Below, in pieces: positions 1-64,000 of a DNA stretch of 64,000 nt. The first letter of the stretch is position 1. Each line of letters begins with the position of its first letter. The translations under genes were made by a program, and so were the position numbers. The notes under the pieces were generated by a model that ran no database searches, had not been told where the DNA came from, and saw only the letters and a program-made list of their open reading frames with translations. Origin of the DNA: Progne subis subis (lineage: Eukaryota; Chordata; Aves; Passeriformes; Hirundinidae); contig JAKJHU010000336.1 in NCBI GenBank assembly GCA_022316685.1, positions 62,001-126,000 on the forward strand, in the 5' to 3' direction.

Positions 1-727
1 TATAATATTTTTATGTATATTTTTATTCATATATATATATATATAAAATTATATATTTAATATATATTTTGTTTACGTTAAACTCCATTTATAGATTCTA
101 GCACTACTGTCCACACGTACAGGTGTCTCTCAATTGGCTGAGCCACTTGTTCACGAGGCAGGCACACATCCTTCAGGACTCCTCATTGGTCAAACGTCCA
201 TCATCGTGCTGTGTGTCCTCTAAGTTTTGCGTTGTTTGTAAACAGTTTCTCAGGCTCTTGGATCTTATTTTTAGTCCTGTTGTTATCTCAGCAGCCTTGA
301 GGAATTCCTGAGAGTTCCTGGGCAAGGAGGCTCAAGCCCTGTCTTACAATGCAAGATTTATCCAAAATAGTGTATTCTATTACCATCTGTGAACACCAGC
401 TGGGGCAGGTTGTTTATCTCTTCCACGACTCATCCTCCCTCCAGGGAGATATCTTCTGTTAATGGGCCATTGCCACTTTGGGAGGGGCTCTGGTGACCCA
501 CGTTTCCTGTGACCCACACAGAGAAGTCACCTGTCCCTTTCTCTGCCCCTGGCAATGATGTGAGGTGGGACTGAAGAACATGAGGGTCTGGCCATGGTCC
601 CATCATTGCATTTGAGCCCATCTCAGGTCATTTCTGGCTGGGCTCTGCCCCAGCCCACAGAGTGTGACCTCAGCCCTGGACTCTGTCACAGCCGCTGTGC
701 CTGAGCCCTGCAAAGCCTAAAGGTCAC
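1..727. other. No gene recognised; AT-rich edge
   Basis: The first 60 bases are an AT/TA-rich simple stretch. The rest has only short open frames without recognisable domains. I see no retroviral motif, tRNA or splice-bounded exon here. Confidence 0.5.
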
Positions 728-2246
728 TGTCATGGGTTAGCAAGTTTTGGTTTTTAGTTAGGGAGGAATGTGAAGTATTACCCTGTCAGGACCCTGGAAA
801 TAATTTCAGAAAGGACAAGGACCTATCAGAAGCTGGTTTGAGATATTGGCATCTGCTTTGGCCACTGAGAATGTTGAATGTGACTTGGGCAGTACCCATA
901 TAAATCCTGGGTTTGTTCAGGTCAGGCCCTTTTCCTCCTGCTCAGCTGAACAGGTCACATCGAGTGGGTCCTACTGCTCCCCACAGCCCACCTCCCCCTT
1001 CAGGGGGAAGCTCGCCCGAGGCAGAGCCGGACTCCATCGGCTCCCCGGGGGGAGGAGAGGTTGCAGCTTAACGTCAACCACTTTGAAAAAACCTCCCTGG
1101 AGACCCCAGAGCAGGGAGGGATCTCCCCTGATAACAACTCTGGGCCCGGTTTGGTCGAGGCTGCCCCGGGGTGGGCAGAGCTCTCCTCCCGCTCCCCTCC
1201 TCCGGTGTCTTCCAGACAGAGAAGAAAGTGTGGAGGGAGGAAACCAGGCTGATCTGAAATGGAGAGACTGCTGCCTGGAGCAGGAATCACATGGCCACTG
1301 CAGGCCTGGGCAGAGTTAACCCTGTCCTGGCAACATGGAGCTTCCAAGGCCTGACCCTTCCCTGAGAGAGAAAAGAAAGAGACAGAGTGGACGTAGGAAA
1401 GACACCGCATGAAGTCAGTGGAGCAAGTGTGAAAGAACTGATAAAGATTATTAGAAGAGGGGTTGAGGCTGTGGACATTTTTAACCAAGCTTTTCTGCTG
1501 TAAAACTATGGAGAAATGGACTGTTTCTTGTAACATCTTAATGTTGTTTGGAGGAATGCTAGTTCTAGTCAAAGTTGGGGATTGATATGATTGAGATTCA
1601 AGTGGGAATCTTAAAGCCCCTCACTCCTGGGGTAAAAGGAGGTCTCAGCCTTTGAGACCAAGATGATTTTAGAGAGAAAGTGATTTGAAGCCCTCAGCTC
1701 TTGGGGTAAAAGGAGGTCTTTATTTCTTTTGTAATAGAGACAATTTTAGAGCTAGAGGAGAATCCTGGTTTTATACTACAAGAAGATTTCTTAAACAGTA
1801 CCCCAGATACACTGAGAGGCCCATGAGTAGCCAGGAGAAAGGCTGCTAATGGGTGGAACAGCACAATCTGCAAAAACTCCAAGCAGTTGCAGATTTGTGA
1901 CACTGAGAGCCACGGGACTGTTTTTGTCTTGTGGCGAATGTGTCCATAAGACTCTAGAGAGGACTCCTCTCCCAATGTGATGAAAGATTATATTTAAATG
2001 GTGAAACTGACTGAAAATCGCAGCTTGTGTCTGTGTTGTTTGGAAGAAAGTTAACAGTATGTAAGGGAAGGGAAGAGAGTTTTGAAGTTGCATTTTGGGG
2101 TTTTTTTGGGTTTTTTTCCATCTTTTCTTATCTTTTCCATTCTTCTAGTGTGTGTTAATAAAATTGTTTACTTTTTAAGCCTGAGCCTGCTTTGTTTCTC
2201 TTGATCCTCTCCCACAAAAAGAGAGTAAACATTAAGACCGTTACAC
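728..2246 (+). mobile_element. ERVL-like LTR or LTR-containing fragment
   Basis: The stretch opens with TGTCATGGGTTAGC and contains an AATAAA at 2157-2162, followed by a short T-rich tail and a possible CA end near 2246. Composition and the polyadenylation signal near one end resemble long class III avian LTRs. I could not find a 5-bp target duplication at the proposed ends (GTCAC against CTAAA). The boundaries are a guess. Confidence 0.3.
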
Positions 2247-3681
2247 TAAATTTAGCAAACAAAGTTCGACAAATGTGTAGTCACTACATTAATTAGTGTT
2301 TCTGCCCAGTTTTAACTAAAATCATTACTCCTTCCTATGGAAAAGAAATATCCTTCTTGTCCAGGTGCCCATGGCCACAATTGGGATTCCACCTCCAGCA
2401 TTGCCTGTTGTGAGAGACTGGAGGAGATTGTTGGCTGGAAGCATTTTGTGTGTGTTGGGGAGGAAGGGGCAGGTCCAGCCTTGCCCTGCCCTGAAACCCC
2501 AGCACTGCCCTGCCCTGGAACCCCAATCCCCCCAGAGCCTCTATCCCAGCCCAGCAGTGTCTGCCAATCCCTGGCACACAAAAGGCAATGCTCCACAGCC
2601 ACCTCTGCAGCCCCCAGCCCATCTCCTGAGAGACCAAGTGACCCAAAGTCCCTCCTGGGGGAAGGGCCCAGGAAGATCATGGGGTATTCAAGGCTGACCA
2701 CAAGGCAAGCACACATCTTGACCCCCACCTCCTCTTGGAATTTCTATCTGAACACAGCTGGAATCCAGGAGTTGGTAGCTCTGTGTGTGTGTGCGTGTGT
2801 GAGCTTCTGTGTATCTCGTCTTTTTTTCTGTGTCTTCCTCTTCTAATTCTATCCCTTTGCAAACAGTTGAGTAAATTAAATTTAACACGTTTTAACAGGA
2901 TATTCAATGGGCCAATTTATATTGCTCTCAGAAGTGCTTTTTGTTGATTGAATATTGTATTAAACCTTTTGCCAGAGTTTCTCTGATTTTCCAAAGTTGC
3001 CAGTAAAGTCTGTTTTGTTGTTTTGAGCTCCTGAAAATCCCTTGTTGCTATTTCTCCAGTGCATCAACTCAGAGTACTCAAAGAGTTGTAATTCCTTTTG
3101 AAATGTTTAAGTGAGAGAGTTGTGTGGGGGATGAGGGTCACTGTTTGTGTGTCCTGCTTGGCACAGCCCAGGCAGGGCTTTCACAGCCACATTGCACACT
3201 CCATTTCCCACCTGCACCTGCTGGTGCCTCTGAGTTCTGCTTGCCCAGCCCCAGGGATGCTCCCCTTGTCTGCCCATTCCCCCATGGTCTCTGGGCAGGG
3301 ATGGCCTCAGTGGGGGCTGCTGACAGCCACAGACACTTGGAGGCTGCTGCTGGATTTGACTTCTCCAGAGGCTTGTTCAGCCTTCAGCTGTTCAGTGTCC
3401 CAGGGCTCATTATCATTCAGAATACCTTAACAGCCAAGCCTCTGGGAATAATTTGATTTAGGTTTTCAAATTTTTGTGGTTAATTAACCGATTTCTGAAG
3501 TGTATTAAAAGTGAATATATATTTACAAAAGGCAGTGAGAAAAGATTTTTTGTGTCCGGTTCAGGTTTTGCTTCTGTTAATGCCTTGATATGTGCAATCT
3601 CCAGTTGACACTGAATCCAAGTATATTCTAATGCAGTTTGAATAGATACAAACATCAAGATCCTTTATGTCTGACAATCAA
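2247..3681. other. No gene recognised
   Basis: Several overlapping short frames occur on both strands (2312-2846, 3098-3456), which usually reflects GC-rich noncoding DNA rather than genes. A short TG repeat lies near 2783-2803. No domain is recognisable. Confidence 0.45.
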
Positions 3682-4258
3682 TCAGACTCTGTCCTTACTC
3701 CTCTTCTCCTGACCTGGATTCCACTGGGCACACACCTTCCTTTTCCATCCTCTTTCCCAGAGAAAATGCCTCTTCAGGCAAGCCAGCCTTCTGCCTGGCC
3801 TGCTTGGCTTCCCACCTTTGGAAATTGCCTGCTCCTGTGCCCTTAGGAGGTGATGTTTCCAAAGTGACAAGCGCTGATTGAGCCCAGCACCTGCAAAAGC
3901 ATTTTTCCTGGGGACCTTGCTTACCAATTCCCTGAGCAGTCTGAAGTGTGCCCTGAGCTGAGGTTTTGCTGGTCCTTTTCCTCTTGTCAGAGGTTTGAAA
4001 GTCAATTTATTTGTGGTCACTGTGGCAGAAACCAAATCACCCCTGTTTGATTTACAGCATTCCCATCTAAAGCCAACATGTGCCAGCGATTGGGAGGAAA
4101 GGAGCCCTATCCCAGTCAAAACCAGAGCAGTGGGAGCAATTCAGCTGATTCAGGCAGACGCCCGCCAATCCCCGCTTGGCTCAGGGCACGTGGGGCTGAG
4201 AGGGCGGCCTGGCTCTAGGGGGGCTGAGCTGGAGAGCGCTGGGCTGTGGGGGGCTCCC
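3682..4258 (-). mobile_element. CR1 LINE ORF2 fragment, copy 1
   Basis: The minus-strand frame 3682-4119 reads like the linker between the endonuclease and reverse transcriptase of CR1 ORF2, including LRELVSKVP and a Lys/Arg-rich stretch after QEQAI. There is no catalytic domain, so it is a fossil. The same segment recurs at 9497-9930, where about 130 bases present here near 4027-4160 are missing, so the two are copies from a duplication and not independent LINE insertions. The flanking part at 4160-4258 is shared as well. Confidence 0.75.
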
Positions 4259-5228
4259 CCCTTCCTGGGAAGAGGCTCCCTGGGGAGGAAGAAGGGCCAG
4301 GCATGAGCCCCAAGGACCCTGGCCAAGGGATGGCAGCAGGGGAGGCGTCTGTAGCCGATGCTGTGTGCAAGGAGCTGTGGGAAGGAGTGACTGTGGGGCT
4401 GGGCTCAGGGAGGGCGTTCCCCCAGGCCCACAGGCAGAAAGCCCTTGGCACAGAGCAGGAGCCAAGTTCCAGGTCACCAGGAAGAGCCCTCCTCCTCCCG
4501 GGGCTGCCATGGGTCCCACAGGAGCTCAAGGCCATTGGGGACCATTTCTGCTTGCCGCCGAGCCCCAATGTCCCTCATGAGGAGCGCCAGCGTGAGGGAG
4601 GAGCCGCCATTTCAGGACAAGCCATGAGGGCCAAGTGGTCATCCCCGAAGAACACTGAAGGGAACACTCTTGATTACCCCTTTTCCTGAGAGGTTTCTTT
4701 AGCTGAAGTTGCTGACAAGGACCAGACTTGACAGCCCTGAATGGGTTGTAGTTGTTTTATTCTCTATGGTTTTGGGTTGGAGAGGGTGAAACGGGAAAGC
4801 CTTACAACTACGATTGCTTGGGAGAAGATTCTAAACAGCATGAAACCTATAAGCGCTATAGAAATGAAAGCAAGCTTTGAGATGTAGGATGCCCAGCCGA
4901 GAGACAGTGACCGAGTTAGCTGAAGGCAAGAGCCCTGTTGTTTGAGCAATATCCCTAAAAGACCAAGGGATGCCGAGGGTCCAAGGGGGAGGGGCCCTGC
5001 CAAGGTGGCAGGGAAAAGGAGTCTAGAAAGGAGCTTTTAGGGTTCAAAATGGGGCGCAAACGAGAACTTAGGCCTCTTTGTTCGGGCACGCTTTTAGCTG
5101 TGGCCGGCAGTGTAAGCAAAGCTCTTGCACTGAGGAACTGTGCAATAAAGCCCATGTTTCAAGAGCTGCTCTGGACTCCAGAGATGTCTCATCTCTGTCC
5201 CTACACTCGCCTACAGATTTGGGATGTT
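4259..5228. other. GC-rich noncoding DNA with possible ERV remnant
   Basis: No gene is evident. A minus-strand frame at 4764-5003 encodes about 79 residues with a central hydrophobic stretch, perhaps the tail of an Env. On the plus strand an AATAAA at about 5143-5148 is followed by a GC-rich tail like an LTR R/U5 region. The two signals are on opposite strands, so I do not assign an element. Confidence 0.3.
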
Positions 5229-7062
5229 TTAGTTTTTGAGTCCTGTGTGGGACTGGGTTAACTGGGTGCTGCAGGGTCTCAGGCAAGGCATCCAAAACGC
5301 TTGCCCCACACCCAAGGGTGTCAGCAAGATCTGCTGCAGCTGTGGCCTTTGCGCAGGGTGCTTGGACAAGCACCAGCAGATGAGATGATGGCACTCTGGG
5401 GAGAGAGAAGGCAGAAAGCGCCGGTCAGTTGCAGAAGGCTCCCGCCCAGCGGCTCCCGGCAGCCGCAGGGCCCAGGCCGTGCTGCGTGTGCTCAGAGGCG
5501 CGCCGGCCTTCCGACCGGCTCTGGCCTGTGCGGGAGAGCAGCCCGGCGGGACACGGCCACGTCCTTCAGCCACGTGTGCCTGGCCAACCCCGTCGGCACG
5601 GGCCGCCTCCTGCAAAGGCCAGCCCTTGAGGGCAGGCGCCGGCGGAGCCGCGTGAGGGCCACACCGGGCCGCGCGCCGCCATCTGCCAAAGCCTGCCTTC
5701 TGGAGGCCGCATACCAACCTGGAGAGAGCTGCCGCTGTGAAGAAGAGCTGCTGCCACATGATGTCACGGTCCTCCTGGAAGGGGAGGCTCCCGCACACCA
5801 TGATGTACAGCAGCATGCCCAGGGATCAGACGGTGGCTACATGGCCGTGGTCGTAGCCAAGGCAGATCCACTCGGGTGGGCTGTACACGCGTGTTCCTAG
5901 GGGACACAGGCGGCACTGTCCAGGTGCAGGCCGCTGGCTCCCAGAGCCTGGCGCCAGCCTCCTGGCAGAGGCAGGGGCTGCACCGGCGGCCACAATTTTT
6001 CCCAGACCCCCCCCGCGTCCCCCATCCAAGCGGCCAAAGCCAAGGAGCCATTCGGCAAGGCAGAGAAGGCCAGGGGAGCAGCCCCTTGTGGGCCTGCCAA
6101 GCCCAGGGGCCACGGCCTGGCTTTTGCAGCCTCCCTGTGTCGGTAGGGCCAGCAACTGGCTCCCGGAGCACGGCATCTGCCCCGTGCCACAGGACAGCCG
6201 GCAGCAGGCTGAGGGACGCACCCACAGCCCAGGAGAGAATGGGGCTGAGCAGTGCCTGGCACCGGGAGCAGGGCCCGGACTGTGGCTCACCGGCAAATTG
6301 CGTGTAGGCCTGCTCCTGGAGGAAGGTGCCGCAACCGAAGTTGATGAGCTTCACATCGCCACTCTGTGGGTCCACGAGGAGGTTCTCCAGCTTGATTGTC
6401 CCGGTGCAGGACGCCGCAGGCGGTGCAGTGCCGCACGGCCTCCAGCACCTGGCAGAAAATCCAGCGCGCCATCTCCTCATACAGGACGTCCCGCTCCAGC
6501 AGGAATTCCAGGAGATCCTGCGACTGCTCCGGACGCTCCATCACCAGTGCAAAGCCGTCAGGCTGCTCGAACCAGTCGAGAAGCTGGATGATGTTGTAGC
6601 AGCCGGAGTGCACCTTCTCCATGAGCACAATCTCCATCGGAACACGGGTGCCGTCGGGCTGTGAGGAGGAGACAACACCTCCAGCAGGTCTGCTGCTGCC
6701 CTGTGGCTGCGCTGCCCCTGCCTGGGATGTCCCAGGGCCCTTTTGGGCAGCCTCTCTGGCCATGGGGATTCCTTCTGCCCAGGGGATGCTTGGGCACCAC
6801 GGCCCCCTCTGTCCCGCTGGCCCCGCTCACTCACCAGCTCGACCCACTGCAGGACGCTCTCCCGGGCCACGCGTTTTGATGGCCACTTGCAAGCCATGGG
6901 GAGAGGGGGGCTGATATGGAGCCCTGCCCCTCCCCACCCGTGCCCCTCCTCGCACACCCGGGCTCCCGTCCGAGAGGCAGATGCCTGAGAAAACGGTGCC
7001 GAAGCCGCCACTCCCCAGCTGCTGGCCCCGCTGGTACAGGTCCTGCAGCTCCTTCTTCTGCC
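5229..7062 (-). pseudogene. PIM-like serine/threonine kinase, broken gene
   Basis: PIM kinases are constitutively active cytoplasmic/nuclear Ser/Thr kinases. Five exons can be placed with GT-AG borders: 6958-7062 (glycine loop LGSGGFGTVFSG), 6835-6885 (VAIK lysine), 6291-6658 (hinge to HRD and the DFG region), 5719-5896 (TRVYSPPEW to the helix F region) and 5229-5395 (C-terminal lobe ending CWCLSKHPAQRP plus a short tail). The exon sizes 105, 51, 368, 178 and 167 suit a PIM-type gene. Lesions: one extra A after VAIK (near 6873), one extra A just after HRD (near 6392), one extra base near 5735, DFG read as NFG, and a conserved Trp changed to TGA near 5834. Three frameshifts, a stop and loss of the metal-binding Asp mean no active kinase. 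Paralogues are likely elsewhere in the genome. A first exon upstream is not resolved. Confidence 0.85.
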
Positions 7063-7082
7063 CTGCAGCTGGGACCGAGGCA

Positions 7083-8532
7083 TCAGCCTTGCGCCCAGGG
7101 ACCCCCCCAAGGGAAGAAACCCGCCAGAGAAGCGGGCCAGGCCAGCGCGGGCCACGTTGCTCTCACCTGCTTGCTGCTGTGCGCTGGGCAGCGGGCACAG
7201 CCTTGCAGCCGTGGGGCTGGTGAGAAGCAGAGCTGGGGCAAGGCAGCACACAGAGGCGGCTGCAGGAGCCGCAGCGCAGCGGGGCAGGGCGGCACTGTCG
7301 CTGTCCCTGGCCTTGTGGGCTGCACTGATCTGTCGATGACAGCCAGGGCTGCAGCCCGAGCCTTGGCACAGGGAAGTCCCAGGAGCAGCTGGCAGCCAGA
7401 GAGGGGTTTTTGAAGCCACAGCATCAGAGCCACTGGGAACAGACAGGGACTAGGCTGCTCTCGGAGCCCTGGCCTGGCCTGGCCTGGCCTGGGGATGCCC
7501 CAGGGGAGCCTCACGACAGCTCCTGAGGAGATCTCACCTGCTCCTCGAGAGGCCTTGGAGGTAGTCCAGGGCTGTTGTGGGGCAGCTTCCTGGAGGTGGA
7601 GGATCCTCCTTGGTGTCTCAAGGATCGTTTCCACCACCAGGCTCAGGCTGTTGCCTGCTGGCACAGCCGGCACAGCCAGCACAGCATCCTGGGAGCTGTG
7701 GAATGACAACTGCTGGCTCCCGGACGCTTGCTGCTGTGCCAGCTGCTCCTGAGAAGGCTCTCCTGCATCGGACTGGGCTCCCATTTGGACTTTGGGGCTC
7801 TCCCTGGCCATGTTAAGGGTCAAGGTTGTGCCCGTGCTGCTGAAGTCCGTGAGTCCAAGGGAGCTGGGAGACCTGTCCACGGGCTCTGCACCTTCTGCAG
7901 GCGGACGGGTCTCGCTGAGCCTCTGTGAGGGATGGAGGCTGTCAGAGATAGCAGAGGCTCCTGACAGGATGGAGGGTCTCTGACAGCCTGAGCTTCCTGC
8001 AGGGATGGCGGGTGTGCGCTTCTGTGCCATCCGTGCAAGGGTTGAGGCTCTCCCAGGGATGGAGAATGTTGCTGGGAGCAGCCTCTTGGAGGGATGGAGG
8101 CTTTGGGAGGAGCTGAAGGAGCCACAGCAGGGCAGGTGGTCCGGCTTCACCAGCTTCTCCAGTTCTTTCCACAAGGCCTGCCACATCCCAGTGTAGAGCG
8201 GCACACGTGTCCCTCTGCAAGCCCAGTGCAGCAGCATCAGTTCCTGCAGCTCCTGGGCTGCAGCCACGCAGGGGGCAGCAGCAGGACAAGTCCAGGGGGC
8301 TCGCGGGAGCACGTGGCCGCTTGCGAGGGGTGGCCCGAGGTCTGGAGCGCCTGGGAGCCGCAGGGGCTCCTCGGTTCCTCCATGAGCCTCTGGGCCAGAC
8401 TCTGGGAACTTTGTTCCTCTTGGGGGTCCGTGTCTGCCACCTCCATAGTTGCCAGTGGCCAAGGGCCCAGCAGGCAGCCACGGCGGCCAGCAGCAGGACA
8501 AGTGCAGCTAGTAGGACACCACCGTCACTCAT
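7083..8532 (-). CDS. Uncharacterised ORF region with N-terminal membrane segment
   Basis: An ATG at about 8532 opens a frame (MSDGGVLLAALVLLLAAVAA) with one strong N-terminal transmembrane helix, then a basic stretch. The longer open frame 7083-8501 (472 codons) is in a different phase and contains a plausible helix (LQELMLLHWACRG) and degenerate internal repeats built on SLHPSQRL. Either a frameshift or a splice joins the two, or one is chance. It lies directly upstream of the kinase pseudogene on the same strand and could include its 5' exon, or be a separate small membrane protein. I do not recognise the family. Confidence 0.35.
7920..8110. repeat. Degenerate short tandem repeat with CTTGGAGGGATGGAGG-like core
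   Basis: The core GGGATGG(A/C)GG recurs several times between 7928 and 8100 with spacings of roughly 30-60 bases. On the minus strand it encodes the repeated peptide SLHPS(Q/K)RL. It looks like a minisatellite that has expanded within the reading frame. Confidence 0.45.
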
Positions 8533-8599
8533 GGCTCCGGCACGTGCCATCGCGGCTGCACTGGCAGCTGTTGGTGCTGGCAAGGCTTATATAGGCTTG

Positions 8600-8994
8600 G
8601 TGTGATGTCACAGTGCTGTGGCCAGGACAGCTGTGTGACATCACAGCCCTGCCTCACGCCAGCGCGTGGCCCCTTTGTGCCATCAAGGCCCCGCTCGCCT
8701 CGGGGATCAGCGGAGCTGGCTGATGCCTGAAGATGGACATGGCCAGAAAAAGGCCTGGAAGTAAGAACCGGAGCTCAGCCTGTGTCAATGAATCCTTTCC
8801 TGGAGTAAGCCGTGTCACCTTGGGAACAGTGCTGGTGCCAGCAGCATCAAGTCCACAGCTTCCATGACGCTGCAGCATTACCAACTGGAAAGTCCCACTA
8901 CTCAGTGCCTGAAAAGATTCTCCAGAGACAAAGGGACTCAAAGTTCCTCTGTTGCTGGGGAGCTCTCCTGTGGCAGGCTGGAAGAGATTTTTTG
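8600..8994. other. No gene recognised
   Basis: Upstream flank of the minus-strand ORF. Short frames only; no domain, promoter motif or mobile-element end that I can support. Confidence 0.4.
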
Positions 8995-9930
8995 TTAGCA
9001 GCTCACTGACTTCTGCAGAGCCTCAGATCTAAATAAATCAGGATTTGCCAAAGGCCGCTCATGGTACTTCCACTGCTCTGGTTTTGACTGGGATAGCGTT
9101 CCTTTCCTCCCAATAGCTGGCACGTGTTGGCTGTAGATGGGAATGCCATCAATCAAACAGGGGTGATTTGGTTTCTGCTGAGCAGGGCTTGCCCTCTTCC
9201 AGGACCTTGCAGTGTCCCTTGGTGCAATGCAAGGTTTTCCACTGGGAAGGGAGAGACCAGTGTTGAAGACAGAGGCAAAGAATGCATTAAACACCTGAAC
9301 CGTGTCTCTGTCCCTCTTGGTGAGGTAACTATCCACATCCTGGAAAGGGACAATGTTCTTTTTACAATGATTTTTTCCTTTCACGTATTGGAAACCACTG
9401 GTTTTATTGTGCCCCACATTTCTGGCCACCTTCATCTCCAGGTGAGCTTTCACCACACCAAATTTCTCCCTTTGGTGGCAAGAAAGATCTGTGTCCTCTT
9501 CTCCTGACCTGGATTCTGCTGGACACACACCTTCCTTTTCCATCCTCTTTCCCAGAGAAGAGGCCTCTTCAGGCAAGGCAGCCTTCTGCCTGGCCTGCTT
9601 GGCTTCCCACATTTGGGAATCCCCTGCTCCTGTGCCTGTAGGAGGTGATGTTTCCAAAGTGACGAGCGCTGATTGAGCCCAGCACCTGCAAAAGCATTTT
9701 TCCTGGGGACCTTGCTTACCAATTCCCTGAGCAGTCTGAAGTGTGCCCCGAGCTGAGGTTTTGCTGGTCCTTTTCCTCTTGTCAGAGGTTTGAAACTCAA
9801 TTTATTTGTGGTGGCTGTGGCCAAGACGCCCGCCAATCCCACTTGGCTCAGGGCACGTGGGGCTGAGAGGGCGGCCTGGCTCTAGGGGGGCTGAGCTGGA
9901 GAGTGCTGGGCTATGGGGGGCTCCCCCCGT
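8995..9930 (-). mobile_element. CR1 LINE ORF2 fragment, copy 2
   Basis: The minus-strand frame 9450-9842 repeats the LRELVSKVP linker segment seen at 3682-4119. The overlapping frame 8995-9657 carries the next part of CR1 ORF2, including VFNAFFASVFNTG, which lies just before the reverse transcriptase. A frameshift separates the two. No RT or endonuclease catalytic motif is left. At its right end the sequence shared with copy 1 stops exactly where the ERV-1 LTR begins, so the LTR was inserted in, or recombined with, this duplicated block. Confidence 0.75.
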
Positions 9931-10218
9931 GGGAGATTAGGGACAAGCAGTCGGAAGTTATCGGGTTGTACAGGCAGACAGAACCCCTCCCTCAACACTT
10001 AGTTAGTGTCCCTGATAAGGTAAGCAACACGTAACTTGTAACGTAAGCAGATGGATGTGATGTCGCAAACAGAGGTTTTATAACTCCATGTAATCAGTTA
10101 ATAAACGCCATTTGCCGTCCACCACATTGGTGTCTGTGAGCTGGTGGCCCAAGCAGCCTGGGTGTGGCTGCTGTGTTGTTCCCAAACCAGGTCGCTACTG
10201 CCTCAGCTGGAGGCAGCA
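9928..10218 (+). mobile_element. ERV-1 5' LTR
   Basis: This 291-base block recurs at 13132-13424. It contains a TATA-like TTTATAA near 10077 and AATAAA at 10100-10105, and ends in GGCAGCA two bases before a primer-binding-like TGGTGCCGAAACCC at 10221. The first base is C where the 3' copy has T (TGTGGGAGATTAGGG). Confidence 0.85.
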
Positions 10219-10220
10219 AG

Positions 10221-10240
10221 TGGTGCCGAAACCCCTGGGA
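10221..10240 (+). promoter_or_regulatory. ERV-1 primer binding site
   Basis: TGGTGCCGAAACCC lies two bases downstream of the LTR, the expected place for tRNA-primed minus-strand synthesis. The tRNA species is not assigned. Confidence 0.6.
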
Positions 10241-10340
10241 ACATCGCCCGGGAGAACGGGAGTCGCCTGGACGGGTGAACGACGGCCGAGCGGTGGGACC
10301 AGCTCGGCAAGGGGGATGCCCCAGGACCCATGGGAGAAGG

Positions 10341-11890
10341 ATGGAACCTCTCATGAAGACCGTATCTCAGATTCATAAACAGTGGGGAATTGATTGTAAA
10401 GCAAAAGATTTTACCCTTGCAGTGATGAGGCTTTTGCAACTTAATATCATTGATCGTCTGATGGATATTCTCCACCCAGATATTTGGGATCAATGCACAA
10501 AAGCTCTAGCCAAGGAAACTATGTCTTCTGGGTCGGCAAAGTATCTTAAGTCATGGGGGAGGGTTGTGCAAGCTTTGCAAAGGGCTTTGCAGGAGCAAGA
10601 GACCTGGAAAGCCACACAAAATTGTCTAAAATATACGCTGCAGCTCAGTGTAGGAGCTGTGATGCAAACTGTTTTAGAAGGAACTTTTTCCGAGGAAACT
10701 TTTAAAGGGGATTATCAGAGCATAGAAAAAATGCGATCTGACAATCAGTGACTGTGTTCAGGCTGCTGATAAAGTTGGTGGTGCAGACTGCAGAAGCTTG
10801 GAGGAGCAAAATCTCCCTCCAAAGATTCAAGTCCGGAGTTAGCTGCTGAAGAAAAAAAATTAGGCAAAATTGTTTTATGATTGATTAACTGAGGAAGCCA
10901 GGAATATTGCCAAAAATTCTGCCAGGGGGTTGCTGGTAGAAGGGGCTGAGGGGGGACCTCCGCCTTATACAGCAAGAGATTGCAGTAAATCGCTGGGAGA
11001 GAACAAGAATGTAGCCAGATTGGAATGTTTGGCAGATAGCCAAGAAGCAGCAAACAAAGAAGGTATTTTGCATAGTGTGCTCCTTGTTAACAGAAACAAA
11101 GATAGCGCGGGCACATGGGAACAGAAGAAAGAGGGAATTAAAGCTAATCGGAACGCTTGCCAAAAAGCACATTTTTTTAAGGAACACAGTTTAAAAGGGG
11201 GAAGAAAGGGGCAGCTCAGCCCTGAGAGAAAGGGGCGGGGGCCCAGAGGGAAGGAGTGGCCCAGCCCTGAGGGAAAGGGGTGAGGTCGGAGCCCGACCAA
11301 AAGGGTTCAGAGCCCGGAAGCAGCCAGTCAGTCGACTTCGGCTCAGAATCGGACTCTAGCTCAGATGACTGGGACAGCCAGTCCTGTCCTGCTGGCTCTG
11401 GCTCTGGCTCGACAAAGAAGAAGTAAGAGTAAAATCAGTAACAACAATGTTTCTACTTGGGTTGAGGGGAAGTCAGAAAAAGAAGGAACTCCTCTCACAA
11501 ACTGGAGGAAAATAAAAATTGCATGTGCCGATTGGGGTCCATCGGCCACACTGGCTTTTCCAGTCCGAGTTGGGGGGCAGGTGGAAACCAGAGAACACAC
11601 TCACCGGAAACTCCTAAAGATGTTCAAGCAATTGCTAAAGCAGTAACTGACAGAGGGAGCAATTCAGCTATGGTTTCTACTCTCATTGATAGTGTTTTTG
11701 GAGGGATGACATGCTCCCGTTTGACATAAAGCAAACCTGCAGATTGATTTTGATGGGGCAGGGATGATAGTTTTTAAACAAGAGTGGGAGGACAATTGTG
11801 CAAACCAACTAGCTCTGGTCACTGGTGCAGATCAATTAGACCCCATCAGATTCTCACAGCACACAGACACAGGAGAGAGGCCACACCTGG
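10341..11890 (+). pseudogene. ERV-1 gag remnant
   Basis: The first frame (to 10751, with the ATG at about 10341) reads as a retroviral matrix protein of beta/alpha style, with IHKQWGIDCKAKDF near its start. After stops and shifts, an inter-domain region follows (10930-11283). Capsid-like sequence comes next at 11365-11730, with WGPSATLAFPV and the segment DRGSNSAMVSTLIDSVFGG, typical of the N-terminal capsid. The capsid C-terminus, nucleocapsid, protease and all of pol are missing: sequence passes within about 100 bases into env near 11890-11960. This Gag could not assemble particles. Confidence 0.75.
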
Positions 11891-11929
11891 CACCTCCTCC
11901 TCATTCAGTCCTTTAGCTATCTACCAAAA

Positions 11930-12947
11930 CCTAAGTCAGATCCTTACAATCCATTTCTTAGTGTGTTAAATGCTACCTTTTTGTCATTGAACCAATCCAA
12001 TCCAAACTTTACAAAATCATGCTGGTTGTGTAATAATGCAGAACCTCCTTTTTATGAGGATGTCGCCCTTGATGTTCCTTTCAAATATTCTGCAGCAGAT
12101 AATCCACACAACTGTAGGTGGGACACCCCCCGGAGGGAAATTACCCTGAGTCAAGTCACAGGCCGAGGCAAGTGCTTTGGCAATGTAACCTTAGCAAAGC
12201 AGATGGGCAATACTGTGCTGAGTTCATCCAACCTAGCCAAAAGACTGATAAGTGGGCAGTCCCATTCGTACCAGGAATGTGGGTCTGTCAACAATCTGGA
12301 TTAACCCCTTTGTGTACCTTGGTAAATTCAATAACCTTGCTGACTTTTGTGTCCAAAGTTCTGATTGTTCCTAGAGTCCTGTATCACCAAGAAGAAGAAA
12401 TGTATCGCTTTTTAGAAGAAACCATCCAGCTCCACAGAAGAGAAGTAATGACAGGCATAACCATTGCAATGCTCTTTTGCCTAGGAGCTGCTGGTACAGC
12501 CACAGGTGTTTCAGCTCTCGTGACCCAACACCAAGGACTTTCTCAGCTGCAAATGACAATTGACGAAGGACTTGTTAAGGACTGAGAAATCCATCTCCTC
12601 TCTGGAGGAATCTATCTCCTTGCTTTCAGAAGTCGTCCTGCAGAACAGGCGAGGACTGGACCTCTTGCTCATGCAGCAAGGAGGCCCTGTGTGCCGCCTT
12701 GAGAGAGGAATGCTGTTTTTATGCAGACCATACCGGAGTAATGCGAGACTCCATGGCCGAACTGAGAGAAAGACTGGCCCAGAGAAAGAGAGAGAGAGAG
12801 GCCCAACGAGGATGGTTCGAGTCATGGTTCAATCAGTCCCCATGGCTAGCCACCCTTGTTTTCCACCCTAATCGGCCCTCTCACCATGATACTCTTGGTA
12901 TTGATTTTTGGGCCTTGCATTTTGAACAAGTTAGTGTTGTTTGTTAA
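11930..12947 (+). pseudogene. ERV-1 env remnant, gammaretrovirus-type
   Basis: Env would mediate receptor binding and fusion. Visible parts: a CWLC motif (CXXC) in the surface subunit at 12030-12043, a hydrophobic fusion-peptide-like stretch near 12460-12510, and a transmembrane subunit with [11 protein letters not shown] near 12640 and the CX6CC pattern near 12690-12710. A frameshifted tail runs to about 12947. CXXC plus CX6CC defines the gamma-type covalently linked Env, here in a provirus whose gag looks beta-like, a combination known from type D and related recombinant retroviruses. Four frame changes and stops break it, and it lacks the N-terminal surface region. Confidence 0.75.
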
Positions 12948-13131
12948 GAGCCGTTTAGAGAAAGTCGACATCCTATTTGTCGAACACCTGCAATTACCAT
13001 GAAGTGCACTTATTACTAACATATTGTATCACTTTGTATCCTATTATACTAACTTTAACAGCTTTTTGCATTTTTTATAACATTTATACTTTTATAGGTG
13101 TTTTACTTAATCATGAGAGGGGTGGGGGAGA
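12948..13131 (+). other. ERV-1 3' untranslated region and polypurine tract
   Basis: Noncoding sequence between env and the 3' LTR. It ends in the purine run GAGAGGGGTGGGGGAGA directly before the LTR, the expected plus-strand primer. Confidence 0.7.
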
Positions 13132-13424
13132 TGTGGGAGATTAGGGACAGGCGGTCAGAAGATATCGCATTGTACGGGCAGACAGAACCCCTCCCTCAAC
13201 ACTTAGTTGTTTTGTGTCCTTGATAAGGTAAGCAACACCTAACTTGTAACGTAAGCAGACGGATGTGATGTAGCAAACAGAGGTTTTATAACTCCATGTA
13301 ACCAGTTAATAAACACAATTTGCCGTCCACCACACTGGTGTCTGTGAGCTGGTGGTCCGAGCAGCCTGGCTGTGGCTGCCGTGTTGTTCCCAAAACAGGT
13401 CGCTACGCCTCAGCGGAGGCAGCA
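13132..13424 (+). mobile_element. ERV-1 3' LTR
   Basis: A 293-base copy of 9928-10218, starting TGTGGGAGATTAGGG and ending GGCAGCA, with TATA-like and AATAAA elements in the same relative places. The bases after it do not match the CR1 flank on the left of the 5' LTR, so no target duplication is visible and the right side is rearranged. Confidence 0.85.
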
Positions 13425-13731
13425 GGGTCCTTATGACGATCGTGAGGCAAATGAGGGGAACTTCAGACTGACTCTTACACCACCCCGTGACTCACAATTG
13501 TCTTTAAGGGATCTTCATACTGTCCTTGCAAAGTCTTTAGGACTCATCAACGTCGGTAGTATATCCCAAAGAACAGAGACAGCATGTAGAGAGAGAGAGA
13601 GAAAGAAGGGAAAGGAAAAGCAGAAAAGGAAAAGGAAACAATGAACAAATATCTAATTATTAAACAGATGATAAATAATCAAAAACAATAATAACAATCA
13701 GTGTTAATTAAAATATATCTTTCAAAACAAA
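13425..13731. other. No gene recognised
   Basis: A short block with a GA-rich run at 13587-13640, then AT-rich sequence leading into the antisense env of ERV-2. It may be the 3' noncoding part of ERV-2, but no LTR is recognisable. Confidence 0.4.
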
Positions 13732-16700
13732 TCACAAATAATCAAAAGTTTTTTTCACAAGATTACAAAAGAAAATAATTTCAAAACGTACATTCAAATT
13801 TTCTAATTGCCTTGTGTCAATAGCCTTGGGGATGTCCGTAGGGGAGAGGACATCTGCCAGGTTATGAGAATTAATTATGGACATCAACCATGTTAACCGT
13901 TTTATCATTCTCCAGTTCATAATGAATAAAATTGCTGATAAAAGAAAACCAATTAAAACTAAAATCAAAGGACAATTATAGGATGACACAATTTGTTCAA
14001 GGCACTTGTGGCAGTAGGTGACCACCCAAAAGAGTATCCCACCATTTGTGCTCGACATCTTTTCTTACCCTTTCTATAACACAATGTTTTTCTTTCACAT
14101 TATGATGAAGAGTTACCAGGGTTTTCTGTCCGTCTTTCTTGATCTTTTCCAAAATTTCTATTAAGTCCTGGTGAAGCAAACAATTGCTTTACCAAAGTAA
14201 GGTTCATTCCAATGGGAGTAGGTGATAGTTTGTGAATCATTGTGTAATTTGATTGCAAAAGGTAATGAGAGGTAAACTGGAGCTTTATAAGAAAAATCGC
14301 ATCCTGTGATTTTAGTAAAATTGCAAGCACAAAAATTTGAATGATTTTTAGTATCTACTACTACATTTTTCGACAAATACCATATCACGAGTAATTCTAA
14401 AGCACGCACAACCATTACCTATATATATAAGGATTGTTTCTGGACCCTCTTTAGGATGAATTTCAAAATGACAAATATTTTTCTCTGTATCCAGACAATA
14501 TTGTGAGCTATAACTGCATTACTTTCACAGATAAACCCTTGTTATTCTCGGAAAATACAGGATTCTAAGTTAACAATTTGCCATTTCTCACCAATCTGAT
14601 GGGCCCATTCCCTATGCTCTGAAGGACAGTGAATAGCTCCATCATGATTCAATCCTAATGCAATGATAGGGAATATCAAATGACCTGAGGCATTACATAT
14701 GGTTAACACAAAAGCTGTGGCTGTGTTTGTAACGGATTGTAAGTAAAATTCACTAAGTTCCACCAGGATTGGAATTCCTTTTCAAAATCAGTGGCATTGT
14801 CCCAAATTATTTTCCAAATTTCAGTAGGGAAAGTGCCTTCTTCACCTTCTCTTATAATAGAGGCAGCAACTGACTGCATCCACAATTGTGCCTGGGTACA
14901 GCTGAGGGCCAAAGAAACATTGTTTTGTGTAGCACTGAGTGCATCAATTACGAATTTATGGTCATTCACATTTACCTTTTCCCAGTTTGGTAATATGTTT
15001 GATAACAACCACTGATGTGTTCCCAAAGACAAGAAGGACAACTGTAGTGGTTGTTGTAATTTAGTCAAGTCTCTAGTGGTGGCAGCCAATTTATTCATTG
15101 ATACTTCTGAATCAATACTATTTAGACTTCCCAATCCTGTTCCCATAACACCAGTTATGTCTCTTTGCTGGCTTGAAGGAAAAACCAGCAAGAGACTCCA
15201 AGTCAGAAAAAAAGAACAATTTAATAGGAGAGAAAAAAAAAGTAAAATAAAATAAAATAAAACACATGCAATGGTACAAAAGATCACTGACAGATTCAGA
15301 ATACAACCTGAAAACCGTGGTGGTAGCAGTCCAGATGAAGTGGTCTTGTTGTAGCAGTGATCTCCTAGAAAGGTCTGGTAGCTCCTGTCCTCTGGGAATC
15401 CAGTGGGTAAGGCTGCCTGTGCTGTTCCAAATCCCAGATTCTATCCAGGTGGGAATGCTTGGCTCCTCCCCCTGGGCACAGCATCTCACGATGGGCTGAT
15501 ACCATTTTATCAGTCTTGCAATGGGTCCTTGATTGCCCATTAAACAGAGATAGCTCCTGGAGGGAGTTATCTATGAGTCATGCAGCAGGGCATTGATGGG
15601 CCATTAACAGAAGATAGTCTGGAGGGAGGGGGCAAGGGAAACACTGCCCAACCTAACTTCAACAGCTCATGTAGATGGTGATAGAATACATACTTTGGGC
15701 ACATCTTACACTGTAACCTAGGACAGTCTCTAAGCTTCCGCTTTTTAAAAGAGTTCCACTTTCGCAACAAGACTGTCCAACCTTCAAAGGAAGTCTGCAA
15801 GAAAGGTGAACAAGCTGGCTGAATTTCTGAGACATTATTTTGCATCAGCAATTTGGCTTGCTTAAGAGACCATGCCGGACTGAACAGTATTTGTTGTTGT
15901 CCTGTCTTCCTAATTATATATGGTCCGATTTCAGAAATTCTCGGGCTAAGCATAACCAGTGGTTGGGTTGGAGTGATGGTAATATGAGCTGTAGTAAATT
16001 GGGCTATAACATTTATTTTAAACTTAAAAGAAAGCCCTTGAGTATTTTTGGCCCAAAGACAAACTACTTCTACAGTTTGTACTAGTGTGAAATTGTGCCA
16101 ACCATCCTGCATGCCTGGGTGTGTGCAGACCTCTTTGTGCTTATATATTTGGTTTGTCAGAACACTGATGGAGGTTGCCTTCCTATAGGTGGTTCCATTA
16201 ATCATCCAACACCCTATACTAATTTTTTTCTCCCACTATCCCTTGAAGCTGCCAAGTTTTTTGTTTTTCCCATTCCTGCCTAGCATATACCTGATTTTAA
16301 TGCATAACAACAGCTGATAGGTTTAAGTCTTTCACATTTCCCATGGAGCCAGTAAAATGAACAAAAGCTTGGGACCAGGGTTATTCAGTATCATATTGAA
16401 AAAAGGGGTTTTCAGTCTCTTTCACCTGTTGGGGGGTGACTACTGTACTCAGTGTGGGCTTTGTTATAGGGTTTATCTTAAATTTGTAAACTAGACCTTT
16501 AAAACCCAACAGATCCGTCAAGTTATTTAGCCAATGGCATGTCACATAAGTTGGTTTGACTAAAACAAAACTATACCAACAATCAGTTGGTTCATTATTG
16601 CAATCCCTTGTAATTGCAATATTGTTGGTTCTGGGGCCTGAAGTGTAATTTACCCACATAATCTTGACGGCAGCACAGGGTAAGGAGAATTTGTTTATTA

Positions 16701-17087
16701 CAATTCCACTTTTTTTGTAGGGCACAGTTCTGCTGTAGGGATATACAAATAGTTTTTTCCACCTGCTTCTAAAAAAATTCCAGCAATTGTAGTGGAGGAG
16801 GCTTTCTCATGGAGAGATCCTTCCGCTTTTCAGCATGCAATCATAATTACTTCACCCACTGTTCCATTTAGGGTTTTGATCCACTCTTTCCAATCCCATC
16901 CCCACTCATTTAGATGGTATGCCTCAGAGACATGCTGCACTACACTTACGCGGTTCCGATGGCGATCTTTGGGATAAGATCCTAAAACATTTGCGTACCT
17001 GATGATAGCTTCAGACCATGGCCACTCCGAAGAATCCTGGCCGTGGTATTGTGGTAGGATGCAGAAAAATATCACCAGTTTTATCAT
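13732..17087 (-). pseudogene. ERV-2 env, long decayed envelope gene
   Basis: A chain of minus-strand frames reads as one Env. It starts with a signal-peptide-like MIKLVIFFCILPQYHGQ (17087), followed by a Cys- and Asn-X-Thr-rich surface region (16381-16725, 15567-16205). A transmembrane-subunit ectodomain (14703-15287) has a coiled-coil-like LNSIDSEVSMNKLAATTRDL and a Trp-rich FQSWWNLVNFTYN. Cys-rich segments follow (14542-14763, 14161-14415), then a C-terminal membrane anchor (13732-14058). I do not see the gamma CX6CC pattern. At least eight frame breaks and an A-rich insertion near 15225-15262 inactivate it. The subfamily is unassigned. It sits just downstream of the integrase fragment at 17150-17348. 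Confidence 0.7.
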
Positions 17088-17149
17088 GGTTTCAGATGAT
17101 CCTCATGTCCCTCGGGGTTCTTCTGTAAAAGTAAACAACAGAAAAATCC

Positions 17150-17348
17150 TGCCACTAGGAGGCAGAGACAATGGTTAGAATGATGGAATTATCCAGGGTG
17201 GATTTATCCGATGCTCTTTCCCTAGGGCATCAGAGGTTACCCATGCATATTTATTCAGAGGGATTTTTAGTACTAGGGGTACTTCCCCTACAGTAGGAAG
17301 GTCCACCAGGACAGGTTGTCCAGGGAATGTTGCAAACCACTTCTGTAA
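17150..17348 (-). pseudogene. ERV-2 integrase C-terminus
   Basis: On the minus strand, in one frame, the sequence reads PLQKWFATFPGQPVLVDLP and then a segment with KYAWVTSDALGKEH and a WIIPSF end. This is the C-terminal DNA-binding part and tail of a retroviral integrase. It is followed by the env at 17087, as in an intact provirus. The rest of pol is cut off by the ERV-3 LTR. Confidence 0.65.
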
Positions 17349-17704
17349 AGGTGATGTCTCAGGGAACAGCCGGAGTCAGGCACGCTCTTCACAGAAGTAA
17401 TGGTGAATGCTCGTTTATTGAGGGTACACAGGGTTCTTTTATACATATAATTCTTGTGCATAAGCTGTTCACACGGCATTTTGCTACTTGCTATTGGCTA
17501 CCTCCTGGTGTCCACAAGCCCTAAGTAGCTATATTATTGGCTAATGTTATCTGCATAAGCATTCCGTTGCAGTTACCTGTTTACAACTTTGTTCAGGGGC
17601 CAACAGCTCATTCCCACACTCTTCGACCTTGGAGTTCTAAGGCTAACAGCATTTTCCCAACACTGCAAGGTCTCTCTGTTTCTATCTCCAGAAATCCTTC
17701 TACA
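17349..17704 (-). mobile_element. LTR A (3' LTR of ERV-3)
   Basis: A minus-oriented LTR of about 356 bases. Read on the minus strand it starts TGTAGAAGGATTTCTGG, has TATAAAAG about 250 bases in (plus 17435-17445) and AATAAA (plus 17413-17420), and ends GGCTGTTCCCTGAGACA or slightly beyond. It resembles the LTR at 37586-37971 at roughly 80% by eye. No matching short flanks were found. Confidence 0.75.
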
Positions 17705-17869
17705 ATTCCTGCTTTTTCTTTTGCACAAGCTAAGCATTAGATATTGTTGTATGCAACATATTCTTAATACAAGACATTACACAACTTAGTACTAATAATT
17801 CTATTAATACAAGTAATAATATAACAAACACTTGCTTAAAACCAAACTTCAGCCATTCTGTAATCCCAA

Positions 17870-18509
17870 GGCTACTTAACTAATCTCTAAATGCAACATC
17901 GCTTTCTTTTAAATCATGTAATTTGTTCTTCATTAATTGCAATTTTTTTGTGAATTGATCCAGAATGGTCAGACAGGTTCATGCAACACATTCCTTCAAA
18001 TTCTTCACACCCATGGTTATGCGCTAAAAGCAAAAATCAATCGCAGCACGGTTTTGCAAAACAGCATGATTAACACTGGTAACATCCACTGATAGCTCAT
18101 CTAAAATTTGGCTAGTCACATTCAATTCTGATTTGGTCCAGCATGCCATCTGCTTTAATGTAGTCATTGCTCTGGCGGCTGTTGCTCCTGGTATAAACAT
18201 GGATGTTAACACTGTCCTAGCCTGGGACCAGAATTTGGGATCTCCCATGTCTATACAATGAGCTAATTGAGGGGATCCTGCAACACTTGTTGACACCATG
18301 AGCAGAAGGCACGCAACACAAGAGCGTTTTACCATGCAGACTTGCCATATTCCTTTTTTAATGGCCCACACTGTCTGCACAAATCTCCAATCTGCTACTC
18401 CACCAAAATCTCCAGGAACAGGGTTAGGTATTCCCAACACTACCTGTGCTGCTTGATGAAAAGCACCAAGGGTACTATTATAGCAATGGTAAACACAAAC
18501 CACCCTCAC
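17870..18509 (-). pseudogene. ERV-3 env transmembrane region
   Basis: The minus-strand frame 18024-18509 ends in LQNRAAIDF. After a frame change at about 18024 the sequence continues with a CEEFEGMCC pattern (CX6CC) near 17970-18000, the disulfide loop of alpha/gamma-type transmembrane subunits. Upstream is a hydrophobic, Ala-rich stretch (FIPGATAARAM) like a fusion peptide. A membrane anchor is not clear because stops accumulate before 17870. It is followed by LTR A, as expected for the 3' end of a provirus. Confidence 0.7.
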
Positions 18510-19200
18510 ACCAAAGCTTTAGTGTCTCTCTCTCAAATTGTGCACCCCAAACTCCGCAGCTCACTTCTATAACTATTACTCCCTGACACTGAGGACGCTC
18601 TTTTTCTTGCCACTCATGCAAGTCCTGGGAAAGTTCCAATGATCCCAAGGGGCCTTGGTGACCAATAATGCATGCTACAACCCAGTCTGGGTCAGGAGGG
18701 CATTGTTCACCAGCGGCCTCAACCACCAGCTGTCTCAGCAAGGACTTGATGATCCTTCTTCCTTCTTTTCCTCCTTGCCGGCCGAGTCCATTTACTCGGT
18801 TCTCATTGTGGTCCAGATGCAAAGCTCAAAGGCTTGGGTGCAGCTGTTGTCGAATTTGCCTCAGAGGTGCCCTGATCGCTGACCAGCAGGTTTCAGAGTG
18901 ACAGATGCCAGGGCCCTTGGAGATCTGTCAGTCTGGGATGAATTTGAGATCAGCTGCTCTGGCCAGAAGTGTTCCTCTTATCTTCTCTGGAGCTGACCAT
19001 CGGGCTTTCTATCTTCAGAGGGCTTGTGGTGTTCACTGAGTGCAGAAGGCTTACTGTGACCCTGTTCAGCGTGAAACTGCTTTGTCAGCAATGCACGAGT
19101 GAAAACCACCCCAGCTTGGCTCTTACTTGGCAGCTGCTGCAGCCACACAACTTAGTAAGGTATCTTTGGGTTTTCACCAGCTTAAGTCTTTAGTAAATAA
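18510..19200 (-). other. ERV-3 upstream segment resembling an ERV leader
   Basis: The minus-strand frame 18478-18822 has no recognised domain. The block at plus 18831-18885 aligns by eye at about 70% with the ERV-5 leader at 24891-24945, upstream of the ERV-5 gag. ERV-3 may therefore carry a leader from a related element joined close to env, perhaps by deletion or through a spliced transcript. No LTR lies to its right. Confidence 0.4.
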
Positions 19201-19340
19201 ATTCCAAGTGGACACTAAACAAGTATTTCACTAAGAGATGATGAAATTTTAAAATTAAAAGCAAGTCAGACTGCAGATGTAATTATACTACATAAGAAAC
19301 TCTAGTTGGTGGGGATCCATTCACTATATAGAGAGAAATT

Positions 19341-19346
19341 ACTAAT
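19341..19346. repeat. Left target-site duplication of ERV-4 (ACTAAT)
   Basis: ACTAAT directly before the TGTGGTGG start of the 5' LTR matches ACTAAT at 34493-34498 directly after the 3' LTR. A 6-bp duplication is usual for class II (alpha/beta) retroviral integrases. Confidence 0.95.
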
Positions 19347-19888
19347 TGTGGTGGTGCAAAAGGTTGATTTGTTATGTTTTACTTGTTATATAAAGTTTTT
19401 CTGTAAATTTTATATGAGATTTCATAATGGTATGTTCCGTTGTACCCCCCTGTCCTTTGTAATAATTCCTCCCCCGATGAGTTGTTATATAAGAGTTCAT
19501 TTCTTATCAATCATCCCTCTCCCTCACCTGTCCCTGTCAATCCTCTCCCTCTCCTCTTGGGCGCCCTGTCTGTCACTTCGGGGCCTTTCCCTGGTTTCTG
19601 GAAAGATCCAGGGAGGGCGTAGAGTAATTGGTGGACACCTGGGAAATCCCCCACCTCCTTCTTGCAATTGGATCCCTGTTCAAAGGTTGATACCCTCTGT
19701 TACACCCCCTTATTCCCTCATTGGCTGACCCGTTGTCGCCACCCCCAGATCCACCCCCATTTAAAAGTTGTTGCACAGCCCTGCTCGGGGCCCTCTCTGG
19801 GCAGTGGCTGACTGAGGCGGAGCCCCTTGTCAGACTCCGCTCCAATAAACCATCCTGTTACCCTGTCAGAGAGCACCGACTCTTTATC
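19347..19888 (+). mobile_element. ERV-4 5' LTR, first part
   Basis: The first 542 bases of a 716-base LTR, starting TGTGGTGGTGCAAAA and including TATATAAG near 19491 and AATAAA near 19844. ERV-5 interrupts it after TTTATC. Together with 25894-26067 it gives 716 bases, exactly the length of the 3' LTR at 33777-34492. Confidence 0.95.
19883..19888. repeat. Left target-site duplication of ERV-5 (TTTATC)
   Basis: TTTATC here and at 25888-25893 bracket ERV-5. The undisturbed 3' LTR of ERV-4 has a single TTTATC at this site, which confirms the duplication. Confidence 0.95.
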
Positions 19889-20530
19889 TGTCGGGGGGCT
19901 TCCCCAACATTCAGGTGGTTTTTGGGTCTTTTTCCCCCCTGCACAGCTCCGAGCCAAGCCGAAGGAAGAGACGGAGTCTTCAGGTGTAGATTTTTCAAGG
20001 TTGCATTTTTCATTTATTGTTTCTTATCTTACAAATTTCTCACAGTCCAACATGATGTTTGCAGCTGCATGGACTTCTCACGTCTTCCCCCGAGCTGGGC
20101 AGTCCTTAATCTTTTATACTAATTACTACGTGTTCGTTATTTACTATTTCTTACCAATGTCTATCACTATTACTAAAAAGGTCATCTATACACTGACCCA
20201 ATCCTCACTAACTACTTTGTGCCAACGTCATAGCAGAAATGGAGTGAGGGAAGGAGAAGGAAGAAGGAGACAACGCCCCAGATTCTCCATCTTGTCCCCA
20301 TTCACTCCAATGCTATGAACCTAAAATTACTATTTTTTTCACTCTGTGATAAACTAAACTACTATTTTTCACACTCCCGTGGCCTGCAAACCCTCTCTCA
20401 GTTTAGGAAGTTTTTCCCATGGACTGAGATCAAAGCCAGTGTCTCTCTGAGCTCTGGCTGGGGTCTCAGAGCCCCCTGCCCAGGTCTCTGACCCTCCAGC
20501 GCAACCAAAGGAATGCCCTGGACTCCAACA
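19889..20530 (-). mobile_element. ERV-5 3' LTR
   Basis: A 642-base LTR in minus orientation. Read on the minus strand it begins TGTTGGAGTCC and ends CCCCCCGACA, with TATAAAAG (plus near 20110) and AATAAA (plus 20013-20018). A purine-rich primer tract lies directly upstream on the minus strand (plus 20531-20543). By hand count it differs from 25242-25887 at about four bases plus a 3-base and a 1-base indel. Confidence 0.95.
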
Positions 20531-20543
20531 TCTCCCCCTCCTG

Positions 20544-20770
20544 TTTGAACCAAAAACACTTCCTTGGCCACTCTGTCTATGGCTCGCCGTATACATAGAA
20601 ACAAACACGGCAAAATCATGAGGATTACAAGCCCTATTAAAATATATATAACTATTTTTAAAAGTTCCTTCTACAGTGATGAAAGGTTAAACAAATTGAA
20701 CAAACCATCCATCCATGACGCAGTTACCTCTCCAAGTTTGTTCACACTCTCCTGCAATTGCTTGACGTTT
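20544..20770 (-). pseudogene. ERV-5 env remnant (C-terminal anchor only)
   Basis: Downstream of integrase, about 70 codons of the transmembrane subunit remain: a coiled-coil-like SIHENVKQLQESVNKLGEV, then a hydrophobic anchor (VIYIL, FLCI) and a short tail, with a stop near 20672. The surface subunit and fusion peptide are deleted, so the provirus makes no Env. Integrase runs almost directly into this remnant, which marks a large internal deletion. Confidence 0.65.
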
Positions 20771-21859
20771 TCATGAATGGATTTGGAATGGTCCTTCAAT
20801 TTGACTTGTTTCTGGGTTTCTGACCAAAACTAAAGGGTTTTCCTTCAGTTTTGCTCTCGTGCTGTTTGAAAAATGCCTCATGATTGGTGGAGTTGGCTCT
20901 GTAAAAGAGCCATTGAGAAAATTCAACACATGCAAGGCTTTATTCAAGCGCATGTATGGTGTTGCGTCTGCTTCTCCTCTTTTTTGTCTGTCCAAAAGGG
21001 ATTTCAATGTTTGATGTGTTCTTTCAATGATTGCTTGACCTGTTGGAGAGTGTGGGATACCAAAGGTATGATGGACACCCCACCTCTTCAGGAATTTGTC
21101 AAGCATTTTCCCTATGTACGTTGGTCCATTATCTGTTCTGATTTCTTGCGGCATGCCTAAAGATGCAAATGCCTGCAAGAAATGTCGACAAGCGTGTTGT
21201 GCTGTCTCACCTGTGTGCAATGATGCAAAGACTGCACCTGAAAATGTGTCAACCGAAACATGAACATTTTTGAGTTTCCCAAAGGATGGATATTTTGTGA
21301 CATCAGTTTGCCATAATTGCAAACTGTGCAATCCTCTTGGATTGACTGCTCCCATTGATGCAGGAGGCTGCACAAGCTGGCAATCTGGGCAAGCACTAAT
21401 GATTTCTTTTGCCTGACTTTTGGAAATGTGAAAGCCTTCCATTAGTGCTTGAGCATTCTGATGAAAGAATGCATGACTCAATTTTGCCTGTTCAAAAATG
21501 TTCGGTAAAGTCCTTGAAATTGGCATGGTCAATTTGTCTGCGTGTGCATTGCCTTCTGCTAAAAAACTTGGAAGGGATGAATGTGCTCTGATGTGAGAGA
21601 CAAAGTATTTATGTTTTCTGTTTTGCAACAATGTCCTCATGCATAGCAAATATGAATACAAATTTTCATTGTCAACTTCTCTCAAAAGTGAACCCTCAAG
21701 CCTCTTGACCACATTAGCTACGTAAGCTGAGTCTGTGATCAAGTTAAAAGGTTGCTGGAACAGCTCAAAAGTTCTGACCACTGCTGCTAATTCTACTATT
21801 TGTGGTGACCCTTGTACTATTCTTATATCTGATTTCCACTCCCCCGTGATGTCATCCTG
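20771..21859 (-). pseudogene. ERV-5 pol: RNase H end and integrase
   Basis: The long frame 20771-21781 starts inside RNase H (FNLITDSAYVANVV and the HIRAHSSLPS region). It continues into integrase with an HHCC zinc-binding N-terminus (HAFFHQNAQALMEGFHIS, then CPDC). The catalytic core has the D,D35E residues in WQTDVT, TDNGPTY and the GQAIIERTH region, and the C-terminus contains NPLVLVRNPET. It is open through the whole integrase core. It overlaps no other gene, and the rest of pol lies just upstream on the same strand. The break at about 21785-21860 separates the two RNase H halves. Confidence 0.85.
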
Positions 21860-23298
21860 CTATGTACTTACTGATTTGTGAGTCTTTCCTGAGCCGTCGG
21901 TAAAAACTGTTATTGCATCTAACGGCACCTCACTTATTTTCAGTTTTTCTCTGAAACTTATTTTTGCTTTCAACAGCTTGTGACTTGGGAAATGAATAGT
22001 ACAAACACCTGAGTAATCTAACAATGCAATCTGCAAATCCTCTGACTTTTGCAAAGCCTAATCAAAATAATCTTTTTTCAAAGGCAGGTAAATAATTGTA
22101 AAATCTTTGCCTGCCATTGTTTGCAGCTTGGTCTTAGCTTTGATGATGATCTGAGCTATCATTTCCAGACTTGAGAGGATCATCCTCGGAGACCTGTAAG
22201 ATAAAAAAATCCACTCTAAAATCAACAATGGGTCTTTCTGTGATGAATCCCACTGAAAGATCAATCCATACAACTGTATTTTTTCCCCCAACACTGCAAG
22301 AAAAAAAGGTAAAGATGTTACAAAGCGATGTGCCTGTCTCTGCTGGAGGGCTCCAGCAATTTTCTCAAGGGCCTCCCGAGCCTCTGGGGTGAGGCTCCTG
22401 GGAGATTTGATGTTACTGTCCCCTCTCAAGAGATTGAACAACGGCGCAAGTTCATCATTTGTGATCCCTAAGATGGATCTCATCCAGTTGATTTCCCCCA
22501 AAAGTTGTTGCAAATCCTGTAAGTTGTTAACTTCTGTTTTAATTTCTATTTTCTGTGGTTTCACTGTTTGTTCAGTGATTTTCCATCCTAAGTATTTCTA
22601 AGGTGCAATTTCCTGAATTTTTGAAGTTGAAATTTCCAAACCTGCATGTTGCACCTCTGTGATCACACAGTCACGAGCTCTCTGCAATTCTTGTTGTGTC
22701 GGTGCTGCAATGAGCAGATCATCCATATAATGAATGATTTTTGCTCCTGGATGTTTCTCTCGAGCTGGAGACAGTGCCCGTGCAACAAACCATTGGCAGA
22801 TGGTCGGCGAGTTCCGGAGTCTTTGAGGAAGAACAACCCAATGGTATCTCTGCAGAGGCTCCTCCCTGTTGACACTTGGGATGGAAAAGGCAAATCGAGG
22901 AGCATCATCTGGATGAAGTGGAATGTTGAAAAAACAGTCTTTGAGATCAATGATCACAAGCAGCCAATCTCTCGGAATCATTGAGAGAGATGGAAGCCCC
23001 AGCTGAAGTGGTCCCATTTCCTCAATGACCTCATTGATTTTTCTGAAGCATCTGTCCCTGAGAAAAAACTTCAAGAGAAAGAAGATGTGGGATCGTGGCG
23101 AAATACTGTTTCAGTGAACCTGCGAAAAAACTTGTTCATAAAGTCCTCAGATAACAAAAATGATGAAGCTTGCTGTGAGAACTCAAGTGCCTTTACTCTT
23201 GTGGCAGGAATCCTCTCTGATGCTGTGATTCTGATTATATCTTCATCTGTGATTGACATCTCCTGGTCCTCCTCAACCACATCATCATCCTTCAGCAT
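21860..23298 (-). pseudogene. ERV-5 pol: reverse transcriptase to RNase H start
   Basis: Three minus-strand frames cover RT. The first, 23071-23298, is an acidic region that is not RT-like. In 22598-23074 come palm and fingers with LVIIDLKDCFF and the catalytic box YMDD at about 22730. In 22058-22564 come thumb and connection, starting at KIEIKTEV with INWMRSILGI. The start of RNase H follows (21860-22054, ITVFTDGSGKTHKS). The N-terminal fingers of RT, the protease and the gag capsid and nucleocapsid are missing. The YMDD box and the domain order are class II. Stops between the frames make it inactive. Confidence 0.8.
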
Positions 23299-24845
23299 TG
23301 GCAGAGGTTCTCTCGGCTTCTGTTTGAATCGCTGTTCTGAAGAGGTTGATCTTTTATATGAAACTGGAAAAAAATGATGCAGCGTGGGTGTGTCCTCCCA
23401 AACCGATGCTTCGGTCGATGCGACTGATGATCTCCGTGCTCGCTACCTCTCTGCCCTGCCCCTCGGTGACGTCGGCACACTGACAGCTGTTCTCTGCGGG
23501 CTCGGAGTTCTGAAGTATCTTTTAAGTTCTGGAAAAGCCTGTAAAATCTGAGATATTTTCGGATGTGCACCCTTTCGCAACACCTCGGCAGCTGTCTCTG
23601 AGTCACTGCACGCAGGCGGCTCAGGTTCATAGCTGCCCGTGGACGTGATCGGGCTCCGCAGCCCCTGCTGCCTGGGGGTGGTACTCTCGAGACTCTCCCC
23701 GCCTCGGCCACGCCCCGTCCCTGCCCGCTCTGTCTCCGCTGGCCCCGCCCCTGCCCATCTCGGCCCGGCGGTCTCTGGTGGGATACCCCGCCCTATCTCA
23801 CATTCAAGGTCCGCCCCGTCTCTTTCGTCATCGGAATCAGCCCCCCCCCGAAGAGGAACGCGCCTCGGGCTTTGCCCTGCCTCTGTCGCGCCTGCGCCTG
23901 GACCGGCCGCAAGGATTTCTGGGGTTTGTAGTATTCGGCCCGTTCTCGAGCCCTCCCCCGCCGCGGCCCCGTCCCCCATGGACTCTTCCTGGCGATCCGC
24001 GCCTCTGTCTCCCGACGCGCCTTGCAATCGCGTCCCGTCGCGTCCCGCCGCCTCGGCTCCCCGCGCGGCTTCGCCCCCCCGCGCAGTCTCGCTCCCCCGC
24101 GCAGTCTCGCCCCCCCTCCGCGGTTCTGATGGCGCTCGCTCCTGCTCTTTCGCCCCCCCGTCTTCTCCATACACACTTAGTTTTCCCACGGGAAGGGAAA
24201 GGAGCAATGGCGAAGGAGGGGTTTGTCGCTGCGGCGACTCTGGAGGGGTGAAGGGACTTCTAGGTGGAGTTCTTCCCCCCCCTCCGTGTGCGAATGTGGG
24301 GTTTGTTCTTGGATTGCTTCAAAGAAAAGCATGTCTAAATCTTCCTGCTCTGTTGGATGGATCAGAAGCTTCATTTCTCTTGGAATCAATCTTGGGGCTT
24401 TTGATGAGCTTTCTGTTGGACCTTGAGATAGTTTTGTTCTTTCCCCTCCCCCTTCTCTTTCCCCTGGGGGATGTGTCAATTCTGGAGTTAGCATGGCTAT
24501 CTCTTCTGGCTTAGTGCTAACTTCCCTTTGCTTGCTTGGCAGGTGTCTAACCTCGGACGCTTCCCTGCTATATTCTGTTACAACTTCTAACATAATTCTC
24601 CCAGCCGACAAAAGTTTTGCGGCAATTTTATCTTTTCTTGTGGCATTATCATAAAGTTTTCTGTTCACTTCTTGCCAAAAACTTGGCTCAAAAAGAAACT
24701 GGGTCTCACATTGTGAATAGTTACATTTGACCCATAACATTAGGGCTTGGAGCTCCTTATCTTTCAGCGCTATATTGTATTTTGATATTATTTCTTTTAA
24801 CTGTTCTAATATAATAATTCTCTCTTGTGATGTTGTCCCTCCCAT
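23299..24845 (-). pseudogene. ERV-5 gag, matrix and Pro/Arg-rich region
   Basis: The ATG at 24845 gives MGGTTSQERII, a Gly2 myristoylation start, followed by a helical matrix domain with Cys and Trp typical of beta/alpha matrix (LMLWVKCNYSQCE). From about 24500 the protein becomes Pro-, Ser-, Arg- and Gly-rich and continues in other frames (23443-24207). Capsid and nucleocapsid are absent; sequence passes to the RT-proximal acidic region near 23300. The 23640-24170 block is very GC-rich with near-perfect short repeats (CCCCCGCGCAGTCTCG), which may reflect repeat expansion. Confidence 0.75.
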
Positions 24846-25241
24846 GGGTGTGGTGTATTCTGAATCTCACTGGTCTTACCAATCCAAAGGTTTGCTGCAG
24901 CTCTGGTCCAATTTGTCTCAGAGATGTCCCGATGTCTGTCCAGCAGACCTCAGGATGACGGGTTCCCAGGCCCTGGAAAGCCGTCGTCTGGGACAAAGTG
25001 GAACGAGGTGTTCTTCTTTTGGCCAAACAGGAGTTTTTCTTCTCCGGAGATCTCGGCCTGGCAGTTTGATGTTCTGGGAGCTTTTGATCTTTCTGCAGAG
25101 GTTTTGTGACCTTTTTTCGGTGCTCCTTTTCAGGAGTGCGAGTCAGGGATGCTAGATGTTGTCCGGCCAGGGACGCTAGATGTTTCTGCCCACTCACTCA
25201 GAGAAGCCAGGTGTTTCTTTCGCACAGCCAGGGACACCAGA
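24846..25241 (-). other. ERV-5 leader and primer-binding region
   Basis: The 5' untranslated leader between the LTR and gag. A possible splice donor (TTGGTAAGACC on the minus strand, near 24880) precedes the gag ATG. The stretch next to the LTR reads TGGTGTCCCTGGCTG on the minus strand and could be the primer binding site; I cannot name the tRNA. A CATCTAGC(G/A)TCCCTG motif is repeated twice at 25140-25180. Confidence 0.5.
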
Positions 25242-25887
25242 TGTCGGGGGGCTTCCCCAACATTCAGGTGGTTTTTGGGTCTTTTTCCCCCCTGCACAGC
25301 TCCGAGCCAAGCCGAAGGAAGAGACGGAGTCTTCAGGTGTAGATTTTTCAAGGTTGCATTTTTCATTTATTGTTTCTTATCTTACAAATTTCTCACAGTC
25401 CAACATGATGTTTGCAGCTGCATGGACTTCTCACGTCTCCCCCCGAGCTGGGCAGTCCTTAATCTTTTATACTAATTACTATGTGTTCGTTATTTACTAT
25501 TTCTTACCAATGTCTACCACTATTACTAAAAAGGTCATCTATACACTGACCCAATCCTCACTAACTACTTTGTGCCAACGTCATAGCAGAAATGGAGTGA
25601 GGGAAGGAGAAGGAAGAAGAAGGAGACAACGCCCCAGATTCTCCATCTTGTCCCCATTCACTCCAATGCTATGAACCTAAAATTACTATTTTTTTCACTC
25701 TGTGATAAACTAAACTACTATTTTTCACACTCCCGTGGCCTGCAAACCCTCTCTCAGTTTAGGAAGTTTTTCCCATGGACTGAGATCAAAGCCAGTGTCT
25801 CTCTGAGCTCTGGGCTGGGGTCTCAGAGCCCCCTGCCCAGGTCTCTGACCCTCCAGCGCAACCAAAGGAATGCCCTGGGCTCCAACA
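25242..25887 (-). mobile_element. ERV-5 5' LTR
   Basis: A 646-base copy of 19889-20530 in minus orientation. Its right edge TCCAACA meets TTTATC (25888-25893), the target duplication, and then the rest of the ERV-4 LTR. Near identity with the 3' LTR indicates recent insertion. Confidence 0.95.
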
Positions 25888-25893
25888 TTTATC
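25888..25893. repeat. Right target-site duplication of ERV-5 (TTTATC)
   Basis: Second copy of TTTATC, the partner of 19883-19888. Confidence 0.95.
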
Positions 25894-26067
25894 TGCCGCC
25901 GTGGTCGTGTCTTCATCAAAGCCCTGTCGCTGGTGTGGGGAATCAAGACCCCACAGGGAGGAGGTGGCTTGCCCAGCCTGCCACCCCAACCTCGCCACGC
26001 GTTAGCCGTAGTGCGGGCTGAGCTAGCCTGTGGGCTGCGCCAACCGAGCGCAAAGGGCACTGTGACA
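25894..26067 (+). mobile_element. ERV-4 5' LTR, second part
   Basis: The last 174 bases of the ERV-4 5' LTR, matching 34319-34492 with about four differences and ending CACTGTGACA. Confidence 0.95.
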
Positions 26068-26075
26068 GCATGGTT

Positions 26076-26093
26076 TGGCGCCCAACGTGGGGC
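26076..26093 (+). promoter_or_regulatory. ERV-4 primer binding site, tRNA-Lys type
   Basis: TGGCGCCCAACGTGGGGC matches the 3' end of the tRNA-Lys(1,2) used by several class II retroviruses. It starts eight bases after the LTR. Confidence 0.85.
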
Positions 26094-26678
26094 CCCCCCG
26101 GCGATGAGGCGGACCCTGTGGCATGGACTGGGGCTTCAGAAGAGCCTGAAGAAGTCCTTGGGCATCACGCTACCCCCAGTGGAAGCGGCTCCTGTGAGAG
26201 CTCGCTCCCGGGGGAGAAGAGGACAGCTCTGGAGCGCCCTCGGCATCCTCTTCAGGCAGTGGACAGGCAACCCCGAGCTTGCAAGATCCCAGGAGGGGGG
26301 TAAGTAGCCTCAGAAGGAGGTACTTACTTTTGGTGCGTTCTCCCTGGGTGGGGGAGACCTGGTCGGGAAAGGATCCTCTCAGAGGATTCTGACTGCGCAG
26401 CCCAGGGGATGGAGGTTTGCCCCATTCCCCTGTTCGGGACCCTCCTGTTGATCATCTTTCGTTGTTTTTCATTATTTACCCTTTTCGTTCCGGTGGACCA
26501 GGTTCGTGTGGTGGTTCTTTTGTCAGGAATTTTTAGAACCATCAATTTTCTTTGTTGCAGCTCCCCGAGTAAGTGGGAGGAGGTCCCCTGCTCGGTTTTA
26601 GGAGGATAATCTGCGGTTAGTTTTAGTTGCATTTTGATTTTGCTCGAGTGTTAACTGGGGGCAACATTTTAGAGAGAG

Positions 26679-28597
26679 ATGGGCATGAAGCTCTCTGTTG
26701 CCCAAAATGGTGTGTATTATAGTTTTGTTTCTATTGTTCATAACGCCCAGTTAAAGATTTCCAAGGGTGAGTTGAAGCGGTTTGTCCGCTGGCTGTTCTT
26801 GCATTTCCCCCAGATGTCCCCTGACCAAATCTACACAGCCCGATTTTGGGGCTCAGTAGAAAGAAAAATGTTCCAATTGGCTGGGTCAGGGGAAAAGAAG
26901 CTCAAAAATTTTTTAATTTGGCCGTGCAGCTTAGTTCTGCAATCAGACGTCAGAAGGGAATGCAAAAAGGGCCGAGTTGTGGGCAGCCATCTCCCTGTTC
27001 CCCTATGCCTTCTCCCAAATCCCCTCGTCCCCAGAAGGGCATTTTGAAGGGAGCAGCAGGGACTCTGCCTGCTGGCTCAAGCTCCCCAAAAATGCCCGGA
27101 TCCCCCCGCCTGGGTAGTCTTGGCTGGACTGCCCAGGGTCCCTCAGGCAGCCCCGGCCAGGCAGCTCGAGAGTTCTCCCTGTCCCCTTCTTCCCCAGTTG
27201 TTAAACCTAAAGTTCGGTTCAGTTTGGAGGGGGAGATCCAATCCCAAGATGGCTTCCCTTTCCCTGTCTCACAAAATGGCGGAGACCGCATGTCTCGGTC
27301 CTCCCCATCCCCCATCCCTTCTTCCTCCCTCAACCCTTTCCTTCCCACCAACCCTTCGTCCAACTCCTTCCTATCCATGACTCCTCCCCTTCCCCATAAG
27401 TCACCTCCCTTCTCTCCACCTTCCCCAAAGGCTCCTCCCAGAACTCCTCCCTGCTACCCTGCCTCTGGGAACGCCCCCATGAGATCATTGTCAGCCCAGA
27501 CCACACCCCCTCCCAGAAGGCGTGCCTCCTGGACTTCCGGTTCCCACACCCCCTCTTCTGGTTCCCAGGATGAGGGGTCAGAGGAGGTGGAGCTGGGACC
27601 TGAATCCGTGGAGATGCCTCAACCCTCCCCTGTCCCATCCCTTGCCCCAGTGGTCTATAAAAATGCCCGTGGAGGGCGCAATGTGCGCGCGGCCTATCAC
27701 CCCTTCCCGCAATCCACCATTAGGGACCTGTGCAAGGCCCACCGAGATTATGGGTGGGAGAGTCGCTACTTTAGGGGCCTTCTCCGCTCTGATCTTGGTG
27801 GGGCTGCAGTTGTACTGGCAGACCTCAAGCAGCTGTTCTCCTGCCTCATGAATTCCACAGAGTTCAAGCTCTGGGAGGCAGCATGGAGGCAGCTGCTGAG
27901 GGATGCCTTGCCAGGTCTCCTCACCGACCCGGAAACTGCGGTCAATGAGGACGGGAATGCCCTCACCCTAGACCATCTTCTGGGTGAGGGACACTGGGGG
28001 TCTCCGACAGACCAAGCGATGACCATTCCACCCAAAGCCCTCCACATCGTAAGGGATCATGCTTTAACAGCATTTTTTGGAATGGTTCCGGACAGCCCAG
28101 TTATACCATATTCTAAGATTATACAGGGACCCAGGGAGTCTTTTGCTGCGTTTGTGGAACGGCTCACCCGAGCCATCAAGATTCAGGTGCCGAATGCGTC
28201 GGTAAGGGAAGGGATTCTAAGGGAAATGGCGTTCGCCAATTCTAATGCAGTGTCAAGGAATGCAATCCTAAGTCTTCCCTTAGACCCTCCCCCGACCATT
28301 CAGGAAATGCTGCGGGTGTGCCAGATCATAAAGGTTCCCTTTATGCAAGCTGGAGATGCTGACCATCGCATGAAGACTCCAAGGGTCTCTGCCGTCAATA
28401 CCACCTGGCCATCCTCAGGACCGGTTCCACAGAGAAGACCTTACGTCCCGAATAGACAACGTTGTTACTTTTGTGGGGATGTGGGACATTGGGCATCTCA
28501 GTGCCACCTCAAACAAGAATTTGATGCCTTCAAAAACAAAAAAGGGGCAGGAGGGAGAGATGGGCTGTTGGGCCAGAAGCCCAAACAAAAAAACTAG
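26679..28597 (+). pseudogene. ERV-4 gag, one frameshift
   Basis: Gag builds the particle. The ATG at 26679 gives MGMKLSVAQNG with a Gly2 myristoylation site, then a matrix domain. Near 26910, in an A/T homopolymer, the frame changes and continues as an open 583-codon frame (26846-28597). A long Pro/Ser-rich linker comes first (26950-27640). A complete capsid follows, with the major-homology-like IIQGPRESFAAFVERLTRAI at about 28116-28175. Nucleocapsid has one clear zinc knuckle, CYFCGDVGHWASQC, near 28465-28506. A basic tail ends at TAG 28595-28597, at the frameshift signal. Apart from the single shift it is well kept. Confidence 0.85.
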
Positions 28598-28645
28598 AAG
28601 GGGAGCGCAGGTCCACCCGGTGCAATGAAAGAAATAGGGTGGACC
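28588..28645 (+). promoter_or_regulatory. ERV-4 gag-pro ribosomal frameshift signal
   Basis: The heptamer A AAA AAC (28588-28594) is in the gag phase and is followed at once by the gag stop TAG. A perfect 9-bp inverted repeat follows: GGTCCACCC at 28610-28618 and GGGTGGACC at 28637-28645, about 15 bases after the heptamer. The protease/polymerase frame is -1 relative to gag, as this signal requires. Confidence 0.75.
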
Positions 28646-30240
28646 GGGCAGGAGGGGGAGAGAAAAGGGGGAGGAGCGCCTGTGATACTCTGCCAGCTTC
28701 ATGAGACAACGAGAATGAGTTACCGGACACACCAAAACTTACTGACCATGACATTTCTATGCCTATTTTAACTACAGATTCTAGCTATCAACCCTATAGG
28801 CTGCGGCTCTCCGAGGGCTTGCACCTAAAGAATGCCGACTGGACCATAGCATCGGTAAACACTGAGGAGCAAGGTGCCTGGCCAATTCTCGAGGGTGAGT
28901 TCATCGTTATCGGGGACTGCAAGCACACACCGCAGGAGATCGAGATCCTCCCAGGCACGCTAGTTAACAACCCTGGGAGACTCATTCTCTGGCTGCATTG
29001 CACCCACCCACCGACCTACTTACTGAAAGGCCAGATCATCACCCAGATAATCCCCACCCGAGGGCCCAGCAACACATCAGAAGCCCCGGTGGCCTGCCCA
29101 GTGCAGGCCATCACTGAAGAAAGGCCCCGGGTGGTCTGTGAGTTTAGTGTGGGTGGGGAGGCCCTGCAAATCACGGGCCTGTTAGATACGGGGGCATATG
29201 TGACGATTGTTACTGCCAAGGAGTGGCCATCACACTGGGCTTTGCAGGATGTGGCTGGACACGTTCAAGGTGTAGGAGGCCTTCAATTGGCGAGACAATC
29301 AAAAAGCGTGGTTGAAATTAAGGGGCCGAAAGGGCAATTGGCAAATATTCGCCTTTTCGTTTTGAATTATAAGGAGCCCTTTCTTGGTAGAGACCTCATG
29401 GCCCAGTGGGGGGTCAAGATTTACATACCTGACCCCTCACAGGATTTTTCTGCAGTGGCCGCTGAGGAGAGCCCTACCCAGAAACTCAATTGGAAAACAG
29501 ATTCTCCAGTTTGGGTAGAGCGGTGGCCGCTTTCCAGACAAAAATTGAAGGCACTCGAGGAGCTCATAGAGGAACAATTGGCCAAGGGACACATAGTGGA
29601 AACCAACAGCCCTTGGAATTCCTCGGTTTTCGTGATCCAGAAGCCGGAGAAGGACAAGTGGCGGCTCCTTCACGACCTCCGCCAAATTAATAATGTTATA
29701 GAGGACATGGGATCTCTACAACCAGGGATGCCCTCCCCAACCATGCTACCAGAAAATTGGAAATTGGTGATAATAGATATAAAAGACTGTTTCTTCCAAA
29801 TTCCTCTGCACCCTGACGATGCCCCACGTTTTGCGTTCTCGGTTCCTACCATGAACCAAGAAGCCCCAAGGAGACGCTACCATTGGCAGGTGCTCCCACA
29901 AGGGATGAAGAACAGCCCTGTCATCTGTCAATGGTACGTGGCTTCCTTGCTGTCTCCTGTCCGCGCAGCCGCGGACAAGGCCATCATCCATCATTACATG
30001 GATGATGTCCTTGTGTGTGCCCCAAACAATGGTGTTCTGTCCCACGCGCTTGACCTCACAATCAATGCATTGATTGCTGCAGGTTTTGAGCTGCAAGAAG
30101 AAAAGGTTCAGCGGATGCCACCTTGGAGATACCTCGGGCTGGAGATCAGCAAGCGGACCATTGTTCCGCAAAAATTGGAAATCAAAACAAAGGTTAGCAC
30201 CCTCGCGGATATCCATCAGCTGTGTGGCGCGTTAAATTAG
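28594..30240 (+). pseudogene. ERV-4 dUTPase, protease and reverse transcriptase
   Basis: In the -1 frame after gag, a TGA at 28702-28704 blocks entry. The long frame 28759-30240 then reads in order: a dUTPase-like domain (YRLRLSEGLHLKNADW to LLKGQIITQIIPT, about 28790-29070), an aspartic protease with the active-site LLDTGAYVTIV near 29180 and the flap/GRDL end near 29390, and reverse transcriptase. RT has LVIIDIKDCFF near 29764 and the YMDD box at about 29995. A TAG at 30238-30240 replaces the Trp of the thumb motif GALNW. dUTPase fused before protease is a beta-like arrangement. Confidence 0.9.
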
Positions 30241-32184
30241 GTAAGGCCCTGGCTAGGTCTCACTACTGAAGACCTGGCCCTCCTTTTCGATTTATTGAAA
30301 GGGGGAGAGGAGCTCAGTTCTCCTAGGGTCCTTACCCCAGAGGCAAAGAAAGCCTTAGAGAAGGTCCAAGATTGTATGTCCACCAGACAGGCACACCGAT
30401 ATGACCCCAGCCAGCCTTTCAAATTTATCATAATGGGAAGACTGCCACACCTTCATGGGGTGATTTTTCAATGGAGGGACATCGCCAAGAAGGACCGAGG
30501 CAGGGAGGATCCACTTTTAATCATAGAGTGGGTTTTCCTTAGCCACCAAAGGTCCAAGAGGATGACCCGGCCACCGGAGTTGGTTGCTGAGCTGATCTGG
30601 AAAGCAAGAACCCGGATCAGGAATTTGGCCGGGTGTGATTTTGTGTGCATTCATATTCCAATTGGTTTGAGATTGGGACAAATTACGAAAGCAATGTTAG
30701 AACATTTGCTTCAGGAAAACGAAGCTCTGCAGTTTGCCTTGGATTCCTTTACAGGACAAATTTCAATTCATCGGCCTGCCCACAAAATTTTCAATCAAGA
30801 TGCCAAATTTGTGTTATCCCTGAAAAGAATTCAGAGCAGGAAACCCCTTAAAGCCCTGACTGTGTTTACTGACGCGTCCCGAAGATCCCACAAGTCAGTC
30901 TTGACTTGGAAAGACCCTCAAACTCAGCAGTGGGAGGCAGATGTTGTTGAGGTGGAAGGATCCCCTCAAGTTGCTGAGTTAGCTGCAGTCGTCCAGGCAT
31001 TTGAGAGGTTTCCTGAACCATTTAATTTGGTAACTGACTCCGCTTATGTAGCGGGGGTGGTATCCAGGGCAGAACAAGCCATTCTGCAAGAAGTATCTAA
31101 CATTGCATTGTTTGATTTGCTCTCGAAATTAGTAAAGCTTGTCTCCCACCGAGAGCAACCATTTTATGTGATGCACACGACGTCGCACACCGATTTGCCA
31201 GGGTTCATTGCAGAGGGTAACAGGAGAGCTGATGCTCTCGCTGCACCTGCTGCAATGGCCCCGCTGCCTAACTTTTTTGAACAGGCAAAGCTCAGCCACC
31301 AACTCTTCCATCAGAACGCACCTGGCCTTGTTCGCCAATTCCACCTTACTCGGGAACAGGCCAAGGCGATTGTGGCTGCATGTCCATCTTGCACCCAGCA
31401 CGCTTTGCCAACCTTGAGTGCTGGGGTTAACCCCAGGGGATTAAAAAGCTGCGAGGTGTGGCAGACTGATGTAACACACTTCCCAGAATTCGGCAGATCT
31501 AAATTCGTTCATGTTTCGGTGGACACTTTCTCTGGAGCAGTCTTCACCTCTGCCCACACAGGGGAGAAGTCTATGGATGCAATGAAACACCTCGTCCAGG
31601 CCTTCTCCTTCATGGGGATCCTGAGGGAGCTAAAAACTGACAACGGCCCGGCGTATCACTCCAAGGAGTTCGCCAGCTTCCTGCAGCAATAGGGAGTGGA
31701 GCACAAGAATGGCATCCTCCACTCCCCCACGGGTCAAGCCGTGGTGGAGAGGACCCACAGACCCATCAAAAGGGTCCTCCATCAACAACAACAAGTATTA
31801 AAGACAGAACCACCCTCAATCCGGGTGGCCAGGGCATTGTTCACTATCAATTTTTTAAACTGCTTCTTTGAGGGTTTGAACCCCCCAGTCGTGTGACACT
31901 TTTGTGCAAACCCCCAGTTTGACATCAAGGAGAGATCGCCCGTCATGGTTAGAAACCCCGAGACCGGAAAGGCGGAAGGGCCTCACGATCTGGTCACGTG
32001 GCGCTGTGGGTACGCTTGCATGTCCACCCCCACGGGACCAAAGTGGTTACCATCCAAATGGGTGAGGCCCTACGTCCCAAGAGTCTCGGGGTCACACGGC
32101 AAGAAAGCAACACTAGTCACACAGGCAGCATGGAGGCGAAGAAGGAAGGAGGATGACATCTGGGAAGAGCTCCCCTTTTTCTAA
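30241..32184 (+). pseudogene. ERV-4 RT connection, RNase H and integrase
   Basis: This continues pol in the same frame past the TAG at 30238. RNase H is visible with TVFTDASRRSHKS near 30862, NLVTDSAYVAGVV near 31024 and a HTDLPGFIAEGNRRAD end. Integrase has the HHCC zinc site (HQLFHQNAP, HLTREQAK, CPSC) and the catalytic residues in WQTDVTH, KTDNGPAY and the QAVVERTHR region. The C-terminal domain (MVRNPETGKAEGP, KWVRPYVPRVSG) ends in a basic tail at 32184. Further stops are TAG at 31690-31692, in place of a Trp, and TGA at 31894-31896. All active-site residues are still readable. Confidence 0.88.
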
Positions 32185-32224
32185 CCCCTCAGAGTCCCAT
32201 CTAATGTATATATCTTTAGTTTCT

Positions 32225-32238
32225 TTCAGCTGTACAAT
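32225..32238 (+). promoter_or_regulatory. ERV-4 env splice acceptor candidate
   Basis: A pyrimidine-rich tract ending TTTCTTTCAG lies just upstream of the env ATG at about 32239, as expected for the subgenomic env RNA. Confidence 0.5.
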
Positions 32239-33653
32239 GAACTCTGCCAAAGTCCGATCCCCAGCTCCAAGGAACTTCCACCATCTCCTCGGAGCCTGCC
32301 TGCTACTCAGTCTTTGCTTCCCGACCACTGGATGGATCGTCCCGCAGCCCAAGGCCAACGTATGGGCAACGCTTGCGAGAGCGAAGGGACAGGACCATAT
32401 ATGTCTTTTGGCCATGTCGGCAGACAGCCCCCTTGTGTCCTGCCTTCTGGGGATGCCTTTCAGACGCAGGGAGTTTCCTTCCAAGCTTCTAGACAGCGCA
32501 TACCAAATCAACAAAGAAGGTGCTTCCTCGGGTCAGTCCGCGTACTGGCACTCCCCTCCCGAATCTTTTGTTGAAGTTAAAATGAATCTCCCTATAAAAA
32601 ACCCCTTTGTGTTATGGAGGAAATATGCATCTACCCTTTCCCCTTTATGTTCACCCCCCACTGAACTTGAACTTTTAGGTTCCTCCAATGCCTCTTATTG
32701 TGTTCATTTTATGTTTACCCCCCCTAGAGGCCAGGAAAGGTTTTTTCAGTCTGTACACCAGACCAAAGGTGTGTATACGGCCGGAACGTGGTGCGACCGT
32801 TATCGCCCACGTGAAGATGGCAACCACCTTTGATGATAGCCCCCTGGCCCTTCCTAAGGGAGTGTTTTTTGTTTGTGGGGATCAGGCATGGGCAGGCATC
32901 CCCTCTCGTCTAATAGGAGGTCCGTGCACTTCCGGCCGGTTGGGCCTCTTCTCACCCAACAAAACGACCTTAATGGATTGGCAAAGGAAAAATTCAACCC
33001 AATTGGCTATTAAGAAGAGAGATTTATCTGCGCTTGACCCTGACTGTGATTCCGAAATCATTCATTGGTCCAAATCTAAAGGAGTAGCAATCACAGTATT
33101 TTTGCCATGGGTATCGATCGTGAAAGCCCTAGGAGAATTGGCACACCTAGAGTGCTGGGTGGTGAAACAGGCGAATTTAACATCCAGCGCTTTGGCCAAC
33201 CTCCTCTCAGATGAGGAAATAACAAGGCAGGCCACGCTGCAGAATCATGCAGCGATTGACTATCTACTCCTCCTCCACAGTCACCGGTGCGAGGAGTTCG
33301 AGGGGCTCTGCTGCTTTAACTTATCATGTAAGGCCGAAAACATATATGACGCCATCCAGAAGATGCGCGACATGGTCGGAAGCATCAAAAAGGAGACCAA
33401 CGACTGGCTGGGTGGGCTTTTTTCTAATTGGGGAATCTCAGACTGGGCGGATTCGATTTTAAAGACTATTTTGTTAATTCTGTTCATTTTAATGTTAGTT
33501 ATAATAACTTTTGATATTATCAAAAAAATGTTGTTTAAGTTAATTTTGAGCGCCACTCACTCCCCCTCTATCAACCGGATCAACCATCCACGCCCGAGAT
33601 GGAGGAGGACATGGAATTGGTGGAGATCTCGGATGAAGAGGCAAGAGACCTGA
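32239..33653 (+). pseudogene. ERV-4 env, one frameshift
   Basis: The ATG near 32239 opens a signal-peptide-containing surface subunit (NFHHLLGACLLLSLCF) with NVWATLARAKGQDH. At about 32815 the frame changes and env continues in 32688-33653 with ALPKGVFFVCGDQAWAG. The transmembrane subunit carries LQNHAAIDYLLLL, the CX6CC loop CEEFEGLCC near 33290-33316, a long membrane anchor (about 33455-33530) and a cytoplasmic tail. CX6CC is the alpha/gamma type of Env, here behind a class II gag-pol. Apart from the frameshift it is fairly complete. Entry function cannot be inferred. Confidence 0.85.
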
Positions 33654-33757
33654 GCGAGGAAGAACATCAGCTGGGGTGGCCTACCCAACATGAGTGGTTT
33701 GCTGAACTATACCCCAACTTCGAGTATCTTCCTCCCCCATTCCAGTTCTCCTCTTAA
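33599..33757 (+). CDS. Small acidic ORF overlapping the ERV-4 env tail
   Basis: ATG at 33599 to TAA at 33755-33757 encodes 52 residues in another frame than env and overlaps its last 55 bases. It begins MEEDMELVEISDEEARD, strongly acidic, and ends with aromatic and Pro residues (FEYLPPPFQFSS). It may be the true Env cytoplasmic tail, separated by a late frame change, since the frame is open upstream of the ATG too, with PLYQPDQPSTPE. It could also be a tiny accessory ORF. I do not recognise a family. Confidence 0.4.
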   Translation: MEEDMELVEISDEEARDLSEEEHQLGWPTQHEWFAELYPNFEYLPPPFQFSS

Positions 33758-33762
33758 AAAAC

Positions 33763-33776
33763 AAAAAAGGGGGAGA
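33763..33776 (+). promoter_or_regulatory. ERV-4 polypurine tract
   Basis: AAAAAAGGGGGAGA directly before the 3' LTR, the expected plus-strand primer. Confidence 0.9.
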
Positions 33777-34492
33777 TGTGGTGGTGCAAAAAGTTGATTT
33801 GTTATGTTTTACTTGTTATATAAAGTTTTTCTGTAAATTTTATATGAGATTTCATAATGGTATGTTCCATTGTACCTCCCTGTCCTTTGTAATAGTTCCT
33901 CCCCCGATGAGTTGTTATATAAGAGTTCATTTCTTGTCAATCATCCCTCTCCCTCACCTGTCCCTGTCAATCCTCTCCCTCTCCTCTTGGATGCCCTGTC
34001 TGTCACTTCGAGACCCTTCCCTGGTTTCTGGAAAGATCCAGGGAGGGTGTCGAGTGATTGGTGGGTGCCTGGGAAATGCCCCACCTCCTTCTTGCAATTG
34101 GATCCCTGTTCAAAGGTCGACACCCTCTGTTACACCCCCTTATTCCCTCATTGGCTGACCCGTTGTCGCCACCCCCAGTTCCACCCCCGTTTAAAAGTTG
34201 TTGCACATCCCTGCTCGGGTCTCTCTCTGGGCAGTGGCTGACTGAGGCGGAGCTCCTTGTCAGACTCCCCTCCAATAAACCATCCTGTTACCCTGTCAGA
34301 GAGTGCCAACTCTTTATCTGCCGCCGTGGTCGTGTCTTCATCAAAGCCCTGTTGCTGGTGTGGGGAATCAAGACCCCACAGGGAGGAGGTGGCTTGCCCA
34401 GCCTGCCACCCCAACCTCGCCACGCGTTAGCCGCAGTGCGGGCTGAGCTAGCCTGTGGGCTGCGCCAACCGAGCGCAAAGGGCACTGCAACA
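33777..34492 (+). mobile_element. ERV-4 3' LTR
   Basis: 716 bases from TGTGGTGGTGC to CACTGCAACA. TATATAAG is at 33916-33923 and AATAAA at 34274-34279. Compared by hand with the two halves of the 5' LTR it has about 33 substitutions (about 4.6%) and no net length change. Confidence 0.95.
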
Positions 34493-34498
34493 ACTAAT
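34493..34498. repeat. Right target-site duplication of ERV-4 (ACTAAT)
   Basis: ACTAAT directly after the 3' LTR, the partner of 19341-19346. Confidence 0.95.
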
Positions 34499-35176
34499 CA
34501 AGGTAATTACAAGGACCGAGCATTAGTTTCCTGCATGCTTTCCCAGGCTGGGAACCAACAGAGTTGACTACATGTAAAGTTGACTAGGGTGAACTCGGAA
34601 TTCACTCTCTCAGGCAGAAGACTAGTTAAGGAGTGTTACTGATAACAAAGAAGAAAAGTTATACAACATTGATTATTTGTCACCCTGGTTTTTCTGAGTT
34701 TTTTAAAGCCTTTTGATTGTTCATAAGATAGAGTCAGACTTTTTATCTACTGTACAATATTAGGAGCAGTTTTTGCCTTTTCTCACACATGTAACATAAA
34801 CAAATCCTTTGTTTTTCATTCTCTGTCCCTTGTTTGCATATTTCTGACCCGAAAACAATTGTAACTGACAGTTGGTCTGGCCATTTGGCTGGGAGGTGAT
34901 AACTCCAGAAGCCAATCCACAGCCAGAACCACAAATGTATAAAAAGTAAGAAATAAACAGGCAGAGGGGCTCTTGGCCTTGGCTCAGCCTTGGGCTCTCT
35001 CAGAGGAACGTCTCTGCAAAATCTCTCGTCTCCGTGTGGTTGCTTTGCATGTCCCAATCACAATTATTATAAATTACTTTGTTCTCATCTGCTTTTAGCA
35101 TTTGTCTCTTACAAGTTTTCATCCATTCCTGTAGAAACCTAAGACTTTTCCCATTCCCCTGTGGAAGCTCCCATCC
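34499..35176. other. Unassigned segment between ERV-4 and the CEPT1-like sequence
   Basis: No gene is seen. On the plus strand TATAAAAAG (about 34936) and AATAAA (about 34951) occur close together, which could be an LTR fragment. On the minus strand the part next to 35176 could be 3' noncoding sequence of the CEPT1-like copy. No polyA tail is evident there. Confidence 0.35.
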
Positions 35177-36154
35177 CTAGTGGTGGTTCGAGGGCATGGG
35201 GCAGCCCTTGATGCGGAACACGTGGATGTGCAGGTGGGCAGCAATTCTGGCTGCACACGCTGACACAGTATCGGAGCAGGTCAGACAGGGACAGGATCAG
35301 GGCAATTCAGAGGGCAATATACTTATCAATAAAGCTGTTAAAATGCGTGGTCAAGGAACAGGAATGCCGGGCTTATGAATGCTGTGTCATATAAATACAT
35401 TTCACTCTTGGTCATGTGGGCAACCACCAGTTGATTTGTGATCTTGGCAGACACAAAGCCAAAAGTCAGAGTGTAGAGGCAGAGGTGCCTCTCAAAGAGC
35501 TGCACAGCAGATTTCTTGTAGATCATTGCAGCCAAGGCAGTCACAGAGCCAATATGGAGAAAAGGTGAGAGGACACTTGTTCCTGCTAAAGTGGATCCAT
35601 TTTTGCCAACTCCAGTTTGCACAGGAGAATATGGTTCCTGCTACAGTACAAAGAGCCGGGAGTATTTTCACCTGAGTGTTCAGCATTGGAATCAGAGATT
35701 GCTAAAAAGCTGGTCTTCCAATCACTGCCAGTAAATGCATGATTATTATGAAGATTTGTACTTTAGTCACATCAATCATGCCGAAGCACAGCGTTCTTGA
35801 GATGTGCGTCTGTCAGCTGTGCAGTAAAACATGAATGTCACAGCAGAACAACAGAAGAACATCCAGTCAGGGTTGGTGTCCAGCTGCACAACAATACAAG
35901 TTCCCAAAACCACAAAGACTGTGGACAATGAATCACAGTCATGATTAAAAAGCTCTCCTGACGGAGTGCTGCTATTTGTCCTTCTTGCTTGTTTTCCATC
36001 TATTGCATCCAGGGACTGGAATGCCACAGGCACAAGCAATGAATGTCCAGGAAGGCGCCTGCCCTGTATCTGTTGGGCAGTAACATACTAATAACAGAAG
36101 TGTAAATATATTTATTAACAGTCTGATGATGGTGATCAGACTGGGGGCAGTCCA
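35177..36154 (-). pseudogene. CEPT1: CEPT1-like sequence, intronless, fused to gag
   Basis: CEPT1 is the ER/nuclear-membrane choline/ethanolamine phosphotransferase that makes PC and PE from diacylglycerol. The minus strand reads most of such a protein without introns. It enters at [15 protein letters not shown], then the CDP-alcohol phosphotransferase motif DGKQAR with [17 protein letters not shown], where the first Asp after GELF is Asn. Later segments include [39 protein letters not shown] and a C-terminal SNHH stop at 35177-35179. About the first 80 residues of the parent are missing. Several frameshifts (near 36030 and 35770) inactivate it. The 5' end joins retroviral capsid sequence in the same frame and strand. 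CHPT1 is the alternative parent; the C-terminus favours CEPT1. Confidence 0.8.
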
Positions 36155-37291
36155 GGCTGGAGAACTGATATCTGCAGTATGAATACAATCTAACATTGTT
36201 CGAGCATTTTCAGATTTCAAGCCGTGCTCCTTTATTGTTGTTTGTGGGGTTGTTTTTTTGTTTTCTTTTTTCTTTTTGCTTGTTGCAAAATTTTCCATTC
36301 ATGCTGCTCATACACAGGATTGCCATCTCTGAACATGACAGGACATGCTACAAGACATGCCATGTGTCCTGTGGGTTCCCACTGTCTTTCTAGGATAACA
36401 CCACATATAATTCCAGACCATCGAGTCATGGCGGGGGACGGGCGAATGCATTGCCTGGGGACTGCTTTGTGCAGTTTGTTCTAGAAGTTGTTGCATTGGA
36501 GTTAACTGAGAGCTGAAAGATGCTGGCTCCTCCTGATTTTTAGCATTTATTGTAGATAGTTCTTGGGCTTTTTCCAGCAGCAGCTTAGTTGCGCTTGCGC
36601 TCACTCCTTCAGGCGCTGCATCACTGCCTGAATTTGATCAGTCAGTTCTTTTAAACCAGTCGTGGGTTCTGTCCGGGGTTCTGCTGGGGGAAGCAGTGCT
36701 CCATCATCGAGGTCCTCCTCTAATTCATCCGGCAGTGGAACAGCGTCTGGGGAAGGTGGTTAACAGCAGGGGTCACGGGTTCCCCTCTCTTGGTCGACCG
36801 GTGTCTCTTTGGGCACAGCCAGAAAAGGAGGGGCACATGGCACATGTGTAGTGGTAGCAGTAGGGCTGGGAGTGGCTCCGGAGGGGTTTTGAAGCATTTT
36901 GGCTACTGTACTACACTGGGTTGCCGTCAAGCCTTTGATCGGGGGGAGCGCCTTGCTTCTGAGAAAAGCTCCAAGCCGGCTTGGTGGTGGTGGTGGCGGG
37001 GAGGGAGCAGCGCACCGGAGCTCAGGTGACGGGGATGGTCTGCGAGCCGGGAGCGGTGAGCCGGGCATCGGCCAGTGACGGTGCCGGGGCGCTGGAGGCA
37101 GCAGGAGGGCACGGCAGGGGCCCCGCAATGTCTCCCCAACTTCACAGCATCAGGGGGTTGTTAAATGTCCATTTCCTTGCACCCAGTTAATCAGCTTTTG
37201 CAGTTCTTTTTCTGCTACTGTTTTTCCTCTCTCAGAGTATAATAATAAGCAACTTCAATGCGGCAGCAAATTCGCACTCCATGCTTGCCAT
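36155..37291 (-). pseudogene. ERV-6 truncated gag
   Basis: The minus-strand ATG at about 37291 opens a matrix-like start (MASMECEFAAALKLLIIIL). One frame change later it continues into a helical region, then a Pro-rich linker (36760-37128) and a coiled segment with LKELTDQIQAVMQRL near 36640. Capsid begins near 36440 with RWSGIICGVILERQWEP, an [10 protein letters not shown] segment and, after an A-rich 36-base insertion at 36247-36285, [15 protein letters not shown] and HTADISSPA. There capsid stops and CEPT1-like sequence takes over. The rest of capsid, nucleocapsid and pol are not found downstream. Confidence 0.75.
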
Positions 37292-37585
37292 CGTCAATGG
37301 GGCAGGGAAGGGAGTACTCAGCACCTTCCACCTTTTTTTCAAAAAAATGCCCCCTGTTCCCCTTTACCAGCTCAGCCTTGCACTCTTTGCAAGGACGGTG
37401 AGCTTCTATCTCAATGCTGATGCATCTCTCAGCAGATCAGCATCTGACTGCTATTTTCTGGAGGGTCTCACCTCAATGCAGCAGCATCTGTCAGTGAGTT
37501 CAGCGTCCAACTGCTCAGCGTCCCACCGCTAATTTTCTCCTCCAGGTTGTCACCCCAAGGTCTGATGTTCAGTGCCAATTAAAGG

Positions 37586-37971
37586 TGATTTTGAAAAAAA
37601 ACACGGGGAACAGCCAGAGTCAAACACCTTCTCCACAGAAGTGGTGGTGAATGCTCATTTTATTGAGGGTACAAAGGGTTCTTTTATACATACATCATTC
37701 TAGTGCATAAGCTGTTCACACGGCATTTTACTACATGTCATTGGCTATCTCCTCCTGTCCACGAGCTCCAGGCAGCTATACTATTGGTTAGTGTTACCTG
37801 CATAAGCATTCCTTTGCAGTTACCTGTTTACACTTTGTTGAGAGGCCATCAGCTTGTTCCCAGGCTCTTCGTCCTGGTTCTCAGGCTCAACGTCCTTGAC
37901 AGTGCTGAAACAACAGAACTTTCCACGCACTGGAAGGCCTCTCTGTGTCCGTCTCCAAAAATCCTGCTACA
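37586..37971 (-). mobile_element. LTR B (5' LTR of ERV-6)
   Basis: A minus-oriented LTR, TGTAGCAGGATTTTTGG at its start on the minus strand, with TATAAAAG (plus 37682-37690) and AATAAA (plus 37660-37666). It is of the same family as LTR A (17349-17704), with roughly 80% identity by eye. Gag lies downstream on the minus strand, so it acts as a 5' LTR. To its right it abuts plus-strand pol of ERV-7. Confidence 0.75.
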
Positions 37972-38640
37972 GTCAAGGAACAAACAATCATGCTTCAGCT
38001 GATTGTCATCAAAAACAATCCCAAGACGCTCCACAAACTGCAACAGCTCTGTGGTTCCATTAATTGGGTTCGACCCCTTCTTGGCATTTCCTCAGAAGAC
38101 CTCACTCCGCTTTTTAACCTTCTGTGAGGGAGCTGTGAACTCAGTTCTCCTAGGAGCTTGACCCCTAATGCAAGAAAGGCAATTACCTGCATCCAAGAGG
38201 TTCTGTCAGCCTGACAGGCCCACAGGTATGATCCATCTTTGCCGTTTCTGCTTGCAGTGTTAAGTAGAGTCCCACATTGGAGTGGACTGATTTTTCAATG
38301 GGACCCGGACTTAAAAGACCAGTTGCTCATCCTCAAATAGGTTTTCCTTCAAGCACAACCAACTAAAACAGTAACCACACCGCAAGGAACCATGGCAGCA
38401 GTCATCTGTAAGGGCAGGGCTCGCTTCCGCTCTCTTGTGGGGTGTGACTTTGCATGCATCTACATGCCATTGGCAACTACCGAGGAGCTAGAGTTTCTGC
38501 TCCAAAATAATGACAACCTTCAGTTCGCCGTAGATATCTATCTAGGAAAAATTTCCATCCATATCCTGGCCATAAATTATTTAAAGCAGAACTTCATTTG
38601 GTTCCCAAATTCATTCAAGGTAAAACTCCTCTCGAGCTGT
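37972..38640 (+). pseudogene. ERV-7 reverse transcriptase thumb and connection
   Basis: A plus-strand pol that starts abruptly at LTR B. Readable parts are LHKLQQLCGSINWVRPLLGI (thumb) at about 38024-38083, LSSPRSLTPNARKA near 38139, a connection segment with GLIFQWDPDLKDQLL near 38288, and 38392-38676 (MAAVICKGRARFRSLVGCDF). The sequence is close in kind to ERV-4 and ERV-5 pol. Stops near 38125, 38213 and 38338 interrupt it. Palm, fingers and everything 5' of them are missing. Confidence 0.8.
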
Positions 38641-40049
38641 GACAGTCTTTACAGACGGCTCAGAGTCTTCTCATAAGTCAGTCATGACTTGGAAAGGCAC
38701 TAGGACACCGAAGTGGGAGTCTGACATCCGAGTAGTGGAAGGATCTCCACAAATTGCTGAGATGGCAGCCATTGTCAGGGCATTAGAGAAGTTCAAAGAC
38801 CAACCGTTTAACCTAATCACAGATTCAGCATATGCAGCTGGTATAGTTATGAGGGCTGAACATGCCTTTTTAAAGGAGGTGTCAAATAGAAACATTTATA
38901 ATTTGCTTCCTGAACTGACTTATCTCCCACAGAAAGCAACCATATCATGTCATGCATGTGAGGTCGCACACTGACCTTCCCGGTGCCATTGTGGACGGCA
39001 ACAAGAGAGCAGATGCACTGGCAATGGCGGCACACACACCAGCCCTCCCAGACACGTTCCAACAAGCCAAGCTCTCCCATCAATTTTATCATCAGATTGT
39101 CCCAGCACTAGTGAGGATGTTTCACCTCACCAGGGAACATGCCAAAGCTGTGGTAGGATCATGTCCACAATCATATCTGACGTGTTCGTGTCTGCCAATC
39201 ATACCAGGAGCACTTTGTAGACAAAGGCATCAACACAGGAGGCCTCAATAGTAATGAACTGTGGCAGACGGACGTTACACATGTTCCATCTTTTGGTAGG
39301 CAGAAGTATATTCACATGACAGTAGATACATTCTCAGGTGCAGTTTTCGCCTCAGCACATGCAAGTGAAAGCTTCTACTTTGTTAAAAGACATTTCTTAT
39401 TGGCCTTTGCAACTCTGGGAATTCCCCAGAAAATGAAAACAGACAATGGCCCCGCCTACTCCTCAAAAGAGATAAAGGCATTCTTCCAAGATTGGGGCAT
39501 CAAACATAACAAATGGACTCTCCCACAGGCCAATCAGTCACTGAGAGGACACATCAGACTCTTAAGAGAGTCCTTCACCAACAGCAGGGAGGTACAGAGA
39601 CACTTCCTCCCGTTGAGAGGCTCTGCAAGGCACTTGATCTAATGAACTTTCTAAGTTGTTCAAGCACTGAGCCGAACGCCCCCGTCATCAGGCACTTCTC
39701 AAATTCAGCCTAAGCTAAGCTTGAAGAGAAGCTGCCTGTGTTGATCAAGGACCCAGAAACACATCAAATATCAAGCCCTCTTCAGTTGATTACCTGGGGT
39801 AGAGGGTACGCATGCATATCCATGCCTACAGGCCCTAGGTGGCTTCCTGCAAAGAGCATCAAACCTTACCTAGGACCCACAGATACTAATAAAGCCAATT
39901 CTGAGCAAAATACAGAGTCACCAAAGGTGCAGCAGACAGCCACTTGGAAGAGGAGGAGAAGATGGCCAGTCCCACAAAAGACAGCTCAGTGTCCTGTGAC
40001 CAGACAACAGCCAAGACAAGCAAGGCCTACCGGATGTAACAAAAACTAA
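38639..40049 (+). pseudogene. ERV-7 RNase H and integrase
   Basis: RNase H is in 38639-38974 (TVFTDGSESSHKS, NLITDSAYAAGIV). Integrase spans three broken frames: the HHCC region in 38952-39251 (HQFYHQIVP, HLTREHAK), the core in 39260-39642 (DVTHVPSFGR, MTVDTFSGAVFASAH, KTDNGPAYSS) and the C-terminal domain with a basic tail in 39738-40049 (LIKDPETHQISSP, WKRRRRWP). The frame breaks lie near 38960, 39160, 39250 and 39530. The order matches a class II pol. The stop at 40047-40049 is followed by about 190 pyrimidine-rich bases before the cystatin-like ORF, not by env. Confidence 0.82.
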
Positions 40050-40189
40050 GAAAAGAAGTGATTTCTTTCCTTACCCTTTATTCCTTACCCTTATTTCCTT
40101 ACCCTCTCCCACAAAATCTTTTTACCCAAGCTATGTTGTTGACTTTATTTAAAAATATCTCTTCTATTTGTTAAACTACTAAATTGTTG

Positions 40190-40205
40190 GTTTTTATTGA
40201 TATAG
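40190..40205 (+). promoter_or_regulatory. Splice acceptor candidate before the cystatin-like ORF
   Basis: TTGGTTTTTATTGATATAG ends 37 bases before the ATG at 40242. It is a plausible 3' splice site for a separate subgenomic RNA. Confidence 0.45.
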
Positions 40206-40241
40206 AACACTGACCCACCGTCCTGCAAAAAGAGACAAAGT

Positions 40242-40892
40242 ATGGGGAAAAGACATATTCTCCTGCTGATTGTTTTTATCATCACCACCCAGACCGTGGT
40301 CCGGGCAGTAGAACACCCAGAAACAGATGCTGCAGTGCAGAAGATGCTGTGATACGCTATTGCCCAGCATGACTAAAGTAATTACCATCTGCTCCCAAGC
40401 CAAATTGTAAAGGTCATAAAGGCAGAAAAGCAAGTTGCAGGAGGAATCAAATATAACATAGTGGTGAAATTAAAACAAGATAACAAGTATGAACTATGTA
40501 ACTTAGTGGTATTTAATACACCATGGAAGAACTCAATACAAATACTAAAAGACCAATGCCAAAAGAGTGAGCCCCCAACCAACACTCCTGATCCGAAAAA
40601 GACTGATATAACCACTCTAAAACCTCTAACAACTGACTTTAGACATAAAAGTGAAGACCAAGTCAGAGAACACATAGCTGCTGAAAAAATTTATGAAACT
40701 CCTTATTTCTTTGTTATTACTGTAACCATTCTTTTACTGCCTTTATCCATCTATCTTTATCATTTATATCATCGCAAGCATGTTATTAATGCTGTCTTTT
40801 CAGCTTTTCAACAGGGAGGGGAGAACAAACTAGACAAAGACAGTAAAGGATCAGAGGACGATCCAAATAACCTGCCAAACACCCCCCCTTGA
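40242..40892 (+). pseudogene. Cystatin-like ectodomain with stalk and transmembrane segment, inside ERV-7
   Basis: Cystatins inhibit papain-like cysteine proteases. From ATG 40242 one frame gives a signal peptide (MGKRHILLLIVFIITTQTVV), then a cystatin fold. It has the N-terminal helix region (AAVQKML), the QVAGG inhibitory loop at 40431-40445 (family consensus QxVxG) and LVVFNTPWKNS with the second-hairpin PW at 40521-40526. Only the last of the two type-2 disulfides is visible (LCNL, DQC). A Thr/Pro-rich stalk follows, then a hydrophobic helix (FFVITVTILLLPLSIYLYHL) and an acidic tail of about 40 residues to TGA 40890-40892. TGA at 40350 and TAA at 40374 interrupt the first third. It lies between integrase and env, so it looks like a captured host gene kept as an accessory ORF. 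Secreted cystatins lack the membrane anchor. Confidence 0.72.
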
Positions 40893-41017
40893 AGGGACAG
40901 CAGTTTAAATTTCTTTTATCTTACCCCCCTCAAAAACTTCCCCAGATACCTGTTTCCCGTACCCCTTCTTTTCCTAAAGTTCCCTAGTGCCTAAATAATA
41001 TGTTGATAGTTTAAACT

Positions 41018-41032
41018 AGTTTTTCTTTTTAG
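41018..41032 (+). promoter_or_regulatory. ERV-7 env splice acceptor candidate
   Basis: TAGTTTTTCTTTTTAG ends 28 bases before the env ATG at 41060. Confidence 0.5.
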
Positions 41033-41059
41033 AAGCAAACCCCAAAGGACCCCTCTGAG

Positions 41060-41840
41060 ATGAGAGGCAGTTACCGTGTCACAGTGATGCGGATGCTCCT
41101 CACACTCCTCATGCTCCTCAACATCAAAGCATGGAAGATGGGACAACCACCAGAAAATGTGTGGGTGACACTTGCCAAGACCCTCCAGCAAGACAATTTG
41201 TGCCTGTCCATGGGCTCCGTCAGCAGTCCTCTGTCGTCGTGCCTGGTAGGAATCCCATTCGGAATCAACGAGCCATCACCTCTGCATCCCTTTGCAGGGA
41301 ACTGGCCTGCCCTGCCCACCGCAGAGAAAGCACCAGCCCGAGAAGCCTGGGAACAGTGGGTGAAGCTCATACCCAAAGCTACAACAGACGCTCACAAAGA
41401 AAACCCAGTAGCAAACTCCGAGTCCCAAGAGCTTGATCTGCTTGTCTCAGCAAAAGCTAGTCATTGTTTTAATTTTTACTTTCAAAATATGGCCTCTAGT
41501 TACAAAAATCAAAGTAAACCCCCTAAACAAAATTTACAATTTAGTCAACTGGTGCAACTACACAACAAAAATTCCATTTGACACTTCCTGCTTCCTTATT
41601 CCCAGGGCACTTCCCAAGGGTGTGTTCCTAATTTGCGGCGATAGGGCGTGGGCAGGAATCCCTTCCCACATCTGAGGAGGTCCATGAATTTTTGGCCGAC
41701 TTACAACACTCACCCCAAACATTACTCTCTTACAAGAATGGAAACAAAAGAATAAATTTGCCCGTCCAAAAAGATCCTATACCAAATTTGACAAAAATTT
41801 TGATGCCACCCTTTTTGATTGGTGTCCTTGGGTGACTTTA
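41060..41840 (+). pseudogene. ERV-7 env, surface part only
   Basis: The ATG at 41060 gives a signal peptide (MRMLLTLLMLLNIKAW), then ENVWVTLAKTLQQDNLCLS, related to the start of the ERV-4 surface subunit. After a stop at 41579-41581 the frame 41433-41675 continues with ALPKGVFLICGDRAWAGIPS, a segment shared with ERV-4. It breaks again and ends near 41840 with a Trp-containing FDWCPWVTL. The transmembrane subunit and 3' LTR are absent: an unrelated LTR begins at 41841. Confidence 0.78.
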
Positions 41841-42455
41841 TGATGCTTGTATCTCCAGTCATCTGCTCTGTTTGTGCTGTATATTGAGTTCTGTGCCTTT
41901 AAGATTGGTTCTAAGAGCAAGGAGTAGTACAGAGTTTGTTTTGAGAAAACTGCCTGACTCCTACACATTCTTCTCTGGACGGGGTGTTCAGTAGAGATTT
42001 TTTTTTTGCTTTTAGTTAGTTTCAGCATGCGAGGGCAGAGAAGTTCCCTGGACTGTTTTTTTTCCTTTTTCTTGGAACTGTTTAAACCTGCTCTGGACTG
42101 AAAACCCAGGGGAGCACTGGGAGCTGCACCTGCTGCCCACTGGGGCCTGGAGCTCGGCATTTTCCAGCAGCGCCGGAGGGACTGGGACTGAGGAGAGACT
42201 GAGAGAGAGCCGAGCTCCACCCACGGCAAGAACTTTCTCAATTTGCCATCTCACTCCAGAACGAGAGGTTTTATTGTTTCATATTATTAATTCCTTGTAC
42301 TTGTATGCACTTTGTTTGTTAAGTAAAATAGTTTTTTCCACTTTTCTCCAAAGAAGTTTTTTACCGGACTGGTTGGAGGAGGGGCCACTTGGGTTTGCTT
42401 CCCAGAGGGATCTCATTCAGGGGTTTTCTCCCAAATTTGTCACTAAATCAGGACA
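41841..42455 (+). mobile_element. ERVL-type LTR
   Basis: Starts TGATGCTTGTATC, ends AATCAGGACA, with T-rich tracts, a GC-rich middle and the late motifs GACTGGTTGGAGGAGGGGCCAC and GGTTTTCTCCCAAATTTGTC that recall class III bird LTRs. Its left edge abuts broken env of ERV-7 and its right edge the satellite. No target duplication is seen. Confidence 0.5.
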
Positions 42456-43075
42456 GAGTGATTGAGACCAAATGGACAGAGATGAAATGAGGCAAAATGA
42501 AAAGGACAAAAACTTGCCAAAAGTACTCCAAATGCTGCAATCAGGCAAGAAGTGGAAATAAAGGAAGGAAGGAGAGAAAATTAAATTGAGGAAATGCAAG
42601 CTTAAAATGAAAAAGCGAAAAATGTTTAAAGCATGTAAAAAGCAAAAAGTGAATGGGATGACAAGAAGTGTAGGAAAAGGGGTTGAAGCTTGCCCAATTA
42701 ATCTTCCTTGAAACCTTGAAAAGAGGGAACAAAGCCTAACAAACACTCAGGAAAGGAGATATTGTGAGAAACAGTAGGAATGGAAACAACCGAGAATATT
42801 TGGAACCAGAGTGATTGAGACCAAAGAGACAAAGATGAAATGAAGGTTACTGAAAAGGGCCAACACTTGCCAAATGTACTCCAACTCAAATTCTGCAATT
42901 AGTCAAGAAATGGAAATAAATGATGGAGAGGAAAAAAATCTAAAAAATGAAAACTTAAAACTAAAAAGAGAAAATTTTGAAAGCATGCGAAAAGAAAAAA
43001 GTTGATGGTATGAGAAAAAGTGATGGAAAAGGGATGGAATCTATCCGCATTAATCTTCATTGACATTGCAAGATG

Positions 43076-43125
43076 GCATTCACTTTCCCAAAAGGAAAGT
43101 GTTCCTTTCGGGAAAGGGAATGAAA
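43076..43125. repeat. Palindrome inside the satellite unit
   Basis: CACTTTCCCAAAAGGAAAGTG is a near-perfect hairpin, followed by a second inverted segment CCTTTCGGGAAAGG. Related palindromes lie at 44521-44570 and 44935-44980, in the longer units only. Confidence 0.75.
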
Positions 43126-43368
43126 ACTTGAAAACAGGGAACAAAGTCTAACAAATGCTCAGGAAAGGGGATATGATGAGAAACAATGTGAATGAAAAGA
43201 ACCAAGAAAATTTGGATCCGGAGTGATTGCGACCAAATGGACTCAGAAGAAATGAGGGGCACTGAAAAAGGATCAACACTTGCCAAACATACACCAATTC
43301 AAATGCTGCAATCAGGCAAGAAATGAAAACAAATGAAGGAGAGGAAAATAAATTGAAGAAATGCAAGC

Positions 43369-44043
43369 TGTTGAGGGTTAAGTTCTCCTGTAGAATTTTT
43401 CCCCCCTTGAGTTGCTAGATTTTTAAGTAGGGGTAGTTAAGCGGTGCTTAACCTGACAAAAGAAGTTGATCACTTGATTTTGGGGGAGGGAGAAGGCTCC
43501 CAGGAGAACTAAGGAGTGGGCTCACTTCTCTCGGTCTTCCCGGGGAGGACAGTCAGGCTACGGAGTAGCTGCCTGGAGTCCACAGCTAGCGGAGGAGTCT
43601 GGTCCTGGGAATTCTATCATCTGTTGGAGTGCCCAGGAATTCGGAGTTTCTTCGTTACCCTGCTGGATTTTGGGTCAGCCCGGGATCCAATCACTGCGGG
43701 TTCTCCGGCACTGCCCACTTTGCCTGCCGGGGCACCCCGCCTGCCTGCTGAGGACAATCCACCGCTTCCAGCTTGCAGCCATCAGCGACGGACTTTGCCA
43801 CCGTTTGCCCTCAGGGCTCTTGGTTCTGTTTTACTGTTATTATAAGTGCTGTTGTTGTTTGTCTGTCCTGTTATATTTACTAGTAAAGGACTGTTATTCC
43901 TTTTCCCTATAGCTCTGACCGAAAGTTTTTTTTTTTTTTAATCTTCTATATTATAATAACATGGAGGGAAAGATTTGAATTCCTTATTTCCTGGAGAGGC
44001 TTGCCTCTCCTTAGCAGACAACTGTCTTTTTCAAACCAAGACA
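43369..44043 (+). mobile_element. Solo LTR, ERVL-like, with 5-bp target duplication
   Basis: 675 bases from TGTTGAGGGTTAAG to AAACCAAGACA, inserted in the satellite. CAAGC at 43364-43368 and at 44044-44048 flank it. Five bases is the duplication size of ERVL-type integrases. No internal sequence remains, so it arose by LTR-LTR recombination. Confidence 0.85.
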
Positions 44044-45191
44044 CAAGCTTAAAATGAAAATGGGAAAATTCTGAAATCACATGAAAAGCAAAAAGTGAAT
44101 GGGATGATAGGAAGAGCAGGGTAAACAACTGAAGCTTGCCCAATTTATCTTCATGAAAATCTTGAAAACAGAGAAAAAAAATAACAAATGCTCAGGAAAG
44201 GAGCTATGGTGTGAAACAACACGAATAAATATAAAAAGGAGAAATTTTGGAACCAGAGTGATTGTGGCCAAATGGACTGAGCTGAAATGAGGGGCACTGA
44301 AAAGGACCAACACTTGCCAAATGAACACCAAGTCATGTGCTGAAATCCGTCAAGAAATGGAAATAAAAGAAGGAGATGAAAAGAAATCCAAGAAATGCAA
44401 GCTTAAAATGAAAAAGGGAAAAATTTGAAAAAGGGAAAAATTACAAAATGAATGCGATGACAAGAAGTGCAGGGAAAGGGACAGAGGCTTACCAAATTAA
44501 TCCTAATTGAAATTGCAGTATTTCATTCCTTTCCCAAAAGGAAAGTCATCCTTTTGGGAAAGGGAGTGAAATATTAAAATCAGGGAACCAATTAGAACAA
44601 ACACTCAGGAAAGGAGATATGATGAGAAAAATGTGAATTAAATCAACTGAGATAATTTGGAACTGGAGTAATTGTGGCCAAATGGAGACTGAGATTAAAT
44701 GAGGGGCACTGAAAAGGACCAACACTTGCCAAAGGTACTCCAATTCAAATGCTGTAATTAGGCAAGAAATGGAAATAAATGAAGGAGAGGAAAAGAAATG
44801 GAAGAAATGCAAACTTAAAACGAAAAAAGGAAAAATTTTGAAAGCACGTGAAAAGCACAAAATGGATAGTATGACAAGAAGTGCAGGGAAAGGGACAGAA
44901 GCTTGCCCAATTAATCTTCATTGAAATGGCAAGATTTCATTCCCTTCGGAAAGTCTTCCTTTCGGGAAAGGGAATGAAATCTTGAAAACAGGGAACAAAG
45001 TCGAACAAACACTCAGGAAAGGAGATATGATGAGAAACAGTGCAAATGAAAACAACCGAAAATATTTGGAACCAGAATGATTGAGACCAAATGGACTGAG
45101 CTGAAATGAGGGGCACAGAAAATGACCAACTTTTGCCAAAATACTCCAATTCAAATGCTAACATCAGGCAAGAAATAAAAATAAAAGAAGG

Positions 45192-46780
45192 ATGTTGCGG
45201 TTCCTTAAGCATGGTCTCCACGCTCGCCCGGGCTAGCTCAGGCACCGTGGTGTGGAAAGGTACGGACAGCTGGCCGTGCCAGCTAACCCGATCCTGTGGG
45301 GCCTTGCATCCCACACGACCTCGGCAGCAGGCACAGGTGGTGCAGGGCAACGACGGTGGAGATAGAAATGCGGACTCTGCTGAACGGGTCACAAGATTTA
45401 ATTGGAGCCCCGGCGTGGGACCTCCCGACCTCCAGGTAACTGCCTAGGCAGAGACCCCCAGGCTGCTTGCCAGCAGCTTTTATGTGGGGGTGGAACCAGG
45501 AGAAGAGGCAGTGGGTGAGCAAATCAGAGATCACTGGGGAGGGGTCACATAGATAAATGATATTTTCATAAACCATACACGAATGATGAGGAGAGACCCC
45601 CTCTGGATCTGACCTATCACTTGATGCCCTTGGAAGAACTTTCTAGCTCCAGGGGAAGGCCCCAAGATGACAGGCAGACCCCAGAGGAGATGGGAGAGGG
45701 TGATTGACATATAACGGTTGGAGGGGAGAAGAGTAGGGAAAGATCATTGGGGAGAATAAACCGGGATACATACAACTAACCATAAATTAATAGCACATAC
45801 AATAAAACCAAAACCAAATCCCACACCACTACAGAGCTCCCCACCAGCTCTTTTAAGGCGGTCCCGAGCTTAGACCAGACTCCCTTGGAGAAGGAGTTCC
45901 AATTACAATAATGCATAAGAAAAAGAAGCCAGCAGTAGAAGGCACTCATAAAAGGTCCCATTGGAGTGCTGGATAAAGGTAAAGGTGCCTGTAAAATGTC
46001 TTGTGCACAAGAACTGTGTGGGAAAACAGACTGTGTAAGTATCACGGGGTTGAGCAGGGGGGCAGCTGTATGTTTGTGTGTGCAGAATATCTAAAATGGG
46101 GGCTGGTAGCCCAGACCCCTGAAGTGAGTGTGAAACTCCCAGTACCGCGTTATTGGCTCTCTGTAAGGAGACCAGCCAGGAAAGGAGGGAAGTGAAAAGA
46201 GAGAATGAGTGAGGTTCCCTGGGAGGGACTGGCAGGAAGGGTCCCAGCCTGAGAACCCAGGGGAAGGTCCTCGAGGAGAAGGGAGCGATCTGATCACTGG
46301 GCGAGGCGAATAAGGAGGGGACCAATTGAGTCAAGTTCCATTATCTTTGAGAAGAAAATAGTTGGTAACTTTAGTACGAGACTAAGAGGGATCGAGAGGG
46401 AAAGTGGCTAGAAGGATATAGTCAGGGAAGAGAGAGTGGGAGAAAGATTGGAATTAGGCATGAGACAAACAGTTGGCAAAAGACAAGATAGTTCAACAGG
46501 ATAATAATTGAGAGGACTGAACCACAAAGTGAGTGAGGGAGACCAAGTTTCTCCTGGCACCGGCAGTTTCTTGATTTGTTGCCACCAAAAATGAGTCCAA
46601 GAAAAGTAACTCCTTAGAACCAGGGGCTGTGAATTATGAAGGAAATTCACAAGAGCCTGGTATACCTGGGAACTGTGAAGGGGGGTTCTCAGGAAAGGAG
46701 CATCCCTCAGGACAGTCCACTGGGGATGATGTTACAATACGGGAATGCATGGGAATCCTGAAGAGGAAAAAGCAAGAAGA
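45192..46780 (-). mobile_element. Unresolved ERV-derived segment with LTR-like end
   Basis: Read on the minus strand, ACATAAAAGC (about 45480) and AATTAAA (about 45396) followed by about 200 bases ending GGAACCGCAACA resemble U3-R-U5. Minus frames upstream (45776-46045 with a C-terminal hydrophobic VVWDLVLVLLYVLLIYG; 45903-46334; 46408-46650) could be an Env fragment but show no diagnostic motif. On the plus strand the last part is the leader and gag start of ERV-8. The orientation is uncertain. Confidence 0.35.
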
Positions 46781-48205
46781 AAATGATTAATTATTGTATG
46801 TTTGAATGGACAAAGGAAATTATCTGGAAAGATAATTTATACTGGCCAAAGTCCGGATCCTTTGAAGATTGGATTTGCCAGGCTTTGAATTTGTATGTGA
46901 ATTCAAATGAATCTTTTATTCAACTCTGCTCTGTGGCTTCCCAGGGGAAAGGGTGAATTTGTCACTCAAAGGCAAGGAATCAAGGGGTTTCCATTCTATC
47001 CTTTACAAACAAGAGTGCAAGCAGCCAAAAAACACAGACACGAGCCCGAGGATCCATTAGATCTCCTCCCAGCCCCTTATAGGCAACCTAATCAGCCCGT
47101 TCAACCCCAAGCCCCTGAGGGTCCTCCTGTAAATGCAAACACACCCCCTATTCAGGAGGGGCCAGTAGCACATAGAACTAGAGGTAGGGGGGACAGGGAG
47201 AAGTGATGATGGGGATGGGGAAGCAAAAATGGAAGATGGACTAATACCCGCTTAGAAAAGTTCCAATGGCAAACCCAGAACAGAGACCTATTGGTGATGT
47301 GAGTGTTCCCCTGAACACAGGGGATGTTAGGGAGTTTAAGAAGGAGATGAGCAGGCTGCTAGAGGATCCTATTGGAGAGGCAGAGAGATTAGATCAGTTC
47401 TTGGGGCCGAATATATACACCTGGGTGGAACTGCAGTGTATCTTAGGAATCTTGTTTACCATGGAAGAAAGAGAAATGATTAGACATTCAGGAATGAGGG
47501 TTTGGGATAGAGAATGTCAGGGGCCAGACCAGGGGGATCAGAAATGACCTGTGCAAGATCCAGGTTGGAATAATCAGAATGAAAGACACAGGCAGAATAT
47601 GAGTGATCTCCGGTGGATGATTATCCGAGGAATCCGGGAAGCCCAAGGGGCAAAATATAATGAAAGCTCTAAGTGAGCACCAAGGGAAGGATGAAGCCCT
47701 GGCACACTGGTTAGGAAGACTAAGAAAAGCCTTGCAGTTATATTCAGGTGTAGACCCCGATACTGCAGCAGGACAGGTCCTTTTGAAAACACAATTTGTA
47801 GATAAGGCCTGGGGGCACATCAGGAAGAAGCTGGAAAAAGGAGAAAATTGGCAGGATAGGGGTCTTCAGGAATTGTTAAGAGAAGCACAGAAAGTGTATG
47901 TGAGAAGAGATGAGGAGAGGCAAAAGACAAAACCACAGATTTTAATGGCAGCAGTCAAGGAAACACAGACAACCATGAATACAGAGAAGCACTCAGGAAA
48001 GAACAAACAACAGAAAAAGGCAGGTCCCACCTCTGGGGATATGAGACCCACGTGTTTTTCCTGTCACCAGAAAGGACACTTACAAACTTCTTGTCCTACC
48101 TCCAGGGGTGCAGGACCCACTTGTTTTTATTGCCACAAAAAGGGACATCTACAAAAATCCTGTAGAAAGAGGCGGCGAGATGAGAAAATGTTTCAAGAAC
48201 ACTAG
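46700..48205 (+). pseudogene. ERV-8 gag, gammaretrovirus-like
   Basis: The matrix region near 46700-46925 has stops but shows SPLGMML and WPKSGSFEDWICQALNLYV, gamma-style matrix signatures. A Pro-rich p12-like linker follows (46907-47206). Capsid spans 47266-47547 and, after a break, 47660-47930, with ALSEHQGKDEALAHWLGRLR, the gamma-type major homology region. Nucleocapsid has two zinc knuckles, CFSCHQKGHLQTSC and CFYCHKKGHLQKSC (48054-48166), where most gammaretroviruses have one. It ends at 48205. Frame breaks near 47547-47660 inactivate it. There is no clear LTR at its left. Confidence 0.78.
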
Positions 48206-48209
48206 GGGG

Positions 48210-50690
48210 GACAGGAGCTCTATTTAATGAGGACTGAACACCTAGAAGAGCCCTTGATAAAACTGAAAATAGGTCCTCAAAAGGAAGAAATCACATTTTT
48301 GGTGGACACAGAAGCTACTAGGTCAACAGTAAGAAAACTACCACAAGGATGTGAAGTAAGTCATGAACGTGTCCCAGGTAATTGGGGTTAAAGGAGAAGT
48401 TTTTCTGGCTCCTGTAATTAAAAATGTTCAGATTGAATTGGATAAAAAATTTGGACTGAATGATTTGGTATTAATAGCAGAGGCTGATAATAATTTATTA
48501 GGAAGGGACTTAATAATAGCCTTGGGGATTAAAATAGCACCCTGTGAAAGAAAACTTAAAATCTATTCTTTAACTGAAGAAGACAATTTTGAGATTAGCA
48601 ACACTGTGTGGTATACTGGTGAAGAAGGAAAATTAAACATTCAGCCCATTAGTGTAGAAATACAGAACCCAGAAATCCCCATTCGAGTAAAACAATATCC
48701 GATATCACTGGAAGGTCGGAAGGGATTGAAACCGGTCGTTGAGAATTGAGTACATCAGGGGGTGTTGGAGTCCTGTGTGTCACCACATCATACCCCCATC
48801 CTGCCAGTAAAGAAGCCTGATGGTAGCTACCGACTAGTGCAGGATCTCAGAGCGGTAAATCAAAGAACCATTACCCGCTGTCCAGGAGTAGCTAAGCCAG
48901 ATACCTCCTAATTACATTTGGTACAGTGTCGTGGATTTAAAGGATGCCTTTTGAACTTGCACCCTGGATGAGGGCAGTAGGGATTGCCTTTGAGTAGGAG
49001 GACCCAGATACAGGTAGGAGAGAACAATTAAGGTGAACGGTGCAAGGTTTTACAGAGGCACTGAATCTTTTTGGGAGGGCATTAGAAAATCTTTGCAAGT
49101 CCTTTGAGTTACCCAAAGGAATTAAGCTGCTACAGTATGTAGATGATTTGCTAGTAGCAGGAGAAACTGAAGAGGAATCTAGCAAGGGTCCTATTAAGCT
49201 TATAAATTTTCTGGGAGAAAATGGGCTGAAGATATCAAAGTCAAAATTGCAGTTTGTAGAGTCAGAAGTGTGGTGTTTAGGTCATAGGATTAGTAAGCAA
49301 AAGAAAAAGCTAGACCCTGAAATTGTTTTAGGAGTATTGAACATGGGACCTAAAAGAGTAATAAAGAGAAATAAAGCTGTTTTTGAGTCTTTGGGGTTAT
49401 TGTAGGCAGTAGATAGAAGGGTTTAGTAGAAAAGTAAAAATTCTATATGAGAAATTAACTACCAATTGTTTGAAATGGACTGAAAGGGATCAGGAAAATT
49501 TTGAGCAAGTTAAAGAAGCCCTACTGCAAGCTCCTGTACTGAGTCTTCCCAATTTAGACAAGCCTTTTCAATTATTTGTTAATACAGTTGATCAAACGGC
49601 TCATGAAGTACTGACACAAGGTTGGGCAGGAAGCCAAAAGCCAGTAGGATATTATTCCTAATGATTGGATCCAGTTAGTAAGAGTTGGCCAACATGCCTG
49701 CAAGCTCTGGTAGTCACTGCTGTGTTAGTAGAAGAAGCCCGAAAAGTAACTTTTGGGGCACCACTGGAAGTGTACACCCCCCATAATATTAGGTGAATCC
49801 TTGCTAAAGAGGCCAAAACATGGTTAACTGATAGCAGAATATTAAAATATGAGGCTATCTTGATAGCCTCCCCTGAATTAGAGCTGAGTGACAAATATAC
49901 AAAGCCCTGATCAGTTCCTTTATGGAGACCCAGGGGAAGAACTAATACATGATTGCACAGAGGTCATAGATTTACAAACAAAAATATGCCCAGATTTGAG
50001 AGAACAAGAATTGAAAACAGGAGAAAAATTATTTATAGTTGGATCATCCCGAGTGGTAGATGGAAGAAGGAAATCTGGGTATGCCATAATTCGTGGAGAA
50101 AAACTGGAAGTAAAAGAATCTGGTCCCCTTAGCCCGTCCTGGTCAGCACAAGCCTGTGAACTCTATGCATTTTTCTCTGCATTGCTGTTATTAAAGGATC
50201 GAGAAGGGACCATATACACCGACTCAAAATATGCCTTTGGGGTAGTGCATACATTTTAGAAAAATTTGGAAAGAAAGGGGACTTCTAAACACTCAAAGAA
50301 AAGGATTAGAGCACCAAGGATTGATAACTCAAATTCTTAAAGCTTTGAAGAGTCAAAAAAAAGCAGTGGTTCATGTGAAAGGCCACCAAAGGGGGAGAGA
50401 CATTAAAACAAGAAGAAACAATTTGGGTGATGATGAAGCTAAGAAAGCTGCCCTAAGGGAAGAAAGCAATGTAATTATGACTTTTCAGGAAGCAGGACCA
50501 CAAAATCAAACACCATGCTTTTCTTTAGCAGAAGTAGAAGGCATGAAAAACCTAGGAGCAACTTTTTACATGGTAAAAAAATTCAACTGTGTTAACCGTG
50601 CTATTAGACCTCTTCAAAGAAAACCGCTGAAAAAGTCACCATGGCTTTCAGAATCCATCATGATACAGAGCAGAATACATAAAAACAAAT
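48210..50690 (+). pseudogene. ERV-8 protease, reverse transcriptase and RNase H
   Basis: Protease begins near 48215 and has FLVDTEATRSTV at about 48297, where the catalytic DTG is DTE. Its GRDL end is in 48363-48749. Reverse transcriptase is broken into pieces: HTPILPVKKPDGSYRLVQDL near 48790-48849, the gamma-type catalytic box QYVDDLL at 49135-49155, and connection segments in 49470-49661. RNase H is in 49888-50259 (SSRVVDGRRKSGYAI, TIYTDSKYAFGVVH) and 50321-50570 (VHVKGHQRG). Similarity stops near 50575; integrase, env and a 3' LTR are missing. More than ten stops mark it as old. Confidence 0.8.
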
Positions 50691-50984
50691 AATCCAAAAA
50701 TATATTTTTTCTTTGACTACATTAAAAAAATGTTAGTGGGAGCAGCAGTTACTGCATTCACCTACTACATGAAGAGAGTCGTCATATCCATGTGATAAAT
50801 AAAACACCCGCCCACTCAGCCTGAAATACCCACAGGCCCACGTTTGAGCGACCGGTGACATATGCTCTGTATGCCTAACTACTCTGCAGTCAGGTTTCTT
50901 GTGTGCCATAATGATGCATATTAAAGATGGATATCATAAAAGGATTAAAGGGGTCTGTGATGTGCACTGTTTTGTGCTGTGTTC
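50691..50984. other. No gene recognised
   Basis: AT-rich transition after the ERV-8 remnant; no open frame or repeat end that I can support. Confidence 0.4.
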
Positions 50985-51120
50985 CCTAGCCCAAGAGATT
51001 CGTTGGTATAAACTGCTCAGGATCTCCACGTTTTCCAGATGAGTCAGTGAAAACAGTAATGAGAGCATCCAATATGAAACTCAGAATCATGACTGAAGGC
51101 TGTGCTGACCTGCAAAATGA
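50985..51120 (-). pseudogene. Isolated retroviral RNase H fragment
   Basis: The minus-strand frame contains LDALITVFTDSSGK near 51020-51070, the first beta strand and catalytic Asp region of class II retroviral RNase H, as in ERV-4, ERV-5 and ERV-7. Only about 40 codons are recognisable and no neighbouring pol sequence is found. Confidence 0.55.
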
Positions 51121-53290
51121 ATGGTGCTGGTTTGCACTGTTAGAAACTCCTTGCTCTGTGGAATCCTTTTCTTGACAATGAAGCCTGTCGTTCCTGAGTA
51201 ACAACAGGCTCACGCTTAGCCAAAAGGTATCATCATAGCACATAGTTTCATTTCCACTCAATCACAGTCAATTTACATCTCACAAAGCCATTTTGAAAGC
51301 TTCCTTAGACATATATATTTTTTTTATCTTATTGCAAACATATAGTATTTGTTTAAACAATTAAACTTTGGAGACAGGAAGATTTAGAAGTGACCCTCAC
51401 AGGTGATATTCTTTAAGTTGCTTGGAGCTGGTTACTGCATAAAGCAAGCTGCTGAGCTGGATGTCAAGTCCCAATTATCCCTAAAGATTAGTAGATTATC
51501 TGGGTCCCAAGTGCAAAATAAGCATTCAAATGTCATGTATTATTCAAAGCGTCAGATATTTCAAGTATGAAAAGACATAGTTAGCTGCTACTCTAACAAA
51601 AATAGTTTCCTATCTTATGAGATGGAGATGATTTAAACAATTTAGAAGTGACTTATAAATCACTTGGGGTGATTTAAACAGAACTCTCCACAGCTCTCCC
51701 ATAGCTTTCTGAAATATATAAACAGTATTTAAACTGTGAGGCCATTTGTAAAGAAAAAATAATTTCTTATGTTCAATAAACAAAAATTCATTTGTTCATT
51801 ATTTATAAAAGTCATCCTAATTTCACTTCAATGGAAGTAAGATCAGAACAATATGCTTCTATTTACAACGGAATTTTTATAAATCCTTTCCCTGCTAAGT
51901 CATATTTGATGGGATTTTTTAGCTGTTTCACCTGTACTTTCAGAAGGCAGTCTGCTCAGAATAGTGAATGGCTTTCTCCTAATTCAATAAGCTGTTCAAC
52001 CACAGAGCATTGACAACTATCTCTGTGAAATCCAGTACGAACTGACTTGTGAAAGTCAATTAGAACTCAGTATTTGGTTTGAGATCCTTATGCACACAAT
52101 ACCCAGACACCTCGTCAGTCATACTGTCTCAACACAGATGTGTGTAGATTTATTTTACCTGCAATTTGTTTATTTACCTTATCACAGAATGAGATCCCTA
52201 CCAACTTAGGGACAAATTAAATCCATTACCCTTCAGCACTAGGTGTAGCTTATTCAGTCCTCTGCTGCCATTTGTTAGCAGTCTGCTGATTTCCCGCTTG
52301 TAGATAATTGTATTACAATGTGCCATAAACCCACAGCAGCAGAAATAGTGTAAATCCATCTCAGTACTTGTTTCCCTTCTTACTAAGGAATCAAGAATTG
52401 ATTCCTCCACCCCTCTTTGCAGTCCTTTGGCATTGGCAACAGCTGCTCCTTGTCACATCTCACGGGCACATAACGAGCATTGATATGGCTGGCACAGGTT
52501 CTAGAAGGGCAAAGTGCATAGGGATTTTTGTTGTCTGGTAAGTAAACTACAGTGGCAGAGTCTAGATTTCCATAGGTAAGAAAAACAGAAACCGAAACAA
52601 ACAAATGTAAAAAAAGATGGATGGAAACTTTTTGTTGTCAAGAGACCAGAAAATTAAAAATAAGCAAACAGTACGAAAAATCAATCCAGGTACACCTCAG
52701 CAGGATTCCTGCCTGAGAAGTTGTGAGACTGTTATGTACTCACGCTATTCAAGCCGTCTTTTATTCTCTGGACTGCCCTGTGAGCCACTGCTGTGTTTCT
52801 CTACTCTCCATTTCTCTGCTCCAACCTTTTCCCTGCAGTGTGGTAGAAGAAATTGGAGCATGCTTTGTAGTCATCGTTACCACCCTTGTCTGTTTTGCTT
52901 CTGTGTTTTGCAAACAGAAGTGCAGCCCCTCTCAACACTGTCAAAAACCCAGCTGGAGATGTCTGAATGCATTGCTCAAGTGAGGGAGCAGCAAGGGCAG
53001 CCAGGGGCAGTCCCATGCACCCTGGGCATCAGGGTCTGCCTGAGGAACAGAGCTGGGCCCACCTTTACATCCCATTATTCAAGGGAGCTAAAAAGGTACT
53101 CCTGAAAGGACACCACAGAAAAACATTTCCTAAATATATGATAACTATCTCCAGGATTATAAAAACGATGTTCTTGAAACTCCATCTATATTCTTCTGGT
53201 GTCCCCTCCTTCATTTGACTCTGACTGAAAGTGTAGTATGGAATGCTCTACTATGTTCATAAGATCTGAACACACTATATCAATGTGCAG
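51121..53290. other. No gene recognised
   Basis: AT-rich noncoding DNA with short frames (52198-52410, 52383-52604, 52617-53105) that show no domain or splice support. Confidence 0.45.
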
Positions 53291-53299
53291 AAATATGTA

Positions 53300-53430
53300 T
53301 TATGTAAAGGCTGTGAAGAGCAGCTTTGGCATGTGCCTCAGACTGTGGAGACCAAGCCAAGCACCTGCGGCAGGGGGAGTTCCCCTGCTCCGAGCACAGG
53401 TCTGAGCCGGATCATCTCTGCCCAGCTGAG
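53300..53430 (+). repeat. Duplicated block, copy 1
   Basis: GTGAAGAGCAGCTTTGGCATG and the following 110 or so bases recur at 60541-60655 with few differences. The block lies upstream of the MROH-like gene here and upstream of its partial copy there. Confidence 0.9.
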
Positions 53431-53759
53431 AGCCCCAAAGCACTCTGGGAGAGCTGTGAATTCAAAGGCATGCACACACTAATGCCATCTTCCCTATCTG
53501 GTGTGTTTTAACTCCTGGCAAGATGCGTTTGCCTCTTGCTTGCTGGAAGCTGCCCTGCTCCAGGGCGAGCACTGAGCTGGGCTGTGCGGGCCAGGCCCCA
53601 TGGAGAGTCCTTCCCTGAGCACTCGGCCAGCCCGGGTGTTTCCCCGGCTGTCTTAGACACTTCTGGCAAGGGATTCCTTCCAACCTGGGGCACTTTGGGC
53701 GGGGTGGGGGTGGCCCCTGGGCACGTGGCAGCGTGTCCCAGGGCCCTTTGTGAGCGCCC

Positions 53760-53880
53760 GAGGGCCCTTTGTGACACGCGCTGACATAGGCGCCGGCGGC
53801 GCCGCGGCCGCGCCACAGTGCTCGGAGAACGCGACGGGACAGGAGGCGAGAGAGCGGCGCCGTGAGGAGCCCCCGCACAG
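53760..53880 (+). promoter_or_regulatory. CpG-rich putative promoter of the MROH-like gene
   Basis: A CpG-dense stretch (CGCCGGCGGCGCCGCGGCCG near 53790) stands out from its flanks and precedes the first exon by about 300 bases. No TATA box is evident. Confidence 0.4.
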
Positions 53881-54160
53881 CCAGCTCGTTCGTGTCTTCC
53901 GACCCGGAGCTTTTCCGAGGTGTTCCTCCTGCGGCTGGTCTCGCGGCCAGGCTGTGGGACTTGCTGGTCTCAATCGTTCACCAGGAGTCTCCTGTCATTG
54001 CGGCAGGAGCCCTCGAGACCAGAGTGCAGGACTTGCTGTCCTGTAGCCTTCCTGAGGCTTCTGTGTCGCAGGTGCCTTCAAGGCGCGACTGCGGCACTCC
54101 TTGACTTGGACCTTCCCTGAGGCACCTGTCTCGAAGGTGCCCTCGAGGTTCGACAGTGGG

Positions 54161-57100
54161 ATGGTGGGCAGAGCGTTCAGCCTGTTCAAGGTGTCTCAGG
54201 GCAAAACCAAGAAACGCCCTGCAGCTGCCCCGGCACAGCAGCCTGAAGAGCCAGAGCAGCTGCAGCCACTGCAGGCCGGTGAGCGGCAGAGCTGGGCCGC
54301 AGGGCCGGTGCCTGTGGCCAGCTTGGCCCCATCCCAGGCCCTGTGGACTTGCCCACGGACAGGAGGGAACAGGGGCTGGGGCTGCGCTGGCTCTGTTCCC
54401 TGGCCATCCGGGGGCTGCCCCTGTCTGGGCAGCACAGGGCTGGGCTGTGTTCTCTGGCCGCTCCCGATGCCGCTCAGCACCGGCTGCGTTCACTCTTTGC
54501 CAGATGCGGGCGAGGAACAGACACCAGAGCAGGACCCTGCCCGTGACTCTCTGCCACGTGCGGGCGAGGACCGGACACCAGAGCAGGACCCTGCCCGTGA
54601 CTCTCTGCCACGTGCGGGCGAGGACCGCACACCAGAGCAGGAACCTGCCCGTGACTCTCTGCCACGTGCGGGTGAGGACCGGACACCAGAGCAGGACCAC
54701 GCCCACGGCCGCTTCCGCAGAGCACTGAAGGTACCTGCGGCCACCCCCCCCTGGGCCGGGCCTGCTGTCCCCTCTGGGCCGAGCACTGCGCTTGGAGCGT
54801 ACCACGGAATGTCCCTCTCCTCCCGCCCTTCTTTCTGCTGCAGATCTTGCGGAGATTCCTGCGCCTTCGGCGTAGGAACACCACCACGGCAGCAAGCGAG
54901 GCCACAGCCCAGCCCGACTGCAGGCCGACCGAGCTGCGGGCAGAGCCCGGTGCCAACACCGCGTCCACCGAGGGCGCAGCAAACTCTGCCCGGGCAACGG
55001 CCGAGGGCAAGGCAAAGGCTGACGTGGCCCTGACTGAGGCCATGGCCAGCACCAACACCCACACGCCGGGCATCTCAAAGACGGAGGCCACGCCCACGCA
55101 GACTGGGACTCCAGCTCTCCCTCTGGAGTGTTCCAAGGAGAATGGTGGTTTCCATCTGCAGCAGGCAAGCAGCTTAGGGCCAGGGCTGAAGGTCTCCCAG
55201 GGTGCTGTGGCCCCTCAAGCCACATCTGCTGGGCCCTCTCAGCCTCTGAGGCAGCTGAGCACAATGTGGTGGGAAGGCAAGCGCTTCTTGCGGGAAGCTG
55301 GGGAAGTTGCTCCCCTGGACAGCACTCCAAGTCTTCCCCATGCCTCCTCCAGGTGCCAGCCATGGTGAGGGACATTCACCAGAGACTCGTGCCCCGTGTT
55401 ACTGTGGATGGCCGGCTGCAAATGGTCATTCAGAGGCTGGCTGAAGAACACACTGCTTGTGTGGTGATGAGCCTCCTGCGCTGTGCCCCATCGTGTGACA
55501 GGTACGGGGCACAAGTGCCTTGAGAGCTCGGGGCTCACGGGCCTGAAGAGCCTGTCCAGCGGGCTCTGCCGCACAGGCGGAGAGCTCCGGGACCCTCGGG
55601 CCCCTCTGTTTCCTTGAGCCTGCTGCCATGCTCCCTCCCTGCCCCTCAGGGCACCGGGGCTCGGTAGCGACACACAGCTCTGCTCCCACAGAGCTGCCGC
55701 GCTGATGTGGAGAACCATCGGCTCGTCGAGGCTGGCAGCAAAGAAGGTGCTTCCCGCGCTGCTGTCCGTGATGCAGGACGGGCCGCTGGACAGCACATTC
55801 TTCTCCAGAGGGGATGAGGCCATCCTTGCCTTGGCTGTGAGTTTCTGGAGCTGGCCCTTGCTCGCCCTCCAGGCCGCCTCTCCAGCAGCTCTCCATGGCC
55901 TCCCCACCCTGCAGCTCCCTGCCTCAGGCACTGGGCCCAAAGCTGGGTCAGGGGCAGCAGGCCGAGCTCTGCCACATGGACACCTCGGCACTGAGCGCTG
56001 CCTCGGCCTGCTTTGTCTTTTGCAGGCAAGTGTGGTGCTGTGGTGGGTGATTGCCCACGTGCCCGAGTGGCACGACACCGTCCTTGGTCACTCCGCCCGC
56101 CTGTTCGTGGCTCTGCTCTTCCAGATTTTCAGCACCACAGAGCAGATGCCAAAGGAAGTTGACAACTTCTGGAGGGCGTGCCAGGAGGAACACCGCCTTC
56201 CCACCAACCCTAACAGGTCCCAGTCGTCCTGCCCTTCCCACGCCCTTGCGGCCAGGGCCAGCGCTCCCAGTGTGACCTGGCCTTTGCTCTGCACACAGGT
56301 TTGCAGTGCAGACCATGAAGGCTCTGCTGTGCCTCCTGAGCTGGGAGAATGGGGTGCTGGCTCTGGAGCGCAAGTGCGTCTGGGACACCGTGCTCTGTGC
56401 CGACACCCGGCACTATGCAGCGGGCCTGCTGGCCAGCTGAGACCCCCACTGCTCCTCCCCACCACCAGTGCCGGCATTTGTGCCCGGAGTGCCCCGCAGA
56501 GTCCCCCTGTGGTTGTGTCCCTTGTCACCAGGGGATGGCCGAGCGGACTGGAAAGGGCTGGGAGAGGAGGGAGCCCAGTGGCAGCCGCCTCCCAGCGGGC
56601 CAACGTCCCCTCCTAGGGTGCTAGGGAAAGATCAGACCTCTGCAACTGAGCCCTGGGAGAGGTTTGTCCGCCCGGCTCAGGGCCTTGCTGCCTTTTTCCC
56701 CTGCCAGGGAGATGCGCCGTGGCCTGGCCCACTTGTGTTCCCACATCGCCTTGCGCCTGCTCAGCCTGCTCATCGGGAAGCGGCCACGCTGGGATCTGCC
56801 TGCCCTGGCCTTCCTTGTGGAGGTGAGCCTGAGGGCCGGCGCTGCCTTGCTGAGCTGTCTCCCGGCTCTCTGCCCTCTGGCAGCTGCAGCCGCCTGGGAC
56901 GGGGCCCGTGTCCGGTGCTGCTGCTGGGCCACGGGCCTGTGCGGTTCCGGGCTCCCGCCGGCCGGCTCCCCTGTCACTGCCCTGTGCCTTTCAGGTCCTG
57001 GAGTGTCTGGACTTGAGCAAACACGGTCACCATGCGCTGAGGGTCATGTCCAGGCAACTGCCGAGCGAGTGCAGGGACAGGCGGCGCCTGCAGCTCAGGG

Positions 57101-59143
57101 GCCTCGTGGTGCTCAGCAAGGAGCCCTCGCTGGTGAGAAGGGGGCAGCGGCTGAAGCTGTGCTGGCAGCCTGGGGCTGGGGAATGCAGCCCCTTGGGCCT
57201 GGCTGGGCTTCTGGAGCGGAGGCAGCTCCTCCCAGCTCTCCGGCCCCCCGCTTCAGCTGCCCCAGCGCCCCAGGACAGGCCTTTGGCCGCTGGGCCCTGC
57301 GGCAGCTGGGTGGGGTTGCAGGGCCAGGGAGCTGCAGGTGCTGCAGCCGTTCAGGGCCTCACAGCACAGCCTTGTCTTGCACACAGAGGGATGGAATACG
57401 CGGCATGTATCAACACCTGGTGGAGCAGCTGGCCGATCCCGACGGAGAGATGGTTGCGATGACCCTCACTGTGCTGACGCACATACTCCAGGAGAAAGAC
57501 CTCAAGATACGCAGCGTCATCGCCGCAAAGCTGGCTGAGCGGCTCCTGCCACACTTTGAGAACGTAAGGCTCTGCGGCCCCAGCCACGGGCACTGGACCC
57601 TGCATGGAACCTTTGTGCAGTTTTGGGCCTTTGCCCCAGGGGGCCCAGAGCAGCTGGTGCTGAGGTCTTCTCCTTTCCTCCAGGACAACAGCCACGTGCA
57701 GCTGCTCTCCATCCAGCTCTTCTGCAAGGTGATGGAGCTGGTAGCAGAAGAGGGGGAAAATCCTTTCACAGGAATTGTGAGCCAGAGCCTGGTCCCACTC
57801 TTCTGGCACTGGCACGATGAGAACCGGCGCGTGGCAGAGGTGAGGTTTCGTGCGATGCTGCCGCATCCCTGGAAGGGGGTTCGGCCGCCTCCGGCCCTGG
57901 CGCCTCGCGGGCTCTGGCCTCCCCCCGGCCTTGGCGCAGGGATGCGGTTCCTGTGCCCTGGTGCCAGCTCCGGCTCTGTGTTGCTCTCCAGGCCTCTTAC
58001 CAAGCACTGCTTTGTGCGGCACGCTTCCTGAGGAGGAGGGATCTCGAGGAGCTGCTGAAGGAGGATCAGCGGATGAAGTTCTCCCAGTGCCTGGTAAGGA
58101 CAGCCGGGAAACCCCAGCGCAGCCTGGAGAAGCCCCCTGCCGCCGGTGCTCAGTGTGCGGGGCTGGCAGCCGCGCCCCTGCCCAGCGCCGCACCCAGGGG
58201 CGCCGGCCTGCGCCGCACTCTGCTCCCTTCCCTGGACTGCGCGGGCTCCGCTCCGGGCTCCCGTGGCCCCGAGCCGGGTGCGCACGGAGCCCCGGCCCGG
58301 CCGGGACAGCAGCGCGGCTCCCCGGGCAGCCCCCGGCCGAGGGGCAGAGCCCGCGCCGAGCTTTCCCTCCTGGCGTTCTCCGCAGCCGGCGGAGTACGAG
58401 AGCCGAGCGGCCGAGCAGCTGCGCTGCGCCCTGCCGTGCCTGCGGAGCCCGCACATGGCCGTGCGACAGGAAGCCGTCAGGTGCATCGGTGAGCCACGAG
58501 CCCGGCTTCCCCGCCTGCCTCCCCGCCCGGCCGCTGGCCCCGCAGCCGTGCCCTTCCTTGGCCGTCAGCATGCGGCCCCAGCAGGCCGTGTGGGGAAGCT
58601 GTGCTGCCTGGGGCCGCCACAGCTTCTGTGTTGCCAGGGGTCGCCGGAGTGCTCATGATGGGGCGGAATGAGGAGCTGCAGGTCCTCAGTGAGGGTGAGT
58701 CAGGGCAGCCTCCTGCCGCCAGGGACAGCTGCAAATCCCGGGCACGGAGCTACCAGCCCTACCCGGGCTGCAGAGGGCTCCGCTCCGCTCCGCTCCCCGT
58801 GCGGACCAGGGCCGGCGGGGCAGCAGCACTGAGGGCTTTCAGCGACACGTGGGGAGCCGTGGCCAGCACCGTCCGGGCCATGCCCTTGTCTCCCGCTCCC
58901 TCCTGGCCATGGCAAGAGCTGGATGGGATGGCCCTGGCAGGAGGGTTTCCTTGGACTCCTGCAAGCCAGCCTCTGACCGTGGCTCTGTTCCTCTCTCTTA
59001 CAGGCCTTCAAGCCCTGATGGAATACGAGACACCCTCCTTCCTCAGCCAGTTGATCCAGCTGATGTTCTACACTAGAACTGCCCAACTTCGTCAGCTGGA
59101 TGAGAAGAACCAGGGTCTTTTGGCGACCTCCACTTCCCTCTGA
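54161..59143 (+). CDS. Maestro heat-like repeat (MROH) family gene
   Basis: MROH proteins are built of HEAT-type helical repeats; their biochemical role is poorly known. Fifteen exons fit in phase: 54161-54278, 54504-54730, 54844 to about 55191, 55353-55501, 55692-55836, 56026-56216, 56299-56436, 56708-56822, 56995-57132, 57387-57563, 57684-57839, 57992-58093, 58386-58488, 58638-58694 and 59004-59143 (TGA). The N-terminus is basic (VGRAFSLFKVSQGKTKKRP); exon 2 holds an 18-residue repeat. From exon 4 on the HEAT helices run continuously (MVRDIHQRLVPR, LAAKKVLPALLSVMQDG, MYQHLVEQLADPDGEMVAMT). Two doubts remain: the end of exon 3 is unclear, and the donor after exon 7 reads CT instead of GT at 56437-56438, which would lead to a stop. 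It may be a recent pseudogene or a divergent copy of a multicopy family. Confidence 0.82.
54507..54722 (+). repeat. 54-base coding tandem repeat, four copies
   Basis: Four units of 54 bases encode AGED(R)TPEQDPARDSLPR-like 18-residue repeats in exon 2 of the MROH-like gene. The last unit is truncated in similarity (DHAHGRF). Unit length is a multiple of three, so copy number can vary without changing frame. Confidence 0.9.
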
Positions 59144-59348
59144 AGATGGGACCACCTGCAGAGCAGAGAGCATCAGCCCAGGCTCCAGGCAGAGCTGTTG
59201 CTGGTCACAGCTGGGCCTGTGGCAAGCTCCAGGAGCTCCTGCCCTCTCCCTCCCTGTTGGCAGCTCCCTCCCTCCCTGCGGCCCTCAGACTCCTTTTGCC
59301 CATGCTGTGTTTTGCCTCCCAGCTCACCCCTTCGCTTTGCCTTCCCCG

Positions 59349-59354
59349 AATAAA
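59349..59354 (+). terminator. Polyadenylation signal of the MROH-like gene
   Basis: AATAAA about 206 bases after the stop codon, followed by a T-rich stretch. Confidence 0.75.
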
Positions 59355-59379
59355 CGGTTTGATTTCTTCACTTTACTCG

Positions 59380-60540
59380 TGTCTCTGTGGAGCTGAAGCG
59401 GCACCAAACCTGAGCCCTGGGACACACAGGGCCTTGCTGCCCTTCTCTGTCCGTGCCGTCTTCTGTGCACAGACAGAGGAGCAAGGGCAGCTCAGGCTGC
59501 AAAGGTCCCTGTCCTGCAGGTCCAGGGGCAAAACATTGTGCACTTCAAGGTCGTGCTGAGCACGCTGAAGGGCACAAGCAGCCTGCGTTTAAGAAGAGCC
59601 AACTTGAGTGTGCCCTGAACCCAGGTGTGAGGGGTTCCACGGCAAGCATCCACGCAGGGTAAAGGAGCTTGCAATGCTGGAAGTTTTCACCAAGAGCTTC
59701 CTGAAAGCACAGCAATACTCCAGCCCTGCAGAGGGACAGGAGGAGGGCAGAAGCAGAGGCCATCGTGGCCTGCCAGTGAGCTTTGGCCGTGCCTAAAAGC
59801 AAATGAAGCAAAAGCAGGCTCAGAGGCGCGACCATGCCAGCGGATGGAGCGCAGTCAGGTAGTGCCTGCACACTGGCCGTGGTTCTGGCACTTCTGGTCT
59901 CCCCACAGGTGAGGAATCGCAGCCCCTGCCTCAGACCCAGTCAGGAACACAACCAAGTGAGATCAGAGGCGGGGTCCCTTCCCATCTCCCTTGAGCACGG
60001 CTGCAAAACAGCTGCTGCGTCTCCCTGCACCTGTGTTTGGGGTCTGTTGTGCCAAGAGCTTTGTGGGCGGGCAGGAGAAGGGCAGGAAGGTGCTCACGAG
60101 AGCCTCCTGCGGCTACAGGGCTCTGCTCTCGGGCTGGCAACGGCCTGCTTTTGCTGCCGAGGCCGCAGGCCGGAGCTCAGGCACGGCGAGGGGCGGCGGG
60201 CAGCTCATGTTTGCAGGGGGCCCGGGGCTGCGTGCCCAAAGCCACACATGGCAACACGCTCAGGGGAAGGAAGATGAACTGGAGCTGGAGTGCCTGTGCT
60301 GCAAGGACCAGAAGTAATTGAGCCTTGCCAGGGTTTCTTAAGTGTGTGTTGGTGTTCCATGGGAAATGTAAAACTTGGGGAAATGCCTTTGGAGGAGAGG
60401 GGCTTGCTTCTCCAGGAAACGTGCCTCCCCAGGAGCCCCCCGTGTGAGGCAGGTGCAGCTGTCCCCCTTTGGCTCCCTGTGCTCTTTCCAGTCCTTGAGG
60501 CCCGTTGTGCTTGGCAGAGGGGCGTGGGAAGGCAGAAGAC
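59380..60540. other. GC-rich noncoding DNA
   Basis: Overlapping short frames on both strands, none with a recognisable domain. I see no exon that continues the MROH-like gene. Confidence 0.45.
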
Positions 60541-61031
60541 TGTGAAGAGCAGCTTTGGCATGTGCCTCAGACTGTGGAGACCAAGCCAAGCACCTGCGGC
60601 AGGGGGAGTTCCCCTGCTCCGAGCACAGGTCTGAGCTGGATCATCTTTGTCTAGCTGCGGGCAGAGCCCGGTGCCAGCACCGCATCCACCGAGGGCGCAG
60701 CAAACTCTGCCCGGGCAACGGCCGAGGGCAAGGCAAAGGCTGACGTGGCCCTGACTGAGGCCATGGCCAGCACCAACACCCACACGCCGGGCATCTCAAA
60801 GACAGAGGCCACGCCCACGCAGACTGGGACTCCAGCTCTCCCTCTGGAGTGTTCCAAGGAGAATGGTGGTTTCAGTCAGCAGCAGGCAAGCAGCTTGGGG
60901 CCAGGGCTGAAGGCCTCCCAGGGTGCTGTGGCCCCTCAAGCCATGTCTGCTGGGCCCTCTCAGCCTTTGAGGCTGAGCACAATGTGGTGGGAAGGCAAGC
61001 GCTTCTTGCGGGAAGCTGAGGAAGTTGCTCC
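60541..61031 (+). pseudogene. Partial copy of the MROH-like 5' region
   Basis: 60541-60655 repeats 53300-53430, and 60655-61031 repeats exon 3 and its 3' flank at 54930-55320, including TEAMASTNTHTPGISKTEA. Exons 1 and 2 and the whole HEAT region are absent. The copy joins two parts that lie 1.5 kb apart in the main gene, so a deletion accompanied or followed the duplication. The open frame runs on to 61341 into unrelated sequence, giving a chimeric 198-codon ORF that I regard as chance. Confidence 0.8.
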
Positions 61032-63640
61032 CCTACTTTTTAACCTTGGTTTTTGTGAGTTGCTTTCGGTCTGCCACTCTGTGTGTTGTGGCAAGAAGCA
61101 CCATTTTACACGTGTGGGTAGTGCAGAAGTAGAGATTCTGGAAGAGAAATATTTACATGATGAGTATGGGTTCTCTATGACAAATGCAGAGACTCATGGC
61201 AAAGGATTCAAGCAGTTCAAAGTGTGCCTGGCCAGTCATCCTGGGCAATTGTGTCCACATTTTATGAAGCTTTTTGCTCTGTTCGTGGTTATCGTGTGTT
61301 GTAGGCAAGAGGTGTGTCTTGGTGGCAGTGAAGATGGGTAAAATTCTCCTGAATTAGTTCACAGTAAAAATCTCAGTGAAGAAATTAGAAAGAAATCTCT
61401 GTTATGCATGTGACTTTGTTGGAAATCAACCCAACTGAGTCCTATTTGTATGGAAATGTTGTCAATAGACAGTGCTAATGAGAATACTTTGAATAATGAT
61501 TCCAGATCTTGCAGGTATCTGGGCAGGGCAGGATTGCAGGGAAAAGTGACCTGAATGGTTTCTGCTGTACTTCGAGGGGAGTTAAAAGCTCTTTGGTTGA
61601 TCTCAGACCTAAGACAAACAAACTGCAAAAAATCAGTGATGGCATCCCGAAACTAACTGAGGATCCCCACTGTGGTGTCAGGTTTCCAGAAGACACATGA
61701 TTTGCCCCAGCTGCCAAAGCTGCAGAAATTCCCATGTACTGGGAAAGGTTCCCAGCTGCCCTTCAGCTCCAGCACTGGTGGGGGCTGCCCCACCCCAGCA
61801 AGGACACCAAATGTGCTTGTCCAAAACAGGACTAACAGCTAATTCACCTCAGCTGTCACTCAGGTGATTTTAATCATCATCACTTTTCGCTACTTAAACC
61901 CGAATTATTCTCAGGTTGGGAATTACCCTTTTAAGTGGGTGTAGGTGGGGGTGTCACTTGGATATGATAAAAGGAGGGTAGGGGCTAGCTTTCTATAATA
62001 GTTGCTCTGGGGTGTTCACAGGAGCTGGCTCTTTGAAGTTGAGAAGGGCAGACTTTGATAAGCATTGGCTCTTGGGTCTGTGGTGGGGTTTGCTTCCCTT
62101 CTTGGGAAGGTAGAGAAGTTATGGAAGAGCACAGGGCTCTCATTGCCTGAGAGGAAATGCACGTGCGTGTCTGGCTCAGGCATGGGCTGTACAACGTGTG
62201 GCCGGAATAGCTGCAGTGAGCTTAGGAGAGCTGGGCTCTAGTTGCTGCCACCCTTTGCTGTGCGTGGAAAGCCAAAGGTAGGAACATCAGTGATCTGTTG
62301 TGTTTGACTTTATCATTATTTAAGGTTGTAGTAAATACTGAACACGAGCTGGGATGCAGATTGTAATTGCTCATCTTCCTGAAGATAGATATGGATGCTA
62401 TTAACCTGTGCCCTGTTTATTTTTTTCCAACTCACTAGTTTACTGCAGTAGTTTTATAGTGCCTTTTTATAATTATAGTGTCTAACTGTGGTGAGAGAAG
62501 ATATATGTTGGGGGGCTTTTGTTTTTTCTAATAATGAAACCACTCTCTTTAGCCTGGCGAAGAGGGCATCGGCTTCTTTCCCTGTGTAGAACTATGATTT
62601 TGTTAACGTGGCTTTTCCCTCCCTTTTCTGTCTAGGCTTTCTCACCTGCAGTTTTCAGTAGCAGAGCAACAATCATTTGAAAGGCTAAACCTCCACGTGA
62701 CTCTGACCCTCCTTCAATATTTCCTTCTTCCAGTTTCTGAAAGTATCTTTGTCCTGGGCACTCAGTGTGGTCTTTTTCCTCGATGCTCTCTTGAATGCAT
62801 ATGGTGTAAAAGGCAATCCCGGATCTATTTGCAGCTCTCTGTCCTGACGGAGACTGCTTGAAGGGAGTTAGGAGTGGTACTGGAGATCTGGCATCTTGAG
62901 CAGGAAGCAAATTTTATTGAAGTAATTGTAATGTGGACAAGGTATGCAAGTACTTGCAGTTTCCCTATAGCGCTTCATTGTTAAAGGGTATGGACTCCTC
63001 CTATTCGTGTCTCCATCCTCAATCCTTGCCACACTTCTTTGGCATCTTTTGCATTGTAATTTTCCCAGTTTTCTTTCTCTTTTCTTCTTTCTTTGACTTT
63101 TTATACATGATAGATAACCTGTAATATACTGTCAGCTTGCTCAGTCCCCTGCGTAGTGATGATGGTAGTGTAGAAGTTGTAGGTGCACAGTAGGCAAAAC
63201 GTGTGCCCTCTGCAGGCAAACCTGCTTCCCAAACCTCCAGTCAAACTTTGAAAAGAGGCTTGTCACCTGTACTTTGTTGTGGTTTATGCATTGATAAAGC
63301 AACACTTCATCTTAGCCTGCTTAAGCCACTGCAGCGCTGGAATTGTTGCTGTAGCAGCAGGTGTCCTGGCAGGGTTCTTACAGCTGCGTAAGATGTGCCC
63401 CTTCTAGGACAGCTTTCTGCATCTTTGTGCAATAAAAACTATGCCTTAAAATGTTCCCGTGCAAGTCATGCACTCACGTAGATGTGTTTTCAGACCTAGA
63501 TATTTATATATCTGCTTAGTGAGGGGCCTCCTGGGGAGGGGGGACAAATGTGGAGGGAGACTTGTCTAATAAAACATGCTTCTGCTTCAACAAAAAACTG
63601 TCTTCTCTTCACAGAGAAGGGTATAATCTTTTTTCTTGAT
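61032..63640. other. No gene recognised
   Basis: AT-richer unique-looking DNA. Short frames at 62632-62910 (minus) and 62933-63391 show no domain. An AATAAA at about 63431 could be a polyadenylation signal of an unseen transcript. I cannot support exons. Confidence 0.4.
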
Positions 63641-63641
63641 T

Positions 63642-64000
63642 GGCCTAAGGGGAATAAACAAGTCTCTCAGTGTCCTGATGCATCTTTTACTAGTCACAAA
63701 TTACTTAGAAAAGTTTTGGGTCTTTTTTTTTTTGTGGATGGAGGCTCTGCCCTTCAGACGTGTTCTCCAAGTAGTCAGGGAATTGTGCAGGTGCTTCCTT
63801 GGTAATTAACAGCAGTACCTGTTGTTATGGAAGTTGTAATGCCTGGGGAGGTGAGAAGTTGGCTGGTGCCTAAGGGGAATAAACAAGTCTCTCAGTGTCC
63901 TGATGCATCTTTTACTAGTCACAAATTACTTAGAAAAGTTTTGGGTCTTTTTTTTTTTGTGGATGGAGGCTCTGCCCTTCAGACGTGTTCTCCAAGTAGT
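63642..64000. repeat. Direct duplication at the window end, about 227-base period
   Basis: GGCCTAAGGGGAATAAACAAG and the next 130 or so bases at 63642-63772 recur at 63869-64000, apparently without a base change except in the T run. The second copy runs off the window. Confidence 0.85.

What the first reader, a model, noticed from the sequence alone, without database searches (positions are those of the whole stretch)
40190..41060. Membrane-anchored cystatin-like gene carried between pol and env of an endogenous retrovirus
Seen directly: one frame from 40242 with a signal peptide, a cystatin-type QVAGG loop, a PW hairpin, one disulfide pair, a Thr/Pro stalk, a transmembrane helix and a tail. 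It sits between integrase and env of ERV-7, with a pyrimidine-tract splice acceptor before it and a separate one before env. ERV-4, related in pol and env, has only about 50 bases at this place. Known: cystatins inhibit cathepsin-type proteases, and type-2 members are secreted. Inference: a retrovirus captured a host cystatin and made it a type I membrane accessory protein, perhaps acting on cathepsins in entry or antigen processing. I know of no described retrovirus with such a gene, but could not search.
Basis: partly seen in the sequence, partly recalled or inferred. Interest (0 to 1): 0.92.

Follow-up and report, generated by a model that had tools for sequence, protein, structure and literature searches.

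The report
Membrane-anchored cystatin in bird retrovirus
A songbird genome holds dozens of copies of a broken retrovirus fragment that carries, between its integrase and envelope genes, an extra gene for a cystatin-type protein with a predicted membrane anchor, likely captured from a bird and likely used to block host cathepsin proteases.

Summary
The feature is real. Frame 40242-40892 encodes a signal-like start, a cystatin domain, a stalk, a predicted transmembrane segment and a tail, between integrase and env. The window copy is not open: it has two in-frame stops. Of 43 copies examined, 18 hold the whole 216-aa frame open. Open copies pass Pfam's Cystatin cut-off (4 of 4), and the predicted fold matches cystatins. 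The gene has no introns where the host cystatin gene has two.

Two corrections matter. The copies are not independent insertions: 41 of 43 places share one junction from a cut env into a foreign LTR, so one defective fragment was amplified as DNA, and it now drifts neutrally (pN/pS 1.08). And support for a selected gene comes from elsewhere: P0124, an open 209-aa homologue (38% identical over its length) on an unplaced sequencing contig. Its own neighbours are unknown.

Best reading: a captured cystatin accessory gene of an avian retrovirus, probably tethering a cathepsin inhibitor to membranes. Inhibition is untested and the loops are altered. Capture between pol and env has a precedent (KIT-ligand in CrocERV29).

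The parts
38639..38974 (+). RNase H piece of pol
   Evidence: PF00075 36.6 bits, cut-off 25.8
39316..39642 (+). integrase core piece
   Evidence: PF00665 43.6 bits, cut-off 32.6
39738..40049 (+). integrase C-terminal piece
   Evidence: PF00552 28.7 bits, cut-off 21
40186..40205 (+). predicted splice acceptor before the cystatin gene (AG at 40204-40205)
   Evidence: sequence; five of five swallow gene models start their match here
40242..40892 (+). cystatin-type membrane protein gene, 216 codons; this copy has in-frame stops at 40350-40352 and 40374-40376
   Evidence: open in 18 of 43 copies
40242..40307 (+). predicted signal peptide (residues 1-22)
   Evidence: hydropathy of open copy L003; boundary assigned by eye
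40308..40562 (+). cystatin domain (residues 23-107), QVAGG at 40431-40445, PW at 40521-40526, cysteine codons at 40497-40499 and 40557-40559
   Evidence: open copies: Pfam, PDB sequences, fold
40563..40691 (+). stalk (residues 108-150)
   Evidence: low pLDDT; sequence
40692..40775 (+). predicted transmembrane segment (residues 151-178)
   Evidence: hydropathy windows starting at 150-158 in L003; helix 152-201
40776..40889 (+). predicted cytoplasmic tail (residues 179-216)
   Evidence: sequence
41013..41032 (+). predicted splice acceptor before env (AG at 41031-41032)
   Evidence: sequence; three of five swallow gene models
41060..41581 (+). 5' piece of env (173 aa)
   Evidence: no Pfam hit; 30.6% identical to the env piece of ERV-4 over 160 columns, E 5e-4
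41800..42455 (+). LTR-like stretch of another element joined to the cut env (left end approximate)
   Evidence: collinear with L040, where the LTR runs from TGTCC at 923 to GGACA
42454..45150 (+). repeat family recurring mostly at about 350-410 bases, shared by the flanks of the fetched copies

Best explanation
The frame at 40242-40892 is a cystatin-type gene between integrase and env of a retrovirus fragment, likely captured by an avian, likely class II, retrovirus from a bird egg-white-type cystatin mRNA, and predicted to make a type I membrane protein that would hold a cathepsin inhibitor on the luminal or outer side of membranes. Shown: cystatin homology, no intron at the two host joints, a constant place, open frames in many copies, and a diverged full-length homologue with the same layout. 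Inferred: a spliced host mRNA was copied into the viral genome; the segment around the first disulfide was lost and stalk, anchor and tail were gained before the two known lineages split. A separately spliced mRNA using the acceptor at 40205 would express it, and env would use its own at 41032. The tethered domain would most likely meet papain-type cathepsins in endolysosomes or on virions and block them, sparing virions or Env and possibly dampening antigen processing. In this genome the gene survives in one truncated fragment that was multiplied as DNA and now drifts neutrally.
For: Pfam Cystatin over the cut-off in four of four open copies. Best PDB sequence match is chicken egg-white cystatin, E 9.1e-11. 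AlphaFold2 domain blocks at pLDDT 82-93; 35 PDB matches at E<=0.001, all cystatin-family chains. The host cystatin gene has three exons, and the viral frame crosses both joints without an intron. Integrase in 30 of 30 loci and env in 29 of 30. Five of five swallow models start at the predicted acceptor. P0124: open, same layout, 84 of 222 identical, E 5e-48, cystatin part 34 of 85 and anchor region 29 of 40 identical. Env relatives at about 40% with frames of 427-500 aa (6 places on 5 contigs) have no Cystatin match on their contigs.
Against: All fetched copies descend from one rearranged fragment. No LTR-bounded provirus with the gene was found. pN/pS 1.08 over 43 copies and dN/dS 1.14 over 91 pairs of open copies show no selection here. 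The inhibitory loop is QVAGG, not QxVxG; the N-terminal trunk with the glycine of secreted cystatins (recalled) is missing; P0124 has QVKGN and LW and does not reach Pfam's Cystatin model. P0124's genomic neighbours are unknown. No RNA or enzyme data.
Confidence: 0.55

Rival explanations
1. The gene is viral, but the cystatin domain no longer inhibits proteases; it serves as a binding module for Env, a receptor or an immune ligand, and the anchor region carries the constrained function.
For: Altered loop (QVAGG here, QVKGN and LW in P0124) and a missing first disulfide segment; anchor and juxtamembrane region 29 of 40 identical against 34 of 85 for the domain; P0124 misses the Pfam Cystatin model.
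Against: In the window lineage Q, G and PW are kept and the predicted fold is a good cystatin. Fast change of the domain is also what an arms race would give.
Confidence: 0.26
2. The gene was never part of a replicating virus: a host retrocopy or rearranged piece landed in one defective ERV and was amplified with it.
For: One shared env-to-LTR junction in 41 of 43 places, shared rearranged 5' flanks with an antisense host-gene piece, neutral drift, no own LTRs found.
Against: Two acceptor sites placed for separate mRNAs, a complete signal-to-tail frame, and the open homologue P0124 at 38% identity, which a single recent accident does not explain.
Confidence: 0.15
3. The amplified gene now serves the bird, as a domesticated membrane cystatin.
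For: 18 of 43 copies are open; 73 ERV-type places on 67 contigs.
Against: pN/pS near 1. Drift allows many open copies: mean pairwise divergence 2.8%, and 4.7% of single substitutions make a stop. No copy stands out as protected.
Confidence: 0.04

Closest known systems
CrocERV29 with captured KIT-ligand (PMC4299795; passages and section 9 read)
   Same: Host gene captured between pol and env of an ERV, env kept; nine copies with an open frame; surrounding viral genes broken.
   Different: Another host gene (the soluble KIT-ligand form); crocodilian ERV of another class; purifying selection reported there, none seen in the copies here.
CrocERV31 with captured nectin3 (PMC4299795; passages)
   Same: Host membrane-protein gene captured by an ERV.
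   Different: There it replaces env.
Bracovirus cystatins (PMC2553070; abstract and outline)
   Same: Cystatins carried by a virus and turned on host cysteine proteases.
   Different: Polydnavirus of wasps, not a retrovirus; I saw no mention of a membrane anchor in what I read; positive selection reported there.
Chicken egg-white cystatin (1a90, 1cew)
   Same: Domain fold, PW hairpin and second disulfide.
   Different: Secreted, two disulfides, QLVSG loop, gene with introns in the window's species; no stalk, anchor or tail.

Membership tests
Cystatin superfamily (PF00031) | Sequence over the family cut-off | tested here: met
   30.2-32.1 bits against 22.2 in four of four open copies; not met by the window's broken pieces or by P0124
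Cystatin superfamily (PF00031) | One helix wrapped by a four- to five-stranded sheet | tested here: met
   predicted; 35 PDB matches at E<=0.001. The alignment holds 40 cystatins, which favours this fold; the run without an alignment gives the same order at low confidence
Inhibitory (type 2) cystatins | QxVxG loop | tested here: not met
   QVAGG here, QVKGN in P0124: partial motif; the motif itself is recalled
Inhibitory (type 2) cystatins | PW in the second hairpin | tested here: met
   present in all ten viral rows of the alignment; LW in P0124
Inhibitory (type 2) cystatins | Two disulfides; N-terminal trunk with a glycine | tested here: not met
   only the second cysteine pair is kept, and the trunk aligns to a gap (features recalled)
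Inhibitory (type 2) cystatins | Inhibits papain-type proteases | not testable with these tools
   needs an enzyme assay
Retroviral captured accessory gene | Lies among viral genes at a constant place | tested here: met
   integrase 30 of 30, env 29 of 30 loci
Retroviral captured accessory gene | Intronless against an intron-bearing host gene | tested here: met
   both host joints crossed
Retroviral captured accessory gene | Independent LTR-bounded insertions | tested here: not met
   copies share flanks and the foreign LTR; no other genome could be searched for full proviruses
Retroviral captured accessory gene | Kept open by selection in the virus | tested here: inconclusive
   P0124 implies it, but its host and neighbours are unknown; copies here are neutral
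Retroviral captured accessory gene | Expressed from a spliced viral mRNA | not testable with these tools
   acceptor-like sites and gene models only

The most novel reading that the evidence does not exclude
Birds hosted a retrovirus lineage with a cystatin accessory protein: a membrane-tethered cathepsin inhibitor, made from its own spliced message and kept under selection long enough for two lineages to drift to 38% identity. It would be the first retroviral cystatin, and a retroviral answer to endosomal proteolysis by inhibition rather than avoidance.
Probability: 0.5. Interest if true: 0.86.

Novelty: new variant of a known kind. Interest (0 to 1): 0.72.

Why it matters
Captured host genes beside a retained env are rare outside oncogenes (recalled); the KIT-ligand case is the clearest that I found. 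A protease inhibitor would be a new class of retroviral accessory function. [quoted passage not shown] A retroviral cystatin would make that idea testable. I saw no report of one in the searches that I ran: 'cystatin'+'endogenous retrovirus' (30 of 67 papers listed), viral-cystatin phrases (10 of 10), 'endogenous retrovirus'+'passerine'+'accessory gene' (none), gene-capture terms (15 of 266 listed, 12 of 44 listed) and cystatin/retrovirus/cathepsin/env/entry (12 of 46 listed). The library holds only open-licence papers, and I judged most of these by title and start of abstract.

Tried and rejected
Many copies as proof of viral spread: rejected, because they share flanks. Selection in the copies: looked for and not found. 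By part, pN/pS is 3.66 in the signal (20 nonsynonymous, 2 synonymous), 0.98 in the cystatin part, 2.0 in the stalk, 1.22 in the anchor and 0.48 in the tail (20 and 11): small counts, not interpreted. A second, decayed lineage in this genome, suggested by matches with stops: not borne out at the one such place that I fetched (L075, 96.7% identical to L003); the others were not read. Dating by LTR pairs: not possible, since I found no LTR pair of the element's own. Relatives in IMG/VR for the cystatin, its alignment, env and P0124, in GTDB contigs and in phage records: none found. Is G000 the barn swallow? The env part of P0005 matches at 92-93% at best (100 of 2930 candidates scored), so likely not, though not excluded. 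PMC3325921 holds the word cystatin only in its reference list. NCBIfam: no hit. Rfam: none in the window.

Full report
What is in the window. Otherwise the description holds: hydrophobic start, QVAGG, PW hairpin, two cysteines, a Thr/Pro/Lys-rich stalk, a hydrophobic segment and a polar tail. RNase H, integrase core and integrase C-terminal pieces lie upstream, each over its Pfam cut-off; a 173-aa env piece lies downstream, without a Pfam hit. The integrase C-terminal domain is PF00552, which I recall as typical of class II retroviruses. The related ERV-4 has 52 bases between integrase stop and env ATG (its env piece is 30.6% identical).

Copies. The window lies in a genome of 1.166 Gb (G000). 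A DNA search scored 40 of 99 candidates; all 40 matched over the full query at 97-100%, the window itself included. A search with the Cystatin family gave 83 matches (105 of 105 candidates scored). Ten lie on contigs C446, C1112 and C2231, which I take as host genes (I read one gene on C2231 and exons on C446, not C1112). The other 73 places lie on 67 contigs; I read sequence at part of them. Of the 30 loci, 14 hold the frame open to codon 216. Of 43 aligned places (those 30 plus 13), 18 are open at exactly 216 codons and 21 have an indel against L003; L046 is open with a longer end. The 43 stretches are 41 distinct sequences.

Identity of the domain. Pieces of the broken window copy score below the Pfam cut-off but find chicken cystatin in the PDB at E 7.8e-6. 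Open copies reach 30.2-32.1 bits against 22.2 (four of four); the same stretch also scores on the cystatin-like SQAPI model, above its cut-off in three of the four. The best PDB relative of an open copy is chicken egg-white cystatin, E 9.1e-11; a plant cystatin and an engineered one follow at 5.5e-7 and 8.3e-7, mammalian cystatin C at about 5e-5. AlphaFold2 without an alignment gives helix 30-45, four strands over 54-108 and a long helix from 153 (mean pLDDT 58.9). With 47 rows (7 viral, 40 bird cystatins chosen from 118 listed) blocks over residues 21-110 average 82-93; those cystatin rows favour the result. Of 441 PDB matches, the 35 with E<=0.001 are cystatin-family chains (one, Al-CPI, I recall as such). 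In the library of viral proteins no match reaches E 0.001; a giant-virus protein named as cystatin-domain appears at E 0.22.

Origin. The host's egg-white-type cystatin gene on C2231 has three exons, ending ...SAKRQ...QMAK and ...ESKCQ plus stop. The viral frame crosses both joints without an intron, lacks about 20 residues around the first disulfide, and runs on past the host's C-terminus into stalk, anchor and tail. In a tree of 50 rows the viral genes and P0124 form one clade (98/93), placed with 25 non-passerine rows and apart from the passerine ones, the host's own included (99/100). The stem to the viral clade (2.5) and P0124 (3.09) are long, only birds were sampled and the root is arbitrary. 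A donor outside passerines is a lead, not a result.

A second lineage. A search with residues 105-216 found one protein, P0124: 209 aa, on a 2107-base contig from source 'lgn', which I take to mean the Logan assemblies (one of six candidates, E 7.8e-10). It aligns over nearly its whole length with the window lineage, 84 of 222 identical, E 5e-48. By parts: cystatin 34 of 85, stalk 8 of 17 aligned, anchor and juxtamembrane 29 of 40. It has QVKGN and LW, misses the Pfam Cystatin model and reaches chicken cystatin only at E 0.006. Two open frames at that distance are unlikely to be neutral relics (inference), so selection likely kept this layout somewhere. The listed matches of P0124 in G000 are 35-61% identical, so P0124 is not from this genome.

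The barn swallow. Five gene models of Hirundo rustica hold part or most of the gene (P0001-P0005). P0001, P0002 and P0004 start in the same RT piece as the fragment here, and P0005 ends env at the same point, so the swallow likely holds the same defective unit. G000 is likely another species (env part 92-93% at best).

How the copies multiplied. I fetched the flanks of six copies in separate pieces. Against one of them, the other five and the window are collinear for at least about 5.3 kb upstream, with gaps. This shared flank holds an antisense piece of a CDP-alcohol phosphotransferase gene (PF01066, 30.1 bits, cut-off 22, in L035). Downstream, the cut env joins an LTR that has no polypurine tract before it, and then a repeat family recurring mostly at about 350-410 bases. 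A similar LTR upstream follows a polypurine-like stretch and another element's integrase, so I take the LTR as foreign. I compared 57 loci, which are 43 places because 14 were fetched twice, with one reference: all run collinearly through integrase and the gene, apart from a small deletion or duplication in one; 41 of 43 places cross the same env-to-LTR junction. One (L013) breaks off after the gene, its env lying about 5 kb further on, and one locus (L052) ends too early to tell. Five places have an insert in env (L004, L007, L008, L010, L052). So one rearranged fragment was multiplied as DNA. It drifts: pN/pS 1.08 (105 nonsynonymous, 4 stops, 28 synonymous), mean pairwise divergence 2.8%, largest 7.4%; dN/dS 1.14 among 14 open copies, 91 pairs. 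Among env matches of at least 77% identity the longest open frame is 274 aa, while distant env relatives (39-40%) reach 427-500 aa at six places on five contigs, one with a stop in the match; none of those contigs has a Cystatin match (150 of 1363 env candidates scored).

Mechanism. Shown: domain, layout, place. Inferred: a separate spliced mRNA, entry into the secretory path, a luminal or outer cystatin domain on an anchor, and blocking of papain-type cathepsins where virions and Env meet them. A review describes both cathepsin activation of some retroviral Envs and cathepsin destruction of virions (PMC3523128, passages), so the sign of the effect is open; protection seems the more natural use. 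Against inhibition stand the altered loop, the missing trunk and P0124's loops. The anchor and juxtamembrane region is the best conserved part, so tethering or sorting may matter as much as the domain.

Known or new. Host-gene capture between pol and env is known: KIT-ligand in CrocERV29 (PMC4299795, section 9); a review names that position (PMC6431247, one passage). Viral cystatins are known from bracoviruses (PMC2553070, abstract). I saw no cystatin in a retrovirus in the searches named under Why it matters. I rate it a new variant of a known kind.

Noticed in passing
L035:3611-3886 (-); window 35972-36298 (-) looks alike: Antisense piece of a CDP-alcohol phosphotransferase gene (PF01066) inside the repeated unit upstream of pol. 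The window part was judged by eye only.
   Followed up: partly
window 42454-45150: Repeat family recurring mostly at about 350-410 bases that follows the LTR and recurs in the flanks of the other copies; it may have helped to amplify the unit.
   Followed up: partly
G000 C2342, C2629, C2408, C2250, C2808: Distant relatives of this env with open frames of 427-500 aa and no Cystatin match on the contig.
   Followed up: no
G000 C1202:99289-105764: One copy in which about 5 kb of other DNA separates the gene from its env piece.
   Followed up: no
window 54492-54698: Tandem array of a 54-base unit, 3.8 copies, 93% matches.
   Followed up: no
G000 as a whole: The copies lie mostly on short contigs (tens to hundreds of kb), whereas the host cystatin gene lies on one of 29.6 Mb; this could mean a repeat-rich chromosome such as the W. 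Not tested.
   Followed up: no
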